Source: Geodermatophilus ruber
GTDB lineage: Bacteria; Actinomycetota; Actinomycetes; Mycobacteriales; Geodermatophilaceae
Reading direction: 5' to 3'
DNA: 64,000 nucleotides
NCBI RefSeq assembly: GCF_900114385.1
Contig: NZ_FOSW01000004.1
Coordinates: 248,001 to 312,000 of the forward strand
The translations under genes were made by a program, and so were the position numbers. Under the pieces are notes generated by a model, which was not told where the DNA came from, did not search any database, and worked only from the letters and a program-made list of their open reading frames with translations. Of this stretch, positions 1 through 64,000 are shown in pieces (the first letter of the stretch is position 1; every line of letters starts with the position of its first letter).

Positions 1-40
1 GTCGATCATCGCCCCGCCGGCCGGCGGATGCGAGACGACC

Positions 41-508
41 TCAACCGGCGTTGCTGGCCGGCGGCACCCGCCGCAGCGCCGGGGACAGCCAGCGGGCCCC
101 GGCCCCCTCACCGGCCGCGACGTCGGCGGGGTTGGACAGCCGGCAGCGCGTCAGCGACAGGCAGCCGCAGCCGATGCACGAACTGAGCCCGTCGCGCAGC
201 TGCACCAGCGCGGCGATCTGCTCGTCCAGCCGCGCCCGCCACGCCTCGGACAGCCGCGCCCAGTCGCGGGCCGACGGCGTCCGGCCGTCCGGGAGGGCGG
301 CCAGCGCCTCCCGGATCTCCGGCAGCGCGAGGCCGACGTTCTGCGCGGCGCGGATGAACGCCAGCCGGCGCAACACGCTGCGCGGGAACCGCCGCGCGCC
401 GCCCGCGGTCCGGGACGCGGTGATCAGCCCCTGGGCCTCGTAGTAGCGCAGCGCGGAGGCCGCCATCCCCGACCGCTCGGCCACCTGCCCGATCGTCAGC
501 AGCTCCAC
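41..508 (-). CDS. soxR: Redox-sensitive transcriptional regulator SoxR
   Basis: MerR-family redox sensor, 155 residues from the GTG chosen here. A winged helix-turn-helix (about residues 1-70, opening LLTIGQVAERSGM) is followed by a dimerisation helix and a C-terminal [2Fe-2S] loop with Cys111, 114, 116 and 122 in the C-x2-C-x-C-x5-C spacing of SoxR. Family knowledge: oxidation of the cluster turns SoxR into an activator, and in Actinobacteria it answers to redox-cycling compounds. An in-frame TTG at 529 would start inside the SoxR box, whereas the GTG at 508 has AAGGGG seven bases ahead, so 508 is preferred. It is transcribed divergently from the SDR gene and shares the control region with it. 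Confidence 0.93.
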   Translation of the reverse strand: MELLTIGQVAERSGMAASALRYYEAQGLITASRTAGGARRFPRSVLRRLAFIRAAQNVGLALPEIREALAALPDGRTPSARDWARLSEAWRARLDEQIAALVQLRDGLSSCIGCGCLSLTRCRLSNPADVAAGEGAGARWLSPALRRVPPASNAG

Positions 509-519
509 GGGTGCACCCC

Positions 520-556
520 TTGACTTCAAGTTGACTTGAGGCCGGACGGTACCCCC
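520..556 (+). promoter_or_regulatory. Predicted SoxR-activated promoter with leaderless start
   Basis: TTGACT (520-525) as -35 and GACGGT (545-550) as -10 are separated by 19 bases, the long spacer typical of promoters activated by MerR-family proteins, and the SoxR box occupies that spacer. A start site seven bases after the -10 would fall on the A of the ATG at 557, so the SDR mRNA may be leaderless. The -10 is weak by consensus, as is usual for activator-dependent promoters. Confidence 0.5.
524..541. promoter_or_regulatory. SoxR box
   Basis: CTTCAAGTTGACTTGAGG is an imperfect dyad that matches the Escherichia coli soxS SoxR box (CCTCAAGTTAACTTGAGG) at 16 of 18 positions. It lies between soxR and the SDR gene, where a MerR-type regulator would act on both. 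The match is seen directly; binding is inferred. Confidence 0.82.
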
Positions 557-1252
557 ATGGAGATCCGCACCGCACTCGTCACCGGCGCCTCACGCGGCCT
601 CGGCGCCGCCCTCGCCACCGCGCTGAACCGGCGGGGCTGGCACCTGGTGGTCGACGGCCGCGACCCCGCGCGCCTCGCCGCCACCGTCGCCGCCCTCCCC
701 CGCCCCGACCTGGTCACCGCCCTGCCCGGCGACGTCGGCGATCCCGCGCACCGGGCGGCGCTGGCCGCCGCCGTCCCCGGCCGGCTCGACCTGCTGGTCA
801 ACAACGCCAGCGACCTCGGCCCCACCCCGCTCCCCCCGCTCGCCGAGCTGCCGACGGCGGTCTTCGAGCGGGTCCTCGCGGTCAACACCGTCGCCCCGCT
901 CGCCCTCCTGCAGGCCCTCCTCCCCGCCCTCACCCGGGCTGGGGGTGTCGTCGTCGACGTCAGCAGCGACGCCGCCGTGGAGGCCTACCCCGGCTGGGGC
1001 GGCTACGGCGCGAGCAAGGCGGCGCTGGACCGGCTGACCGCCGTGCTCGCCGTCGAGCACCCGGAGCTGCGGGTCTACGCGCTCGACCCGGGCGACATGG
1101 CCACCGACATGCACCGCGCCGCCGAGCCCGATGCGACCGGCCTGCCGGGACCGGAGACCGTCGTCCCCGCACTGCTCCGCCTGGCCGACGGCGACCTGCC
1201 CAGCGGCCGGTTCCGGGCCGCGGAGCTGCAGCCGACGGGGGCCGGGCGATGA
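557..1252 (+). CDS. SDR family NAD(P)-dependent oxidoreductase
   Basis: Short-chain dehydrogenase/reductase of 231 residues. The Rossmann motif TGASRGLG is at residues 9-16, NNAS at 82-85, a catalytic Ser near 136-137 and the YGASK signature with Tyr150 and Lys154. The substrate cannot be read from sequence. The ATG at 557 is preferred over an upstream TTG at 536 because the TTG overlaps the SoxR box and the predicted promoter. Its stop overlaps the start of the QueA-like gene (ATGA), so the two are co-transcribed. NAD(P)H-dependent reductases are common SoxR targets in Actinobacteria, which fits a role in handling quinone-like or other redox-active compounds. Confidence 0.9.
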   Translation: MEIRTALVTGASRGLGAALATALNRRGWHLVVDGRDPARLAATVAALPRPDLVTALPGDVGDPAHRAALAAAVPGRLDLLVNNASDLGPTPLPPLAELPTAVFERVLAVNTVAPLALLQALLPALTRAGGVVVDVSSDAAVEAYPGWGGYGASKAALDRLTAVLAVEHPELRVYALDPGDMATDMHRAAEPDATGLPGPETVVPALLRLADGDLPSGRFRAAELQPTGAGR

Positions 1253-2277
1253 CCGTCACCTTTCCCCTGCCGCCCGACCGCGAGGCACCCGCGCCGCCGG
1301 AGCACCGGGGCCTGCCCCGCGACGGCGTCCGGCTGATGACGGTCCGGCCGGGGGGGATCGCGGAGGGCGTCTTCCACGACCTGCCCGACCATCTGGAGCC
1401 CGGCGACCTGGTGGTCGTCAACACCTCCGCGCCCCTGCCCGCGCGGCTGGACGTGCGACGAGCCGACGGGGTGCTCACGCCCCTGCACGTGTCGACGTCG
1501 CTGGACGACGGCGAGTGGGTGGTCGAGGTGCGCCGTCCGGACAACGACGGCCCCGACCGCGGCGTCGAGCCGGGCACCGAGCTGGCGCTGCCCGGCGGCG
1601 TCCGGCTGCGGCTGCTGGCCGGCTTCCCCGACCCCACCCGGCCGGGCCGGCTGTGGCGGGCCCGGCCCACGCCCGCGACGCCGGCGCCTGAGCACCTGCG
1701 CCGGTACGGGCAGCCGATCCGCTACGGCTACCTGCGCGGCGCCGTCCCGCTCGCGGCGGCCCAGAACGTCTACGCCACCGAGCCGGGCAGCGCCGAGAAC
1801 GCCAGCGCCGGGCGGCCGTTCACCGAGCACCTGCTGGTGCGGCTCATGGCCCGCGGCATCCCCGTCGTCCCGGTCGTCCTGCACGCCGGGGTCTCCAGTC
1901 CCGAGCTGCACGAGCCACCCGCCCCGGAGCGGTTCCGGGTGCCCGAGGGCACCGCCCGGCTGGTGCGCAGCACGCGGGAGGCCGGGCGCCGGGTGGTCGC
2001 CGTCGGGACCACCGTCACCCGCGCGCTGGAGACCGCGACCGGGGAGGACGGCCTGACCCGCGCGGCCGCGGGCTGGACCGACCTCGTCCTCGGCCCCGAC
2101 CGCCCGGCCCGGGTGGTGAACGGGCTGGTCACCGGGCTGCACGCGCCCGACGCCAGCCATCTGCTGCTGCTCGAGGCGGTCGCCGGGCGCGCGCTGGTGG
2201 AAGGGGCCTACGCGCGGGCCGTCGGCGGGGACTACCTCTGGCACGAGTACGGCGACACGATGCTGTTCCTGCCCTGA
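1249..2277 (+). CDS. QueA-like S-adenosylmethionine:tRNA ribosyltransferase-isomerase family protein
   Basis: A 342-residue protein of the QueA fold family (COG0809). Recognisable parts are the N-terminal GDLVVVNTSAPLPARL strand region, a central segment around LHAGVSSPELHEPP, and VVAVGTTVTRALETA near the C-terminal third. In canonical QueA the family transfers ribose from SAM to 7-aminomethyl-7-deazaguanine in tRNA. This sequence departs from canonical QueA where the VGxGTF-type motif is expected (here AGVSS), and no tgt or other queuosine gene is in the window, so another substrate is likely. It overlaps the SDR gene by four bases and should share the SoxR-controlled transcript. Confidence 0.8.
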   Translation: MTVTFPLPPDREAPAPPEHRGLPRDGVRLMTVRPGGIAEGVFHDLPDHLEPGDLVVVNTSAPLPARLDVRRADGVLTPLHVSTSLDDGEWVVEVRRPDNDGPDRGVEPGTELALPGGVRLRLLAGFPDPTRPGRLWRARPTPATPAPEHLRRYGQPIRYGYLRGAVPLAAAQNVYATEPGSAENASAGRPFTEHLLVRLMARGIPVVPVVLHAGVSSPELHEPPAPERFRVPEGTARLVRSTREAGRRVVAVGTTVTRALETATGEDGLTRAAAGWTDLVLGPDRPARVVNGLVTGLHAPDASHLLLLEAVAGRALVEGAYARAVGGDYLWHEYGDTMLFLP

Positions 2278-2335
2278 GCAGCACCGGTGGCAGGAACGCG
2301 CCGGGGCGACGAGGCTGGCCCTGCCGGAACGTGTG

Positions 2336-2353
2336 CCGCGGGTCCGCCCGCGG
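2336..2353 (+). terminator. Weak hairpin after QueA-like gene
   Basis: CCGCGGG and CCCGCGG form a perfect 7-bp stem around a TCCG loop, about 60 bases past the stop codon and 70 bases before hflX. No U-tract follows. It may end the SoxR-controlled transcript, but short GC palindromes arise readily in such DNA. Confidence 0.3.
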
Positions 2354-2425
2354 GCCGGGGCCAGGACGGCAACCCTCCACCTCCGGCCGCGGACCGGGCC
2401 GCAGGCCCGGGATCCGGGAGGCGAC

Positions 2426-3586
2426 ATGCCAGGGACGTGGCTGCTCGGCGCGGAGACGGCTCCCACCGTCGGCAGGGACGGCGACGAGGACGGCAGCAGC
2501 GCCCGGGCGGTGCTGCTCGGCCTGCGGCCCGGCGACCGCGAGGCCGCCGACCCCCTCGACGAGCTGGAGCGGCTGGCCGAGACCGACGGGGTCGACGTGG
2601 TCGGCCGGCTGGTCCAGCCCCGGGACCGGCCCGATCCCGCGACCTACCTCGGTTCCGGCAAGGTCGACGAGCTGGCCGAGCTGGTCGAGCGGCAGGACGC
2701 CGCGCTGGTCATCGCCGACGGCGACCTGTCCCCCGCCCAGGTGCGCAACCTGGAGGACCGCCTGGGTGCGCGGGTGGTCGACCGGACGGCGCTGATCCTC
2801 GACATCTTCGCCCAGCACGCCCGCAGCAGCGAGGGCAAGGCGCAGGTCGAACTGGCCCAGCTGGCCTACCAGCTGCCCCGATTGACCGGTCAGGGCACGG
2901 AGCTGTCCCGGATCGGCGGCGGCCGGACGGCGGGCGGTGCGGGCGCGGGCGTCCGGGGGCCCGGCGAGATGCGCCTGGAGAGCCAGCGGCGGCACCTGCG
3001 CAACCGGATCACCCGGCTGCGCCGCCAGGTGCAGCAGACCGCCCGGCGGCGGGAGCGGACCCGGTCGCGGCGCCGGCGCAACCGGGTGCCCTCGGTGGCC
3101 CTGACCGGCTACACCAACGCCGGGAAGTCCGCGCTGATGAACCGGCTGGCCGGCGCCGACGTCCTGGTGCAGGACACGCTGTTCGCCACGCTGGACCCCA
3201 CCGTGCGCCGGACCCGCACCCCCGGCGGCGGCGAGTACACGCTCACCGACACCGTCGGCTTCGTCCGCCACCTCCCGCACCAGCTGGTGGACGCCTTCCG
3301 CTCCACGCTCGAGGAGGTCGTCGACGCCAACCTCGTCCTGCACGTCGTCGACGCCGCCGCCCCCGACGCGATGGACCAGGTGACGGCGGTCCGCGGGGTG
3401 CTCTACGAGATCGGCGCCCGCGACCGGCCGGAGCTGCTGGTGCTCAACAAGGTGGACGTCGCCCCGCCGGAGTGGGTCGCGGCGCTGCGCGCGGCCTACC
3501 CCGACGCCGTCCCCGTCTCCGCGCGCACCGGTGAGGGCGTGGACGAGCTGCGGCCGGCGGTGGAACGGGCCCTGGAACAGGCCTAG
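2426..3586 (+). CDS. hflX: GTPase HflX
   Basis: Ribosome-associated GTPase of 386 residues. Bacterial HflX splits stalled or heat-damaged 70S ribosomes. The N-terminal HflX domain contains the glycine-rich GGGRTAGGAGAGVRGPGE loop near 164-181, followed by a basic helical linker rich in Arg. The G domain has G1 GYTNAGKS (228-235), the HflX-type G3 DTVGF (275-279) and G4 NKVD (341-344). The ATG at 2426 follows GGGAGG; an in-frame GTG further upstream would add about 31 low-complexity residues without family similarity. It ends tail to tail with the FhuF-like gene, the two stops sharing a CTAG. Confidence 0.95.
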   Translation: MPGTWLLGAETAPTVGRDGDEDGSSARAVLLGLRPGDREAADPLDELERLAETDGVDVVGRLVQPRDRPDPATYLGSGKVDELAELVERQDAALVIADGDLSPAQVRNLEDRLGARVVDRTALILDIFAQHARSSEGKAQVELAQLAYQLPRLTGQGTELSRIGGGRTAGGAGAGVRGPGEMRLESQRRHLRNRITRLRRQVQQTARRRERTRSRRRRNRVPSVALTGYTNAGKSALMNRLAGADVLVQDTLFATLDPTVRRTRTPGGGEYTLTDTVGFVRHLPHQLVDAFRSTLEEVVDANLVLHVVDAAAPDAMDQVTAVRGVLYEIGARDRPELLVLNKVDVAPPEWVAALRAAYPDAVPVSARTGEGVDELRPAVERALEQA

Positions 3587-4356
3587 CGCATCCGGGCCGC
3601 GGTGTCCTCCAGCAGCACCTGCCGCTCCTGGGCCGGCCGGCGCGGGCAGGAGGTGCACAACGGCTCCGGCGGCAGCCGGTAGAGCAGGCAGCAGGACACC
3701 CGCCGCACGAACCGGACGCCGGTGACGTCGACGTAGCGGGGCTCGGGCAGCGGCGCTCCCACCGCCGCCGCCAGCGGGCCGGCGAGGGCGGTGGCGCGGG
3801 GGACGTCGCCGAGCGCCCGCCCCAGCGCCAGCAGCCGGTTGGCCAGCGAGTCGGCGGCGATCGCCCACAGCGGCCGCCGCCGCATCCCGCCCGCCTCCGC
3901 CACCGCGCCGATCGCCGCGCTCAGCGTCTCCCGCAGCTCACCTGCGAGGTCGGCGCCGGGCGCGGAGGAGGTGGCGGCGACCAGCGTCCCGCCGGCGAGC
4001 TCGTGCAGGGTGGTGTCGGCCAGCCGCGCCGACAGCGGCCGCCCGGTGACCAGGCCGGCCAGGGCGGGGGTGAGCAGCACCGCCGACGCGGAGTACCACC
4101 ACACGGTCGCCAGCACCCGCCGGTCCTCGGCCCCGTACCGGCGCGCCAGTGCGGCCAGCCGCTGGGCGGTCCGGTCGGGGTCGGCCAGCACGGCCGCCGG
4201 GACCGCCCGCGCCGAGGGCGGCGCGAGGAGGCCGAGGGCCGCCGCGCCCGGCACGAGGGCGGCCACCTCCACCTGCACTCCGGCTCGCACCGGCCCAGTC
4301 TGGCCGCTGCGCAGCAACGGCGCACCGGGCAGACGCGCGGGTCCGCCCCAGGTCAT
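3583..4356 (-). CDS. FhuF-like (2Fe-2S)-binding protein, putative ferric siderophore reductase
   Basis: A 257-residue protein whose C-terminus carries CC-x10-C-x2-C (Cys222, 223, 234, 237), the 2Fe-2S motif of the FhuF ferric-siderophore reductase family. The N-terminal two thirds are alanine-rich and helical, as in other actinobacterial members, with a [14 protein letters not shown] segment in the middle. FhuF proteins reduce hydroxamate-bound iron in the cytoplasm. No siderophore uptake or synthesis gene is adjacent, so the actual substrate is uncertain. It is divergent from acs with 83 bases between the two starts. Confidence 0.8.
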
Positions 4357-4439
4357 ACGGTGTGGCGGAGCGCACGTCGCGTCGTCCCACGCCGAGCCGA
4401 TCGGCGGTCCGGGCGGCGCCGAGACCGGGAGGTAGCCGC

Positions 4440-6392
4440 ATGAGCGAGTCGACCGAGGGCCAGGTCCGCCGGTTCCCGCCGCCGCCGGACCTGGCCGCGC
4501 AGGCCAACGTGGGTCCCGAGATCTACGAGGAGGCGTCGCGGGACCGCCTGGCCTTCTGGGCCAGGCAGGCCGAGCGGCTCACCTGGGCGCAGCCGTGGGA
4601 CGAGGTGCTGGACTGGAGCAACCCGCCGTTCGCCAAGTGGTTCGTCGGCGGGAGGCTGAACGTCGCCTACAACTGCGTCGACCGGCACGTCGAGGCCGGC
4701 CACGGCGCGCAGGTCGCCTACCACTGGGAGGGCGAGCCGGGGGACACCCGCACGCTCACCTACGGCCAGCTGAAGGACGAGGTGTGCAAGGCGGCCAACG
4801 CCCTGCTCGAGCTCGGGGTGCAGGCCGGTGACCGGGTGGCGATCTACATGCCGATGATCCCGGAGACCGTCGTCGCCATGCTCGCCTGCGCCCGCATCGG
4901 CGCGGTGCACATGGTGGTCTTCGGCGGCTTCTCCCCCGACGCCCTGGCCAGCCGGATCACCGACGCCGACGCACAGGTGGTCATCACCGCCGACGGCGGT
5001 TACCGGCGCGGGGCGCCGAGTGCGCTCAAGCCCAACGTCGACGAGGCCCTGACCCGGACCGAGGGGGTGCGCAGCGTCGTCGTCGTCCGGCGGACCGAGC
5101 AGGACGTCGAGATGACCGAGGGCCGCGACGTGTGGTGGCACGATCTGGTGGACCGGCAGTCCACCGCGCACACGCCGGAGATGTTCGACGCCGAGCACCC
5201 GCTCTACATCATGTACACGTCGGGGACGACGGCGAAGCCGAAGGGCATCCTGCACACCAGCGGCGGCTACCTGACCCAGGTCGCCTTCAGCCACTGGGCG
5301 GTGTTCGACCTCAAGGCCGACACCGACGTGTTCTGGACCGCCGCCGACGTCGGCTGGGTCACCGGCCACAGCTACATCGTCTACGGGCCGCTGGCCAACC
5401 GGGCCACCTCGGTGATCTACGAGGGGACGCCGGAGACCCCGCACCGCGGTCGCTGGTTCGAGATCATCGAGAAGTACGGCGTCACGATCCTCTACACCGC
5501 GCCCACGGTGATCCGCACGTTCATGAAGTGGGGCGAGGACATCCCCGCGAAGTTCGACCTCTCGAGCCTGCGGATCCTCGGCTCGGTGGGCGAGCCGATC
5601 AACCCCGAGGCCTGGCTCTGGTACTACAAGCACATCGGCGGTGAGCGCTGCCCGATCGTGGACACCTGGTGGCAGACCGAGACCGGCGCGCACATGATCA
5701 CCCCCCTGCCCGGCGTCACCACGCTCAAGCCGGGCTCGGCGAGCCGGCCCCTCCCCGGCATCTCGGCGAAGGTCGTCGACGACGAGGGCAACGAGCTGCC
5801 ACCGGGCTCCACCGGGCTCCTGGTCCTCACCGAGCCCTGGCCGTCGATGCTGCGCACCATCTGGGGCGACGACGACCGCTACGTCGACACCTACTGGTCG
5901 CGGTTCGGCAAGACCACCTACTTCGCCGGCGACGGCGCCAAGATCGACGAAGACGGCGACTTCTGGCTGCTCGGCCGGGTGGACGACGTCATGAACGTGT
6001 CCGGCCACCGGATCTCCACCACCGAGGTGGAGTCCTCGCTGGTGGCCCACCCGGCGGTGGCCGAGGCGGCGGTCGTGGGCGCGAGCGACCCGACCACCGG
6101 GCAGGGCATCGTCGCGTTCTGCATCCTCCGCGGCAACGTCGAGGACTCCGGTGAGGACCTGGTCCAGCAGCTGCGCCAGCACGTGGCCAAGGACATCGGC
6201 CCGATCGCCAGGCCCCGCCAGATCCTGGTCGTGCAGGAGCTGCCGAAGACCCGCTCGGGCAAGATCATGCGGCGGCTGCTCCGCGACGTCGCCGAGAACC
6301 GCGAGCTGGGCGACGTCACCACCCTCACCGACTCGTCGGTGATGGAGCTGATCAGCGCCAAGCTCCCGTCCTCCCAGTCGTCGGAGGACTGA
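4440..6392 (+). CDS. acs: Acetyl-CoA synthetase (acetate--CoA ligase)
   Basis: AMP-forming acyl-CoA synthetase of 650 residues, the usual Acs length. It activates acetate to acetyl-AMP and then acetyl-CoA in the cytoplasm. The ATP-binding loop [11 protein letters not shown] starts near residue 259, a WWQTETG motif typical of acetyl-CoA synthetases lies in the middle, and the C-terminal [11 protein letters not shown] holds Lys608, equivalent to the lysine that is acetylated to switch Acs off in other bacteria. GGGAGG precedes the ATG. Related propionyl-CoA ligases share this architecture, so acetate specificity is likely but not certain. Confidence 0.92.
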
Positions 6393-6403
6393 GCCGGGCC
6401 GGG

Positions 6404-6440
6404 GGTGGTCCCGGAGCCCGCCGCGGGCTCCGGGGCCACC
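6404..6440 (+). terminator. Strong hairpin terminator after acs
   Basis: A 17-bp stem (6404-6420 with 6424-6440, one G-U pair) with a three-base CCG loop begins 11 bases after the acs stop. No U-tract follows, as is common for actinobacterial terminators. Confidence 0.8.
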
Positions 6441-6574
6441 CCACCGGGTGGCCGCGACGGCCGCGGGTACGCACCGACCTCCGGCATCGGGCACGATGCC
6501 CCAGGTGGGACCGCCCGGAACGGGGGTCCCGGCAGCTCGACACTGACCAGCAGGTGATCACAGGAGGTGCCCTC

Positions 6575-7078
6575 GTGGCCCACAGCGCATCGTCGACCCC
6601 GCCGCCGGGCCGACCCGTCGGCGCGGAGGAACCCTCCATCGGCGTGCTCGTGCAGAGCGCCATGGCGGACATGTCGACGCTGATCCGCGCCGAGATCGAG
6701 CTGGCCAAGGCCGAGATGGGGAGGTCGGCGAAGAAGGCCGGCATCGGCGCCGGCGCGTTCGGCACCGCCGGTGTCCTGCTGGGCGTCTCCACGATCTTCC
6801 TCTTCATCACGATCGCCGAGTTCCTCACCTGGCTGGGCCTCCAGCGCTGGATCTCCTACCTGATCGTCTGGGCGTTCTTCGTGCTGCTCGCCGCGATCGC
6901 CGCCGTGGTCGGCCGCGGGCAGATCAAGAAGATCGAGAAGCCGGAGCGGACGATGGAGACGCTGCGCGAGCTGCCCGCGGTGGTGCACCGGGAGGCCCCC
7001 GGCCAGCGCCGCCGCGAGGTGCCGACCGTGAGCAGCGGGCGGGTGCAGCTGCGCGGCAGCGACCAGTACTCGCTCTGA
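6575..7078 (+). CDS. Phage-holin-family (actinobacterial Holin-X) membrane protein
   Basis: A 167-residue protein of the putative Actinobacterial Holin-X family (PF07332). An amphipathic N-terminal helix (MADMSTLIRAEIELAKAEMG) is followed by two hydrophobic membrane segments around residues 65-90 and 95-118, then a charged cytoplasmic tail. Despite the family name these are ordinary chromosomal genes in Actinobacteria and no phage genes are nearby; function is unknown. The GTG start at 6575 is chosen because AGGAGG lies seven bases ahead; an in-frame GTG at 6554 lies upstream of that site. Confidence 0.85.
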   Translation: MAHSASSTPPPGRPVGAEEPSIGVLVQSAMADMSTLIRAEIELAKAEMGRSAKKAGIGAGAFGTAGVLLGVSTIFLFITIAEFLTWLGLQRWISYLIVWAFFVLLAAIAAVVGRGQIKKIEKPERTMETLRELPAVVHREAPGQRRREVPTVSSGRVQLRGSDQYSL

Positions 7079-7104
7079 CCCGGGCACGGCCCGCGCCCGG
7101 ACCG

Positions 7105-8034
7105 GTGACGCTCCGCGAGCAGGAACCCCCCGACGCCACCAGCGTCCTGCTGCCCGGCCCCTGGACCCACCGCGACCTCTCCGCCAACGGTGTGCGGCTG
7201 CACGTCGCGGAGGCCGGCGAGGGCCCGCTGGTGCTGCTGCTGCACGGCTTCCCGCAGTTCTGGTGGACCTGGCGCGCCCAGCTGCCGGCCCTCGCCGCCG
7301 CCGGCTTCCACGCCGTCGCCCCCGACCTGCGCGGCTACGGGGGCAGCGACAAGCCCCCGCGCGGCTACGACCTGGCGACGGCGGCCGCCGACGTCGCCGC
7401 GCTGGTCCGCGCGCTCGGCGAGCGGGACGCCGTCGTCGTCGGGCACGACTGGGGCGGGCTGGTGGCCTGGACGATGGCCGCCCTGCACCCGCGCAGCGTC
7501 CGCCGGCTGGTGGTGCTGTCGATGGCCCACCCGCGGCAGCTGCGCGGGGCGATGACCGACGCCCGCCAGCGGCACGCCTTCCGGCACCTGCTCGGCTTCC
7601 AGCTGCCGCGGCTGCCCGAGCGGCGGCTGACCCGCGCCGACGACGACCCGGTCGCGGACCTGGTGCGCCGCTGGGCCGGCCCCCGGTGGACCGGCACCGC
7701 CGACTTCGCCGAGGCGGTCGGCCACTACCGCTCGGCCGCGCGGATCCCGCAGGCGGCCTACGGCGCGATGGAGTACTTCCGCTGGGCCGCTCGCTCGCAG
7801 CTGCGCCCCGACGGGCTGCGCTACGCCCGCCGGATGGCCACCCCGGTGACCGCACCCACCCTGCAGCTGCACGGCGCCCTGGACCCCTGCGTGCTGCCCT
7901 CCTCGGCCCGCGGCTCGGGCCGGTACGTGGCCGGCGCCTACGAGTGGCGCGAGCTGCCCGAGGTCGGGCACTTCCCCCAGGAGGAGACCCCCGGAGAGGT
8001 GTCCCGCGCCGTCATCGAGTGGGCGGCCGGCTGA
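7105..8034 (+). CDS. Alpha/beta hydrolase, epoxide hydrolase-like
   Basis: A 309-residue alpha/beta hydrolase. HGFPQFWWTW (47-56) provides the oxyanion hole, GHDWGG (113-118) places an aspartate nucleophile at Asp115, and His289 in GHFPQEE is the catalytic base. An Asp nucleophile with HGFP is the pattern of soluble epoxide hydrolases; haloalkane dehalogenases and fluoroacetate dehalogenases look similar. The cap domain contains YRSAARIP, compatible with the lid tyrosine of epoxide hydrolases. No strong ribosome binding site precedes the GTG. It converges on marP, six bases apart. Confidence 0.85.
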   Translation: MTLREQEPPDATSVLLPGPWTHRDLSANGVRLHVAEAGEGPLVLLLHGFPQFWWTWRAQLPALAAAGFHAVAPDLRGYGGSDKPPRGYDLATAAADVAALVRALGERDAVVVGHDWGGLVAWTMAALHPRSVRRLVVLSMAHPRQLRGAMTDARQRHAFRHLLGFQLPRLPERRLTRADDDPVADLVRRWAGPRWTGTADFAEAVGHYRSAARIPQAAYGAMEYFRWAARSQLRPDGLRYARRMATPVTAPTLQLHGALDPCVLPSSARGSGRYVAGAYEWRELPEVGHFPQEETPGEVSRAVIEWAAG

Positions 8035-8040
8035 GCCGCC

Positions 8041-9222
8041 CTACTCGCAGGCGCCGGTGAGCACCGGCGCACCCGCGTCGATCCCGGCCCGGGCCGCCTC
8101 GGCGACCTGCTGGGCGGTGAGCGCGTACCCGGTGAGCGGGTCGTCGATGGCGGAGGCGAACACGACGCCGAGCACCTTCCCGCTCGGGTCGAACAGCGGC
8201 CCGCCGGAGTTGCCGGCCCGCACCTCCCCGTAGAGGGCGTACACGTCGCGGACCACGGTGTCGGTGTTGCGGAAGTCCGGGCCGCTGATCTCGCCGCGGT
8301 CGCGCACCCGCGCCGGCCCGACGAACAGGCCCCCACCGCCCGGGTAGCCCATGATGATCGCGTCGTCCCCGAAGTCGGCCGGGGCCGGCGCCCAGGCCAG
8401 CGGCACCTGCGGCAGGTCCGGGACGGCGAGCACCGCGACGTCGGTCTCCTCGTCGACGTACACCGCCGTCGCCTCGTACTCCTCGCCCTCGGCGGTGACC
8501 ACCGGGTCGGTGACGCCGGCCAGCACGTGCGCGTTGGTCATGACCCGCTCCCGCGCGTACACGAAGCCGGAACCGTCGATCTGCCGGGAGCAGGAGGGGG
8601 CGACCCCGGTGATCTGCACCACCGACCCCTGCACCGCGGTGACCACGGGGCTCTCCAGCAGCGCCTGGTCCGGTGCCGGCACGTCCCGGACCTGGGTGGG
8701 GGTGAGCGGATCGAGGACGTCGGGCAGCCCGCGCCGGTCGATCGCCTCCCGCAGCGAGTCGTAGACCGCCCGCACGCTGTCGGGCACCGCGCGGTCCACC
8801 GCCTGCACCAGCGCCGACTGGCGCACCTGGCCGGCCACCTCGGGGAACGGCGCGGAGGCCAGCGGGGTGGCCACCATCCAGGCCACCAGCAGGACGGCGG
8901 CGGCCGAGAGGGCCGCTCCGGCGATCGAGTCGACCACCTTGGCCGGTTCCCAGGTGACCCGGCGGCGCACCGCCCGGCCGATGGCGCCGGCCAGTGCCTG
9001 GCCGAGCAGCGCCCCGGCGAGGACGACGACGAGCGCGGCGAACACCCGGGTCACCGCCGAGCCGTCGACCCGGTCGGCGACCGGCCCGGACAGCTGCGCG
9101 CCCAGCACGGCGCCGCCGAAGAACCCGAGGAACGACGTCGCGGAGACCAGCAGCCCCTGCCGGAAGCCGGAGAAGGCGAACGCCAGCGCCAGCGCGATGA
9201 GCACCAGGTCGACGAGGGACAC
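8041..9222 (-). CDS. marP: MarP family serine protease
   Basis: Homologue of Mycobacterium tuberculosis Rv3671c, a membrane-anchored periplasmic protease needed for acid and oxidative stress resistance. Residues 1-120 form four CvpA-like membrane segments and residues 180-393 a chymotrypsin-like domain with His232, Asp261 and Ser339 (GNSGG). Cys211 and Cys392 sit where the Mycobacterium protein forms its activity-linked disulfide. Length (393) is close to that of the reference protein. The GTG start lies two bases after the stop of the cupredoxin gene, so it is the last gene of the nth-tlpA-nudix-cupredoxin-marP operon. Confidence 0.94.
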   Translation of the reverse strand: MSLVDLVLIALALAFAFSGFRQGLLVSATSFLGFFGGAVLGAQLSGPVADRVDGSAVTRVFAALVVVLAGALLGQALAGAIGRAVRRRVTWEPAKVVDSIAGAALSAAAVLLVAWMVATPLASAPFPEVAGQVRQSALVQAVDRAVPDSVRAVYDSLREAIDRRGLPDVLDPLTPTQVRDVPAPDQALLESPVVTAVQGSVVQITGVAPSCSRQIDGSGFVYARERVMTNAHVLAGVTDPVVTAEGEEYEATAVYVDEETDVAVLAVPDLPQVPLAWAPAPADFGDDAIIMGYPGGGGLFVGPARVRDRGEISGPDFRNTDTVVRDVYALYGEVRAGNSGGPLFDPSGKVLGVVFASAIDDPLTGYALTAQQVAEAARAGIDAGAPVLTGACE

Positions 9223-9224
9223 GG

Positions 9225-9686
9225 TCAGCCGCTCACGGTCATCGTGCCGGACTGGCCGAGCTGGATGTGGAACGTGCAGTCGAAGGGGTACTCGCCCGGC
9301 TCGGTCACCTCGAACTCGATCGTGCGACTCTCCCCGGGCGCCAGCAGCGGGATCTCCGCCGCGATCGGCTGGGGGCCGGCGTCCGGCCGGAACCGGAAGT
9401 TGTGGGTCAGCTGCTCGGCGATGTTGGCCACGGTCAGGCGCACGGTGCCCGGAGCCACGGTGAAGGTGCTGGGCGTGAACACGTAGTCGTCCTGCGTCTG
9501 CAGGGTGACCTCCTGGACACCGTCGGGGGCGGTGGTGACCGTGCCGGGCGCCGGTCCGGCCGACGTCGTGGGGGCCGGACCGGAGGGCTCGTCGCCGCCC
9601 CCGCAGCCGGCCAGGACGCCGGTCAGCAGCACCGCCCCGGCCAGCACCGCGGCGCCGCGCCGCTGCCGTCGCCCGCGACCGTTCAT
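9225..9686 (-). CDS. Cupredoxin-domain lipoprotein
   Basis: A 153-residue lipoprotein: an Arg-rich n-region, hydrophobic stretch and lipobox LAGC with Cys28, followed by a Gly/Pro/Thr linker and a plastocyanin-like domain from about residue 57. Type 1 copper ligands are visible as His95, Cys137, His140 and Met149. It should be exported, lipid-anchored and bind copper for one-electron transfer. Its ATG overlaps the stop of the NUDIX gene by four bases and it is followed two bases later by marP, so it is embedded in the operon. The corresponding Mycobacterium locus, as remembered, has no cupredoxin at this position. Confidence 0.87.
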   Translation of the reverse strand: MNGRGRRQRRGAAVLAGAVLLTGVLAGCGGGDEPSGPAPTTSAGPAPGTVTTAPDGVQEVTLQTQDDYVFTPSTFTVAPGTVRLTVANIAEQLTHNFRFRPDAGPQPIAAEIPLLAPGESRTIEFEVTEPGEYPFDCTFHIQLGQSGTMTVSG

Positions 9687-10441
9687 CGCGGGGGAACGGT
9701 ACGCGCCGGAGGCCCGTCGGGCGCGGGGTCGGCGACGGTCGGCGCGGCGGCGTCCTCCTCCTCGGCGGGGTCGAAGGTGGCGGGCAGCTGGGGCCGGCGC
9801 ACCCCCACGGCCGGCAGGTCGCGCACGTCGCGCGCGTCCCACGGCCGGGCCAGCCCCGCGGCGTCGAGGATCGCGTCGAGCAGGGCCGCCGTGAAGCCCC
9901 AGACGACCATGCCGGCCACCCCGAACGCCGGGGCGACGAAGCCCGAGGGGTGCCGGGCGCGGAACCGGTTGGCCGGGTCGACGAGGTCGGCCAGCGGGAC
10001 GCGGGCCACCCGGGCCACCTCGCGCGGGTCGCCGACGGTCACCTCGCGCGGGTCGTCCCACCACGCCACGACCGGGACGACCCGGTTGTCCGACGGCCCC
10101 AGGAACAGCTCCGGCAGGGTGGCCAGCACCCGCACGCCATCCGGGTCGATCCCGGCCTCCTCCTCGGCCTCGCGCAGGGCGGTGCCCACCGGGTACTCGT
10201 CCCCGGGATCGGCGCCGCCCCCGGGGAACGCCGGCTGGCCGGCGTGGGTGCGCAGGTGCGCGGCCTTCTCGATGAGCAGCACGTCGGCGCCCCGCGGGCC
10301 CTCTCCGAAGAGGATGAGCACCGCCGAGCGGCGGGCGGTGGCGCTCGGCCGGAGCGCGCGGTGCCGCAGCGGCAGGTCCGCGGCCGAGTCCAGCAGCGTG
10401 CGGAGGTAGTCGGGCAGGTCGTCGTCCTCGCGCGGAATCAC
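9683..10441 (-). CDS. NUDIX hydrolase, CoA pyrophosphatase-like
   Basis: A 252-residue NUDIX protein. The box (residues 75-97) reads G-x5-E-x7-REAEEEAG, and the upstream LRTHAGQPAFPGGG is the NuCoA signature of peroxisomal/bacterial CoA diphosphatases such as NUDT7 and YeaB. It probably hydrolyses CoA or acyl-CoA to phosphopantetheine and ADP. The GTG start (10441) overlaps the tlpA stop by four bases. The equivalent position in Mycobacterium tuberculosis (Rv3672c) also holds a NUDIX gene. The C-terminus is an Asp/Glu/Pro-rich tail of about 25 residues. Confidence 0.9.
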   Translation of the reverse strand: MIPREDDDLPDYLRTLLDSAADLPLRHRALRPSATARRSAVLILFGEGPRGADVLLIEKAAHLRTHAGQPAFPGGGADPGDEYPVGTALREAEEEAGIDPDGVRVLATLPELFLGPSDNRVVPVVAWWDDPREVTVGDPREVARVARVPLADLVDPANRFRARHPSGFVAPAFGVAGMVVWGFTAALLDAILDAAGLARPWDARDVRDLPAVGVRRPQLPATFDPAEEEDAAAPTVADPAPDGPPARTVPPR

Positions 10442-11016
10442 AGCGCAACCCCCAGATGCTCGGCAACCAGGCCCTCGAGCTCCTCGAGCGAGGTGACCGG
10501 CCGCAGCTGCAGGTGGGCGATCGACCCGTCGGCCCGCAGGAAGTAGGTGTAGGGCAGCCCGCGCAGCCCCTGCTCGGTGGCCAGGTCCCCCTCCGCGTCG
10601 ACGCCGGTCGGCATGGTGATCCCGGCCTCGGCGGCGAAAGCCGTCCCGTTGCTCGCCGTGTCCTGGCTGACCAGGCCGACGACGCGCAGCCGGTCGCCGG
10701 CCGCGTCGGCCAGCTGCTGGATCACCGGCAGCTCCTCCCGGCAGGGCGCGCACCAGCTGGCCCACAGGTTGACCACGGTCGGCACCCCCGGCGCCCGGCC
10801 GAGATCCAGCTGCCCACCGCCGAGGCAGTCGACGGTGACGGCGGCCAGCACCTCGCCGCCGGAGGCCCGCTCCTCGGGCTGCTCGGGGCAGGCCGCGGTG
10901 GTGTTCTCCACCGTCGGGGTGGGCGTCGGCTGCTCGTCCGTGCCGCCCGCCGAGCAGCCGGTCAGCGCCAGCCCCAGCAGCAGCCCACCGGCCGCCGCTC
11001 TGCCGCGGGCGCTCAT
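10438..11016 (-). CDS. TlpA/ResA-family thiol-disulfide lipoprotein
   Basis: A 192-residue exported thioredoxin-fold protein. The signal peptide ends in a lipobox LTGC with Cys21, followed by a Thr/Pro linker; the redox motif is WCAPC at residues 88-92, and GLPYTYFL supplies the cis-proline loop region. Members reduce or oxidise cysteine pairs outside the membrane. A periplasmic disulfide partner is of interest because the downstream MarP is predicted to carry a disulfide. It overlaps nth and the NUDIX gene by four bases on each side. Confidence 0.9.
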
Positions 11017-11822
11017 TCGGTGTCGGAGGCGGCCGGGGTCTTCACCAGCTTCAGGGCGACCTCCGGGTCCGTCGGGCCGATGCCGTAGGACGGGCACCAG
11101 CGGGCCAGACCGCACCCGCCGCAGGCGGGCTTCCTGGCATGGCAGACCCGCCGCCCGTGGAAGATCACCCGGTGGCTGAAGTCGGTCCACTCCTTCTTGG
11201 GGATCAGCTCGGCGATCTCGGCCTCGACCTTGACCGGGTCCTCCTCCGCCGTCCAGCCGAACCGCCGGACCAGCCGGCCGAAGTGGGTGTCGACGGTGAG
11301 CCCGGGAACGCCGAAGGCGTTGCCCAGCACCACGTTGGCCGTCTTGCGCCCGACGCCGGGAAGGGTGACCAGGTCGGCCATGCGCCGCGGCACCTCGCCG
11401 TCGAAGCGCTCGACCAGCGCCCGGGCGAGACCGAGCAGCGAGTTGGCCTTGGCCCGGAAGAAGCCGGTGGGCGTGAGGATCTGCTCCAGCTCGGCCCGGT
11501 CGGCGCCGGCGAGGGCCGCGGCGTCGGGGAACTTCGCGAACAGCGTCGGGGTGACCTTGTTGACCGTCTTGTCGGTGGTCTGCGCGGAGAGGACGGTGGC
11601 CACCAGCAGCTCGAAGGCGCTGGTGAAGTCCAGCTCGCAGTGCGCGTCGGGGTGGATGAGCGCCAGCTCGCGGGCCATCCGCCGGGCCCGGCGGGTGCGC
11701 GCCAGCGGTGTCTCCTCCGGGTCGAACGGTCGGGCCCCACCCTCCCCGCCGCCGCCGGCGGCGGCTCGGCGGGCGGGGGCGGCGCGCGGCGGGACGGGGC
11801 GTGCGTAGGCCGGCGTGGACAC
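11013..11822 (-). CDS. nth: Endonuclease III
   Basis: DNA glycosylase/AP lyase of base excision repair, removing oxidised pyrimidines; 269 residues from the GTG used here. The helix-hairpin-helix LPGVGRKTA (154-162) carries catalytic Lys160, the catalytic Asp178 is in VDTH, and a [4Fe-4S] cluster is bound by Cys227, 234, 237 and 243 in C-x6-C-x2-C-x5-C. The first 35 residues are low-complexity Pro/Ala/Gly and may not all be translated; an in-frame start at 11918 would add 32 more. First gene of the operon running to marP, as in Mycobacterium tuberculosis Rv3674c-Rv3671c. Confidence 0.94.
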
Positions 11823-11983
11823 GCGGTCGAGGGTAGGCGGATCAGCTGACGTTCCCGGCCCCGTAGCATCATCGGTCGGCCCCCGGCGGAGGATCACCGG
11901 CGGCCTCACGGGGTACACAGGACGTGCACGCGGGTTCCGGCCGAAGTCGGCCCGCCCCCCGACGACGGACGGAGTGAGAGCCG

Positions 11984-12223
11984 GTGGTCGCCCTCATCGT
12001 CATCCTGTTCCCGCCCCTGCTCATCGCCTTCCTCCTGGTCATGGAGCGGGTGGAGGAGCCGCTGCGCCGCCCCACCGGCTCGCGCGAGGTGGCCGAGTTC
12101 CTCACCACGGCGACGCCCGGCGAGGTGGACACGCTGACCACCTCGGGCATCCGCCGGGCGATGTCCCGGTGGCGGCGCCGCCGGCGGGCGCGGACCCGCC
12201 CCGCCGCCCCGCCGCTGGTCTGA
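11984..12223 (+). CDS. Small membrane protein (Rv3675-like)
   Basis: A 79-residue protein with one N-terminal membrane segment ([18 protein letters not shown]) and a basic C-terminus ([11 protein letters not shown]). It occupies the place of Rv3675, a small membrane protein between nth and crp in Mycobacterium tuberculosis. GTG start with GGAG about nine bases ahead. Function is unknown; the Arg-rich tail suggests a cytoplasmic side contacting acidic lipids or nucleic acid. Confidence 0.75.
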
Positions 12224-12396
12224 GCCCCGCGAGCGGGCCGGCCTCACCCCGATGGGGCACTCGCGTCCCCACCGATCGGGTGACGGTGGGCACAGCCCCC
12301 TAGACTCTCTCCGGACGGCGCCGCCGGTAGCGGTCGCTGACCGGGGCCGGCCGGAGGCCGGTGATCCCAGGTAGTCGTGCGAGAGGACACTTAGCA

Positions 12397-13071
12397 GTGG
12401 ACGAGGTACTGGCCCAGTCCGGGCTCTTCCAGGGGCAGTCGGAAGAGGCGGTGGAACCGGTCCTCAGTCGTCTCGAGACCATCACGCTGCCGCGCGGCCG
12501 CGTCGTGTTCAACGAGGGCGAGCCGGGCGACAGCCTGTACATCGTCCTCTCCGGAAAGATCAAGCTCTCCCGCCGGTCGCCCGACGGCCGCGAGAACGTG
12601 CTCGCCGTCATGGGCCCCTCCGACCAGTTCGGTGAGCTGTCGGTCTTCGACCCGGGGCCGCGCACGGCGACGGCCACCGCCGTCACCGACGTCAAGCTGG
12701 CCCGGATGCCGCAGACGGTGATCCGGCCGTGGATCGAGGCGCACCCGGAGATCGGCGAGCAGCTGCTGCGGGTCCTGGCCCGCCGCCTGCGGCGCACCAA
12801 CGACTCGGTCGCGGACCTGATCTTCACCGACGTCCCCGGCCGGGTGGCCAAGGCGCTGCTGCAGATGGCCGACCGCTTCGGCAGCCGCGACGGCGACGGC
12901 CTGCGGGTCAAGCACGACCTGACCCAGGAGGAGCTGGCCCAGCTGGTCGGCGCCTCCCGGGAGACGGTGAACAAGGCGCTGGCCGACTTCGTGCACCGCG
13001 GCTGGATCCAGCTGCAGGGCAAGTCGGTCGTCGTCCTCGACGAGGACCGGCTGCGCCGCCGCGCCCGCTGA
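12397..13071 (+). CDS. crp: Crp/Fnr-family cAMP-responsive regulator
   Basis: Global regulator of the Crp/GlxR type, 224 residues, the same length as Mycobacterium tuberculosis CRP (Rv3676). An N-terminal cyclic-nucleotide-binding domain ([16 protein letters not shown] phosphate-binding cassette near 80-95) joins by a long helix to a C-terminal winged helix with the recognition segment [17 protein letters not shown]. The GTG at 12397 gives MDEVLAQSG, matching the family start; an upstream GTG at 12361 does not. It controls carbon metabolism and development in relatives. A strong terminator follows. Confidence 0.95.
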
Positions 13072-13087
13072 GACGTCGCAGAACGCC

Positions 13088-13124
13088 GAGAGGCCCCAGA
13101 ACCCGCCGGGTTCTGGGGCCTCTC
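13088..13124 (+). terminator. Terminator of crp (probably bidirectional)
   Basis: A perfect 17-bp stem (13088-13104 with 13108-13124) with a GCC loop starts 17 bases after the crp stop and is followed by GCTCTT. It also sits 40 bases beyond the stop of the converging NUDIX gene and may serve both. Confidence 0.88.
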
Positions 13125-13164
13125 GCTCTTCCGCCGCCGCTGTCGGGAGTGACGTGCCGGCGGG

Positions 13165-13956
13165 TCACGCCGGGAGCGGCACCACCAGGCGGATGCGGGT
13201 GCCATCGGGCAGCACCGCCCAGCGGCCGTCGGGCTCGTCCTCGAACGTCGGGCTGATCGGGCTCAGCGGCTCCGGCGGCGAGCCCGCGAGCGCCGCGGCC
13301 ACGTCGGGGAACGGGACCAGCTGACCCAGCGTGTGGATCGTCGGCGGCAGCATCGGCCGGCTGCCGTCGTGGAGCTGGGCCAGCGCGCCGGCCGGCGTCA
13401 CCCAGCCGGCCTCGTCCGCCTCACCGGAGACGTGCCGGGCCTCCTGGCCCACCGGCAGCGCCGCGACGAAGAACTTGGTGTCGTAGCGGCGCGTCTCCTC
13501 CGGCGGGGTGACCCAGTGCGCGAACGGGCGCAGCAGGTCCGCGCGCAGCGCCAGCCCGCGGTCGGCCAGCAGCTCGGCCAGCGACAGCTCCCGGCTCAGC
13601 AGCGCCTGCCGCTGCGCCTCCCAGTCCTCGCCGGAGACGTCCGGGACGACGGTGGCCCCGTCGGGCGGGCCGGCCAGCAGCACGCCGGCCTCCTCGAAGG
13701 TCTCCCGGACCGCGGCGCACACCAGCTCGCGGGCCACCCGCTCGTCGCAGCCGAACACCGCGGCCCACTGCGCCGGCGGCGGGCCCACCCAGGCGGTCTC
13801 GACGTCGCCGTCGCGGAGGTCCACGCCGCCGCCCGGGTAGGCGGTCATGCCCCCGGCGAAGGGCATGCCGCGGGTCCGCCGCAGCAGGTAGACCTCCAGC
13901 CCGGGGGTGCCGTCGCGCAGCAGCAGGACCGTCGACGCCTGGCGGAGTTCGGTCAT
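13165..13956 (-). CDS. NUDIX hydrolase (NUDT19-like)
   Basis: A 263-residue NUDIX protein. The pyrophosphatase motif is split by an insertion: YPGGGVDLRD near 40-50 and AAVRETFEEAGV near 81-92, the spacing seen in NUDT19-like actinobacterial proteins. It probably cleaves a nucleoside-diphosphate-linked metabolite such as CoA derivatives. Its ATG overlaps the RidA stop by four bases and it is the last gene of a DUF4177-RidA-NUDIX operon. In Mycobacterium tuberculosis a metallo-beta-lactamase-fold protein (Rv3677c) lies in this interval; none is present here. Confidence 0.87.
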   Translation of the reverse strand: MTELRQASTVLLLRDGTPGLEVYLLRRTRGMPFAGGMTAYPGGGVDLRDGDVETAWVGPPPAQWAAVFGCDERVARELVCAAVRETFEEAGVLLAGPPDGATVVPDVSGEDWEAQRQALLSRELSLAELLADRGLALRADLLRPFAHWVTPPEETRRYDTKFFVAALPVGQEARHVSGEADEAGWVTPAGALAQLHDGSRPMLPPTIHTLGQLVPFPDVAAALAGSPPEPLSPISPTFEDEPDGRWAVLPDGTRIRLVVPLPA

Positions 13957-14429
13957 GCCCTCAGCTCGACGGTGAGCTCGACCTCGACCGGGGCGCCCAG
14001 CGGGAGCTCCGCGACACCGACGGCGCTGCGGGCGTGCTGCCCGGCCTCACCGAAGATGCGCCCGAGCAGCTCACTGGCCCCGTTGACCACCCGCGGCTGG
14101 CCGGTGAACCCCTCGGCGCTGGCCACGTAGCCGACCACCCGGACCACCCGGACCACCGAGTCCAGCCCCACCAGCTCGTCCACGGCGGCCAGGGCGTTGA
14201 GCACGCAGACCTTGGCGTCGTGCGCGGCGTCCTCGGGGTCCACCGAGCCCCCCACCTTGCCGGTGCGGCGCAGCCCGCCGTCGACGAACGGCAGCTGGCC
14301 GGAGGTGAACACCAGCTGGCCGCTGCGCACGGCCGGCACGTAGGAGGCCACCGGCGCGGCCACCGGGGGCAGCCGGATGCCCAGCTCGGCCAGCCGGGCG
14401 TGCCAGCCCTGGGTCTGCGGAGCAGTCAT
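13953..14429 (-). CDS. RidA family protein (YjgF/YER057c/UK114)
   Basis: A 158-residue RidA-fold protein. SGQLPFVDGGLRRTGKVGG in the first half and APVEVELTVELRA at the C-terminus are typical; the family hydrolyses reactive enamine/imine intermediates. The canonical C-terminal Arg of true RidA is not apparent, as in the longer actinobacterial subgroup (Rv3678c position), so imine deaminase activity is uncertain. It lies eight bases after the DUF4177 gene and overlaps the NUDIX gene. Confidence 0.88.
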   Translation of the reverse strand: MTAPQTQGWHARLAELGIRLPPVAAPVASYVPAVRSGQLVFTSGQLPFVDGGLRRTGKVGGSVDPEDAAHDAKVCVLNALAAVDELVGLDSVVRVVRVVGYVASAEGFTGQPRVVNGASELLGRIFGEAGQHARSAVGVAELPLGAPVEVELTVELRA

Positions 14430-14437
14430 CGCCGGCC

Positions 14438-14611
14438 TCAGCCCACCGGTCGCTTGAGGTAGGCGACCGGCTGCTCGGGGCCGCCCGGGCCGGGGAGCAC
14501 GGTGACCAGCTCCCACCCGTCGACGCCCCAGGAGTCGAGGATCGCCTTGGTGTTGTGGATCAGCAGCGGGATGGTCGCGTACTCCCACTTGACGCGGGCC
14601 GGTTCGCTCAT
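14438..14611 (-). CDS. DUF4177 domain-containing small protein
   Basis: A 57-residue protein: VKWEYATIPLLIHNTKAILD followed by GVDGWELVTVLPG, the WEY...GWELV pattern of DUF4177. Function unknown. It is the first gene of the operon with RidA, a pairing also found in Mycobacterium (Rv3678A-Rv3678c). Its start is 126 bases from the divergent ArsA-type gene. Confidence 0.83.
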   Translation of the reverse strand: MSEPARVKWEYATIPLLIHNTKAILDSWGVDGWELVTVLPGPGGPEQPVAYLKRPVG

Positions 14612-14737
14612 GGGCGCGACGCTAGCGCAGGCCCGCGGCCCCGTCCCGGGCCCCGCCTCGGCCCTTCTGCCGGGTCCCGCCGTGAGCGTGCGAACCGTGG
14701 GGGGCAGGCGGGTCCTTCGACTTCTAGGCTGATCTGC

Positions 14738-15730
14738 GTGGAACCCGAGGCCTTCCCCGTGCGCTGTCACGTCGTGACCGGGAAGGGCGGCACCGGCAAG
14801 ACGACGGTCGCCGCCGCCCTCGCCCTGGCCCTGGCCGCCGACGGCCGCCAGGTGCTCCTCGTCGAGACCGAGGGGCGGCAGGGCATCGCGCAGCTGTTCG
14901 ACACCCCGCCGCTGCCCTACGAGGAGCGGCGGGTGGCGGTGACCCGCGGCGGCGGCGAGGTCAAGGCGCTGGCCATCGACATCGAGCTGGCCCTGCTCGA
15001 GTACCTCGAGATGTTCTACAACCTCAAGCGGGCCGGGCGGGCGCTGCGCAAGATGGGCGCGATCGACTTCGCCACCACCATCGCGCCGGGCCTGCGCGAC
15101 GTGCTGCTCACCGGCAAGATCAAGGAGGCGGTGACCCGCCGGCGCGACGGAGAGCGGGTCTACGACGCCGTGGTCGTCGACGCCCCGCCGACCGGCCGGA
15201 TCACCCGCTTCCTCGGCGTCACCGGCGAGATGGCCGGGCTGACCCGCTCCGGACCGATCAAGACCCAGAGCGACGGGGTGATGGCGGTGCTGAAGTCGCC
15301 GCAGACCGCGGTGCACGTGGTGACCCTGCTGGAGGACATGCCGGTGCAGGAGACCGCCGACGCCCTCGCCGAGCTGACCGCGGCCGGCCTGCCGGTCGGC
15401 TCGGTCGTCGTCAACATGGCCACCGAGCCGCTGCTGCCCGAGGAGGAGCTCGACCGGGTCGCCGCCGGCCGGCTCAGCGGCGCGGAGCTCGCGCCCGCGC
15501 TCGCCGCGGCGCACGTGCACGACGGCGCCGAGCTGGCCACCGCGCTGGCCGCCGAGGCGGTCGAGCACGCGCAGCGCTGGGCGGCCCAGGACGAGCTGCG
15601 CGCCGAGGTCGACGGCCTCGGCCGGCCGGTCGTCGAGCTGCCGCTGCTGCCCGGGCCGATCGATGTCGGCGCGCTGTTCGAGCTGGCCGGCCGGCTCGAG
15701 GACCACTTCCGGACCGAGGCGGCGGCATGA
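14738..15730 (+). CDS. ArsA/GET3-family ATPase, first of pair (BagA-like)
   Basis: A 330-residue ATPase of the ArsA/Get3 class with a deviant Walker [10 protein letters not shown] (15-23) and [10 protein letters not shown] as switch II/Walker B region. Homologue of Mycobacterium tuberculosis Rv3679, which acts with Rv3680 as a pair protecting cells against certain toxic metabolites. GTG start at 14738 is the first in-frame start close to the conserved [11 protein letters not shown] segment. It overlaps its partner by four bases. No arsenic genes are present, so arsenite efflux is unlikely. Confidence 0.9.
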
Positions 15731-16986
15731 GCACGGCCCCCGACGAGGCGACGACGGCGGAGCACCACCGGCACCCCCGCCCCGCACCGCACCCGATGCC
15801 CGAGGCCCTCCCCCTCGACCTGTCCGAGCTGATCGCCGACCGGCAGACCCGCATCGTCGTCTGCTGCGGCGCCGGCGGCGTGGGGAAGACGACGACCTCG
15901 GCCGCGCTGGCCCTGGCCGCCGCCGAGGCCGGCCGGACGGTCGTCGTCCTCACCATCGACCCGGCCCGCCGGCTGGCCCAGTCGCTGGGCCTGGCGGAGC
16001 TGGACAACGAGCCGCGGCGGATCGACGTCCCCGGGGCCAAGGGCGAGCTGCACGCGATGATGCTGGACATGAAGCGCACGTTCGACGACGTCGTCTGTGC
16101 GCACGCCCCGCCCGAGCGGGCCGAGCAGATCCTCGCCAACCCCTTCTACCAGGCGCTGTCGTCCTCCTTCGCGGGCACGCAGGAGTACATGGCGATGGAG
16201 AAGCTGGGCCAGCTGCGGGCCAGCGAGCAGTGGGACCTCATCGTCGTCGACACCCCGCCGTCCCGGTCGGCGCTGGACTTCCTGGACGCCCCCAACCGGA
16301 TGAGCCGCTTCCTCGACGGCACGATGATCCGGCTGCTCACCGCCCCGGCCCGGGCCGGCGGGCGGGCCGGCATGCGGCTGGTGGGCGCCGGCTTCCTCGT
16401 GTTCAGCCGGATCATCAGCAAGATCCTCGGCGGGCAGCTGCTGCGCGACATCTCCTCGTTCGTCTCCGCGCTGGACACGATGTTCGGCGGCTTCCGGGAG
16501 CGCGCCACGGCCACCTACGAGCTGCTGCGCCGCCCGGGCACCTGGTTCGTCGTCGTCGCGACGCCGGAATCCGACGCCCTGCGCGAGGCCTCCTACTTCG
16601 TCGACCGGCTCTCCACCGAGGGCATGCCGCTGGCCGGGCTCGTGCTCAACCGCACCCACCCGCCGGCCAGCATCGCGCTGAGCGCGACCCGGGCCGCGGG
16701 CGCGGCCGAGGAGGTGCTCGAGGCCGGCGGGGAGGGGGCCGAGCTCGCCGCCGGGGCGCTGCGGTTGCACGCCGAGCGGATGTCGGCGGCGGCCCGCGAG
16801 CAGCGGTTGGCCGACCGCTTCACCAGCGCCCACCCGGAGGTCCCCGTCCGGACGGTGCCCGCCGCCGCCGGCGACGTGCACGACCTCGAGGGGCTGCGGG
16901 TCATGGCCGACGCGCTGACCGGGCCGGACGCCGACACGCCGACGGGGGTGCCCCGGACCCGGATCCTTCCCGCGCGCCATCGCTGA
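15727..16986 (+). CDS. ArsA/GET3-family ATPase, second of pair (BagB-like)
   Basis: A 419-residue partner ATPase. After a His/Pro-rich leader of about 40 residues comes the deviant Walker [10 protein letters not shown] (48-56), then [15 protein letters not shown] and [15 protein letters not shown], the switch regions of Get3-type ATPases. It corresponds to Rv3680. ATGA overlap with the first ATPase indicates coupled translation and probably a heterodimer. The stop is only 41 bases before the PBP start, with no gene between them, although the mycobacterial and streptomycete loci carry a WhiB-family gene there. Confidence 0.9.
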
Positions 16987-17027
16987 CCGCGACGTCAGGA
17001 GTGCGCCGGGACGTACATTGGCTCGCG

Positions 17028-19340
17028 ATGTCGACTCCCGCCGCCTCCGCCCGCGCCCGGGTCATCGCCCAGCTGGCCGCCACGATCGTCCTCGCCGGGG
17101 CGCTCGTCGCCGGTCTGCTGCTGCCCTTCGTGGGCGGGACCGGCGTCGTCGCCCGCAACTCCGCGTCACTGCTGGACGCCCTGCCGGTCGAGCTCACCGA
17201 CGAGGCGCCCGCCGGCAACACCCGTGTGCTCGCGGCCGACGGGACGCTGATCACCCACTTCTACAAGGACAACCGCACGCCGGTCGCCGCGGACCAGATC
17301 GCCGAGGTGATGAAGCAGGCGCTCGTCGACATCGAGGACACCCGCTTCTACGAGCACAACGGCCTGGACGTGCAGGGCACGATCCGCGCCCTGGTCACCA
17401 ACGTGGCCGCCGGCACGGTGCGCGAGGGCGGCTCGACGCTGACCCAGCAGCTGGTGAAGCAGACGCTGCTGCAGACCGCCGACACCCCCGAGGAGCGGCA
17501 GGCGGCCACCGAGGAGAGCCTGGGCCGCAAGCTGCGCGAGGCCCAGCTCGCGCTCGCCCTGGAGGAGAAGTACTCCAAGGACGAGATCCTGACCCGCTAC
17601 CTGAACATGGTCTACTTCGGCCAGGGCGCCTACGGCATCCAGGCCGCCGCGCAGCGCTACTTCAGCGTGAACGCCGCCGACCTGACCCTCGCCCAGGCCG
17701 CCATGCTGGCCGGCCTGGTGCAGAGCCCGGCCAACGACGATCCGATCACCAACCCGGAGAACGCGCAGGTCCGGCGCAACCAGGTGCTGCAGCGGATGCT
17801 CGACCTGGAGCACATCTCCGAGCAGGAGTTCACCGAGATCTCCGCCACCCCGGTCCAGGTCGCCCCGGGCGTCGCGCCACCCAACGGCTGCATCGACGCC
17901 TCGATCGGCGGCTTCTTCTGCGCCTACGTGCACCAGTACCTGGTGCAGACCCTCGGCCTCAGCGAGGAGACGCTGGACACCGGCGGGCTGACCATCCAGA
18001 CCACGCTGCGGCCGGACATGCAGGCGGCCGGCGACCAGGCGGTGCTCAACACCCTGCCCATGGGAGACCGGCTGGCGGGCATGTACACGGCGGTGGAGCC
18101 GGGTACGGGCCACGTGCTGGCGATGAGCGTGAACCGGCAGTACGGCTGCTCGGAGGCGCACTGCGAGTCCGTCGTCCTCAACACCGCCTACAGCCAGGGC
18201 TCGGGGTCGACCTACAAGGTCTTCACCGCGGCGGCGGCTCTGGAGCGCGGGTACTCGCAGTACTACACGATCACCACCGGCGACCCCTATGTGTCGCGGG
18301 TCTACAAGAACGGCGGCCGGCCGTACTCGGTGGGCAACGCCGGCAACTACCCCGCCACGCTCGACATGGAGCGGGCGCTCTACATGTCCTCCAACACCTA
18401 CTTCCTGGCGCTGGAGGACGCCCTCGGCAGCGTCGAGGGCCCGGTGCGGATGGCCGAGCGGATGGGGATGAACTTCAAGGCCACGCCGGCGGACCAGATC
18501 ATCGCGGAGAACCGCGGCTCCTTCACCCTCGGCGCCGAGGCCACCAGCCCGCTGGACCTGGCCAGCGCCTACTCCACGCTGGCGGCCAACGGCACCCAGT
18601 GCGACCCCACCCCGGTCACCGCCGTCCTCGACGCCACGGGGCAGCCGCTGACCGGCGAGGACGGCAAGCCGGTGGTGACGGGGAAGACCTGCACCGAGGC
18701 GGCGATCCCGCCGGGCGTGGCCACCACGCTGAACCAGATGCTGCGCAAGGACGTCGAGCCCGGCCACCCCGGCCAGACCGGCTCGCGGGCCTACGTGCCC
18801 GGCCACGAGATCGCCGGCAAGACCGGGACCTCGCAGAGCAACTTCTCGGTCGCCTTCGTCGGCTACACCCCGCAGTACGCGGCCAGCGTGATGGTGCTCA
18901 ACCCCAAGGAGAACCAGAACGTCGGCGGCTTCGGCGGCGGCAAGGGCGCCACGATCTGGCACGACGCGATGGCGCCGATCCTCGGCGGCCAGCCGGGCGT
19001 GCCGTTCCCGCCCGCCGACCCGGTCACCCAGAACGGCAACACCCGCCCGGTGCCGGCCTGCTCCTCGGTGGACGAGTGCTCGGCGGCGCTGCAGGCCGCC
19101 GGTCTCCGCTCCACCACCGCCACGGTCGACAGCGACCAGCCCCCGGGCGCCGTCGTCGGCACCGACCCGGGCGCCGGCGCCCGCGCCGTGCCCGAGCAGG
19201 TGGTCACCATCCTGGTGAGCAACGGCGCCCGCTACGTCCCGGCGGCCCCGGCGCCGGGCCCCGCCCCGGGCGGGCCGCCCGGGGACGGCGGCGACGGGGG
19301 CAACGGCGGTCGCGGCAACGGGGACGGGGACAGGGACTGA
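17028..19340 (+). CDS. Class A penicillin-binding protein with PASTA domain (PonA2-like)
   Basis: Bifunctional peptidoglycan synthase of 770 residues. One N-terminal membrane segment (about 12-35) precedes a GT51 transglycosylase domain with catalytic Glu103 in EDTRFYEH, and a transpeptidase domain with S394-T-Y-K397, S454-S-N456 and K598-T-G600. A single PASTA domain (about 655-735) and a Gly/Asp/Pro-rich tail end the protein. Domain order and locus match Rv3682 (PonA2). Acts at the outer face of the membrane in cell wall synthesis. Confidence 0.95.
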   Translation: MSTPAASARARVIAQLAATIVLAGALVAGLLLPFVGGTGVVARNSASLLDALPVELTDEAPAGNTRVLAADGTLITHFYKDNRTPVAADQIAEVMKQALVDIEDTRFYEHNGLDVQGTIRALVTNVAAGTVREGGSTLTQQLVKQTLLQTADTPEERQAATEESLGRKLREAQLALALEEKYSKDEILTRYLNMVYFGQGAYGIQAAAQRYFSVNAADLTLAQAAMLAGLVQSPANDDPITNPENAQVRRNQVLQRMLDLEHISEQEFTEISATPVQVAPGVAPPNGCIDASIGGFFCAYVHQYLVQTLGLSEETLDTGGLTIQTTLRPDMQAAGDQAVLNTLPMGDRLAGMYTAVEPGTGHVLAMSVNRQYGCSEAHCESVVLNTAYSQGSGSTYKVFTAAAALERGYSQYYTITTGDPYVSRVYKNGGRPYSVGNAGNYPATLDMERALYMSSNTYFLALEDALGSVEGPVRMAERMGMNFKATPADQIIAENRGSFTLGAEATSPLDLASAYSTLAANGTQCDPTPVTAVLDATGQPLTGEDGKPVVTGKTCTEAAIPPGVATTLNQMLRKDVEPGHPGQTGSRAYVPGHEIAGKTGTSQSNFSVAFVGYTPQYAASVMVLNPKENQNVGGFGGGKGATIWHDAMAPILGGQPGVPFPPADPVTQNGNTRPVPACSSVDECSAALQAAGLRSTTATVDSDQPPGAVVGTDPGAGARAVPEQVVTILVSNGARYVPAAPAPGPAPGGPPGDGGDGGNGGRGNGDGDRD

Positions 19341-19355
19341 CGTCGGGGCCGCGGC

Positions 19356-19808
19356 TCAGCCCAGCTGGCGGCGGACCTCCGCGGCGACCCGGCCCCCCTC
19401 GGCCCGGCCGGCCACCTCGGCCTGCACCGCACCCATGACCCGGCCCATGTCCTGCATGCCGCCGGCCCCGGTGCGCGTGATGACGCCGGCGACGAGGGCG
19501 GCCAGGTCGGTGTCCTCCAGCTGGGCGGGCAGGTAGGCGGCGACCACGTCGCCCTCGGCGCGCTCCCGGTCGGCCTGCTCGACGCGGCCGGCCGCGGTGA
19601 AGGCGTCCGCGGCCTCCCGGCGCTTCTTGGCCTCCCGGCGCAGCACCGTCTGCACCTCGTCGTCGCTGAGCTCACGGGCCTCCTTGCCGGCCACCTCCTC
19701 GGCGCTCACCGCGGCCAGCACCATCCGCAGGGTGGCGGTGCGCAGCTCGTCGCGGGACTTCATCGCGGTGGTCAGGTCGGCGCGCAGCTGTTCCTTGAGG
19801 TCGGACAC
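19356..19808 (-). CDS. GatB/YqeY domain-containing protein
   Basis: A 150-residue YqeY-family protein with the typical opening LKEQLRADLTTAMKSRDELR, VLRREAKKRREA in the middle and GRVMGAVQAEVAGRAEGG at the end. The fold resembles the tRNA-binding tail of the GatB amidotransferase subunit; cellular role is not established. It converges on the PBP gene (15 bases) and diverges from the metallophosphoesterase (53 bases). Confidence 0.9.
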   Translation of the reverse strand: MSDLKEQLRADLTTAMKSRDELRTATLRMVLAAVSAEEVAGKEARELSDDEVQTVLRREAKKRREAADAFTAAGRVEQADRERAEGDVVAAYLPAQLEDTDLAALVAGVITRTGAGGMQDMGRVMGAVQAEVAGRAEGGRVAAEVRRQLG

Positions 19809-19861
19809 CCGTTCAGCCTGGCACGGCGGGCTCCCGGCCGGCGCCCGTACCCTCGGTCCTC

Positions 19862-20770
19862 GTGCGCGCGACCCTCGCTCTCCCCCTCGCCGTCGCCTCG
19901 GCGACCGCCGGGATCGCCTACGCCTCCCTCTACGAGCGCAACCGCTGGACGCTGCGCCGCTTCGACGTCCCGGTGCTCCCGCCCGGCTCGGCGCCGCTGA
20001 AGGTCCTGCACCTGTCCGACCTGCACATGACCGCCGCCCAGCGGTCCAAGCAGGAGTGGGTGGCCGGCCTGGCCGCCCTCGAGCCCGACCTGGTGGTGAA
20101 CACCGGGGACAACCTGGCCGGGATGGACGCCGTGCCGGGGACGCTGCGCGCGCTGGAGCCGCTGCTGGACCTGCCCGGCGTGTTCGTGCTGGCCAGCAAC
20201 GACTACTACGCGCCGCGGCCGAAGAACCCGCTGAAGTACTTCAAGCGCGACCACCGGCGGGTCCACGGCGACCCGCTGCCCTGGCGGGACCTGCGCGACG
20301 GCATGACCCGGCGCGGCTGGCTGAACCTCACCAACGCGCGCGGCGACCTCGTCGTCGGCGGACGGCGGTTGTCCTTCGCCGGCGTCGACGACCCGCACCT
20401 GAAGCTGGACCGCTACGACCGCGTGGCCGGCCCGGCCGATGCCGGCGCCGACCTGCGGATCGGGCTGGTGCACTCCCCCGAGCCGCGGATCCTGGACCGC
20501 TTCACCGCCGACGGCTACGACCTGCTGCTGTGCGGGCACACCCACGGCGGGCAGCTGCGGGTGCCCTTCTACGGCGCCCTGGTGACCAACTGCGGCATCG
20601 ACCGCGAACGGGTCCGCTGGCTGCACCGGTGGGCCGCCCCGGCCCCGCAGCGGCCGGCCGGCACCTGGCTGCACATCTCCGCCGGGCTGGGCACGAGCCC
20701 CTACGCGCCCGTCCGGTTCGCCTGCCCGCCGGAAGCGACGCTCCTCACCCTGACCGCCCGTCCGAGCTGA
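19862..20770 (+). CDS. Metallophosphoesterase
   Basis: Calcineurin-like phosphoesterase of 302 residues, of the YkuE/UDP-diacylglucosamine-hydrolase-like class. A short hydrophobic N-terminus is followed by the metal motifs DLHM (57-60), GDN in NTGDNLAG, an ASNDYYAP segment in place of the usual GNH, and GHTHGGQ near the C-terminus. The N of GNH is retained within SND, but the H is replaced, so catalysis may differ from canonical members. Locus equivalent to Rv3683. Confidence 0.86.
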   Translation: MRATLALPLAVASATAGIAYASLYERNRWTLRRFDVPVLPPGSAPLKVLHLSDLHMTAAQRSKQEWVAGLAALEPDLVVNTGDNLAGMDAVPGTLRALEPLLDLPGVFVLASNDYYAPRPKNPLKYFKRDHRRVHGDPLPWRDLRDGMTRRGWLNLTNARGDLVVGGRRLSFAGVDDPHLKLDRYDRVAGPADAGADLRIGLVHSPEPRILDRFTADGYDLLLCGHTHGGQLRVPFYGALVTNCGIDRERVRWLHRWAAPAPQRPAGTWLHISAGLGTSPYAPVRFACPPEATLLTLTARPS

Positions 20771-20801
20771 GCGGGTCGTCGGTTAGACTCGTCCCGCACC
20801 T

Positions 20802-20878
20802 CGGGGTGTGGCGCAGCTTGGTAGCGCGCGTCGTTCGGGACGACGAGGCCGCAGGTTCAAATCCTGTCACCCCGACCA
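20802..20878 (+). tRNA. tRNA-Pro (CGG)
   Basis: A cloverleaf with acceptor CGGGGTG/CACCCCG, D arm GCGC/GCGC, anticodon stem CGTCG/CGACG around loop TTCGGGA (anticodon CGG, reading CCG) and a T loop TTCAAAT. CCA is encoded (20876-20878). Confidence 0.97.
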
Positions 20879-20880
20879 GC

Positions 20881-20917
20881 ACTCAGGGGCCGCCGGAAGG
20901 CGGCCCCTGAGTCGTTT
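20881..20917 (+). terminator. Terminator of tRNA-Pro
   Basis: A perfect 14-bp stem (20881-20894 with 20899-20912) with a GGAA tetraloop, followed by CGTTT, two bases after the encoded CCA. Confidence 0.9.
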
Positions 20918-20963
20918 CCGGGGCCGCGGTGGCACGGCCGGCGCAGGCGGGGAAGATGGGCCG

Positions 20964-22811
20964 GTGAGTGCTGAGCCCTCCCCCGGTTTCCCCGACTCCG
21001 GCGCCATCACCCCGGAGGCGCCGAGCCCGGACGCCACCGCGCTCCCGCCCGAGATCACCGCCCGGTGGCAGGCCCGGTTCCGTGCGCCCCGGGTCAGCCT
21101 GCCCGACTGGGCGCTGGACGCCCCGCAGCGGAACCTGTACTCCTCCGACGTCAGCGGTGTCGTCGAGCAGTACGCCTGGGACCGGTCCACCGACACCCAC
21201 CGGCAGGTCACCGACCGGCCGAACGGGACGCTCATCGGCACGCTCAGCCCCGACGGCGAGACGATCTGGTGGTTCGCCGACACCGACGGGGACGAGTTCG
21301 GCGTCTGGATGACCCAGCCGTTCAGCGGCGGCCCGGACACCGTCGCGGTCCCCGAGGTGGGGCCGGCCTATCCGGCCGGCCTGGAGATCGGCCGGTCCGT
21401 GGTGGCGCTGGGCCGCTCCACCGACGACGGCTCGGAGCTGTGGCTGGCCCCCTCCGGCCGCACGCCCCGGGTGGTCTACCGGCACGCAGACCCCGCGTCG
21501 GTCGACGCGCTGAGCCACGACGACGACCTGCTGGTCATCTCGCACTCCGAGCACGGCGACCCCCGCTACCCGGCGCTGCGGGTGCTGCGAACCGCGGACG
21601 ACTCCGTGGTGGCCGAGAAGTGGGACGGCGAGGGTCGCGGCCTGCACGCGCTGGAGTTCGCCCCGCTGCCCGGCGACCGGCGGCTGCTGGTGGGGCACGA
21701 GCGCCGCGGCCGCGAGGAGCTGCTCGTGTGGGACATCGGCACGGACACCGAGACCGAGATCGTCCTCGACCTGCCCGGGGACGTGACCGCCGGCTGGTAC
21801 CCCGACGGCTCGGCGCTGCTGGTCGGCCACGACCACGCCGCGCGCAGCGAGCTCTACCGCTACGACCTGGCCAGCGGGGCCCTGGAGAAGCTGGACACGC
21901 CGCGGGGCGTCGTCCGGGGGGCCACCGCCCGGCCCGACGGCACGGTCGAGCTGGCCTGGTCGAACGCCGAGCGGCCGCCGGTGATCCGCCGCGCCGACGG
22001 ACCGGTCGTGCTCGCCGCCCCGGGCGCCGAGCCGCCGGCGGCCTACCCGGTGGAGGACCGCTGGGTGCCCGGCCCGGGCGGGGACGTGCACGCGCTGCTG
22101 GTGCGCCCGGAGGGTCCGGGGCCCCATGCGACGGCGTTCCTGGTCCATGGCGGCCCGGAGGCGGCCGACGACGACTCCTACCGCGCCCGCCGCGCCGCCT
22201 ACGTGGATGCCGGGTACGCGGTCGTGCACGTCAACTACCGCGGCTCCACCGGCTACGGCAGCACCTGGCGCGACGCGCTGACCGGCCGGCCGGGGCTCAC
22301 CGAACTGGAGGACATCGGCGCGGTCTACGACGCGCTGGTCGCCGAGGGGGTCGTGGACCCGGCCCGGGCGCTGATCTCCGGTGGCTCGTGGGGCGGGTTC
22401 CTCACCCTGCTCGCCCTGGGCACGCAGGCCGAGCGCTGGGCGGCCGGCATCGCCGAGGTGCCGGTCGCGGACTACCTGGCCGCCTACGAGGACGAGATGG
22501 AGGGCCTGCGGGCCTACGACCGGGCGCTGTTCGGCGGGTCACCGGAGGAGGTGCACGACGTGTACGTCCGCTCCTCGCCGATCACCTACGTCGACGCGGT
22601 CGCCGCGCCGGTGCTGGTGGTGGCCGGCGCCAACGACCCGCGCTGCCCGATCCGGCAGATCGACAACTACCTCGGGGAGCTGGAGCGGCGCGGCAAGCCG
22701 CACGAGGTGTACCGCTTCGACGCCGGGCACGGCTCCCTGGTCATCGAGGAGACCATCCGCCAGGTCGAGTCCGCCCTCTCCTTCGCGCTACGCCGGGTGC
22801 CGCCCGGCTGA
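20964..22811 (+). CDS. S9 family peptidase (prolyl oligopeptidase type)
   Basis: A 615-residue serine peptidase with an N-terminal beta-propeller (about residues 40-370) and a C-terminal alpha/beta hydrolase domain. The catalytic triad is visible as Ser475 in GGSWGG, Asp558 in GANDPR and His589 in AGHGS. It has no signal peptide, so a cytoplasmic role in cleaving short peptides is likely. GTG start; the terminal 24 bases overlap the end of the converging GT87 gene. Confidence 0.92.
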   Translation: MSAEPSPGFPDSGAITPEAPSPDATALPPEITARWQARFRAPRVSLPDWALDAPQRNLYSSDVSGVVEQYAWDRSTDTHRQVTDRPNGTLIGTLSPDGETIWWFADTDGDEFGVWMTQPFSGGPDTVAVPEVGPAYPAGLEIGRSVVALGRSTDDGSELWLAPSGRTPRVVYRHADPASVDALSHDDDLLVISHSEHGDPRYPALRVLRTADDSVVAEKWDGEGRGLHALEFAPLPGDRRLLVGHERRGREELLVWDIGTDTETEIVLDLPGDVTAGWYPDGSALLVGHDHAARSELYRYDLASGALEKLDTPRGVVRGATARPDGTVELAWSNAERPPVIRRADGPVVLAAPGAEPPAAYPVEDRWVPGPGGDVHALLVRPEGPGPHATAFLVHGGPEAADDDSYRARRAAYVDAGYAVVHVNYRGSTGYGSTWRDALTGRPGLTELEDIGAVYDALVAEGVVDPARALISGGSWGGFLTLLALGTQAERWAAGIAEVPVADYLAAYEDEMEGLRAYDRALFGGSPEEVHDVYVRSSPITYVDAVAAPVLVVAGANDPRCPIRQIDNYLGELERRGKPHEVYRFDAGHGSLVIEETIRQVESALSFALRRVPPG

Positions 22812-24122
22812 GCCGGGCCTCTCGAGCCCGAGCGGCTCGTCCACCGCCTCGTCGCCTCCTTCGACCGCAACGGTCCGGCGCGCCGGCAGCAGGGCCACGA
22901 GCGCCAGCACGATGAACGTGTAGGCGCTCCCCAGGATCTCGGCCGGCGCCCGGCCCGGTGCGGCCCCGGCAGGGGGCAGGAACTCCCCGGGCATGTCGAG
23001 GATGAACAGGACGGCAACGACGAGCGCCAGCACCCCGGCTCCGGCGGCCACCACGCGCGCGCGGCGCCTCCACCACTCGGACGAGGGCCCGTGCAGCGGC
23101 GTCCCGGCCGCGACGTCCAGCAGCACGACGACGGCCGGGACGACCCAGTAGAGGTGGTGCGTCCACGAGATCGGGCTGACCAGGCAGGCGGTCAGCCCGA
23201 CGAGGGTGACGGCGACCAGGTCGTCCCCGCACCGGTAGGCCCGCACCGCCCGCCACATCCCGACGACGAGTGCGGCGCCGGCCAGCACCGCCCACACGCG
23301 GCGGTCGGGCTGCCCGGGGTCGGCGACGTGCGCCAGCATCCCCAGGAGGGACTGGTTGGCCGGCTTGTCGAGCTGGCCGACCCGCGAGGTGTCCCACAGG
23401 GCATGCGTCCAGTACTGCCAGGACGCCGCTCCGTCGACGACGAGCCCGAGCAGCGTCGCGCCCAGGAACGTCCCCGTCGCGACCGCCGCCGCCCGACGCC
23501 GCCCGATGAGGACCAGGAACACGATGAACAGACCGGGCGTCAGCTTGATCGCGGTCGCCAGGCCGATCGCGGCCCCGCCCCAGGCCCAGCCGCGCCGCAG
23601 GGCGACGACATCCAGCAGAACCATGGCGAAGATGAGCATGTTCACCTGGCCGTAGCCGAACGTGATCCGGATCGGGTCCATGGCGAGGACCACGGGTACC
23701 GCGAGGGCCACCGCGAACCACGGCGTCCACCCGTGGCGCCGGGCCGCGGGCGCGACGAGCCGCCACGTGATGGCGACGACGGCGACGGCGGAGGCGAGCG
23801 TCGTCAGGACCACCGCCGTCCGGAACGTGACCCACGCCAGGGGCACCATGAACGCGGCGGCGAACGGCGGATAGGTGAACCCGTACTCACCGCGCCCGGT
23901 GTGGAACGAGTACAGCGACCTGCCGTGCAGCCACCACATGACTGCGCCGCGGTAGACCCTCAGGTCGAAGAACCCGTGGACCAGCAGCTTCTCCGCCACC
24001 ACGAGGGTGAGGCAGGTGCTGGCCGCCGCGGCGGCCACCACGGCGAGCCGGAGGGTCGTGCGGCTCACGACCCGGGCGAGGGGCCGGGACGGCGTCGGCC
24101 CCTCGGTACGAGACGGCGGCAT
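22788..24122 (-). CDS. Glycosyltransferase family 87 (DUF2029) membrane mannosyltransferase
   Basis: A polytopic membrane protein of 444 residues, about ten hydrophobic segments. The first extracytoplasmic loop contains HGFFDLRVYRGAV with the Asp-Arg pair expected for polyprenyl-phosphate-mannose-dependent GT-C enzymes, and FTYPPFAAAF and IKLTPGLF are DUF2029 hallmarks. Relatives (PimE and the alpha-1,2-mannosyltransferases of lipomannan synthesis) act on phosphatidylinositol mannosides at the outer membrane face. The substrate here is not known. The tail beyond the last segment overlaps the S9 peptidase gene. Confidence 0.87.
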   Translation of the reverse strand: MPPSRTEGPTPSRPLARVVSRTTLRLAVVAAAAASTCLTLVVAEKLLVHGFFDLRVYRGAVMWWLHGRSLYSFHTGRGEYGFTYPPFAAAFMVPLAWVTFRTAVVLTTLASAVAVVAITWRLVAPAARRHGWTPWFAVALAVPVVLAMDPIRITFGYGQVNMLIFAMVLLDVVALRRGWAWGGAAIGLATAIKLTPGLFIVFLVLIGRRRAAAVATGTFLGATLLGLVVDGAASWQYWTHALWDTSRVGQLDKPANQSLLGMLAHVADPGQPDRRVWAVLAGAALVVGMWRAVRAYRCGDDLVAVTLVGLTACLVSPISWTHHLYWVVPAVVVLLDVAAGTPLHGPSSEWWRRRARVVAAGAGVLALVVAVLFILDMPGEFLPPAGAAPGRAPAEILGSAYTFIVLALVALLPARRTVAVEGGDEAVDEPLGLERPGSAGRHPA

Positions 24123-24266
24123 CGACGCCCCCTGCTCCGCCGACGGGTCGGACCGGGTGAGCGGCCCAGCGTAGCTGCACCACGGCCGGCCGGGGACCTC
24201 CGCGGGCCCTGCGGTCAGCTCGCGATCAGGGACCCGAGGCGATGCGCCGGCGACGTCCCACGCCGC

Positions 24267-26584
<2,318 letters not shown>

Positions 26585-26657
26585 GGCTCAACAGGCTACC
26601 GAGCGCGATCAGCGCACCGTGGTTGCGTCCCCCCGGGCGGGGCGATGTGATCACCGG

Positions 26658-28250
26658 ATGGACGATCCGGAGCGGTGGCTGCTGACGGCCGCGGAGCGCG
26701 GGAACCCGGCCGCGAGGTTGCCGGCCTGGACCGCGGGCAACCTCGCCGTGCCGCTCGTGCACGGCGCCGCCTACTTCGACCGGCTGGTGGAGGAGGTGGA
26801 GGGGCTCGACGAGGGCGACCACCTGTTCTTCACCGACTGGCGGGGTGACCCGGACGAGCTGCTGCGGCCGGGCGGGCCCACCGTCGCGCAGCTGTTCACC
26901 GACGCGGTGCGCCGCGGGGTCTGCGTCCGCGGGCTGGTGTGGCGCTCGCACATGGACCGGCTGTCGTTCAGCAAGGAGGCCAACCGCGCACTCGACGCCG
27001 AGATCGAGCACGGCGGCGGCGAGGTGATCCTCGACCAGCGGGTGCGCCGCTTCGGCTCGCACCACCAAAAGTTCGTCGTCCTGCGGCACGATCAGGACCC
27101 GACCCGGGACGTCGCCTTCGTCGGCGGCATCGACCTGTGCCACGGCCGCCGGGACGACGCCACCCACGCCGGCGATCCGCAGCCGCTGCCGATGGCGGCG
27201 GCGTACGGCCCGAGGCCGCCGTGGCACGACGTGCAGCTGGAGATCCGCGGTCCGGCCGTCGGCGTCCTCGACACGGTGTTCCGGGAACGCTGGGAGGACC
27301 CGACCAGCCCGGACGTGGACCACCCGATCGCCTGGGTCCGCGACAAGCTGCACCACGCACGGATGGAGGCCGATCCCCTGCCTCCCCAGCTGCCGCCGCC
27401 CCCGGAGTGCGGGGCGATGGTCGTGCAGAGCCTGCGCACCTACCCGGCGATCCGGCCGCGCTACGACTTCGCGCCGGCCGGCGAGCGGTCGGTGGCCCGC
27501 GGGTACTCGAAGGCGATCCGGCAGGCCCGCCGGCTGGTGTACCTCGAGGACCAGTACATGTGGTCGGCCGACGTCGCCCGGCTGTTCGCCGGGGCGCTGC
27601 GCGACAACCCGCGGCTGCATCTGGTGGTCGTCGTGCCCCGCGTGCCCGACCAGGACGGCGCGGTCGCCCGGCGATCGCAGTACGTCGGCCGGTGGCAGGC
27701 GCTGGAGACCTGCCGGCGCGCCGGCCGCGACCGGGTGCACGTCTTCGACGTGGAGAACCACGCGGGGACCCCGGTCTACGTGCACGCCAAGGTGTGCGTC
27801 GTCGACGACGTCTGGGCGAGCGTGGGCAGCGACAACTTCAACCGGCGGTCCTGGACCCACGACAGCGAGCTCTCCTCCGCCGTGCTGGACACCGCCCGCG
27901 ACGACCGCGAGCCACGCGACCCGGCCGGCACCGGCGACGGCGCCCGGGTCTTCGCCCGCGACCTGCGCCTGCAGTTGGCCCGGGAGCACCTCGACCGGGC
28001 GCCCGACGGCAGCGAGGACGCCGGCCTGCTCGACCCCGACACGTTCGTGGCCGCGCTGGAGAGCAGCGCGGCGGCACTGGACGCCTGGTACGCCGGCGGC
28101 TGCCGCGGCCCCCGCCCGCCCGGCCGGCTGCGCGCGCACCGCGCCGAGCGGCTGTCCCTGCCCACCCGGATGTGGGCCACCCCGGTCTACCGCCTCGCGG
28201 ACGACCCCGACGGCCGCCCCCTGCGGATGCGCCTGTCCAGGACCTGGTGA
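26658..28250 (+). CDS. Phospholipase D-like domain-containing protein
   Basis: A 530-residue PLD-superfamily enzyme with two HKD motifs: HQK in FGSHHQKFVVLRHD (His136, Lys138) and HAKVCVVDD (His376, Lys378, Asp383), each followed by the usual GGID- and GSDNFN-type segment. Phosphatidyl transfer or hydrolysis is expected; no signal peptide or membrane helix is seen. The ATG at 26658 begins 73 bases from the divergent lysC start. The stop lies within a tandem 16-base repeat. It separates lysC from leuA, which are close neighbours in Mycobacterium. Confidence 0.9.
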   Translation: MDDPERWLLTAAERGNPAARLPAWTAGNLAVPLVHGAAYFDRLVEEVEGLDEGDHLFFTDWRGDPDELLRPGGPTVAQLFTDAVRRGVCVRGLVWRSHMDRLSFSKEANRALDAEIEHGGGEVILDQRVRRFGSHHQKFVVLRHDQDPTRDVAFVGGIDLCHGRRDDATHAGDPQPLPMAAAYGPRPPWHDVQLEIRGPAVGVLDTVFRERWEDPTSPDVDHPIAWVRDKLHHARMEADPLPPQLPPPPECGAMVVQSLRTYPAIRPRYDFAPAGERSVARGYSKAIRQARRLVYLEDQYMWSADVARLFAGALRDNPRLHLVVVVPRVPDQDGAVARRSQYVGRWQALETCRRAGRDRVHVFDVENHAGTPVYVHAKVCVVDDVWASVGSDNFNRRSWTHDSELSSAVLDTARDDREPRDPAGTGDGARVFARDLRLQLAREHLDRAPDGSEDAGLLDPDTFVAALESSAAALDAWYAGGCRGPRPPGRLRAHRAERLSLPTRMWATPVYRLADDPDGRPLRMRLSRTW

Positions 28251-28283
28251 CGCGACGACCTGGTGACGCGACGGCCTGGTGAC
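28241..28283 (+). repeat. Tandem 16-base repeat over the PLD stop codon
   Basis: GACCTGGTGACGCGAC occurs at 28241-28256 and exactly again at 28257-28272, then a third partial copy (GGCCTGGTGAC) at 28273-28283. The first copy contains the TGA stop of the PLD gene. The period is not a multiple of three, so copy changes inside the coding end would alter the tail. Confidence 0.85.
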
Positions 28284-28343
28284 CGGCCGCCTCCGTTGCC
28301 GCGAGCCGGGAGCCCGGACCCCGCCCCCCTACTTCCAGAAACC

Positions 28344-28377
28344 TCGTGCTCTGCCCACCCTGGTGGGCAGAGCACGA
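28344..28377. repeat. Twin palindrome, copy 1
   Basis: TCGTGCTCTGCCCACC and its exact complement GGTGGGCAGAGCACGA flank a CT centre. The core GTGCTCTGCCCAC is identical to copy 2. It could be an operator, a terminator hairpin for the PLD gene, or one copy of a dispersed palindromic repeat family. Confidence 0.85.
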
Positions 28378-28396
28378 AGAGGCGCGCTGTGCGCAG

Positions 28397-28434
28397 GCTT
28401 GTGCTCTGCCCACGGCTGTGGGCAGAGCACGAGC
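28397..28434. repeat. Twin palindrome, copy 2
   Basis: GCTTGTGCTCTGCCCAC pairs with GTGGGCAGAGCACGAGC around GGCT (17 bp, one G-U). The centre lies 55 bases from copy 1 and the end about 58 bases before the XRE start. CTTCCA occurs just outside the pair on both sides (28332-28337 and 28434-28439). Confidence 0.85.
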
Positions 28435-28491
28435 TTCCACAGATGAACCTGGCGGCCCAGGCGGTGGTCGGTCCCGGTGGAGGCTCGCAGC

Positions 28492-29142
28492 ATGTCCGAT
28501 TCGAGCGCCACCGGCGACGTCCCCGTCGGCATGCTGCGCCGGATCCGACGTCTGGCTGACCTTTCGCAGCGGGAGCTTGCCCTCCGCGTCGGGGTGTCGA
28601 AGTCCGCGGTGGCGGCGGCGGAGGCGGGCACTCGGGACCTGCCCGTCCGTGTGCTGGCACACGCAGCCGCGCTGGCGGGTCTGCGGCTCGCGCTGCTCGA
28701 CGAGCAAGGCGCCGAGGTGCCGGGGATGGACGGTGACGCGGTCAGGGACGGCGCCGGCCGGCTGTTCCCCGCACACCTGGACCCCAGGTACGGCGACGAG
28801 GGCTGGTGGCACGACGAGCACCGCTACAGCCGCGACCGGCCCTGGTACACCTTCGACCGCGACCGGGGGCGCCGGGACGCGGTCCGCCGCACGCGGGGCA
28901 CGTCGGAGGACCACCAGCTCCCCCGCGCCGGCGACTCGCCCGCGCAGCGCGCCGCGGCACGCCGGGAGAAGCGTCGGCGCGCCGCGTCCGACGAACGGCG
29001 GCGGCGCTTCCTCGCCGGCGCGTTCAGCGGCATCGACCTGCGTTTCGACTGCTCCTGCCCACCGGCATGCGACGAGCTCGACGACCGCTCCGGAAGGCCC
29101 GTGCACGTCGAGGAGTGCCCGTGTGGCTGCGACCTCGCGTGA
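28492..29142 (+). CDS. XRE-type helix-turn-helix protein with Cys-rich C-terminus
   Basis: A 216-residue protein. Residues 12-65 form a Cro/C1-type helix-turn-helix (RRIRRLADLSQRELALRVGV, then SKSAVAAAEAG). A charged middle region rich in Asp, Arg and Trp is followed by a basic helix (AARREKRRRAASDERRRR) and a tail with six cysteines: CSCPPAC, a short loop, then CPCGC, plus two His/Glu candidates, suggesting zinc or Fe-S binding. I do not recognise a named family beyond HTH-XRE. GGAGG lies nine bases ahead of the ATG. The twin palindromes immediately upstream could be its operators. Confidence 0.8.
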   Translation: MSDSSATGDVPVGMLRRIRRLADLSQRELALRVGVSKSAVAAAEAGTRDLPVRVLAHAAALAGLRLALLDEQGAEVPGMDGDAVRDGAGRLFPAHLDPRYGDEGWWHDEHRYSRDRPWYTFDRDRGRRDAVRRTRGTSEDHQLPRAGDSPAQRAAARREKRRRAASDERRRRFLAGAFSGIDLRFDCSCPPACDELDDRSGRPVHVEECPCGCDLA

Positions 29143-29162
29143 TCCGCTGCTACCGTGGGGTC
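29127..29162 (+). promoter_or_regulatory. Predicted promoter of the leuA leader
   Basis: CTGCGA (29127-29132) and TACCGT (29151-29156) are separated by 18 bases. Seven bases after the -10 lies the G of the leader-peptide GTG (29163), which would make the leader ORF leaderless. Weak -35, good -10. Confidence 0.45.
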
Positions 29163-29210
29163 GTGCGCGGCAGCCTCCTGCTTACCGGCCGCGGCGAGGC
29201 CCTCTCCTAG
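29163..29210 (+). CDS. leuA leader peptide
   Basis: A 15-residue ORF, MRGSLLLTGRGEALS, ending 94 bases before leuA. Three consecutive Leu codons (CTC CTG CTT) plus a further Leu near the end fit a leucine-sensing attenuation peptide. Leader-peptide control of leuA has been proposed for Actinobacteria. No usable ribosome binding site precedes the GTG, but the predicted start site coincides with it, so leaderless translation is plausible. It overlaps the 5' arm of a long-range hairpin. Confidence 0.7.
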   Translation: MRGSLLLTGRGEALS

Positions 29211-29229
29211 GTCGGCCCCCTCGCCGCGG
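29189..29229 (+). promoter_or_regulatory. leuA leader hairpin (attenuator element)
   Basis: CCGCGGCGAGG (29189-29199) and CCTCGCCGCGG (29219-29229) form a perfect 11-bp stem with a 19-base loop. The 5' arm lies inside the leader ORF directly after the Leu codons, so a ribosome stalled there would cover or release this arm. This is the geometry expected for attenuation; the alternative structure was not resolved by eye. Confidence 0.6.
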
Positions 29230-29256
29230 AGTCCGCGCGTCCCCGGCGCCTGCTGA

Positions 29257-31050
<1,794 letters not shown>

Positions 31051-31058
31051 GAGAGGTT

Positions 31059-31087
31059 CGGCGCCGGGCCTCGAGGACCCGGCGCCG
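31059..31087 (+). terminator. Terminator after leuA
   Basis: CGGCGCCGGG (31059-31068) pairs with CCCGGCGCCG (31078-31087) around a nine-base loop, eight bases past the leuA stop. No U-tract. Confidence 0.7.
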
Positions 31088-31127
31088 CGGAGGACGGGGA
31101 CGGCCCGAGACCGACGGAGGCCCGGCC

Positions 31128-31868
31128 ATGAGCCAGCTGATCCCCTCCATCGCCGTCCGCGACGGGCGGGCAGCCATCACCTGGTACACCGACGCCCTGG
31201 GCGCACGGCTCGTCGGCGAGCCCTACGTCACGGACGACGACCGCATCGGGCACGCCGAGCTCGATCTCTCCGGGGCCCCGCTCTTCCTCGCCGAGGAGTA
31301 CCCCGAGTTCGGGCTGGTCGGCCCGGAATCCGGGCGTCGGACCTTCTCCCTGCACCTGACCGTCGCGGACGTCGACGGCGCCGTCGCCCGGGCCGCCTCG
31401 TACGGCGCGACCGTCGAGCGCCCGCCCGCCGACGCCCCCTACGGCCGCACCGGCGTGGTAGTCGACCCGTTCGGTCACCGCTGGATGCTGCAGACACCCC
31501 CCGCGTCCCCGGCGGTACCGCGGCCACCCCTCCGGTCGGGCGACGCGCTGTACCTGACCCTCCGCGTGCCCGACGGCGCCCGTGCCCGCGACTTCTACGA
31601 GGCGGTCCTCGGGTGGTCGATGGCCCCCGGACAGGTCCCCGACGGCTGGGAGGCCCAGGGGCAGACGCCGATGGTGGGCGTGCACGGCGCTCAGACCCAC
31701 GACCTGGGCACGGCGCCGACGTACGCCGTCGACGACATCGAGGTCGCGGTCGCCGCGGTGCGGACCGCCGGCGGGCAGGCCGGCGAGGTCGAGCGCCGGC
31801 CCTACGGGTTGTCCGCGTACTGCCGCGACGACCAGGGCCTGCCGTTCTGGCTCGGCCAGTCGGGCTGA
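31128..31868 (+). CDS. VOC family protein with two glyoxalase-like domains
   Basis: A 246-residue vicinal-oxygen-chelate protein: an N-terminal PhnB-like domain (about 1-125, with GHAELDL and DPFGHRWMLQ) and a second, shorter domain (about 137-245, ending DDQGLPFWLGQ). Metal and substrate cannot be assigned. GGAGG lies seven bases before the ATG. Converges on mnhG, with seven bases between the stops. Confidence 0.87.
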   Translation: MSQLIPSIAVRDGRAAITWYTDALGARLVGEPYVTDDDRIGHAELDLSGAPLFLAEEYPEFGLVGPESGRRTFSLHLTVADVDGAVARAASYGATVERPPADAPYGRTGVVVDPFGHRWMLQTPPASPAVPRPPLRSGDALYLTLRVPDGARARDFYEAVLGWSMAPGQVPDGWEAQGQTPMVGVHGAQTHDLGTAPTYAVDDIEVAVAAVRTAGGQAGEVERRPYGLSAYCRDDQGLPFWLGQSG

Positions 31869-31875
31869 GCGCGCC

Positions 31876-32313
31876 TCAGCCGAGGGAGCCCTGCCCGTAC
31901 CCGGCCGGCCCGCGGGCGCCTCGAGCGGTCGCGGCGTCGGCCGGCTCGTCGCCGTGGGGTGTCCCGGCCTCGCGGTGCCCGGCCCCCAGCTCGTCGACGA
32001 GCAGCAGGTCCCGGCGGACGTGCCGGCGGCGGTAGGCCACCCGGCTGATCATGTGCGCGCTGACCGGCGCGGTCATCATCTGGAAGACCGCGACCAGCAG
32101 CAGCATCCAGGTGGCCGACCAGCCCTGCAGCCGGATCGCGCCCCCGACCATGATCAGCAGCACCCCGAGCACCTGCGGCTTGGTGCCGGCGTGCATCCGG
32201 GTCAGCACGTCGGGGAAGCGGACCAGCCCGAGCCCCGCGGTGAGGCACAGCAGGGAGCCCAGCAACAGGCAGACGACGGCGACGGTGTCGGCCAGGGCGT
32301 GGAGATCGCTCAC
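31876..32313 (-). CDS. mnhG: Na+/H+ antiporter subunit G
   Basis: MrpG/MnhG, 145 residues with three membrane segments and the conserved LGLVRFPDVLTRMHAGTKPQVLG between them. Part of the Mrp multi-subunit Na+(K+)/H+ antiporter of the cytoplasmic membrane. The last 40 residues are a hydrophilic Gly/Ala/Asp tail. Last gene of the operon; its ATG overlaps the mnhF stop (ATGA). Confidence 0.93.
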   Translation of the reverse strand: MSDLHALADTVAVVCLLLGSLLCLTAGLGLVRFPDVLTRMHAGTKPQVLGVLLIMVGGAIRLQGWSATWMLLLVAVFQMMTAPVSAHMISRVAYRRRHVRRDLLLVDELGAGHREAGTPHGDEPADAATARGARGPAGYGQGSLG

Positions 32314-32639
32314 CGGGCCGCCTCCTCCCGCTGCTGGGCGGCCGCGGGCAGCCCGGCGTCCTGCCCGTCACCGGGGGACCGGCGGAGCATGCCGCCGATG
32401 TAGCGGGCGACCGACACCGAGCCGACGAACGCCAGCAGGGAGACGACCACCAGCACCGGCACCAGCGTCGGGTCCCGCTGCAGGGCGGCGTGCACCGCGA
32501 GGCCGGCAGCGATGATCACCAGCAGGGTATCGGTGGCCACGACCCGGTCCAGCAGCGACGGGCCGCGGGCCAGCCGCACCAGGGCGAGCAGCGCCCCGCC
32601 GCCGAGCATGATGTAGGCCAGCACGAACACGAGCGTCAC
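32310..32639 (-). CDS. mnhF: Na+/H+ antiporter subunit F
   Basis: MrpF/MnhF, 109 residues with three membrane helices and RLARGPSLLDRVVATDTL after the first, a family hallmark. The GTG at 32639 overlaps the mnhE stop (GTGA), supporting this start. Confidence 0.93.
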   Translation of the reverse strand: MTLVFVLAYIMLGGGALLALVRLARGPSLLDRVVATDTLLVIIAAGLAVHAALQRDPTLVPVLVVVSLLAFVGSVSVARYIGGMLRRSPGDGQDAGLPAAAQQREEAAR

Positions 32640-33226
32640 GACGTCCTCCCCGGGGTTCCGGCCGGCCGTGCCATGGGGCGCTCCCGCAGGCGGGCGATGT
32701 CCTCGGCCGAGCCGAAGGCGCGCACCACGCGCTCCTCGGTGGCGTGCACCGAGGCCCGCTGCCGGTCCAGGTCCCGCTCGTCGTCCACGTGCAGGACGTG
32801 CAGCGCCAGCTCCCTCCGCTCCCGGTCCAGGTCGATCACCATCGAGCCGGGCACGAGCGAGATCGCCTCGGTGAGGACGGTGAGCAGCAGATCGGAGTCG
32901 GTCCGCAGCTGCACCCGCAGGATGGCGCTGTGCGCGATGCCCCGCGGCCGCACCGTCTGCCAGGCGACCAGCGCACCCGAGCGCACGAGGTCCCCCAGGA
33001 ACGTGACGAGGAAGACGACCGCCGCACCCGGGTGCAGGCGGGCGCCGCCTACCACGGGCGGCAGCGGGAGCAGCAGCGTCACCGCCAGGGCCACCACGAT
33101 CCCGGAGAGCAGGTTGGCCCACGACCAGGTGCCCCACAGCAGGTTCCAGACCACGACCAGCCACAGCAGCAGGGGGACCTGGTGCCGCAGGTGCTGCCCG
33201 AACCTCGGCTCGGCGGGCTCGTTCAC
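32636..33226 (-). CDS. mnhE: Na+/H+ antiporter subunit E
   Basis: MrpE/MnhE, 196 residues: two or three N-terminal membrane segments, then a cytoplasmic domain with ISLVPGSMVIDLDRERREL and LHVLHVDD typical of the family. GTG start at 33226 overlaps the mnhD stop and has GGGAGG ahead. Confidence 0.92.
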   Translation of the reverse strand: MNEPAEPRFGQHLRHQVPLLLWLVVVWNLLWGTWSWANLLSGIVVALAVTLLLPLPPVVGGARLHPGAAVVFLVTFLGDLVRSGALVAWQTVRPRGIAHSAILRVQLRTDSDLLLTVLTEAISLVPGSMVIDLDRERRELALHVLHVDDERDLDRQRASVHATEERVVRAFGSAEDIARLRERPMARPAGTPGRTS

Positions 33227-34998
33227 GGCACCTCCCCGCCGGGGAACACGGACTCGACGTAGGGCCGGCGGTCGACCAGGTCCGCGGCGGCCCGGTCGGC
33301 CACGCCGTAGAGCCACCCGGCGACGCCGGTGAGCGCGACGGTCAGCGCGACCATCACCGCGGTCGTGCTGACCATCACCCGCGGCAACGGCCGCAGCGGG
33401 CGACCCGGGCGCCGCCCCTCACCCAGCCCGTCCTCGGCGGGCAGCGTGGCGGTGGCGACGGCGGTGTGCCGTGCCCAGGCCGCCCGCCGGGCGGCCGCCC
33501 GCGTCGCGACCCCGCCGGCGGCCGTGGCGCGGGTCGGCAGGGCGCCGCCGTCCGGGACCTCGGCGCCGTCCCCGTCCGCGTGCCCGTTCCCGGAGGCGAC
33601 GGCCCCGATCGGCTCGGGGGTGAGTTCGGGCCCGGCGTCGGCGGCCGCTGCCCGACTGCTGTCGGCCACGGGGGACTGCGCCGGGGGCCGCCAGAAGGCG
33701 CGGCTCCAGACCCGGGAGACCGCGACGAGGGTGAGCAGGCTGGTCACCGCACCGCCGGCGACGAGCGTGAGCGGCAGCCAGCCGCCGTCGGCCACGCCCG
33801 CCTCGAGCAGCCCGAGCTTGCCGATGAAGCCGGAGAACGGCGGGATGCCGGCCAGGTTCATCGCGGGGACGAAGAACAGCACGGCCAGCAGCGGGGAGGC
33901 CTTGGCCAGCCCGCCGAGCCGGTCGACCGCGGTCGACCCGCCCTGCCGCTCCACCAGCCCGGCGACGAGGAACAGCGTGGTCTGGATGGCGATGTGGTGG
34001 ACGACGTAGAAGATCGCCCCGGCCAGCCCGGCCGTCGTCGCCAGGGCGATGCCGAACACCATGTAGCCGATGTGGCTGACCAGGGTGAAGGAGAGGATCC
34101 GGCGGAGGTCGGTCTGCGCGACCGCGCCGAGGATGCCGATCACCATCGTTGCCAGGGCCGCCCACATCAGCACCCCGTCGAGCGCTCCGCCCGGGAACAG
34201 CAGCGTCTGGGTGCGGATGATCGAGTAGACGCCGACCTTGGTGAGCAAGCCGGCGAAGACCGCGGTCACGGGCGCCGGCGCGGTCGGATAGCTGTCGGGC
34301 AGCCACGCCGACAGCGGGAAGATCGCCGCCTTGATCGAGAAGGCGATGAGCAGCATCGACTGCAGCAGCAGCTGGGTGCCGTCCGGCAGGTCGGCCAGCC
34401 GGTCGGCGAGCTGGGCCATGTTCACCGTGCCGGTCGCGGCGTACACGAGGGCGATCGCGGCGAGGAAGATCAGCGAGCTCAGCAGGCTCACCACGACGTA
34501 GGTGATGCCGGCCCGGATCCGCGGCGCCGACCCGCCGAGGGTGAGCAGCACGTAGCTGGCGGTCAGCAGGATCTCGAAGCCGACGTAGAGGTTGAACAGG
34601 TCGCCGGCCAGGAAGGCGTTGGCCACGCCGGCCATGAGGACCAGGAACGTCGGGTGGAAGATCGACAGCGGCGTCTCCTCGTCGCCGTCGGCCGAACCCT
34701 GGCCGACGGCGAAGACGAGCACTCCCAGCCCCACCGTCGCGGCGACGACCAGCATGAGCGCCGAGAGCCGGTCGACGACCAGCACGATGCCCAGCGGAAC
34801 CGGCCAGCCGCCCAGGGAGACCGCCTCCGCCCCGCTGTGGTCGGCGAGCAGCAGCAGCGCCACCGAGACGGTCAGCACGGCCGAGAGCACGAGGATGCTC
34901 AGGGTCCGCTGGACCCGCGGGTGCCGGCCGACCAGCAGCGCGCAGGCGGCGCCGAGCAGCGGCAGCAGGACCGGCAGCGGGGTGAGGACGCTGATCAC
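33223..34998 (-). CDS. mnhD: Na+/H+ antiporter subunit D
   Basis: MrpD/MnhD, 591 residues, related to complex I subunits NuoL/M/N. About fourteen membrane helices include KAAIFPLSAWLPDSYPTAP with the conserved proton-path Lys. An unusual hydrophilic insert of about 100 residues (roughly 440-540, Ala/Gly/Asp/Arg-rich) separates the last helix from the rest; MrpD is usually about 490-500 residues long. The ATG overlaps the mnhC stop. Confidence 0.93.
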   Translation of the reverse strand: MISVLTPLPVLLPLLGAACALLVGRHPRVQRTLSILVLSAVLTVSVALLLLADHSGAEAVSLGGWPVPLGIVLVVDRLSALMLVVAATVGLGVLVFAVGQGSADGDEETPLSIFHPTFLVLMAGVANAFLAGDLFNLYVGFEILLTASYVLLTLGGSAPRIRAGITYVVVSLLSSLIFLAAIALVYAATGTVNMAQLADRLADLPDGTQLLLQSMLLIAFSIKAAIFPLSAWLPDSYPTAPAPVTAVFAGLLTKVGVYSIIRTQTLLFPGGALDGVLMWAALATMVIGILGAVAQTDLRRILSFTLVSHIGYMVFGIALATTAGLAGAIFYVVHHIAIQTTLFLVAGLVERQGGSTAVDRLGGLAKASPLLAVLFFVPAMNLAGIPPFSGFIGKLGLLEAGVADGGWLPLTLVAGGAVTSLLTLVAVSRVWSRAFWRPPAQSPVADSSRAAAADAGPELTPEPIGAVASGNGHADGDGAEVPDGGALPTRATAAGGVATRAAARRAAWARHTAVATATLPAEDGLGEGRRPGRPLRPLPRVMVSTTAVMVALTVALTGVAGWLYGVADRAAADLVDRRPYVESVFPGGEVP

Positions 34999-35537
34999 CG
35001 CGTCCTCCGCTGGGTCGGGGGCAGGTCGACGTCGTCGGAGGCGATGCCGGCGTAGCGCCGCGCCAGGGCCGCCTCGGCGGCGAAATCGTTCTCCAGCCCG
35101 CCGCCGTGCAGGCTGTCCGCGTGCGCGGCCGGCCGGTCCTCCGGCGCGAGGTCGTCGGGGTCCAGCTCGTCGGCGTCCATCCCCTCCCGGGCGGCCACCC
35201 GGCGGTCCTCCTCGTCGACGCCGACGACCTCCTGCCGGACCAGCCGCCAGGAGCGGTAGATCAAGGCCAGCACGAACGCGGCGATGCCGAAGGTGATGAC
35301 GATCGCGGTGAGGATCAGCGCCTGCGGCAGCGGATCGCTCATGTCCTCCGGCTCGGCGATCCCGATGATCGGCGGCAGGCCGGCGGGCCCGCCGGAGGAC
35401 AGCAGCAGCACGTTGGTCGCGTTGCCCAGCAGCAGGAAGCCCAGCAGCACGCGGGTGAGGCTGCGGTCGAGCAGCAGGTAGACCCCGGCGGCGTAGAGCC
35501 CGCCGATGATGACCGGCAGGACGATGGTGGGGGTCAT
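34995..35537 (-). CDS. mnhC: Na+/H+ antiporter subunit C
   Basis: MrpC/MnhC, 180 residues, homologous to NuoK. Three membrane helices occupy the first 110 residues (VLLGFLLLGNATNVLLL; PLPQALILTAIVITFGIAAF), followed by an acidic cytoplasmic tail of about 65 residues that is longer than in most relatives. The ATG overlaps the mnhA stop. Confidence 0.93.
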   Translation of the reverse strand: MTPTIVLPVIIGGLYAAGVYLLLDRSLTRVLLGFLLLGNATNVLLLSSGGPAGLPPIIGIAEPEDMSDPLPQALILTAIVITFGIAAFVLALIYRSWRLVRQEVVGVDEEDRRVAAREGMDADELDPDDLAPEDRPAAHADSLHGGGLENDFAAEAALARRYAGIASDDVDLPPTQRRTR

Positions 35538-38410
35538 CGGGCGATCACCTCCTCGGGGTCGACGTCGACGGGGTCGTGCTCGTCCTCCTGCCGGTCCAGC
35601 TCCGCCCCCAGGCTGCGCAGGATGTCGAGGACCAGCCCCACGACGATCAGATAGACGCCGACGTCGAAGAACAGCGAGGTCACGAGCTTGACGTCGCCGA
35701 ACACCGGGAGCGTGGTCTCGAGGATCGCCGTCTGCAGCGCCTCGCCGCCCAGGGCCAGGCCGACGACGCCGGTCCCGCCGGCGAACAGCAGCCCGGCCCC
35801 GAGGAGCAGGCCGGGGTCGACCGGGGCCGCCTCGCCGAGTTCGTAGCGACCCCCGGCGAGGTAGCGCAGCACCAGCGCCAGCCCGGCGACCAGCCCGCCG
35901 GCGAACCCACCGCCGGGCTGGTTGTGGCCGCTGAAGAGCAGGAACAGCGAGAACACCAGGATGGGGTGGAACAGGATCCGGGTGACCACCTCGAGCACCA
36001 CCGACCGCCGCTCGGGGGCCAGCGCGACGCTCGCCGCGAGCCACCGCCGCCGGGGTGCCCGGCGGGACCGGCGCCCGGACTGCTCCAGCCGGTCGGGCCC
36101 GAGCCGCTCGACCGCGCCCGTCCGATGGCGGAGGAAGACCAGGCTGGCGATGCCGGTGGCGGCGACCACGAGCAGGGAGACCTCGCCGAGGGTGTCCCAG
36201 GCCCGGATGTCGACCAGGGTCACGTTGACGACGTTCTCCCCGCCGCCGAACTCGTAGGCCTGCTCGGGGAAGTCGGTCGAGACGGGCGTGGCGGTGCGCG
36301 CGCTCAGCGCGGCCGCGCCGACGCCGGCCATGAGCAGCCCGACGGCGACGGCGATGACCCCGCGCACCGCGCGCTCGCGCGGCCGGTGCCGCTCGGTGAT
36401 GTCCTTGGGCAGCTTGCGCAGCACCAGGACGAAGACGACGAGGGTGAGCGTCTCGACGAGGAACTGGGTGAGCGCGAGGTCGGGGGCGCCCTGCAGGGCG
36501 AAGAGGACGGCCAGGCCGTAGCCGGTGACCCCGACGACGAGCACCGCCGAGAGTCGCTGCGGGATCCGCAGCGCGAGCGCCGCCGCGATCAGCACGACCG
36601 CCCCCACCAGTGCCTGGATCGGGGTGTCCCACGCCCGCCACTCCCCCGGCCACGGCGCGTGGAAGAGCAGCACCGAGCCGGGGAGGGCCAGCACGACGAC
36701 GAGGATCGTGCCCAGGTAGGCCGGCAGCGAGCCGCGCTGGGTGGTGCCGGTGACCAGCACCGCGAGCCGGTCGAGGCCCTGCATGGTGTTCCAGTAGCCC
36801 TCATCGGCCGAGGCGCCGAAGGCCAGCCGCTGCTGGAGCCGGGTCAGCGGGCCGCGGGCGGCGAAGATCAGCAGACCGCCGGCCAGGGTGAGCGCCGACA
36901 GCGCGAGCGCGGGCTGCCAGCCGTGCCAGAGGCCCAGCTTCTCGGCCTCGGGGGCGATCGACGGCAGGTCCTCGGCGTAGCGCGCGACCAGCGGCTCGAG
37001 CAGCGGGCTGCTCGGCCCGGCGACCAGGCCGGCCGCGGACAGCACCGCCGGCGCGGCCAGGAACAGCGGGCTCGGCGGGTGCTCCACCTCGGTCGCGGCG
37101 ACGCCGGGCTTGCGCGCGAAGGCACCCCACAGGAAGCGTGCGGTGTAGGCCGCGGTGAGCACCGAGCCGAGGACCAGGCCGGTCAGTTCGAAGGCCGCCG
37201 CGGTGCGGTTCGGCAGCCCGCCCTCCCACAGCGCGGTGAACGCCGCCTCCTTGCCGACGAAGCCCAGCAGCGGCGGCAGCCCGGCCATCGAGGCGGCGGC
37301 GAGGCCGCCGATCGCGGCCAGCGCCGGCAGCCGCCGGCCCAGCCCGGAGAGCCGGCGCAGGTCCCGGGTGCCGGTGGCGTGGTCGATGACGCCGACGGTC
37401 AGGAACAGCGTGGACTTGAACAGCGCGTGGGCGACGGTCATCGTCAGACCGGCCGCGGCCAGCTCCCGGCTGCCCCCACCGACGAGGACGGTCAGGAAGC
37501 CGAGCTGGCTGACCGTGCCGAAGGCCAGCAGCAGCTTCAGGTCGTTCTGCCGCAGCGCCCGGTAACCGCCGACGAGCATCGTTGCCAGCCCCAGCCCGAG
37601 GACGAGCGGACGCCAGCCAGGGACGTCGGCGAACCCGGGGGCCAGTCGCGCGACCAGGTAGATGCCGGCCTTCACCATCGCGGCGGCGTGCAGGTAGGCG
37701 CTGACCGGCGTCGGGGCCTCCATGGCGGCAGGCAGCCAGAAGTGGAACGGCACCAGCGCCGACTTGGTGATCGCCCCGATCAGCACCAGCACGGTGCCGG
37801 CGACCAGCAGGGGCCCGCTGCCCGGGTCGGCGACGACCTCCGAGAGCAGGTAGCTGCCGCTGGTCTCGCCGATCATGATCAGCCCGACCAGCATCGCCAG
37901 CCCGCCTGCGGTGGTCAGCACCAGTGCCTGGCTGGCCGCCCGCCGCGCGGCCACCCGGGTGCCCGCGCCGCCGATCAGCAGGAAGGAGAAGACGGTGGTC
38001 AGTTCCCAGAAGACGTAGAGCAGCAGCAGGTCGTCGGCCAGGACGAGCCCGAGCATCGCGCCGGCGAAGGCGGTCAGGTTGCCGGCGAACCGGCCGATCC
38101 CCTCGTCACCGGGCGCGAAGTAGCGCGCGCAGTAGACCAGGACCAGGGCGCCGACGCCGGTGACCAGCGTGGCGAAGGTCAGCGAGAGGGCGTCCAGCCG
38201 AAGCGCGACGGCGAGGTCCAGGGCGGGCACCCACGGCGTCGTCTCCCGGACGTCTCCGCCGCCGGCCACCAGCGACCACTGCGCCATCACCCAGACGAAC
38301 CCGACCGCGGGGACCAGCGCGAGGGCGAGGAATGCCTGCCGCCCCCACCAGCGCACGAGTGCCGGCGCGAACACCGCCGCGAGCAGATGGAGGAGCAGAA
38401 GTGAGGTCAC
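35534..38410 (-). CDS. mnhA: Na+/H+ antiporter subunit A with fused MnhB domain
   Basis: MrpA/MnhA, 958 residues. NuoL-like helices fill residues 1-500 (KSALVPFHFWLPAAMEAPTP contains the conserved Lys), the MrpA-specific C-terminal segments follow, and residues 805-958 are a MnhB domain (RILFHPILVFSLFLLFSGHNQPGGGFAGG pattern, described here in parts). The A-B fusion is usual in Actinobacteria. First gene of the A(B)-C-D-E-F-G operon, GTG start with GGAG ahead. The complex exports Na+ at the expense of the proton gradient and supports salt and alkali tolerance. Confidence 0.94.
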   Translation of the reverse strand: MTSLLLLHLLAAVFAPALVRWWGRQAFLALALVPAVGFVWVMAQWSLVAGGGDVRETTPWVPALDLAVALRLDALSLTFATLVTGVGALVLVYCARYFAPGDEGIGRFAGNLTAFAGAMLGLVLADDLLLLYVFWELTTVFSFLLIGGAGTRVAARRAASQALVLTTAGGLAMLVGLIMIGETSGSYLLSEVVADPGSGPLLVAGTVLVLIGAITKSALVPFHFWLPAAMEAPTPVSAYLHAAAMVKAGIYLVARLAPGFADVPGWRPLVLGLGLATMLVGGYRALRQNDLKLLLAFGTVSQLGFLTVLVGGGSRELAAAGLTMTVAHALFKSTLFLTVGVIDHATGTRDLRRLSGLGRRLPALAAIGGLAAASMAGLPPLLGFVGKEAAFTALWEGGLPNRTAAAFELTGLVLGSVLTAAYTARFLWGAFARKPGVAATEVEHPPSPLFLAAPAVLSAAGLVAGPSSPLLEPLVARYAEDLPSIAPEAEKLGLWHGWQPALALSALTLAGGLLIFAARGPLTRLQQRLAFGASADEGYWNTMQGLDRLAVLVTGTTQRGSLPAYLGTILVVVLALPGSVLLFHAPWPGEWRAWDTPIQALVGAVVLIAAALALRIPQRLSAVLVVGVTGYGLAVLFALQGAPDLALTQFLVETLTLVVFVLVLRKLPKDITERHRPRERAVRGVIAVAVGLLMAGVGAAALSARTATPVSTDFPEQAYEFGGGENVVNVTLVDIRAWDTLGEVSLLVVAATGIASLVFLRHRTGAVERLGPDRLEQSGRRSRRAPRRRWLAASVALAPERRSVVLEVVTRILFHPILVFSLFLLFSGHNQPGGGFAGGLVAGLALVLRYLAGGRYELGEAAPVDPGLLLGAGLLFAGGTGVVGLALGGEALQTAILETTLPVFGDVKLVTSLFFDVGVYLIVVGLVLDILRSLGAELDRQEDEHDPVDVDPEEVIAR

Positions 38411-38603
38411 GTGTCTCCGGGAGTCGTGGGCGGCTCGGGGAAACCACGGAAGTCGGTCCTCGACGACCAGCGGTGATACCCATCCTAGCCGCGGGGTGTG
38501 ACCAGCCCCCTCGCGCAGGGCGAAGCCTGCCGTCGCGGCCTGCCCGGAGAGACACCCTTCTCCGGCGGAACTTCTCGGCCGTGCCGCCGGTGACCGGGTG
38601 CGG

Positions 38604-40427
38604 TCAGCCCTCGGCGATCTCCGCGGCGGCCAGCCAGTCGGTCTCGACCTCGTCCTTCTCGGCGAGCACCGCGCGCAGGCGGGTGTCGAGCTCGGCGACC
38701 TTCGCGTAGTCGGTCGCGGCGGCGGCCATCTCGGCGTGCAGCTTCTCCTCGTCGGCGGTGAGCTTGGCCAGCCGGCGCTCCAGCCGGGCCGCCTCCTTGC
38801 GCGCGACCCGCACCTCCCCGGCCGACGGGCCGGCGGGGGCGGCGGGGGTGTCGCTCCGGGCGGCCGCCTCGACCGCCCGCCCGGCCGACGGGCTCGACGC
38901 CGCCTCCCCGACCGCGCGCCGCTCCAGATACTCCTCCACGCCGCCGGGCAGCGCGGCCAGCGTGCCGTCGCCCATGAGCGCGACCACCGAGTCGCACACC
39001 CGGTCGACGAAGTACCGGTCGTGGGTGACGACCAGCACCGTGCCGGCGAACCCGTCGAGCAGGTCCTCCAGCGCTGTGAGCGTGTCGATGTCGAGATCGT
39101 TGGTCGGCTCGTCGAGCAGCAGCACGTTCGGCTCGCTCATGAGCAGCCGCAGCAGCTGCAGCCGGCGGCGCTCACCACCGGAGAGGTCACCGACCGGCGT
39201 CCACTGCCGCGACGCCGGGAAGCCGAACCGCTCGGCCAGCGACGACGCCGAGATCTCCTGGTTGCCGATGCGGGCGACCCGGGCGATCTCCTGCACCGCC
39301 TCCAGCACCCGCAGCGAGCGCGGCAGCTCGGTGACGTGCTGCGACAGGTACGCCGGCGCCACGGTCTGACCGGTGATCACCCGCCCGCGCTCGGGCTCGG
39401 CCTCGCCGACGAGCAGCCGCAGCAGCGACGTCTTCCCGGCGCCGTTGACGCCGACGATGCCGATCCGGTCGCCCGGACCGACCCGCCAGGTGAGATCGCG
39501 GAACAGCGGCCGTGGGCCGTCGTCCGTGGGGACGGAGTAGTCGACGTCCTCGACGTCGTAGACGGTCTTGCCGAGGCGGCGGGCGGCGAAGCCCTGCAGG
39601 GCCATCGTGTCGCGCGGCGGCGGCTCGTTCTCGATCAGCGCCTGGGCCGCCTCGATCCGGAACCGCGGCTTGCTGGTGCGGGCCGGCGGGCCCCGGCGCA
39701 GCCAGGCCAGCTCCTTGCGGACCAGGTTGAGCCGGCGCTCCTCGGTGACCGCCGCGATGCGCGCGCGCTCGGCCCGGGCCAGCGTGTAGGCCGCGTAGCC
39801 GCCCTCGTAGGCGTGCACCTTCCCGTCGGCGACCTCCCACGTGGTCGAGCAGACCTCGTCGAGGAACCACCGGTCGTGGGTGACGACGACCAGCGCGCCG
39901 ACCCGGCTCTTCACGTACTCGGCCAGCCACGCGACGCCCTCGACGTCGAGGTGGTTGGTCGGCTCGTCGAGGACCAGCAGGTCCAGCGGGCGGATCAGCT
40001 GCGCGGCCAGGGCCACCCGGCGCCGCTCGCCACCGGACATGGTGTCCACCGGCGCATCGAGGCCCAGCCGGTCGAGCTCCAGGCCGGTCAGCACGCTGCG
40101 CACCGCGGGGTCGGCGGCCCACTCGTGCTCCGCGGCGAACACGCTGGTCGGCAGCACGACCTCGCGGACCGTCCGCCCCGGCGGCAGCGTGCCGGACTGG
40201 TCCAGCACGCCCATCGTGAGGTCGGAGCGGCGGGTGACCCGGCCGGAGTCGGGCTCCTCTCGGCCGGTGAGCACCTCGAGCAGCGTCGTCTTGCCGCCGC
40301 CGTTGCGGCCCACCACGCCGATCCGCTCGCCGGCGGCGACGCCGAGCGAGACGTCGTCGAGCAGCACGGTCGTGCCGTGCGCCTTCTGCACCCGCTCGAG
40401 GTTGACCAGGTTGACGGGTGCGCTCAT
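38604..40427 (-). CDS. ABC-F family ATPase (Uup-like)
   Basis: A 607-residue protein with two ABC ATPase domains in one chain and no membrane region, the ABC-F arrangement. Walker A motifs are GRNGGGKTT and GVNGAGKTS, signatures MSGGERRR and LSGGERRR, Walker B LLVLDEPTNHLD and LLLDEPTNDLD. A charged linker with YTLARAERARI joins the domains, and the C-terminus is a coiled coil (VRVARKEAARLERRLAKL), as in Uup. ABC-F proteins act on the ribosome or, for Uup, on branched DNA. It lies 25 bases downstream of the methyltransferase gene. Confidence 0.92.
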   Translation of the reverse strand: MSAPVNLVNLERVQKAHGTTVLLDDVSLGVAAGERIGVVGRNGGGKTTLLEVLTGREEPDSGRVTRRSDLTMGVLDQSGTLPPGRTVREVVLPTSVFAAEHEWAADPAVRSVLTGLELDRLGLDAPVDTMSGGERRRVALAAQLIRPLDLLVLDEPTNHLDVEGVAWLAEYVKSRVGALVVVTHDRWFLDEVCSTTWEVADGKVHAYEGGYAAYTLARAERARIAAVTEERRLNLVRKELAWLRRGPPARTSKPRFRIEAAQALIENEPPPRDTMALQGFAARRLGKTVYDVEDVDYSVPTDDGPRPLFRDLTWRVGPGDRIGIVGVNGAGKTSLLRLLVGEAEPERGRVITGQTVAPAYLSQHVTELPRSLRVLEAVQEIARVARIGNQEISASSLAERFGFPASRQWTPVGDLSGGERRRLQLLRLLMSEPNVLLLDEPTNDLDIDTLTALEDLLDGFAGTVLVVTHDRYFVDRVCDSVVALMGDGTLAALPGGVEEYLERRAVGEAASSPSAGRAVEAAARSDTPAAPAGPSAGEVRVARKEAARLERRLAKLTADEEKLHAEMAAAATDYAKVAELDTRLRAVLAEKDEVETDWLAAAEIAEG

Positions 40428-40452
40428 CGACCCCAGTATCCGCACGGCCGGT

Positions 40453-41229
40453 TCAGGCCGGGCGGGCGACCTCCACGGCGATGCCCAGCCAGGCCCGGAG
40501 CGCGCCGTCGGCCAGCAGCCGGCCCACCCGGCCGGACTGCTCCTGCGCCTCGCTCCAGCGCGGGTCGTCGCCGTGCCGGCGGACGATCTCGTCCTCCACC
40601 GCGCCGGCCCGCCGCGACCACTCGGGCGCGCTGTCCCCGAGGTCGGCGGTCGCCGTCTCCGCGAGCCGGAACCCAGCGGCCCCGAGCAGGTCGAGCAGCT
40701 CGGGCTCGGTCGGGAACTCGTTGCCCTCGGGCAGCGGCGGCGGCAGCGGCCGGTCGGCGACGAACACCAGCAGGCCCAGCCGGCCGCCGTCGCGCAGCAC
40801 CCGGTGCAGCTCGGCCAGGGCACCCGCCTTGTCCGAGGTGGTGCACAGCACGCCGAGGCACCACGCGGCATCGAAGGAGGCGGCGGCGAAGGGCAGGTGC
40901 TGGGCGGGCGCCACGACCGACGGCAGTCCGAACAGGCGGTGGGCGGCCCGCGCCCCCTCCGGCATCGGCTCGGCGCAGACCGCCCGCACCCCGCGCTCGG
41001 CGGCCAGCCAGCCGGCCGGACCGCCCACGCCGGCACCGTCGTCGAGCACCCGGGAGCGCGCGGTCAGCGCCATCCGGTCGGCGAGCCAGCGCAGCGCCGC
41101 CTCGCTGCCGCTGCCCCGGCAGCCGGCCGGGACGGCGTACTCGGGGCCGAGCGCCCGCACGGCCTCCTCGGTCCACCCCGCGACGGTGCCGAACTCCGAC
41201 TCCATCGCCTCGCTCTCGAGCTGGCTCAT
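40453..41229 (-). CDS. SAM-dependent methyltransferase (class I)
   Basis: A 258-residue Rossmann-type methyltransferase. Motif I is VLDDGAGVGGPAGWLA (about 62-77), followed by AVCAEPMPEGA, AQHLPFAAASFDAAWCLGVL and RVLRDGGRLGLLVF, as in the UbiE/COQ5-like group. Substrate is unknown. Its ATG overlaps the stop of the MetF-like gene, so the two are translationally coupled; a link to one-carbon supply is possible but unproven. Confidence 0.87.
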   Translation of the reverse strand: MSQLESEAMESEFGTVAGWTEEAVRALGPEYAVPAGCRGSGSEAALRWLADRMALTARSRVLDDGAGVGGPAGWLAAERGVRAVCAEPMPEGARAAHRLFGLPSVVAPAQHLPFAAASFDAAWCLGVLCTTSDKAGALAELHRVLRDGGRLGLLVFVADRPLPPPLPEGNEFPTEPELLDLLGAAGFRLAETATADLGDSAPEWSRRAGAVEDEIVRRHGDDPRWSEAQEQSGRVGRLLADGALRAWLGIAVEVARPA

Positions 41230-42245
41230 GCGAACTCCCGGATCCGCTCCGCGACGGCCGCCTTGATCCGCGCACCGTCGTCCTCCTGGCCACCGGAGGC
41301 CAGCCCCGACACGTTCACCCCGACCACCCCGGGGACCGCCAGCAGCGCCCGCGCCTCCTCCACGGCGACCGCGATGCCGGCCGCGCGGGGGTCCGGAGCG
41401 GCCAGCACCCGCTCGACGGCGTCGTCGTCCATCTGCAGGCCGGGGAAGCGCTGCAGCACCCGGGCCGAGCGCTCGTCGGTGTAGACGGCGACCGCCGCGA
41501 GGAACGGCAGGGTGACGCCGGCGGCCCGCGCGGCGGCGACGAACTCCGCCACCTGGGCCGGGCTGCGGACGTGGTTGAGCACGCACAGCTGCGCCCCGGC
41601 CTGCTGCTTGACCGCCACCCGCGCCGGCCGCAGGTGCACCGGCGGTGCCGCCGGGGCCTCGGGGACGGCGGCGGGCAGCCCGATCGCCGCCGCCAGCGCG
41701 GCCAGCCGGGGGCCGTCGAGATCGAACACCTGGGTGACGCCGGGCCGGACACCGGGCCCCCGGGCGTCACCGGTCACGCACAGCACGCCGTCGACGCCGA
41801 CCGCGGCCAGGCCGGCGAGCTCCTGCTCCAGGACCACCCGGTTGCGGTCGCGGCAGGCGAGCGTCGTCCAGGGCCGCCCCCCGGCGTCGCGCACCTCGGC
41901 GGCGAACACGGTCGGCGGGAAGTCCGGCCGGTTGGCGTGCTCGCCGGCCAGCAGCCCGTCGGACACCGGCGCCAGCACCTGCACGACGCGGCGCAGCGAG
42001 GCGGGGTCGTAGGGCGCCACGGTCAGATCGGTGAGCACGACCGCCCGGGGGCCGGCCACGTCGAGCAGGCTGCCCGGCGGTGGGACCACCGGTGCCGGCG
42101 GCGGGGCGGGCCAGCCCGGCAGCGGGGAACCGAGGAAGACGCAGCGGTGCTCGGCGACCTCGCAGCGCTCGTCGTCGCGGACGCCGCCGCACGGCCCGAA
42201 GACCATCCGCTTCGGGCACCCCAACCGTCCCCCGTCGTCACTCAC
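41226..42245 (-). CDS. Methylenetetrahydrofolate reductase-like protein with MetV-type Cys motif
   Basis: A 339-residue protein. The N-terminus carries Cys10, 19, 28 and 35 within GCPKRMVFGPCGG...CEV...CVF, the signature of the MTHFR C-terminal (MetV, PF12225) domain. It is followed by a shortened MetF-like TIM barrel with GDARGPGVRPGVTQVFDLDG and QLCVLNHVRSPAQVAEFV. Canonical MetF reduces methylene- to methyl-tetrahydrofolate with FAD. Here the Cys motif precedes the barrel, unlike separate MetF and MetV subunits. GGGGAG precedes the GTG start at 42245; an upstream ATG at 42308 lacks one. First gene of the operon with the methyltransferase and ABC-F. Confidence 0.82.
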   Translation of the reverse strand: MSDDGGRLGCPKRMVFGPCGGVRDDERCEVAEHRCVFLGSPLPGWPAPPPAPVVPPPGSLLDVAGPRAVVLTDLTVAPYDPASLRRVVQVLAPVSDGLLAGEHANRPDFPPTVFAAEVRDAGGRPWTTLACRDRNRVVLEQELAGLAAVGVDGVLCVTGDARGPGVRPGVTQVFDLDGPRLAALAAAIGLPAAVPEAPAAPPVHLRPARVAVKQQAGAQLCVLNHVRSPAQVAEFVAAARAAGVTLPFLAAVAVYTDERSARVLQRFPGLQMDDDAVERVLAAPDPRAAGIAVAVEEARALLAVPGVVGVNVSGLASGGQEDDGARIKAAVAERIREFA

Positions 42246-42338
42246 CGTTCTCCCCTGACCCCGGCCGCCGCCCGCCAAACCCCGGCCAAGCACGCAGGGG
42301 GGCGACAAGCGCGGCGGGGAGCGCTAGAGTCACCAATA

Positions 42339-42352
42339 GTTGAGCTCTCAAC
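42339..42352. promoter_or_regulatory. Candidate operator before the pirin genes
   Basis: GTTGAG and CTCAAC form a perfect dyad around CT, just three bases ahead of the AAGGAGG ribosome binding site (42355-42361) of the first pirin gene. Position and symmetry suggest a repressor site; the regulator is not in the window. Confidence 0.4.
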
Positions 42353-42366
42353 CGAAGGAGGCCGGC

Positions 42367-43374
42367 ATGCCCGCCGTGACCGTCGAGGACACCACCGCGC
42401 TCCCCCGAGTTCCCGTGCCCGCTCCGCGGACCGTCCGCCGCCGGGTCCGCTCGGTGACGACGGCGCCGTCGGGGTTCGAGGGCGAGGGCTTCCCGGTCCG
42501 CCGCGCCTTCGCCGGCGTCGACCTGCGCGACCTCGACCCGTTCATCCACATGGACCAGATGGGCGAGGTCGAGTACGCGCCCGGGGAGCCCAAGGGCACC
42601 TCGTGGCACCCGCACCGCGGCTTCGAGACCGTCACCTACATCATCGACGGCACCTTCGAGCACGCCGACTCCCACGGCGGGGGCGGCACGATCAGCAACG
42701 GCGACACCCAGTGGATGACCGCAGGTGGGGGTGTCCTGCACATCGAGCGCCCGCCGGAGCAGCTCGTCGTGAGCGGCGGGCTGTTCCACGGCCTGCAGCT
42801 GTGGGTGAACCTGCCGAAGGCGCAGAAGTGGGTCGAGCCGCGCTACCAGGACCTGCGGGCACACGAGTCGGTGCTGCTGGCCAGCCCGGACGCCGGCGCC
42901 CTCCTGCGGGTCATCGCCGGGGACGTGGCCGGGCACCGGGGGCCGGGCTCGACGTACACCCCGATGGCGATGGTGCACGCGACGATCGCGCCGGGGGCGT
43001 CCCTCGAGCTGCCGTGGCGGCCGGATTTCAACGCCCTCGTCTACGTGCTCTCCGGCGCGGGCTCGGTCGGCATCGACGGCGCGCCGGTGCGCACCGGCCA
43101 GCTGGCCCTCCTCGGCCCCGGCGACACCGTCACGGTCAACGGCGCCCGGCACCAGGAGTCCCGGACCCCGGCGCTGGACGTCGTCATCCTCGGCGGGGCA
43201 CCGATCCGCGAGCCGATCGCCATGTACGGGCCGTTCGTCATGAACACCCGCCAGGAGGTCATGGACGCGTTCACCGACTTCTCGGCCGGCCGGCTCGGCA
43301 CGGTCCCGGCGCAGCGCGTGCCGCACGGCACCGTCCGGGGTGAGACTGAGCAGTCGCCCGACAGAACCGCCTGA
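42367..43374 (+). CDS. Pirin family protein
   Basis: A 335-residue bicupin of the pirin family. The N-terminal cupin has the metal motif WHPHRGFETVTYII, with a second part GGGVLHIERPPEQ (His and Glu), matching the four ligands (three His, one Glu) of pirin. The C-terminal cupin is followed by RQEVMDAFTDFSAGRLG, typical of bacterial pirins. Some relatives have quercetinase activity; others are regulators. ATG at 42367 follows AAGGAGG by five bases. A second pirin follows 27 bases downstream. Confidence 0.92.
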   Translation: MPAVTVEDTTALPRVPVPAPRTVRRRVRSVTTAPSGFEGEGFPVRRAFAGVDLRDLDPFIHMDQMGEVEYAPGEPKGTSWHPHRGFETVTYIIDGTFEHADSHGGGGTISNGDTQWMTAGGGVLHIERPPEQLVVSGGLFHGLQLWVNLPKAQKWVEPRYQDLRAHESVLLASPDAGALLRVIAGDVAGHRGPGSTYTPMAMVHATIAPGASLELPWRPDFNALVYVLSGAGSVGIDGAPVRTGQLALLGPGDTVTVNGARHQESRTPALDVVILGGAPIREPIAMYGPFVMNTRQEVMDAFTDFSAGRLGTVPAQRVPHGTVRGETEQSPDRTA

Positions 43375-43401
43375 CCGCGGACGCCCACGGAGGCAGGCAC
43401 C

Positions 43402-44370
43402 ATGAGCAACCTCGACCGGCGGCCACCGGCCCGCGAGCTCGGCGGGCTGGCGTCGACCCCGGCCGGCCCCGTGCTGGACCTGCTGCGTGGCAAGGAGGTG
43501 CTGCTCGGCGAGAGCACCCGGGTGCGCCGCCTGCTGCCGACCCTGGGCCGGCGGCTGGTGGGGGCGTGGGCGTTCGTCGACCACTACGGGCCCGACGACA
43601 TCACCTCCTCCGCGGGCATGCAGGTGCCGCCGCACCCGCACACCGGCCTGCAGACGGTGTCCTGGCTGCTCGAGGGCGAGGTGCACCACCGGGACTCCCT
43701 CGGCAGCGACGCGCGCATCCGGCCCGGCGAGCTGGCGCTGATGACGGCCGGCCGCGGGATCGCGCACTCCGAGCAGTCCCCGGCGGAGCACCCCCGCTGG
43801 CTGCACGGCGCCCAGCTGTGGGTGGCCCTCCCCGGCGCGCACCGGGACGCGGCGCCCGACTTCGCCCACCACCGCAGGCTCCCCGGCTTCGCCTCCGACG
43901 GGCTGACCGCCACCGTCCTCATGGGCACCCTCGGCGGCGCCACCTCGCCGGGCACCGCCTACACACCGCTGGTGGGTGCCGACCTCGACCTCGCCGCCGG
44001 CGCCGACGTGGAGCTCCCGCTGGAGCCGGACTTCGAGTACGCGCTGCTGGCGTCGTCCGGCTCGGCCGGGGTGGAGGGCACGCCGCTGGAGCGCGGGGAG
44101 ATGCTCTACCTCGGCACCGGACGGCGGTCGGTGCGCCTGCGGGGCGCCGAGCCGAGCCGGCTGCTGCTGCTCGGCGGCGAGCCGTTCGAGGAGCGGATCG
44201 TCATGTGGTGGAACTTCGTCGGCCGCAGCGGCGAGGAGATCGCCGAGTACGCGGAGCGGTGGAATGCCGAGGACGCCCGGTTCGGCGCGGTGATCGGCTA
44301 CGACGGCGACCGGCTGCCGGCGCCGGCGCTGCCGCCGGTGCCGCTGAGAGCACGGGGGCGGGAGCGCTGA
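43402..44370 (+). CDS. Pirin family protein (second)
   Basis: A 322-residue pirin clearly different from its neighbour. Metal motifs are VPPHPHTGLQTVSWLLEGE and GRGIAHSEQSPA. The C-terminal cupin ends WWNFVGRSGEEIAEYAERWN, characteristic of the YhhW/DUF-like pirin subgroup. The pair is most likely one operon, since only 27 bases separate them. Function in this organism is unknown. Confidence 0.9.
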   Translation: MSNLDRRPPARELGGLASTPAGPVLDLLRGKEVLLGESTRVRRLLPTLGRRLVGAWAFVDHYGPDDITSSAGMQVPPHPHTGLQTVSWLLEGEVHHRDSLGSDARIRPGELALMTAGRGIAHSEQSPAEHPRWLHGAQLWVALPGAHRDAAPDFAHHRRLPGFASDGLTATVLMGTLGGATSPGTAYTPLVGADLDLAAGADVELPLEPDFEYALLASSGSAGVEGTPLERGEMLYLGTGRRSVRLRGAEPSRLLLLGGEPFEERIVMWWNFVGRSGEEIAEYAERWNAEDARFGAVIGYDGDRLPAPALPPVPLRARGRER

Positions 44371-44381
44371 GAAGCGCTCCC
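44360..44381 (+). terminator. Terminator overlapping the second pirin stop
   Basis: GGGAGCGCT (44360-44368) pairs with AGCGCTCCC (44373-44381) around GAGA. The TGA stop codon falls in the loop edge, so translation to the end would melt the stem. Confidence 0.6.
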
Positions 44382-44442
44382 CCCTGGATTCCCGCGCGCG
44401 CCCGGACATGCCGGGGAGGGCCCGAACCGCCAGCATGGCCGC

Positions 44443-44877
44443 ATGACGTCAGGTCCCGATCCCCGGATGCTGGCCTTCGTCGCGGAGCATCGCTGGGGCG
44501 TGCTGGCGACCATCAGGCGCGACGGCCGCCCGCACCTGTCCAACGTCGGCTACGCCTACGACCCGGGGCAGCAGGTGATCCGGGTGTCGGTCACCGACGA
44601 CCGGGTCAAGACCCGCAACCTGCGGGCCGATCCGCGGGTGACCCTGCACGTGACCTCGCAGGACTTCTGGACCTGGGTCGCCGTCGAGGGCACCGCGGAG
44701 CTGACACCGGTGGCCGCCGACCCGCACGACGGCACGGTCGAGGAGCTGATCGCCTACTACCGCGGCGTGAACGGCGAGCACCCGGACTGGGACGAGTACC
44801 GCGCGGCGATGGTCGCCGACCACCGGCTGGTCGTCCGCTTCCGCCCGGAACGCACCTACGGCCAGCTGCCGGGCTGA
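44443..44877 (+). CDS. PPOX class F420-dependent oxidoreductase
   Basis: A 144-residue split beta-barrel flavin/deazaflavin reductase (FDOR-B-like). GVLATIRRDGRPHLSNVGY at the N-terminus, RVSVTDDRVKTRNLRADPRV with basic residues for the cofactor phosphate, and RLVVRFRPERTYG at the end are typical. Such enzymes use F420H2, present in Actinobacteria, to reduce varied electrophilic substrates such as biliverdin or quinones. Monocistronic. Confidence 0.88.
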   Translation: MTSGPDPRMLAFVAEHRWGVLATIRRDGRPHLSNVGYAYDPGQQVIRVSVTDDRVKTRNLRADPRVTLHVTSQDFWTWVAVEGTAELTPVAADPHDGTVEELIAYYRGVNGEHPDWDEYRAAMVADHRLVVRFRPERTYGQLPG

Positions 44878-44934
44878 CCGGGCGCGGGCCCTGCGGGCCG
44901 GCGCGGCCCCCGGCACGCCGGCCCACAGCCCCGG

Positions 44935-45696
44935 TCAGCTCCCGGAGGGCACCTGCATGACCGAGAACGGCGCGCCCCACGGGTCCTCGACGACGGCGAA
45001 CCGGCCGTACTCGGTATCCGTGGGCGCCATGGTGACCGTGCCACCGCCGGCCTCGACCGTGGCGACCGCGTCGTCGGTGGAGGACACCGCGAAGCACACC
45101 GTCCAGCCCTTCGGCGAGCCGGGCTGGTGCCCGCCCAGCCCGCCCAGCGGGTCCCCGCCCTTGGCGAACGTGGTGTAGCCCTCGCCACCGGGCACCTCGT
45201 CGAAGGTGAACCCGAAGACCGCCGCGTAGAAGTCGCGGGCCGCCTGAGGGTCCTCGACGGCCGCCTCGTCCCAGACCAGCGCCCCCGGTTCGTTGTAGAT
45301 CCGCGCACCGGTGTGCCGGCCGGACTGCCAGAGCCCGAACGGGTTGCCCTGCGGGTCCACGGCGATCGCCATCGTGCCCATGGGCCCGACCTCCATCGGC
45401 TCGACCACCACGCTGCCGCCGGCCTCCCGGATGCGGGCGGCGGTGGCCTGCGCGTCGTCGGTGGCGAAGTACGTCGTCCACCCCGGCGAGTCGGCGGGGT
45501 TCATCAGCGGGCCGAGGCCGGCCGCGGCCTCCTCGTTCCTCGTCGCGGTGAGGTAGCCGCCGTACTCCGGGTCACCACCCTCGTACTCCCAGCCGAGCAG
45601 GCGGCCGTAGAAGCTCCTGGTGGCGTCGAGGTCCGAGGCGCCGTAGTCGATCCAGCACGGGGTGCCGTCCGGCCACGGGGTGTTCCGAGTGGGCAT
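44935..45696 (-). CDS. VOC family protein with two glyoxalase-like domains
   Basis: A 253-residue protein made of two VOC repeats: PCWIDYGASDLDATRSFYGRLLGWEY and GALVWDEAAVEDPQAARDFYAAVFGFTF patterns (given in part) start the domains, each ending in a DPxGxPFGLWQ or DPWGAPFSVMQ segment. This type is abundant in Streptomyces and relatives as hydroxylase-like or 27-kDa-antigen-like proteins. Ligands for metal are not fully conserved. Function is unknown. Confidence 0.85.
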   Translation of the reverse strand: MPTRNTPWPDGTPCWIDYGASDLDATRSFYGRLLGWEYEGGDPEYGGYLTATRNEEAAAGLGPLMNPADSPGWTTYFATDDAQATAARIREAGGSVVVEPMEVGPMGTMAIAVDPQGNPFGLWQSGRHTGARIYNEPGALVWDEAAVEDPQAARDFYAAVFGFTFDEVPGGEGYTTFAKGGDPLGGLGGHQPGSPKGWTVCFAVSSTDDAVATVEAGGGTVTMAPTDTEYGRFAVVEDPWGAPFSVMQVPSGS

Positions 45697-45811
45697 CGCT
45701 CCTCCTCCGGTGGGGGAGGACACACTGGCACCCGGGGCCGACAGTTCCCACCCGTCGCGCCGCACCCGGGGCGCGGCGGCGGACCGGTCCGGCCCGCCCC
45801 GGCTCCCCGGA

Positions 45812-47869
45812 TCAGAAGTCGCCGCCGCCGAAGTCCCCGCCGAAGTCGCCACCTCCGAAGTCGCCACCCCCGAAGTCACCGGCGCTCCAGTCGCCGCCGC
45901 CGTCGTCGCCGCCGCCGAAGAGCAGGCCACCGAGCACCAGCCCGCCGAGACCGGCGCCGAGGGGACTGATGCCGCGCCGGCCGTACCCCGGCCCGCCGTA
46001 CCCGGGGCCGCCCTGCCCCCAGCCGCCGCCGTAGCCGCCGTACCCCCCGTAGCTGTTCTGCTGGGACCACCGCTCGACGTCGGACCCGGCGACGTGCAGC
46101 GCCTGCTGCGCCAGCCGGTCGGCGGTCTGGGCCTCGCGCAGGGCACCCGCCGGGTCCCGCTCCGCGTGCGCCTCGGCGGCGGCCAGGTGCCGCTGGGCCT
46201 CGGCCAGCCGGGTCCGGGCGGTGGCACCGACCGCGCCGCGGCGGGTGCCGATGAAGTCCTCGGCGGCCGCCACCGCCGACCGGGCCGTGAGCAGGGCCTG
46301 CTCGAGAGCCTCCGCGGCGCGGCGGGCCCGGGTCTGCTCGTCGCGGACGTTGCGCAGCGCCTGCTCCAGCGCCAGATCTGCCTCCTCGAGGCGGCGCAGG
46401 GCCGCGAGCGGGTCCCCGCCGCTGCCGTCGGCCGGCCGCAGCGCGTCGGCCGACGCGCTCAGCGCCGCCTCGGCCCGGGCGATCTGCGGGCGCAGGGTCC
46501 CCTGGCGGTCCGCGGAGAGGAGGGCGCGGGCCTCGGCGAGGTCGCCCTCCACGTCGGCCCGGACACCGGGCACCCGCTGCTCCGCCTCGGCGAGGTCGCG
46601 GGCGAGCCGGTCGATCGCGTCGAGGAGCGTGCCGCTCTGCGCGACGGCGCTCTCGGCGCCGCGCAGCCGGCCGACCGCGCGGCCGCTGCGGTCGGCCGCC
46701 TGGTCCTCCCGAGCCAGCGCCACCGCCTGCTCGGCGGCGTCCAGCCGCACCCCGGCCTCCCCCACGTTCTCCAGCACGGGCGCCACGGCCGAGGACGCGT
46801 ACCGGCGCTGCAGGTCCGCGACCCGCTCCTGCTCGCGCGGCAGCCGCTGCTGCAGCTGCCCGACCCGCGCGCCCAGCTCCTCCACCGCCTGCGGGACGGT
46901 CCGCTCCTGCTCCCGCAGCCGATCCAGCGCGCCGGCCTGTTCCTGCAGGCGCCGGCCGGCCGCGTCGGTCAGCGCGAGCAGCTCGGTGAGCATCCGGCGC
47001 TGCGTGGGCTCGTCCTCGGGGATCTCGTCGTCGAGCTCCTGCCGGAGGGTGAACGCCCGCGCCAGCTCGGAGCGGGTCCGGTCCATCCCCTCCACCAGGC
47101 CGGGCACCGCCTCGTCCCCGTAGTGCGCGCGGGCGTAGTCGAGGCCCACCTGCCCGGTCCGGACCCGCTCGTCGAGGTCGAGCAGGGCGGCGCTCGCCCG
47201 GTAGTTGAGCTGCTCGGTCGGCGTCCCGGCGTGCGGGTCCGGCGCCTCCAGCCGCCGCACCGGCGGGGGCAGCTCCGCCCGGCGGCGCCGGCGGGAGCGC
47301 AGCGTCAGGTAGGCGCCGCCGGCGAGGAGGAACATCCCCACCACGACCAGCGCAGTGACCGCGCCCGATCCGCCCCCGGACGTGCTCGGGGCCGCCGTCC
47401 CCGCCGCGCCGGCGGCGGTCTCGGTCGAGCCGAGGCCCTCGGCCAGGCTGATCACCGCGCCCGCCCAGTCGCCCTGGGACAGCCGCGGCTCGACGTCGCC
47501 GGCCAGCACCGCCTGCAGCTGGCCGGGGTCGATCCGCTCGCCGTAGTGGACGCCGTAGCGCCGGTCCTCCACCGCGACCGCGAACAGCACGTCGTCGGCA
47601 CCGAGCCCGGACTGCTCCGCGGTGGCGTTGGCCCACTGCGCCCGGTCCATGCCGTCGAAGGTGGCGACGAAGACGGCGTAGAGGCCGATGCCGGTCTGCG
47701 CGCGCAGCTCCTCCACCGCCTGCTGCACCTCCTCCTCGCGGCCGGCCAGCGCGCCCACCCGGTCGGTGACCTGGCCGGTGACGCCCGACGGCGGCTCGGC
47801 CAGGGCGGGGGTGCCGCCGGCGAGGAGGAACACGACCAGCAGGCCCAGGGCGATCGTCAGCCGACGCAC
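45812..47869 (-). CDS. TPM domain-containing membrane protein, acidic tail
   Basis: A 685-residue protein. Signal peptide (1-25, ending ALA), TPM domain (about 30-150, with DDVLFAVAVEDRRYG), a membrane helix near 178-197 with basic anchor SRRRRR, then about 380 residues of Ala/Glu/Arg-rich coiled coil. The last 45 residues are Gly-rich with eight Asp and no Lys or Arg (repeated GGGDF). TPM domains are linked to photosystem II repair in plants and to membrane-bound phosphatase-like roles in bacteria; function here is unknown. Tandem paralogue of the gene upstream. Confidence 0.88.
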   Translation of the reverse strand: MRRLTIALGLLVVFLLAGGTPALAEPPSGVTGQVTDRVGALAGREEEVQQAVEELRAQTGIGLYAVFVATFDGMDRAQWANATAEQSGLGADDVLFAVAVEDRRYGVHYGERIDPGQLQAVLAGDVEPRLSQGDWAGAVISLAEGLGSTETAAGAAGTAAPSTSGGGSGAVTALVVVGMFLLAGGAYLTLRSRRRRRAELPPPVRRLEAPDPHAGTPTEQLNYRASAALLDLDERVRTGQVGLDYARAHYGDEAVPGLVEGMDRTRSELARAFTLRQELDDEIPEDEPTQRRMLTELLALTDAAGRRLQEQAGALDRLREQERTVPQAVEELGARVGQLQQRLPREQERVADLQRRYASSAVAPVLENVGEAGVRLDAAEQAVALAREDQAADRSGRAVGRLRGAESAVAQSGTLLDAIDRLARDLAEAEQRVPGVRADVEGDLAEARALLSADRQGTLRPQIARAEAALSASADALRPADGSGGDPLAALRRLEEADLALEQALRNVRDEQTRARRAAEALEQALLTARSAVAAAEDFIGTRRGAVGATARTRLAEAQRHLAAAEAHAERDPAGALREAQTADRLAQQALHVAGSDVERWSQQNSYGGYGGYGGGWGQGGPGYGGPGYGRRGISPLGAGLGGLVLGGLLFGGGDDGGGDWSAGDFGGGDFGGGDFGGDFGGGDF

Positions 47870-47981
47870 GGGAGGAACCTCCGTCGAACAGGGGCCGGCC
47901 CTCGGGGCGGCCCGGACTCTGGGCACGCGCGGCGGGCGCCGGGAGTTCCCCACCGCGGCTGCGGGCGGCCGCGGCGAGCGC

Positions 47982-49967
47982 TCAGAAGCGCCCGCCGCCG
48001 CCTCGCCGTCCACCTCCGGAGCTCCGGCCCCCGCCGGAGCGGCGGCCGCCTCCGCCGAACCCGCCACTGCGGTACCCACCGCGTGCCCCGCTGCCACCGC
48101 CCCCGCCGAACAGGATGCCGCCGAGCACGAGGCTGCCCAGGTCGACGCCGCTCCGGCCGGCCGAGCCGCCGGCGAAGCCGCCCGGTCCCGCGAACGGCCC
48201 GCCGGAGCCCCACGCGCCGACGTCGGCCCGGGCCGCGTCCAGCGCCTGCCGGGCCAGCGCGTCGGCCTGCTGGGCCTCCCGCAGCGCGCCGACCGGGTCG
48301 CCCGGCCCCTGGGCGACGGCGGCGTCGAGGCGCCGCTGGGCCTCGGCCAGCCGGGTGCGCGCCTCCGGCCCGACGGCCCCCCGCCGGGTGCTGATGAAGT
48401 CGCCGGCCGCAGCGACCGAGGAACGCGCGGCGGGCAGGGCCTGGTCGAGGGAGGCCGCCGCCCGCCGCGCCCGGTCCTGGGCGTCGCGGGCCGCGCGCAG
48501 GGCCTCCTCCAGCGCGACGTCGGCCTCCTCCAGCCCGCGCAGGGCCGCCAGCGGGTCGGGCCGGCCACCGTCCGGAGGGGTCAGGGCGGCGTCGGCGGTG
48601 GCCAGCGCCGCCTCCGCGCGGGCCACCTGCGACCCCAGGCCGCTGCGGTCGCCGCTGCCGAGCAGCGCGCGGGCCTCGGCGAGGTCCTTCTCGGTCTCCG
48701 CCCGGGCCGCCGCCACCCGGCCGGCCGCGGCCTCCAGGTCGGCGCCCAGCCGGCCGACGGCGTCGAGCAGGGTGGCGCTCTGGGCGACGGCGTCCTCGGC
48801 CGCCCGCACGTCGGTGACCGCCGCCCCCGGCTGTCCCGCGGCCAGGTCGGCGCGAGCCTCGGCGATCTCCTGCTCGGCGGCGGCCAGGCGGGCCCGCGCC
48901 TCGGCCACGTTGTCCGCGACCGGCGCAAGGGCGGCCTCGGCGTAGCGCTCCCCCAGCCCCCGCAGCCGCTGCTCCTCGGCGGGCAGTCGGTCGCGCAGCT
49001 GCGCGATCCGCGGCGCGAGGGCGTCGAGGACCTGCGGGGCGGTGCGCTCCAGGTCCCGCAGCCGCGCGAACTCCTCCGCCTGCGCGTCGAGGCGGGCGTC
49101 GGCGGAGCCGGTCAGCGCGAGGATCTCCGCGAGCATGCGCCGGCGCGCCGGCTCGTCCTCGGGAACCTCGTCGTCGAGCTGCTGGCGCAGCGCGAAGGCG
49201 CGGGCGAGCTCCGCCCGCGCCTGCGCCAGGGCCTCGGCGAAGCCGGCGACGGCCTCCTCGCCGTACTGGAGGCGGGCGAAGTCGAGGTCGAGCGCCGAGC
49301 TCTGCACCGCCTCGTCGAGATCGAGCAGCGCGGTGCTCGCCTGCCCCTGCAGCTGCTCGGTCGGCGTCCCGGCGTGCGGGTCGGGCGGGCCCTGCGGCGT
49401 CGCCCGCTGCCCCCGCCGGCGGCGCGACCGGGTGACCAGGTACGCCCCGCCGCCGACGACGGCCAGCCCGCCGGCGACGAGCAGGGCGGTGGTCCCCGCA
49501 CCGCTGCCCCCGGAATCACCCAGCCCGTCGGCGAGCGCGACGGCGGCGCCGGCCCAGTCGTCGTCGCTGAGCTCCGGCTCGACGTCCCTGGCGATGAGCT
49601 CGTCGAGCTCGGCGGCGGAGAGGGGGAACGCCTCGTCGGCCGAGTAGCCGTAGCGTCGGTCCTCGACGGCCACCGCGAACAGGACGTCGTTGCCGCCCAG
49701 ACCGGACCGCGCGGCGGTCTCGTCGGCCCAGTCGACGCCGGAGGAGCCGTCGAAGCTGTCGACGTAGACCACGAACAGCTGCAGGTCCTCCTCCGACCGC
49801 AGCCGGTCGACCGCGTCCTCCACCCGGGCGACGTCATCGTCCCCGAGCACTCCGGCACGATCGGTCACCTGTTCCGGCACGCTGAACGGCGGCTCGGCCA
49901 GCGCGGGGACGCCGCCGAGGAGGATTCCGGCGGCCAGCAGGGGAAGAACGACGCACAGCCGGCGCAC
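47982..49967 (-). CDS. TPM domain-containing membrane protein, basic tail
   Basis: A 661-residue paralogue of the preceding protein with the same plan: signal peptide, TPM domain with NDVLFAVAVEDRRYG, membrane helix near 163-182 followed by SRRRRG, the shared DPHAGTPTEQL, and a long coiled coil. The Gly-rich C-terminus carries eight Arg and no Asp or Glu (GGRRSGGGRSSGGGRRGGGGRF pattern, in part), the opposite charge of its neighbour. GTG start with GGAGGT ahead. It is upstream and 112 bases from the acidic-tail gene, likely co-transcribed. Confidence 0.88.
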   Translation of the reverse strand: MRRLCVVLPLLAAGILLGGVPALAEPPFSVPEQVTDRAGVLGDDDVARVEDAVDRLRSEEDLQLFVVYVDSFDGSSGVDWADETAARSGLGGNDVLFAVAVEDRRYGYSADEAFPLSAAELDELIARDVEPELSDDDWAGAAVALADGLGDSGGSGAGTTALLVAGGLAVVGGGAYLVTRSRRRRGQRATPQGPPDPHAGTPTEQLQGQASTALLDLDEAVQSSALDLDFARLQYGEEAVAGFAEALAQARAELARAFALRQQLDDEVPEDEPARRRMLAEILALTGSADARLDAQAEEFARLRDLERTAPQVLDALAPRIAQLRDRLPAEEQRLRGLGERYAEAALAPVADNVAEARARLAAAEQEIAEARADLAAGQPGAAVTDVRAAEDAVAQSATLLDAVGRLGADLEAAAGRVAAARAETEKDLAEARALLGSGDRSGLGSQVARAEAALATADAALTPPDGGRPDPLAALRGLEEADVALEEALRAARDAQDRARRAAASLDQALPAARSSVAAAGDFISTRRGAVGPEARTRLAEAQRRLDAAVAQGPGDPVGALREAQQADALARQALDAARADVGAWGSGGPFAGPGGFAGGSAGRSGVDLGSLVLGGILFGGGGGSGARGGYRSGGFGGGGRRSGGGRSSGGGRRGGGGRF

Positions 49968-50066
49968 GGGGACCTCCGGGAGTTGACCTGCGGGAACCCT
50001 ACCCAGGGGCGCGGGTCGATCCCCGGTCGTGCGGGGGTAGGGCTGCGTCGACGCCGTCCTCGAGTG

Positions 50067-50111
50067 ACCGGAGGAGTTCCGTGCGCGTGACGCGCACGGA
50101 ACTCCTCCGGT
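50067..50111 (-). terminator. Long perfect hairpin after the peptide ABC transporter operon
   Basis: Two 22-base arms (50067-50088 and 50090-50111) are exact complements around a single G; ACCGGAGGAGTTCC starts the left arm. It begins immediately after the ABC ATPase stop codon, so it is the operon terminator. It also lies 100 bases upstream of the TPM gene start. Confidence 0.9.
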
Positions 50112-51806
50112 TCAGGCCAGCTGCTGCCAGGCGGCGCGGCGGGCGGCCTGCACGTCGGGATCGGGCACGGGCAGCGAGGCCAGCAGCCGCTGGGTGTAGG
50201 GGTGCTGCGGCGCCCCCAGCACCTCCGCGCCGGTGCCCTCCTCGACCAGCCGGCCGCGGTAGAGCACCGCGATCCGGTCGGCGAGCAGGTCGACGACGGC
50301 GAGGTCGTGGCTGATGAACAGGCAGGCGAAACCGAGCTCCCGCTGCAGCTCGGCGAACAGCTCGAGCACCCGGGCCTGCACCGACACGTCGAGGGCCGAG
50401 GTGGGCTCGTCGGCGATGAGCAGCTCCGGGTCCAGCGCCAGGGAGCGGGCGAGGCTGGCCCGCTGGCGCTGCCCGCCGGAGAGCTCGTGCGGGAAGCGGT
50501 CGCCGAAGGAGCGCGGCAGCTGCACCGCCTCCAGGAGCTCGTCCACGCGGGAGCGCGCCGCCCGGGGATCCTCGGCGCGGCCGTTGACCACCAGCGGCTC
50601 GGCGACCGCCTCGGCGATGGTGAGCAGCGGGTTGAAGCTCGACGCGGGGTCCTGGAAGACGAACCCGATCCGCTTGCGCACCGGGCGGAACGCCTTCTCC
50701 CGGACCCCCCGCATCTCGGTGCCCAGCACCGACAGCGACCCGTCGGTGACCCGGGTCAGCCCGGCGATGGCCCGCCCGATCGTGGTCTTGCCGCTGCCGC
50801 TCTCGCCGACCAGCCCCAGCACCTCACCGGGGCGGATGGCGAAGCTCACGCCGTCGACGGCGACGAAGTCCGGACGGCGGAACCGGCCGGGGTAGACGAT
50901 CCGCAGGTCGCGGGCCGCCACCGCGGGAGCGGCGTCGGCCCAGCCGGGAGCGCGGGCTGCGGCTCGCTCCTCGGCGCGGGCCCGGCCCTCGCCCAGCCGC
51001 GGCACCGAGGCCAGCAGCTGCCGGGTGTAGGGCTCCTGCGGCGCGGAGAACAGCGTGCGGACATCGGCCTGCTCCACGATCCGGCCGGAGTACATCACCG
51101 CCACCCGGTCGGCCAGGTCGGCGACGACGCCCATGTTGTGGGTGATCAGCACGATCGCGGCACCGAACTCGTCGCGGCAGCGGCGCAGCAGGTCGAGGAT
51201 CTCGGCCTGCACGGTGACGTCCAGCGCCGTCGTCGGCTCGTCGGCGATGATCACACCGGGGTCGAGCACCAGGGCCTGGGCGATGACGATGCGCTGCTTC
51301 TGCCCGCCGGAGAACTGGTGGGGGTAGTGGTCGATCCGCTCCTCCGGGTCGGGGATCCCCACCCGCCGCAGCACCTCGATCGCCTCGGCCCGCGCCTGCG
51401 CCCGGTTGTACTTCCCGTGCGCGCGCAGCCCCTCGGCGATCTGCCAGCCCACCGGGTAGACCGGGTTGAGCGCGGTCGAGGGCTCCTGGAAGACCATGGC
51501 GGCGTCGCGGCCGCGCAACTCGCCGAGCTGCTTGGCGGACAGCGCGACCACGTCGTGCTGCGCCGAGCCGTCCTTGCTGCGCAGCACGACGGCGCCGCGG
51601 GTGGCCGCGGTCTCCGGCAGCAGGCCCAGGATGCTGCGCGCGGTGACCGTCTTCCCGCTGCCGCTCTCGCCCACGACGGCGAGCACCTCGCCGGCGGCCA
51701 CCGACAGGCTCACGTCCTGGACGGCGGTGATCGTGCCGGCGTCGGTGGCGAAGGACACCGACAGGTTCTCGATGCCGACGACCTCGCCGGCCCGGGTGGT
51801 GGTCAT
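50112..51806 (-). CDS. Peptide ABC transporter, fused double ATPase (DppD-DppF type)
   Basis: A 564-residue protein with two complete ABC ATPase modules. Walker A GESGSGKTV and GESGSGKTT, signatures FSGGQKQR and LSGGQRQR, Walker B VIIADEPTTALD and LLIADEPTSALD. Each module ends with the oligopeptide-transporter extension (EPYTRQLLASVP; HPYTQRLLASLP). It powers import of peptides or nickel/opine-like substrates. The ATG overlaps the permease stop by four bases. Fusion of the two ATPases is common in Actinobacteria. Confidence 0.93.
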   Translation of the reverse strand: MTTTRAGEVVGIENLSVSFATDAGTITAVQDVSLSVAAGEVLAVVGESGSGKTVTARSILGLLPETAATRGAVVLRSKDGSAQHDVVALSAKQLGELRGRDAAMVFQEPSTALNPVYPVGWQIAEGLRAHGKYNRAQARAEAIEVLRRVGIPDPEERIDHYPHQFSGGQKQRIVIAQALVLDPGVIIADEPTTALDVTVQAEILDLLRRCRDEFGAAIVLITHNMGVVADLADRVAVMYSGRIVEQADVRTLFSAPQEPYTRQLLASVPRLGEGRARAEERAAARAPGWADAAPAVAARDLRIVYPGRFRRPDFVAVDGVSFAIRPGEVLGLVGESGSGKTTIGRAIAGLTRVTDGSLSVLGTEMRGVREKAFRPVRKRIGFVFQDPASSFNPLLTIAEAVAEPLVVNGRAEDPRAARSRVDELLEAVQLPRSFGDRFPHELSGGQRQRASLARSLALDPELLIADEPTSALDVSVQARVLELFAELQRELGFACLFISHDLAVVDLLADRIAVLYRGRLVEEGTGAEVLGAPQHPYTQRLLASLPVPDPDVQAARRAAWQQLA

Positions 51807-52855
51807 CGGGGCCTCCCCTCGATCCCGTCCAGTCCGGCCGGCCCCGCGCCCAGCGACCCGCCCGGCACGACCGACGTCTCCGCCGTCTCCCCCGACTCGG
51901 CCGCCCGGCGGCTGCGCAGCCGCGGGTCGGCCAGGTCGTTGAGGCTCTCGCCCACCAGCGTCAGGCCGAGGACCACCAGGACGATCGCGGCGCCGGGGAA
52001 GATCGCCGTCCACCAGATGCCGCTGGTCACGTCCGACAGCGACTTGTTGAGGTCGTAGCCCCACTCGGCGGCGGCGGTCGGCTCGATGCCGAAGCCGAGG
52101 AAGCCCAGCCCGGCGAGGGTGAGGATCGCCTCGGAGGCGTTGAGCGTGAGGATCAGCGGCAGCGTGCGGGTCGCGTTGCGCAGCACGTGCCGGGTCATGA
52201 TCCGCCAGTGCCCGGCGCCGACCACGCGGGCGGACTCGACGAACGCCTCCCCCTTGATCCGCACCGTCTCGGCGCGGACCACGCGGAAGTACTGCGGGAT
52301 GAACACGACGGTGATCGAGATGGCCGCGGCCAGGATGCCGCCGAAGAGGCTGGACTGCCCGCCGCTGATGACGATCGCCATGACGATGGCCAGCAGCAGG
52401 GCCGGGAAGGCGTAGACCGCGTCGCAGACGACCACCAGCACCCGGTCCAGCCAGCCGCCGAAGTAGCCCGAGAGCAGCCCGATCAGCACGCCGGCGAACA
52501 ACGACAGCACGATGGCGACCACGATCACCATGACCGCGGTGCGCGAGCCGTAGATCACGCGGGAGAGCACGTCGTAGCCGCCGACCGTGGTGCCCAGCCA
52601 GTGCTCGGCCGAGGGCGCCTGCTGCGCGCCGAAGGGCCCGTCGGCGTCGCGCAGCTGGTTGTACTCGTAGGGCGCCAGCAGCGGGGCGACCAGCGCGGTG
52701 AGCAGGAACAGGCCGGTGAGCACCAGCCCGGTCACGAGCATGCCGCGCTGCAGGCCCACGCTCTGCCGCAGCTGGTGGACGACGGGCAGCCGGCGCCAGC
52801 CCCGGCGGGCGGGATCGGTGCGCGGGCTCTCCTCGACGGGAGCGACGGTGCTCAT
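51803..52855 (-). CDS. Peptide ABC transporter permease (DppC type)
   Basis: A 350-residue membrane protein with six helices; the DppC-type N-terminal helix after a cytoplasmic leader of about 35 residues, and EAA loop EsARVVGAGHWRIMTRHVL. Residues near 300 onward form a hydrophilic Ser/Glu-rich tail. It pairs with the DppB-type permease, whose stop overlaps its ATG (TGATG). Confidence 0.93.
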   Translation of the reverse strand: MSTVAPVEESPRTDPARRGWRRLPVVHQLRQSVGLQRGMLVTGLVLTGLFLLTALVAPLLAPYEYNQLRDADGPFGAQQAPSAEHWLGTTVGGYDVLSRVIYGSRTAVMVIVVAIVLSLFAGVLIGLLSGYFGGWLDRVLVVVCDAVYAFPALLLAIVMAIVISGGQSSLFGGILAAAISITVVFIPQYFRVVRAETVRIKGEAFVESARVVGAGHWRIMTRHVLRNATRTLPLILTLNASEAILTLAGLGFLGFGIEPTAAAEWGYDLNKSLSDVTSGIWWTAIFPGAAIVLVVLGLTLVGESLNDLADPRLRSRRAAESGETAETSVVPGGSLGAGPAGLDGIEGRPR

Positions 52856-53961
52856 CAGTACCTCACCCGCGGGTCGATCAGCGCGGCGATGACGTCGACG
52901 ACGAAGTTGGTCACCGCGACGATCACCGCCAGCAGCGCGACGATGCCCTGCACGGCGACGAAGTCACGGGCCTGCAGGTACTCGGCCAGCTGGAAGCCCA
53001 GGCCCTTCCACTCGAAGGTCGTCTCGGTCAGGACGGCGCCGCCCATGAGCAGGGCGACCTGCAGGCCGATGACGGTGATGATCGGGATCAGCGCCGGCCG
53101 GTAGGCGTGCTTGCGCAGCAGCCGCCGCTCGGCGACGCCGCGGGAGCGGGCCGCCTCGACGTAGCCCATGCCCAGGGTGCCGATGACGTTGGTGCGCACC
53201 AGGCGCAGGAACACCCCGGCGGTGAGCAGCCCGAGCGCCAGCGCGGGCAGCACCGCGTGCTCGAGCACGTCACGGATCACGTCGGGGTCGCCCAGGCGGA
53301 TCGCGTCGATCAGGTAGATGCCGGTCGGGTTCTCGAGGAACTGCAGTTCGATCTCCGTCCCGGTGGAGGCCCGGCCGGCGACCGGCAGCCAGCCCAGCCC
53401 GCTGGCGAAGACCAGCTTGAGCACCAGGCCGGCGAAGAACACCGGCGTCGCGTAGCAGAGGATCGCGAACACCCGGAGCACCGCGTCGGGCCACTTGTCG
53501 CGGCAGTAGGCGGCCAGGCGCCCGAGCGGTATGCCGATGGCGAAGGCGACGATCAGCGCGTAGCACGCCAGCTCGAGGGTCGCCGTCCCGAAGGTGGTGA
53601 GCACCTCGGTGACCGGCCGGCGGTCGGACAGCGTCGTCCCGAAGTCGCCGGTGAAGACGCTGCCGAGGTACTCGAAGTACTGCACCAGCAGCGGCCGGTC
53701 GTACCCGGCCTCCTGCACCCGCTGGGCGAGCTCCGCCGCGGTGAGCCGGCCGCCCAGCGCCGCGGTGATCGGGTCACCGGTGGAGCGCATGAGGAAGAAG
53801 ACCGTCGTCACCAGGATGAATACGGTGGGGATGATCAGCAGGAACCGGACGAGCAGGTAGCCGGCGAGGCCACCACCGCCGCGGCGGCGGCGGACCGCCG
53901 GGGCCCGCTCCTGCTCCTGGTCTGATCCGCTGCCCGCGAGCTCGGTCGCTGCTGTGGTCAT
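52855..53961 (-). CDS. Peptide ABC transporter permease (DppB type)
   Basis: A 368-residue permease with six membrane helices. The N-terminal LLVRFLLIIPTVFILVTTV helix, DRPLLVQYFEYLGSVFTGDFG loop and EAA loop EAARSRGVAERRLLRKHAYR are characteristic of the DppB/OppB family. The ATG at 53961 follows GGAAAGG; a start further upstream is not supported. An arginine-rich leader precedes the first helix. Confidence 0.93.
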   Translation of the reverse strand: MTTAATELAGSGSDQEQERAPAVRRRRGGGGLAGYLLVRFLLIIPTVFILVTTVFFLMRSTGDPITAALGGRLTAAELAQRVQEAGYDRPLLVQYFEYLGSVFTGDFGTTLSDRRPVTEVLTTFGTATLELACYALIVAFAIGIPLGRLAAYCRDKWPDAVLRVFAILCYATPVFFAGLVLKLVFASGLGWLPVAGRASTGTEIELQFLENPTGIYLIDAIRLGDPDVIRDVLEHAVLPALALGLLTAGVFLRLVRTNVIGTLGMGYVEAARSRGVAERRLLRKHAYRPALIPIITVIGLQVALLMGGAVLTETTFEWKGLGFQLAEYLQARDFVAVQGIVALLAVIVAVTNFVVDVIAALIDPRVRY

Positions 53962-54001
53962 CGCCTTTCCTCCGTGCATGCGGCAGAGCCGCACATGGGG
54001 A

Positions 54002-54043
54002 GGCCCCGGGTGGCCCCGCCGAGCGGCGGGGTCACCCGGGGCC
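54002..54043 (-). promoter_or_regulatory. Intercistronic hairpin between binding protein and permease genes
   Basis: A 19-bp stem (54002-54020 with 54025-54043, one G-U pair) and GAGC loop lies 30 bases past the substrate-binding protein stop and 41 bases before the permease start. Such hairpins usually protect the upstream mRNA or terminate partially, giving more binding protein than permease. Confidence 0.75.
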
Positions 54044-54072
54044 GGTGTCGCTACCTTCTCAGGCCGCCGGGG

Positions 54073-55725
54073 TCAGCCCTGGCTCAGGCTCAGGGCGCCG
54101 TAGCGGAACTTGAAGGACGCGTCGAGCGTGTCCGCCGCACCCTCCACGCCGGTCCGGACGACGGCGACCTGAGCGCCCTGCAGGTAGGGCAGCGTGGACA
54201 GGTCCTGGGCGACCTGCTGCTGGATCTGCTCGATCAGCGCCGTCCGCTGCGCCGGGTCCGGGGTGGTGGCCTGCTGCAGGATCAGGTCGTTCACCTGCTG
54301 GTTGGCGTAGTGGTTGGACAGGAAGTTCTCCGTGAGGAAGAACGGCGACAGGTAGTTGTCGGCGTCGGAGTAGTCCGGGAACCAGCCCAGCTGGTAGGCC
54401 GGGTACACGTCGGCGACGCGGTCCTCGGAGTACTGCACCCACTCGGTGGTCTGCAGGTCCACGGTGAACAGGCCGCTGGACTCCAACTGGTCCTTGATCA
54501 GGGCGTACTCGTCACCCGAGGACGGCCCGTAGTGGTCGTTGGAGTACTGCAGGCTCAGCTGCACCGGGGTCTGCACGCCCGCGTCCTGCAGCACCTGGGC
54601 CGCCCGCTCGGCGTCCGGGCCGCCGTTGCCGTCGCCGTACATCTCCCGCAGCGCCTCGGTGGCGCCGGTCAGACCGTCGGCCACGTGGGAGTACAGCGGG
54701 GTGTAGGTGCCCTTGTAGACCTGCTCCGCGAGCTCCTCGCGGTTGATCAGGTGCGCGATCGCCTGGCGGACGGCCGCGGCCTTGGCCGGGTCGGCGTCGG
54801 GCTGCGTGGCACCGAAGGGCTGGGTGTTGAAGTTGAAGACCATGTAGCGGATCTCGCCGCCCGGGCCCTCGACGACCTCGACGTCCTCGTTGCCGCTGAG
54901 GTCCTCGATGTCGGTCGCGCTCAGGCTGCGGAAGGCGACGTCGATGTTGCCCTGCTCGATGTCCAGCTTGAGGTTCGAGGAGTCGGCGTAGTACTTGACG
55001 TTGACCTGCTCGGTGGCCGGAGCGCCCAGCAGCCCCTGGTAGTCGGGGTAGGCCTCGTAGGAGATCAGGTTGTTCTGGTCGTAGTTGGTGATCGTGTACG
55101 GGCCGTGGAAGGCGTTGCCGTCGACGATCTCCTGGTCCGGGGTGAGCTCGGTGGCCGAGAAGACGTCCTCGTCCACGATCGGGCCGGCCGGGCTGGACAG
55201 GATCTGCGGGAACGTCTGGTCGTTCTCCGACTTGAGGTTGAAGACGACGGTGGTGTCGTCGACGACCTCGGTGCTCTCCAGGTTGGCCAGGAGGGCGGCC
55301 GGACCGTTCGGGTCGTTGATGGCGACCATCCGGTCGAAGGTGAACTTGACGTCCGAGGCGGTCAGGTCGTTGCCGTTGGCCCACTTCAGGCCCGGCTTCA
55401 GGGTGACCGTGTACTGCGTCGGCGCGGTGAACTCGGCCGATTCGGCGATGTCGGGCTCGACGTCGGGGCTTCCGTAGTTGGTGTTCATCAGGAAGGGGAA
55501 GACCTGGTTCATGACGGCGAAGGAGCCGTTGTCGTACGAACCCGCGGGGTCGATCGTGGTGATCTTGTCGCTGGTGCCGATCGTCAGCGTGCCGCCGCCG
55601 CTGCCCCCACCGGAGCCGCTGCCGCCGTCGTCGCTGCCCCCGCACGCCGCGAGCGTCAGCGCGGTCACCGCGAGGCCTGCGGTGGCGACGCGCACACGCC
55701 GACCACGGATCGAAACGGAACTCAT
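54073..55725 (-). CDS. Peptide ABC transporter substrate-binding lipoprotein (SBP family 5)
   Basis: A 550-residue exported lipoprotein with signal peptide and lipobox LAAC near residue 28, then a Gly/Ser linker. LTIGTSDKITTIDPAGSYDN and KWANGNDLTASDVKFTFDRM are family 5 (OppA/DppA) hallmarks. It captures the ligand outside the membrane. The first gene of the operon; its ligand is not predictable. Confidence 0.93.
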   Translation of the reverse strand: MSSVSIRGRRVRVATAGLAVTALTLAACGGSDDGGSGSGGGSGGGTLTIGTSDKITTIDPAGSYDNGSFAVMNQVFPFLMNTNYGSPDVEPDIAESAEFTAPTQYTVTLKPGLKWANGNDLTASDVKFTFDRMVAINDPNGPAALLANLESTEVVDDTTVVFNLKSENDQTFPQILSSPAGPIVDEDVFSATELTPDQEIVDGNAFHGPYTITNYDQNNLISYEAYPDYQGLLGAPATEQVNVKYYADSSNLKLDIEQGNIDVAFRSLSATDIEDLSGNEDVEVVEGPGGEIRYMVFNFNTQPFGATQPDADPAKAAAVRQAIAHLINREELAEQVYKGTYTPLYSHVADGLTGATEALREMYGDGNGGPDAERAAQVLQDAGVQTPVQLSLQYSNDHYGPSSGDEYALIKDQLESSGLFTVDLQTTEWVQYSEDRVADVYPAYQLGWFPDYSDADNYLSPFFLTENFLSNHYANQQVNDLILQQATTPDPAQRTALIEQIQQQVAQDLSTLPYLQGAQVAVVRTGVEGAADTLDASFKFRYGALSLSQG

Positions 55726-55895
55726 CCGCCTACCTTCGTTCTTCCTGGGCACCGCCCGCGGACCCTGAGGATTTCCTGCCGCGGACGGGTATGGCCGTTG
55801 GTTACCCATGCGTAGCACAGGCGCGGTCCAGCGCCGAAACCGCCGGAACGACCGTTATCCGCTCGTGACCGATCGGGCCACGACTACCACGACGC

Positions 55896-56495
55896 TCAGG
55901 CGTCGATGCGGCGGCGCCCCTCGAACGCCCGGCCCAGGGTGACCTCGTCGGCGTACTCCAGGTCGCCACCCACGGGCAAGCCACTGGCCAGCCGGGACAC
56001 CGCCATGCCCAACGGCCCGACCAGCCGGGCGAGGTAGGCGGCGGTCGCCTCCCCCTCCAGGTTCGGATCGGTGGCGATGATCAGTTCGGTGACGGTGCCG
56101 CTCATCAGCCGGGTCATGAGCTCCTTGACCCGCAGGTCGTCCGGGCCCACGCCCTCGATCGGGCTGATCGCACCGCCGAGCACGTGGTAGCGGCCGCGGA
56201 ACTCGCGGGTGCGCTCGATCGCGACGACGTCCTTGGGCTCCTCGACGACGCAGATGACGTCGTCGCTGCGCCGGGGGTCGCGGCAGATGCGGCACCGCTC
56301 GCCCTCGGCGACGTTGTAGCAGGTCCCGCAGAAACGGACCTCGGCCTGCACGCGCTGCAGCGCCGCCACCAGCCGGCCGACGTCGGCGGACTCGGCCGCC
56401 AGCAGGTGGAAGGCGATGCGCTGCGCGCTCTTCGGCCCGACGCCGGGCAGGCGGCCGAGCTCGTCGATGAGGTCCTGGACGGCCCCCTCGTACAC
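55896..56495 (-). CDS. recR: Recombination protein RecR
   Basis: A 199-residue recombinational repair mediator. The HhH segment [17 protein letters not shown] (15-31), a zinc finger [16 protein letters not shown] (about 57-72) and a Toprim domain from [12 protein letters not shown] to [17 protein letters not shown] are all present. The GTG at 56495 follows GAGAGGAA by about seven bases. Adjacent ybaB is the usual partner. Confidence 0.96.
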
Positions 56496-56529
56496 GGTGT
56501 TCCTCTCGTCCGGGAGGGCTGCCCGCGGC

Positions 56530-56865
56530 TCAGAGGCCGGGCAGCCCCATGCCGCCACCGAGGCCGCCGGCGAGCGGCCCCATGCGACTGGCGGTGAGTT
56601 CGTTGGCCTGCCGCGAGGCGTCGCGGACGGCGGCGACGACGAGGTCCTGCAGCGTCTCGACGTCGTCCGGGTCGACCGCCGCGGGGGCGATGGTGACCGC
56701 GGTGAGCTCGCCCTGGCCGGTCATGGTGGCGGTCACCAGCCCGCCGCCGGCCGAGCCGGTCACCTGCTCGGCGGCCAGCTGCTCCTGTGCGGCTGCGAGC
56801 TGCTGCTGCATCTGCTGCGCCTGCTTGAGCAGCTGCGCCATGTCGGGCTGACCTCCAGGGAACAT
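56530..56865 (-). CDS. ybaB: YbaB/EbfC family nucleoid-associated protein
   Basis: A 111-residue DNA-binding protein. [21 protein letters not shown] forms the first helix pattern and [20 protein letters not shown] the dimer helix. It binds DNA as a dimer and is almost always next to recR and dnaX. An ATG at 56841 (MAQLLKQ) with GGAGG nine bases ahead is an alternative start; the longer start is preferred by similarity to Rv3716c. Confidence 0.9.
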
Positions 56866-56923
56866 GCCCTGAGGGTAGGCCGCCCGCACGACGTCCGCGG
56901 GGACCCCGGGCGAGCCACTTTTA

Positions 56924-56939
56924 TCAACCAGGCGGTTGA
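56924..56939. promoter_or_regulatory. ArsR-type operator, site 1
   Basis: TCAACC and GGTTGA around AGGC. A perfect TTGACA (-35) at 56936-56941 overlaps its right half, so occupancy would block RNA polymerase. The half-sites match site 2, 46 bases downstream centre to centre. Confidence 0.65.
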
Positions 56940-56965
56940 CAACGTCCCCGACCGAGGTCCAGGCT

Positions 56966-56989
56966 TTCCTCAACCGAATGGTTGAGGAA
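56966..56989. promoter_or_regulatory. ArsR-type operator, site 2
   Basis: TTCCTCAACC and GGTTGAGGAA form a perfect 10-bp dyad around GAAT, 17 bases ahead of the ArsR ATG. It shares the core TCAACC-N4-GGTTGA with site 1, pointing to autoregulation by the ArsR-family protein. Confidence 0.65.
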
Positions 56990-57005
56990 GAGAGGAGGAC
57001 GGCAC

Positions 57006-57371
57006 ATGGCCGGCGATCCGCTCTCCCGGGTCTTCGCGGCCCTGGCCGATCCCACGCGGCGCGACATGGTCACCCGGCTCGCGGTGGCCGATGCCACCGT
57101 CGGCGAGCTGGCCGAGCCCTACGACGTCAGCGTCCAGGCCGTCTCCAAGCACCTGCGGGTGCTCGAGGACGCCGGCCTGGTCAGCCGCAGCCGCGACGCC
57201 CAGCGCCGTCCGGTGCACCTCGAGGCGGAGGTGTTCGACCTCATGACGAAGTGGATCGAGCGCTACCGCCGCCAGGCCGAGGAGCGCTACCGCCGACTCG
57301 ACGACGTCCTCCGGGACATGCCCGATGACGTCGACCCGCTCCCACCCCCGCAGGAAGGGCAGCAATCATGA
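57006..57371 (+). CDS. ArsR/SmtB-family transcriptional regulator
   Basis: A 121-residue winged-helix repressor (SdpR-like subgroup). [20 protein letters not shown] and [20 protein letters not shown] form the DNA-binding helices. No metal-binding cysteines are visible, so it is not a metal sensor of the classical type. Overlaps the SRPBCC gene by four bases; this pair (ArsR with AHSA1-like protein) is a frequent actinobacterial cassette. It is inserted between ybaB and dnaX. Confidence 0.92.
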
Positions 57372-57853
57372 CCAGCACCAGCACCCACCAGACCCGGATC
57401 GCCTCCGACCCCGACGTCCCGCTCGTCCGGATCACCCGGGAGTTCGACGCCCCGCCGGAGAAGGTGTTCCGCGCCCACGTCGACCCCGAGCTCGTCGCCC
57501 GGTGGCTCGGCCCGCGCGGCCTGGAGATGACGATCGACACGTGGGACTGCCGCACCGGCGGCTCCTACCGGTATCTCCACCGCCAGGGCGACGAGGAGTA
57601 CGGCTTCCACGGCTGTTTCCACGAGGTGCGCCCGAACGAGCTGATCGTGCAGACCTTCACCTTCGAGGGCATGCCCGACGGCGTCGCGCTGGAGAAGCTC
57701 GTCCTCGAGGACCTCGGCGACGGGCGCACCCGGCTGACCTCCACCTCGCTGGTCGACTCCTTCGCCGACCGGGATGCCTTCGTCGCCAGCGGCATGGAGG
57801 TCGGGGTCCGCGAGGGCTACGAGCGCCTCGACCAGGTCCTCGCCGCCGGCTGA
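57368..57853 (+). CDS. SRPBCC (AHSA1-like) domain protein
   Basis: A 161-residue START/Bet v1-fold protein. VRITREFDAPPEKVFRAHVDPEL, WLGPRGLEMTIDTWDCRTGG and a C-terminal helix GVREGYERLDQVLAAG are typical of activator of HSP90-like proteins. The cavity ligand is unknown; with the ArsR partner it may modulate or sense a hydrophobic compound. Confidence 0.9.
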   Translation: MTSTSTHQTRIASDPDVPLVRITREFDAPPEKVFRAHVDPELVARWLGPRGLEMTIDTWDCRTGGSYRYLHRQGDEEYGFHGCFHEVRPNELIVQTFTFEGMPDGVALEKLVLEDLGDGRTRLTSTSLVDSFADRDAFVASGMEVGVREGYERLDQVLAAG

Positions 57854-57864
57854 GCCGGCACCCC

Positions 57865-60063
57865 TCAGTCGTCGATCGGCCGGGCGCCGAGCTGGGCCCG
57901 CAGCAGCTGCAGCGCGGCCTGCTCCGGGTCGACCGCCGGCGTGTGCTCCTGGCCGCCGCCGGGGCCCTCCGCCGCCCGCTCGGCCATGAGCTCCCGCGCC
58001 TCGGCGGCCTCGGCGGCCCGCGCCGCCTCGCGGGCGGCCTCCGGCGCCACCGCGGGCCCGCCGGGGCGGCCGGCGCCCTCCATCACGACCTGCACCTTCC
58101 ACCGCACGCCGAGGAGCTCCTGCAGCGACTGGCGGACGACGTCCTTGTTCAGGTCGTCGCCCAGCATCTTGGCCAGCGCCGGCGAGGTGGCCGCCAGGGT
58201 GAGCACTCCGTTGGCCAGGTCGTGCACCTGGGCGCTCTTCAGCAGCGCCTCGGTGGTCCGCTTGTGCCGCCGGACCACCGCGAGCAGCTCCGGCCACACC
58301 CGCCGGACGTCGGCGGTGGTCAGCTCGCCCTCACCGGCCGGCGCCGGGTCCGCCGACACGACCGGCGTCGGCTCGGCACCGCGCGGGGCCGGGGAGGACC
58401 CGGCCGCGGCGCTCGGCGGGCCGGCGGTCGCCGGGCCGGACGCCTCGACCCGGGCCGCCGCGGCGGGCCGGGCGGGGTGCGGCCAGTCCTCGTCGTCGGT
58501 CGGCTCCGGCGGCAGGGGGATGTCCGGCTCGCCGGCGGCCACCCGCAGCCGGCGCGGCTCCTCCGCCGCGGCCGGCGCCGGCGCGGCGGGCGCGGCCGGG
58601 CGGGACGGCGGCGCCCCGCCGCCCGAGCCGGGCGGAGTGGTCTCGGGCCAGTCGTCGGCGGCGGGTGCGCGCACCGGCGCGGGGGTGGGCGCGGGCGGGG
58701 CGCTGGGCTGCGCCGCCGGCTCCGCAGACGCGGCCTGCGACTTGCGGACGAACTCACGCCGCGGCGAGCCCGAGCCCTCGGGTGCCGGCTCCCGGACCGG
58801 GGCCGGCTCCCGGACCGGGGCCGCCTCGCGGGACGGCACCTCGCGGGACGGCACCTCGCGCGACGGTGCCTCGGCGACAGGACGCCCGGCGTGCTCGCCG
58901 GCGATCGACATCCGCCGCTCGAGGCGCTCCAGCCGCTGCAGGGTCGCCGCCGCCGAGTCGTCGGTACCGGGCAGCAGCATGCGGGCGCAGACCAGCTCCA
59001 GCAGCAGCCGCGGCGCCGTCGTCCCGCGCATCTCGGTCAGCCCGGCGTGCACGGTGTCGGCCATCCGCGACAGCGTCGCCGACCCCAGCGCGGAGGCCTG
59101 CGCGCTCATCAGGTCCAGCCGGTCGGGCGGGGTGTCGAGCAGGCCGTTGCCCCCGGCGTCGGGCACGGCGTCGAGCACGATCAGGTCGCGCAGCCGGTCG
59201 AGCAGGTCGGTGGCGAACCGGCGCGGGTCGTGGCCGGCCTCGACGACCCGGTCGACGGCCCGGAACACACCCGGCGCGTCGTGCGCGGCCAGGGCGTCGA
59301 TGGTCTCGTCGAGCAGCGCGTCGTCGGTGACCCCGAGCAGCCCGACGGCGCTCTTGTAGGTGACGCCCTCGGGACCGGCACCGGCCAGCAGCTGGTCGAG
59401 GATCGACAGCGAATCGCGGACCGAGCCGCCGCCCGCGCGCACGACCAGGGGGAAGACCGTCGGCTCCACCTGCACGCCCTCGGCGGTGCAGGTCCTCTCC
59501 AGCAGGCCGCGCAGCGTCGCCGGCGGCACCAGCCGGAACGGGTAGTGGTGGGTGCGCGAGCGGATGGTCGGCAGCACCTTGTCCGGCTCGGTGGTGGCGA
59601 AGACGAAGACCAGGAAGTCCGGCGGCTCCTCGACCACCTTCAGCAGGGCGTTGAAGCCCTGCGTGGTCACCATGTGCGCCTCGTCGACGATGTAGACCTT
59701 GTAGCGGCTGCTGACCGGGGCGAAGAAGGCGCGTTCGCGCAGGTCCCGGGCGTCGTCGACGCCACCGTGGCTGGCTGCGTCGATCTCCATGACGTCCAGC
59801 GAGCCGGGGCCGTCCGGGGCCAGCGCGATGCAGGACTCGCAGACGCCGCACGGCGTGGAGGTGGGCCCCTGCTCGCAGTTGAGCGAACGGGCCAGGATCC
59901 GCGCCGACGACGTCTTGCCGCAGCCGCGCGGGCCGCTGAACAGGTAGGCGTGGTTGATCCGGCCGCCGTCGACGGCGTTGACCAGCGGGGCGGTCACGTG
60001 CTCCTGGCCGACCACCTCGGCGAAGGTCGCCGGGCGGTACTTCCGGTAGAGCGCCAGAGCCAC
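57865..60063 (-). CDS. dnaX: DNA polymerase III subunit gamma/tau
   Basis: A 732-residue clamp-loader subunit. The AAA+ module has Walker A GPRGCGKTSS (44-53), a zinc site with Cys63, 72, 75 and 78, and KVYIVDEAHM as Walker B. Domain III spans about 240-360; a Pro/Ala-rich disordered linker (about 390-610) and a tau-like C-terminal domain follow. No programmed-frameshift site was seen. The GTG at 60063 gives MALALYRKYRP, the family start, without an obvious ribosome binding site. SRP RNA and tRNA-Ser lie directly upstream. Confidence 0.94.
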   Translation of the reverse strand: MALALYRKYRPATFAEVVGQEHVTAPLVNAVDGGRINHAYLFSGPRGCGKTSSARILARSLNCEQGPTSTPCGVCESCIALAPDGPGSLDVMEIDAASHGGVDDARDLRERAFFAPVSSRYKVYIVDEAHMVTTQGFNALLKVVEEPPDFLVFVFATTEPDKVLPTIRSRTHHYPFRLVPPATLRGLLERTCTAEGVQVEPTVFPLVVRAGGGSVRDSLSILDQLLAGAGPEGVTYKSAVGLLGVTDDALLDETIDALAAHDAPGVFRAVDRVVEAGHDPRRFATDLLDRLRDLIVLDAVPDAGGNGLLDTPPDRLDLMSAQASALGSATLSRMADTVHAGLTEMRGTTAPRLLLELVCARMLLPGTDDSAAATLQRLERLERRMSIAGEHAGRPVAEAPSREVPSREVPSREAAPVREPAPVREPAPEGSGSPRREFVRKSQAASAEPAAQPSAPPAPTPAPVRAPAADDWPETTPPGSGGGAPPSRPAAPAAPAPAAAEEPRRLRVAAGEPDIPLPPEPTDDEDWPHPARPAAAARVEASGPATAGPPSAAAGSSPAPRGAEPTPVVSADPAPAGEGELTTADVRRVWPELLAVVRRHKRTTEALLKSAQVHDLANGVLTLAATSPALAKMLGDDLNKDVVRQSLQELLGVRWKVQVVMEGAGRPGGPAVAPEAAREAARAAEAAEARELMAERAAEGPGGGQEHTPAVDPEQAALQLLRAQLGARPIDD

Positions 60064-60268
60064 GGAGGGCAGGTTACGCGGGGCGAGGGACCGCGCTGCA
60101 GACCCGAGGAACCACGGTGTGGACCGGTCCCGGGGCCGGAGGCTCCCCGACCGGGAACGGGGAAGGGCCCGGAAGACGGGGAAGGGCTCGGTGCAGCAGG
60201 AGGGCGGCACCTGGCCGCGGCGTCGGCCGGTGGGCCGACGATGGGCAGCGCAGACGACGGGCACAGCA

Positions 60269-60360
60269 AAGGACCCCTCGCGCACCCGCCAGAGCCTGCT
60301 TATCCTTGCTGCCTTCCGGCCCTGGGGAGGTTCACAGGGTGACGCCGCACGAGGGGTCTG
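60269..60360 (-). ncRNA. ffs: Signal recognition particle RNA (4.5S type)
   Basis: On the minus strand the RNA reads GGGCCGGAAGGCAGCAAGG in the middle, the conserved SRP apical loop, with flanking CCTCCCCA and TAAGCAGG. Ends GACCCCTCG and CGAGGGGTC pair to close the hairpin. TACAGT (60366-60371, minus) is a fitting -10 for a start at about 60359. Extent is from pairing and promoter, uncertain by a few bases. Confidence 0.93.
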
Positions 60361-60424
60361 CCCCCACTGTAGGGCACGCCGTCGCTGGGCGGGCTGGCCG
60401 GGCTCTACCTGCGGCGGATGCACG

Positions 60425-60459
60425 GAGGCCGGGCCCCGGTGGAACCGGAACCCGGCCTC
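60425..60459 (-). terminator. Terminator of tRNA-Ser
   Basis: GAGGCCGGG (60425-60433) pairs with CCCGGCCTC (60451-60459), enclosing an inner CCGGT/ACCGG stem. It starts five bases after the tRNA-Ser 3' end on the minus strand. Confidence 0.7.
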
Positions 60460-60464
60460 GACGG

Positions 60465-60549
60465 CGGAGGATGGGAGATTCGAACTCCCGAGGGGTTGCC
60501 CCCAACCCGCTTTCCAAGCGAGCGCCATAGGCCACTAGGCGAATCCTCC
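60465..60549 (-). tRNA. tRNA-Ser (GGA)
   Basis: 85 bases without CCA. Acceptor GGAGGAT/ATCCTCC, anticodon stem CTCGC/GCGGG with loop TTGGAAA (anticodon GGA), a long variable arm GGGG/CCCC and T loop TTCGAAT. CCA is not encoded. It lies upstream of ffs and dnaX, a common actinobacterial order. Confidence 0.96.
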
Positions 60550-60586
60550 CGGTGCGTCGCCAGAGTACCTGGCGGCGCACCGGCGG

Positions 60587-62572
60587 TCAGCCGCGGCTCT
60601 CGATCACCAGCACCTGGTCGTCGGCCTGCAGTGCCACCACTTCACTCTTCGCCGGGTTGAGGTGCACCGAGCCGTCGGCGGTCCGGTAGCCGAGCACCGA
60701 CTCGTCCCGCAGCGCACCGGCGGCGACGACGGCACCGTAGGGCACCGGCTCGCCGCCCACGTAGCGCTGCGCGGGCCGGAAGCTCAGCCGGGCCCCGTCC
60801 GGGGAGAACAGCTCGAGGAAGACCTGGGCCAGCTCGGTGCGCTCGGAGAGCTGGGCCAGCATCAGGCTGGTGACCTCGTCGCTGACGATCCAGTCGTCGA
60901 CGCCGCCGGCCTGGGCCAGCTCGACGTCCTCGCGCTCGAGGACCTCCGCCACGATCCGGACGGCGTGCGGGCCCCCGGCCGGCCAGGCGCGGCGCAGGGC
61001 CAGCAGGGTGAGCAGGGTGCGGGCGTCGCCGTCGGCAGCGTCCACCGCGTCCCGGTAGCTGAGCACGATGCCCTGGTCGAAGGGCCGGTCGGCGACCAGG
61101 CCGGCCAGCTCGTCCGGGCCGGCGCTGGTCGTGTGCACCCGCAGGTCGGTGTGCAGCAGGCCGTCGACGCGGACCTCGCCCGGGTCGACCAGCGCCGGGT
61201 CGACGACGACCTCGACGACGGTGCCCGGCACGGCGAACTGGTCGATCTCCCGCACGACCTTCGGGCCCAGCACGCTCCAGCCGACGACCAGCAGGTTCGT
61301 GGTCTGGGGAACCTCGTCGGTGGCCACCAGCGGCACCGGCGGCTCGTGGGTGGCGATCCCGGTGCAGCGGAACGTGGAGTCGTCCTCCGCGACGGCGATC
61401 ACCTCGTCGCCGTCGGCCAGGACGGTCCCCGCGGGCGGGTTCACCAGGACGGTGCCGTCGGCGCGGGCCAGGCCGAGGACGGCGCAACGCTCGAACGCGC
61501 CCAGCGCCTCGCCGTAGCTGCGGCCGGTGAGCTCGGGGAACGGCGCGAAGTACACCTCGTCGCCCTCGAAGTCGAGCAGGTCGCGCAGCACCTGGGACAG
61601 CCCGCTCTGCCGGCAGGACTGCGCGGTGATCTCGGCGATGACGTGGTCGGAGTTGACCGTGACCACCCGCCCGTCGGTGAGGACCTCCAGGCTGGCCGCG
61701 TAGGTCGGGTCGCCGACCTCGGCGATCACCCGCGGGCCGGCGAACTCGGCGTCCAGGGTCTTGATCGCCAGCACCGCCTTGATCACGTCGGCGTCGCCGG
61801 CCCCGGCGCTCATCACGATCACCGAGCGGGCCCCGGCCAGGTTCACCATGCGCAGGTCGGCGGCCCGCGACGGCGAGCCGGACCGGCAGACCACCCGCGT
61901 GGTGCCGGTGTCGGGGACGGCCGCGGCCAGCGCGTCCTCCATCACCGTCTTGTCCTCGTTGCCGAGGACCACGACGGCGGCGTCCCGCTCGCTCTCGTTG
62001 GCGACCACGAGCTCGGCGACGATCGCGGCGATCCGCGGCGACCAGCCGAGGATCAGGGTGTGGCCGGTCTCCAAGACGTCGCTGCGGCCCTTGCGCAGGC
62101 CCTCGATCCGCTGGTCGACGCCGTTGGCGATCAGACCGATGAGGCTGCCGGCGATGAAGATGCCGGCCAGCGTGACGAGCAGGGACAGCAGCCGCATCGG
62201 CCAGCTGGTGTCGCCGGCGAAGGTGCCGGCGTCGACGACCCGCAGCATCGCCTGCCAGATGCCCTCCGCCGGGTTGCCCACCGGCCCGGCACCGTTGACC
62301 CCGTCGAGCCGGAACGCCCAGAAGAGCAGCCCGGCGAGGACGAAGATGGCCAGCGTGACCAGGGCGAGCCAGCCGATGACGACGGCCGGCCCGCGGGCCA
62401 GCGCGTTGTCGAAGCGGTAGCGCAACTTCTGCCCGAGGCTGGGGGTCAGCGCGGGGCGGGCCGCCCGCCGTCCCGCGGCCGCGGCCGGCGCCGGCGTCCC
62501 CATCCGGCCGCGCCGGCTCACCGCCTTGCCCGGCCGCGCCGGGCGGGCCGGTGACGTGGTGATCTCGCCCAT
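60587..62572 (-). CDS. CASTOR/POLLUX-like ion channel protein
   Basis: A 661-residue protein: a basic Ala/Pro-rich N-terminus, membrane segments at about 62-88 and 127-152 with a pore-like region between (GIWQAMLRVVDAGTFAGD), then tandem RCK/TrkA-N-like Rossmann domains (HTLILGWSPRIAAIVAELV; TNLLVVGWSVLGPKVV). The layout is that of the CASTOR/POLLUX/SYM8 family, cation channels in plants with bacterial counterparts of unknown gating. Start ATG with AGGAGCAGGA ahead. The last residues form a TrkA-C-like fold. Confidence 0.87.
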   Translation of the reverse strand: MGEITTSPARPARPGKAVSRRGRMGTPAPAAAAGRRAARPALTPSLGQKLRYRFDNALARGPAVVIGWLALVTLAIFVLAGLLFWAFRLDGVNGAGPVGNPAEGIWQAMLRVVDAGTFAGDTSWPMRLLSLLVTLAGIFIAGSLIGLIANGVDQRIEGLRKGRSDVLETGHTLILGWSPRIAAIVAELVVANESERDAAVVVLGNEDKTVMEDALAAAVPDTGTTRVVCRSGSPSRAADLRMVNLAGARSVIVMSAGAGDADVIKAVLAIKTLDAEFAGPRVIAEVGDPTYAASLEVLTDGRVVTVNSDHVIAEITAQSCRQSGLSQVLRDLLDFEGDEVYFAPFPELTGRSYGEALGAFERCAVLGLARADGTVLVNPPAGTVLADGDEVIAVAEDDSTFRCTGIATHEPPVPLVATDEVPQTTNLLVVGWSVLGPKVVREIDQFAVPGTVVEVVVDPALVDPGEVRVDGLLHTDLRVHTTSAGPDELAGLVADRPFDQGIVLSYRDAVDAADGDARTLLTLLALRRAWPAGGPHAVRIVAEVLEREDVELAQAGGVDDWIVSDEVTSLMLAQLSERTELAQVFLELFSPDGARLSFRPAQRYVGGEPVPYGAVVAAGALRDESVLGYRTADGSVHLNPAKSEVVALQADDQVLVIESRG

Positions 62573-62817
62573 GTCCTGCTCCTCGCACCCCGCCGACCCG
62601 GACCGGTGGCGGGCCTCGGCCTCCCATCCGGGCGGCGACCGCGGGAGACGGTAGGGCACCGGGCCGCCGCGTCGGTGCAGGCCGCGCGGTGGATGGGCGG
62701 GGGTGGTTGAGTGACGACCTACGGGGAAAGATCGGCAGCGCGGATCCGGTGAGTGCCACCGGACCGGCCCCGCGTCAGGATGTCGATCAGGGGCGGGCCG
62801 ACCGGAGGAGGCAGTCG

Positions 62818-63165
62818 ATGAGCGATCCGCAGCAGGTGAGACCCGAGGTCGTGGAGGCGATCCTGGCCGTCCTGAAGGGCGCCGATCCGGCCGGGCTGCC
62901 GGCGTCGGCGACCCGGGAGGAGAAGGCCGTCGCGAAGGACCAGTACCTGTCGGAGTTCCTCGCCGAACGGGGCAAGCGCGATCGGCAGGCGCAGGCGTGG
63001 GAGCTGCTCCTGACCCGCAGCTACGACGAGCCGCCCACCTGGCAGCGCCTCTTCGACGACCTCTCCGCCGACGTCGTCGACGAGCTCGGCACGCTCTACG
63101 ACGCGCTGCCCGAGGGCGCTCAGCAGGAGTACGCCCGCCGGTACGGCGTCCCCTCCGGCGTCTGA
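62818..63165 (+). CDS. Hypothetical protein, acidic alpha-helical
   Basis: A 115-residue soluble protein with no recognised domain. It is rich in Glu, Asp and Ala, mostly predicted helical (VVEAILAVLKGADPAGLP; DQYLSEFLAERGKRDRQAQA), with no Cys and no membrane segment. GGAGGAGG lies ahead of the ATG. It is 34 bases from the Ser/Thr kinase start, so probably co-transcribed with it, and might be a partner or substrate. Confidence 0.7.
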   Translation: MSDPQQVRPEVVEAILAVLKGADPAGLPASATREEKAVAKDQYLSEFLAERGKRDRQAQAWELLLTRSYDEPPTWQRLFDDLSADVVDELGTLYDALPEGAQQEYARRYGVPSGV

Positions 63166-63199
63166 GACCCGCGACCGGGGCGGGTAGGACGGACCGGTG

Positions 63200-64000
63200 A
63201 TGATCGGACCCGACTTCCTCGTCGCGGAGCGCTACCGGCTGCTGTCCCGGATCGGGGGCGGTGGCATGGGCGCGGTCTGGCTTGCCCGCGACGAGCGGCT
63301 GGGCCGGCAGGTGGCCGTCAAGCAGGTGCTGCCCCCGGTGGACGCGGACCCGGCGACCGTCGATCGACAGCGCCAGCGCGCGCTGCGGGAGGGCCGGATC
63401 GCCGCCCGGCTGAGCCATCCGCACGCCGTCTCCGTCTACGACGTGGCCGTGGAGGGCGACGCGCCGTGGCTGGTGATGGAGTACCTGCCCTCCCGCAGCC
63501 TGGCCGAGGTGCTGCAGGAGGACGGCGTCCTGCGGGTGGACCAGGTGGCGCAGATCGGCGCCCAGCTGGCCGACGCCCTGGACGCCGCGCACGGAGCCGG
63601 CATCGTGCACCGGGACGTCAAGCCGGCCAACGTCCTCATCGGGCAGGGACGCGGCGTCGACGGCCTGGTCAAGATCACCGACTTCGGCATCTCCCACGCC
63701 AGCGGTGACGTGACGCTGACCCAGACCGGGCAGATCACCGGCACGCCGGCGTTCCTGGCGCCGGAGGTGGCCCAGGGGGCGGCGATGTCGCCGGCCAGCG
63801 ACGTCTTCTCGCTCGGGGCGACGCTCTACACCTGCCTGGAGGGCGCACCCCCGTTCGGCATGGACGAGAACGCCCTGCGGCTGCTGCATCGCGTCGCCGC
63901 TGGGGAGCCCACGCCCCCGCGGCGGGCCGGCGCGCTGACCGGGCCCCTCACCCGCATGCTCGCCGCCGATCCGGCGCACCGGCCGTCGATGAGCGAGGTC
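63200..64000 (+). CDS. Serine/threonine protein kinase (partial, cut by window end)
   Basis: 267 residues of a Hanks-type kinase are visible. The P-loop GGGGMGAVW (about 19-27), the AVK lysine, catalytic loop HRDVKPAN, DFG and an APE-type motif (LAPEVAQG) are all intact, and the sequence reaches the late C-lobe. The rest, normally a membrane helix and perhaps a PASTA or other sensor region, is outside the window. The start is GTG at 63197 or ATG at 63200. Confidence 0.9.
   Translation, partial: MIGPDFLVAERYRLLSRIGGGGMGAVWLARDERLGRQVAVKQVLPPVDADPATVDRQRQRALREGRIAARLSHPHAVSVYDVAVEGDAPWLVMEYLPSRSLAEVLQEDGVLRVDQVAQIGAQLADALDAAHGAGIVHRDVKPANVLIGQGRGVDGLVKITDFGISHASGDVTLTQTGQITGTPAFLAPEVAQGAAMSPASDVFSLGATLYTCLEGAPPFGMDENALRLLHRVAAGEPTPPRRAGALTGPLTRMLAADPAHRPSMSEV

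Follow-up and report, generated by a model that had tools for sequence, protein, structure and literature searches.

The window, a 64,000-nt stretch of the Geodermatophilus ruber genome, contains two adjacent minus-strand genes, here called A and B, that encode long TPM-domain proteins with oppositely charged ends (Table 1). The gap between them is short enough that both may be carried on one transcript. Upstream of A, the translations indicate an oligopeptide-type ABC transporter cluster comprising an ATPase, permeases and a binding protein; the same clusters of neighbors are found again next to the gene in many relatives.

Table 1. Features of the two-gene locus, in window coordinates.
Feature	Position	Strand	Remarks
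Gene A, basic-tail form	47982..49967	(-)	661-aa ORF
Gene B, acidic-tail form	45812..47869	(-)	685-aa ORF, GTG start
A tail DNA, last 45 residues	47985..48119	(-)	8 Arg, no acidic residues
B tail DNA, last 45 residues	45815..45949	(-)	8 Asp, no basic residues
Tandem repeat in B tail DNA	45815..45920		15-nt unit, 7.3 copies, 75% match
A-B intergenic gap	47870..47981	(-)	112 nt
Oligopeptide-type ABC transporter genes upstream of A	50112..55818	(-)	read from translations alone

Protein A comprises a signal peptide, the TPM domain, a membrane helix, an RRRR run, a long coiled region and a Gly/Arg tail that terminates in GGGGRF. Protein B has the same layout but a Gly/Asp tail, terminating in GGGDF. 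The two are 55% identical across 605 alignment columns, each contains the segment DPHAGTPTEQL, and both match the Pfam TPM profile PF04536 (5.7e-20 for A and 1e-15 for B) with bit scores of 72 and 58.3, which, against a curated cut-off of 22.1, make both members of the family. Many TPM-domain proteins have an N-terminal signal peptide and a membrane helix C-terminal of the domain. By hydropathy only, A and B share this arrangement, with peaks at residues 4-22 and 160-178 in A and at residues 6-24 and 170-188 in B, the second followed in each case by a basic run. Hydropathy and the basic run past the helix together suggest that the TPM domain would lie outside the membrane and the coil inside. 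The solved chain 2kpt, a putative secreted protein, also matches A (2.5e-20). The preliminary description of this DNA had reported two adjacent paralogues at this position, a shared architecture and a charge split between the tails, all of which are confirmed here; the last 45 residues additionally hold 25 Gly in A and 22 Gly in B.

The charge split extends through the family Geodermatophilaceae. All 34 readable acidic tails are devoid of basic residues, and 69 of the 71 readable basic tails are devoid of acidic ones, the other two having just one. With 103 of 105 readable tails strictly one-signed, the split exceeds chance in the family. These counts leave out 14 ORFs: 11 are cut off by a contig end, and the other three (L056, L113 and L137) have premature stops or ends that could not be read. 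The number of charged residues per tail ranges from 1 to 13 in basic forms and from 2 to 10 in acidic forms. The eight Asp of B do not represent eight independent events, because its tail DNA is a decayed tandem repeat. A and B also have a terminal Phe in common, and they differ in the hydrophobic stretch that precedes the tail as well as in the tail itself. Of 121 complete proteins, 119 have Phe as the last residue; L056 and L137 do not, having an early stop or an unrelated-looking end.

The gene is present in 103 of 112 Geodermatophilaceae genomes. The basic form alone occurs in 59 of these, the acidic form alone in 21 and an adjacent pair in 12, Geodermatophilus sabuli and Blastococcus haudaquaticus being among the species with the pair; in one more genome the two genes lie on different contigs and one of the tails is unreadable, and ten are unreadable. 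The basic gene lies upstream and the acidic gene downstream in all 12 adjacent pairs, on the same strand and with gaps of 17-144 nt, so that opposite charge is a repeated property of the pairs. The events behind it are few and inherited, however, and a genome does not have to carry both genes. Of the two conditions that the preliminary description named as counting against it, pairs in relatives without charge complementarity do not occur in the family, whereas one gene present by itself is common, with a single form in 80 genomes versus pairs in 12. Either form alone often adjoins the same neighbors, and clusters of neighbors recur among the 28 loci displayed, though not at every one.

The preliminary description had suggested that the two proteins are an electrostatic pair, in which basic and acidic tails would bind one another to give mixed A/B filaments or a membrane-bound condensate. 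The invariant opposition of charge in the 12 pairs, the shared strand and the short gaps are all consistent with such a heteromer. Paired basic tails also appear more basic at the tip level, with 8-13 Lys/Arg (n=12) against 1-9 in single forms (n=59; p 1e-7), but this difference comprises only two phylogenetically independent comparisons, which cannot reach significance, and greater basicity of paired tails is therefore not established. Paired acidic tails do not exceed single ones in acidity (p 0.84, with 13 counted as paired, including G083), and in 8 of the 12 pairs the charges do not balance, with 3-5 acidic residues against 8-13 basic ones. The single-form genomes also argue against the heteromer, and in its obligate form they exclude it. 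These genomes contain no hidden second long copy, as judged by the lack of any other match at E<=1e-50 among up to 10 candidates per genome (in this family search, two pieces in G020 were taken as one gene). Short TPM paralogues at 15 loci (17 ORFs), which include 8 loci from 5 of the 21 acidic-only genomes, end soon past the membrane helix, lack glycine runs and have no glycine tail to offer. Recent loss of a partner was likewise rejected, as no remnant was found on either side of 93 loci that carry a single TPM ORF, the flanks being scanned as 174 pieces of up to 4.5 kb each; the 93 are loci rather than genomes, and pieces of split genes are included. Because single forms are common and remnants absent, A- and B-type proteins do not in general need each other. 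What is left of the electrostatic pair is a possible optional interaction in 12, perhaps 13, two-form genomes. Tail pairing also requires that both tails occupy the same side of the membrane, and they may lie on different sides. An electrostatic heteromer is, on balance, unlikely.

The question of membrane side leads to a second use for opposite charge, in which the longer, glycine-zipper-like stretch of the acidic form would cross the membrane to place its tail outside, leaving the basic tail inside. Twin genes with converse charge bias have a precedent in Fluc (PMC3755343). The stretch in the acidic form is preceded by basic residues and followed by Asp. The charge after it is negative in 34 of 34 acidic forms (means of about +2 before and -3 after) and in none of the family's 59 single basic forms, although this charge is not an independent indicator, being partly the tail's own sign. 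Within the family, hydropathy peaks at 1.26-1.86 in acidic forms versus 0.88-1.42 in single basic ones, and because the pre-tail stretch is more hydrophobic in the former, the tails might lie on opposite sides. However, 14 basic forms from outside the family peak at 0.71-1.69, overlapping the acidic range, and 5 of the 12 paired basic forms are also negative after their best window, which in the forms displayed lies in the coil. On an approximate insertion scale, the stretch has a median score of 3.3 in acidic and 6.9 in basic forms, worse than the 1.2-1.7 of the first helix, and it is therefore not a clear membrane helix. Acidic residues, moreover, steer membrane topology weakly. Opposite orientation of the two tails is possible but unlikely.

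Acidic forms occupy two clades in the core trees, and a single acidic clade appears in 0 of 200 bootstrap trees; in an AU test on a 125-row quick tree, one acidic clade, constrained as the 34 acidic rows plus L109 and L123 (tails unread), is not rejected (p 0.0915). Segment trees leave the deep forks open. One genome, G107, is awkward to place: its basic copy clusters with the g8 basic copies and its acidic copy with that of the window, whereas the acidic copies of g8 lie close to basic forms. The acidic form may have had one origin or two. If it arose twice, a disordered tail would have undergone convergent charge inversion at the same locus. Tail sign needs only two changes on the core tree, with the unreadable rows L113 and L137 labeled basic. 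This economy, together with the nearly strict one-signedness of the tails and the near-invariant terminal Phe, speaks against neutral low-complexity drift, in which repeat slippage would resize the tails, sign would follow from whichever unit expanded, and the pair would have no shared function. The decayed repeat in B and the wide variation in the number of charged residues are what such drift would produce, and the fixed gene order may reflect few inherited duplications, yet as a full account drift seems quite unlikely.

Outside the family, the 20 tails read elsewhere in the order are all basic or neutral and mostly Gly-rich, and further outgroup tails are basic or neutral as well; for this reason, the acidic tail seems to have arisen within Geodermatophilaceae. 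Homologues in these other families match nearly the full profile length. The single outside-family adjacent pair read, in Microbacterium stercoris (L030), is basic-basic. No second adjacent long copy occurs in the order among the matches listed, with three candidates scored per genome (two in the class search, in which two touching pieces of G518 in different frames were taken as one gene), and with so few candidates scored, tandem pairs beyond the family could have escaped notice.

The reading that we prefer, with a probability of about 0.45, is that A and B are tandem duplicates of an actinobacterial long TPM protein whose tail would be the charge-selected contact of a membrane-anchored adaptor. 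By sequence, the upstream copy carries the kind of tail that is usual in the order, basic and glycine-rich, and the acidic tail belongs to the copy downstream. The TPM domain of such an adaptor would sit outside and its coiled rod inside, with the flexible tail selecting a partner by charge and the conserved Phe providing a second contact. Each form would tend toward assemblies of its own kind if, as we propose, like-charged tails repel. In two-form genomes, the forms would serve different partners and may also touch one another; physical pairing of the A and B proteins is possible, and an obligate heteromer is not needed. Both forms would share one ancestral job, such that a lineage could keep either. 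A further reading, in which duplication gave a fixed-order pair of opposite sign, sign sets either the partner or the membrane side of the Phe-ended tail, and lineages keep one or both, is rather unlikely. Many Actinobacteria have long TPM proteins, and genomes with the basic form, the acidic form or the pair provide a natural set for asking what role tail charge plays, with the near-invariant terminal Phe as a concrete residue of interest.

No description of such an oppositely charged TPM pair was found in the open-access literature, subscription papers being mostly uncovered, and no established function for long TPM proteins was found in the parts of the literature searched. We take Rv2345 and Cg2496 to belong to the actinobacterial long TPM kind, and the solved chain 2kpt that matches A to be Cg2496. 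Like A and B, proteins of this kind combine a TPM domain, a membrane helix, a coil and a glycine-rich tail, in one chain of ~650-700 aa with near full-length homology in the order, as judged from the homologues compared there. Rv2345 and Cg2496 are listed in a review as possible ZipA orthologues that have not been validated (PMC3989709), and going by this listing a ZipA-like division role, with FtsZ binding, would be a possibility for A and B. The surface proteins listed in PMC11925935 include a 671-aa TPM protein from Mycobacterium abscessus. Bacillus subtilis YdjH, a TPM protein of the pspA-ydjGHI operon, is also Phe-ended, as its published cloning primers imply a C-terminus of SRGSF. Its operon includes pspA, whereas A and B have no PspA on their contig: the sole PspA match (PF04012) in this genome is on contig C19 and the window on C15, so that pspA does not adjoin A/B and membership in a PspA operon is rejected. 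Fluc proteins are encoded by singletons in some genomes and, in others, by tandem homologues whose charge bias is converse (PMC3755343), and in both respects they resemble A and B. The Fluc protein is a small channel, and the charges in its termini and loops orient the whole protein in opposite ways. In A and B, by contrast, the difference is confined to the C-terminal end, and a single orientation is expected for the N-terminal half.

Genes A and B, spaced by 112 nt on the same strand, encode long TPM paralogues that are 55% identical across 605 columns. Both proteins run in the order signal peptide, TPM domain (PF04536 matches of 5.7e-20 for A and 1e-15 for B), one membrane helix with an arginine run after it, a long coil, and a C-terminal tail rich in glycine; the TPM domain is matched by the solved chain 2kpt. 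The last 45 residues of A contain 8 Arg, 25 Gly, and no acidic residue, and those of B contain 8 Asp, 22 Gly, and no basic residue, exactly the opposite charges given in the preliminary description. The eight Asp of B are not independent, because a decayed 15-nt tandem repeat encodes this tail.

Adjacent long TPM genes in the window
Gene	Coordinates	Strand	Description
A	49967..47982	minus	Upstream, basic-tail TPM protein
B	47869..45812	minus	Downstream, acidic-tail TPM protein

The gene is present in 26 of 26 genomes in a genus search and in 103 of 112 in a search of the family Geodermatophilaceae (E<=1e-50). Tails were read at loci from all 103 gene-bearing genomes, with the window (source genome 4.99 Mb, 32 contigs) as its own locus. 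Fifty-nine genomes carry the basic form only, counting G020, in which the gene is split across two contigs; 21 carry the acidic form only, 12 have an adjacent pair, and 10 are unreadable. The last genome, G083, has an acidic gene and, on another contig, a second gene with an unreadable tail. Opposite tail sign within pairs, as first noted for A and B, holds in all 12 across the family, always with the acidic gene downstream and the basic gene upstream at intergenic gaps of 17–144 nt; in the G080 pair, a contig end truncates the basic gene, with its tail still present. Five genus groups contain pairs: g8 (seven), g1 (two), and g3, g4, and g10 (one each). An electrostatic heteromer or condensate at the membrane had been proposed, and a need of each protein for its partner is contradicted by the 80 one-form genomes. 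Long TPM genes at L056, L113, and L137 (in G005, G034, and G083) have an early stop or an unrelated-looking end replacing the tail. Several genomes also encode extra short TPM paralogues (L162–L176), sometimes two within 5 kb, with a TPM domain and one membrane helix and without coil or glycine tail.

Gene neighborhoods at 28 loci, compared by approximate gene calling and clustering, share clusters that recur whether the TPM gene is paired, basic-only, or acidic-only, but not at every locus. As read, these neighbors are an oligopeptide ABC transporter on the upstream side and VOC- and pirin-like proteins on the downstream side. A scan of 174 flank pieces from 93 loci with one TPM ORF turned up no trace of a second TPM gene. 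Given the common neighbors and the lack of a partner remnant, the basic and acidic forms seem to be alternative occupants of a single locus, with some genomes keeping both.

Elsewhere in the order, tails at 20 loci outside the family are basic or neutral, and none is net acidic. Microbacterium stercoris (L030:9380-13317) has two TPM genes side by side with basic tails on both, so opposite signs are not produced by duplication alone; its second gene is very divergent. Apart from two touching pieces in G518, taken as one gene, no further adjacent long pair appeared among the matches listed in a class-wide search that covered 394 genomes and scored 2 candidates in each. The same search returned coil-only homologues of ~450 aa from f51 genomes (profile positions about 222–655), encoded far from the TPM gene, which could represent true paralogues or only similarity between coils.

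On a 125-row core tree with the tail left out, acidic forms fall into two groups, for which 2 sign changes are enough: one joins B with g1, g3, g10, and a few g9 genomes, and the other comprises g4, g8, and most g9 genomes. Acidic forms are united in 0 of 200 bootstrap trees of a careful 51-row analysis, and TPM-only and coil-only trees (49 rows) agree with two groups, leaving deep forks open; an AU test on the larger, quick 125-row tree does not reject a single acidic clade (p 0.0915). The acidic form may thus have had either one origin or two. Since sign is inherited in big clades in either case, the 12 pairs represent far fewer than 12 independent events.

Charge amounts are mismatched in 8 of the 12 pairs. 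Acidic tails of the g1, g3, and g10 pairs (four in total) have 6–8 acidic residues; the eight pairs of g4 and g8 set 3–5 acidic residues against 8–13 basic ones in the partner, so complementarity is in sign, not amount. Basic tails carry 8–13 basic residues when paired versus 1–9 when single, a difference that a pairing model would predict and that comprises only 2 independent comparisons; acidic tails show no matching rise in charge when paired. At L128–L134 (g8), the upstream genes encode paired basic tails that are Arg/Ser-rich instead of Gly/Arg, resembling SR domains.

All 34 acidic forms have a hydrophobic, glycine-zipper-like stretch directly before the tail (19-residue hydropathy 1.26–1.86), flanked by a charge of about +2 before and about −3 after. 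Within the family, the 59 basic forms that occur singly peak lower, at 0.88–1.42, and the charge that follows is never negative. This greater hydrophobicity and the opposite flank charges raise the possibility, from sequence, of a topology split that would exclude direct pairing of the tails: the acidic one would emerge outside, and the basic one would stay inside. However, the 14 basic forms outside the family peak at 0.71–1.69, negative charge also follows the best window in 5 of 12 paired basic forms, and the charge after the stretch is in part that of the tail itself. In four of those five paired basic forms (L091, L126, L129, and L132), the best window lies inside the coil, so the pre-tail stretch is weak or lost there. 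By an insertion score, acidic stretches (median 3.3) are closer to a membrane segment than basic ones (6.9), but not convincingly so next to the first helix (1.2–1.7).

The favored reading of the long TPM protein is a putative membrane-anchored adaptor, with the TPM domain outside and the coil inside, whose charged tail would select partners; in genomes with both forms, putative direct A–B tail binding would be one option. One proposal casts TPM as a chaperone-like partner for PspA (PMC11237479), and YdjH is described as a likely membrane anchor of PspA/YdjI in B. subtilis (PMC8581546); PspA of this genome lies on a different contig from A and B. A surface protein list for M. abscessus includes a TPM protein of 671 aa (PMC11925935), and possible, unvalidated ZipA orthologues include Rv2345/Cg2496 (PMC3989709). 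A C-terminal Phe is found in 119 of 121 complete proteins, the two others (L056 and L137) being ones that stop early or have an unrelated-looking end. Because it stands with either charge, this residue suggests one common contact. The C-termini implied by printed primers for B. subtilis YdjH (SRGSF) and YdjG (MGGGF) (PMC8581546) likewise end in Phe, as do nearly all complete long TPM proteins here.
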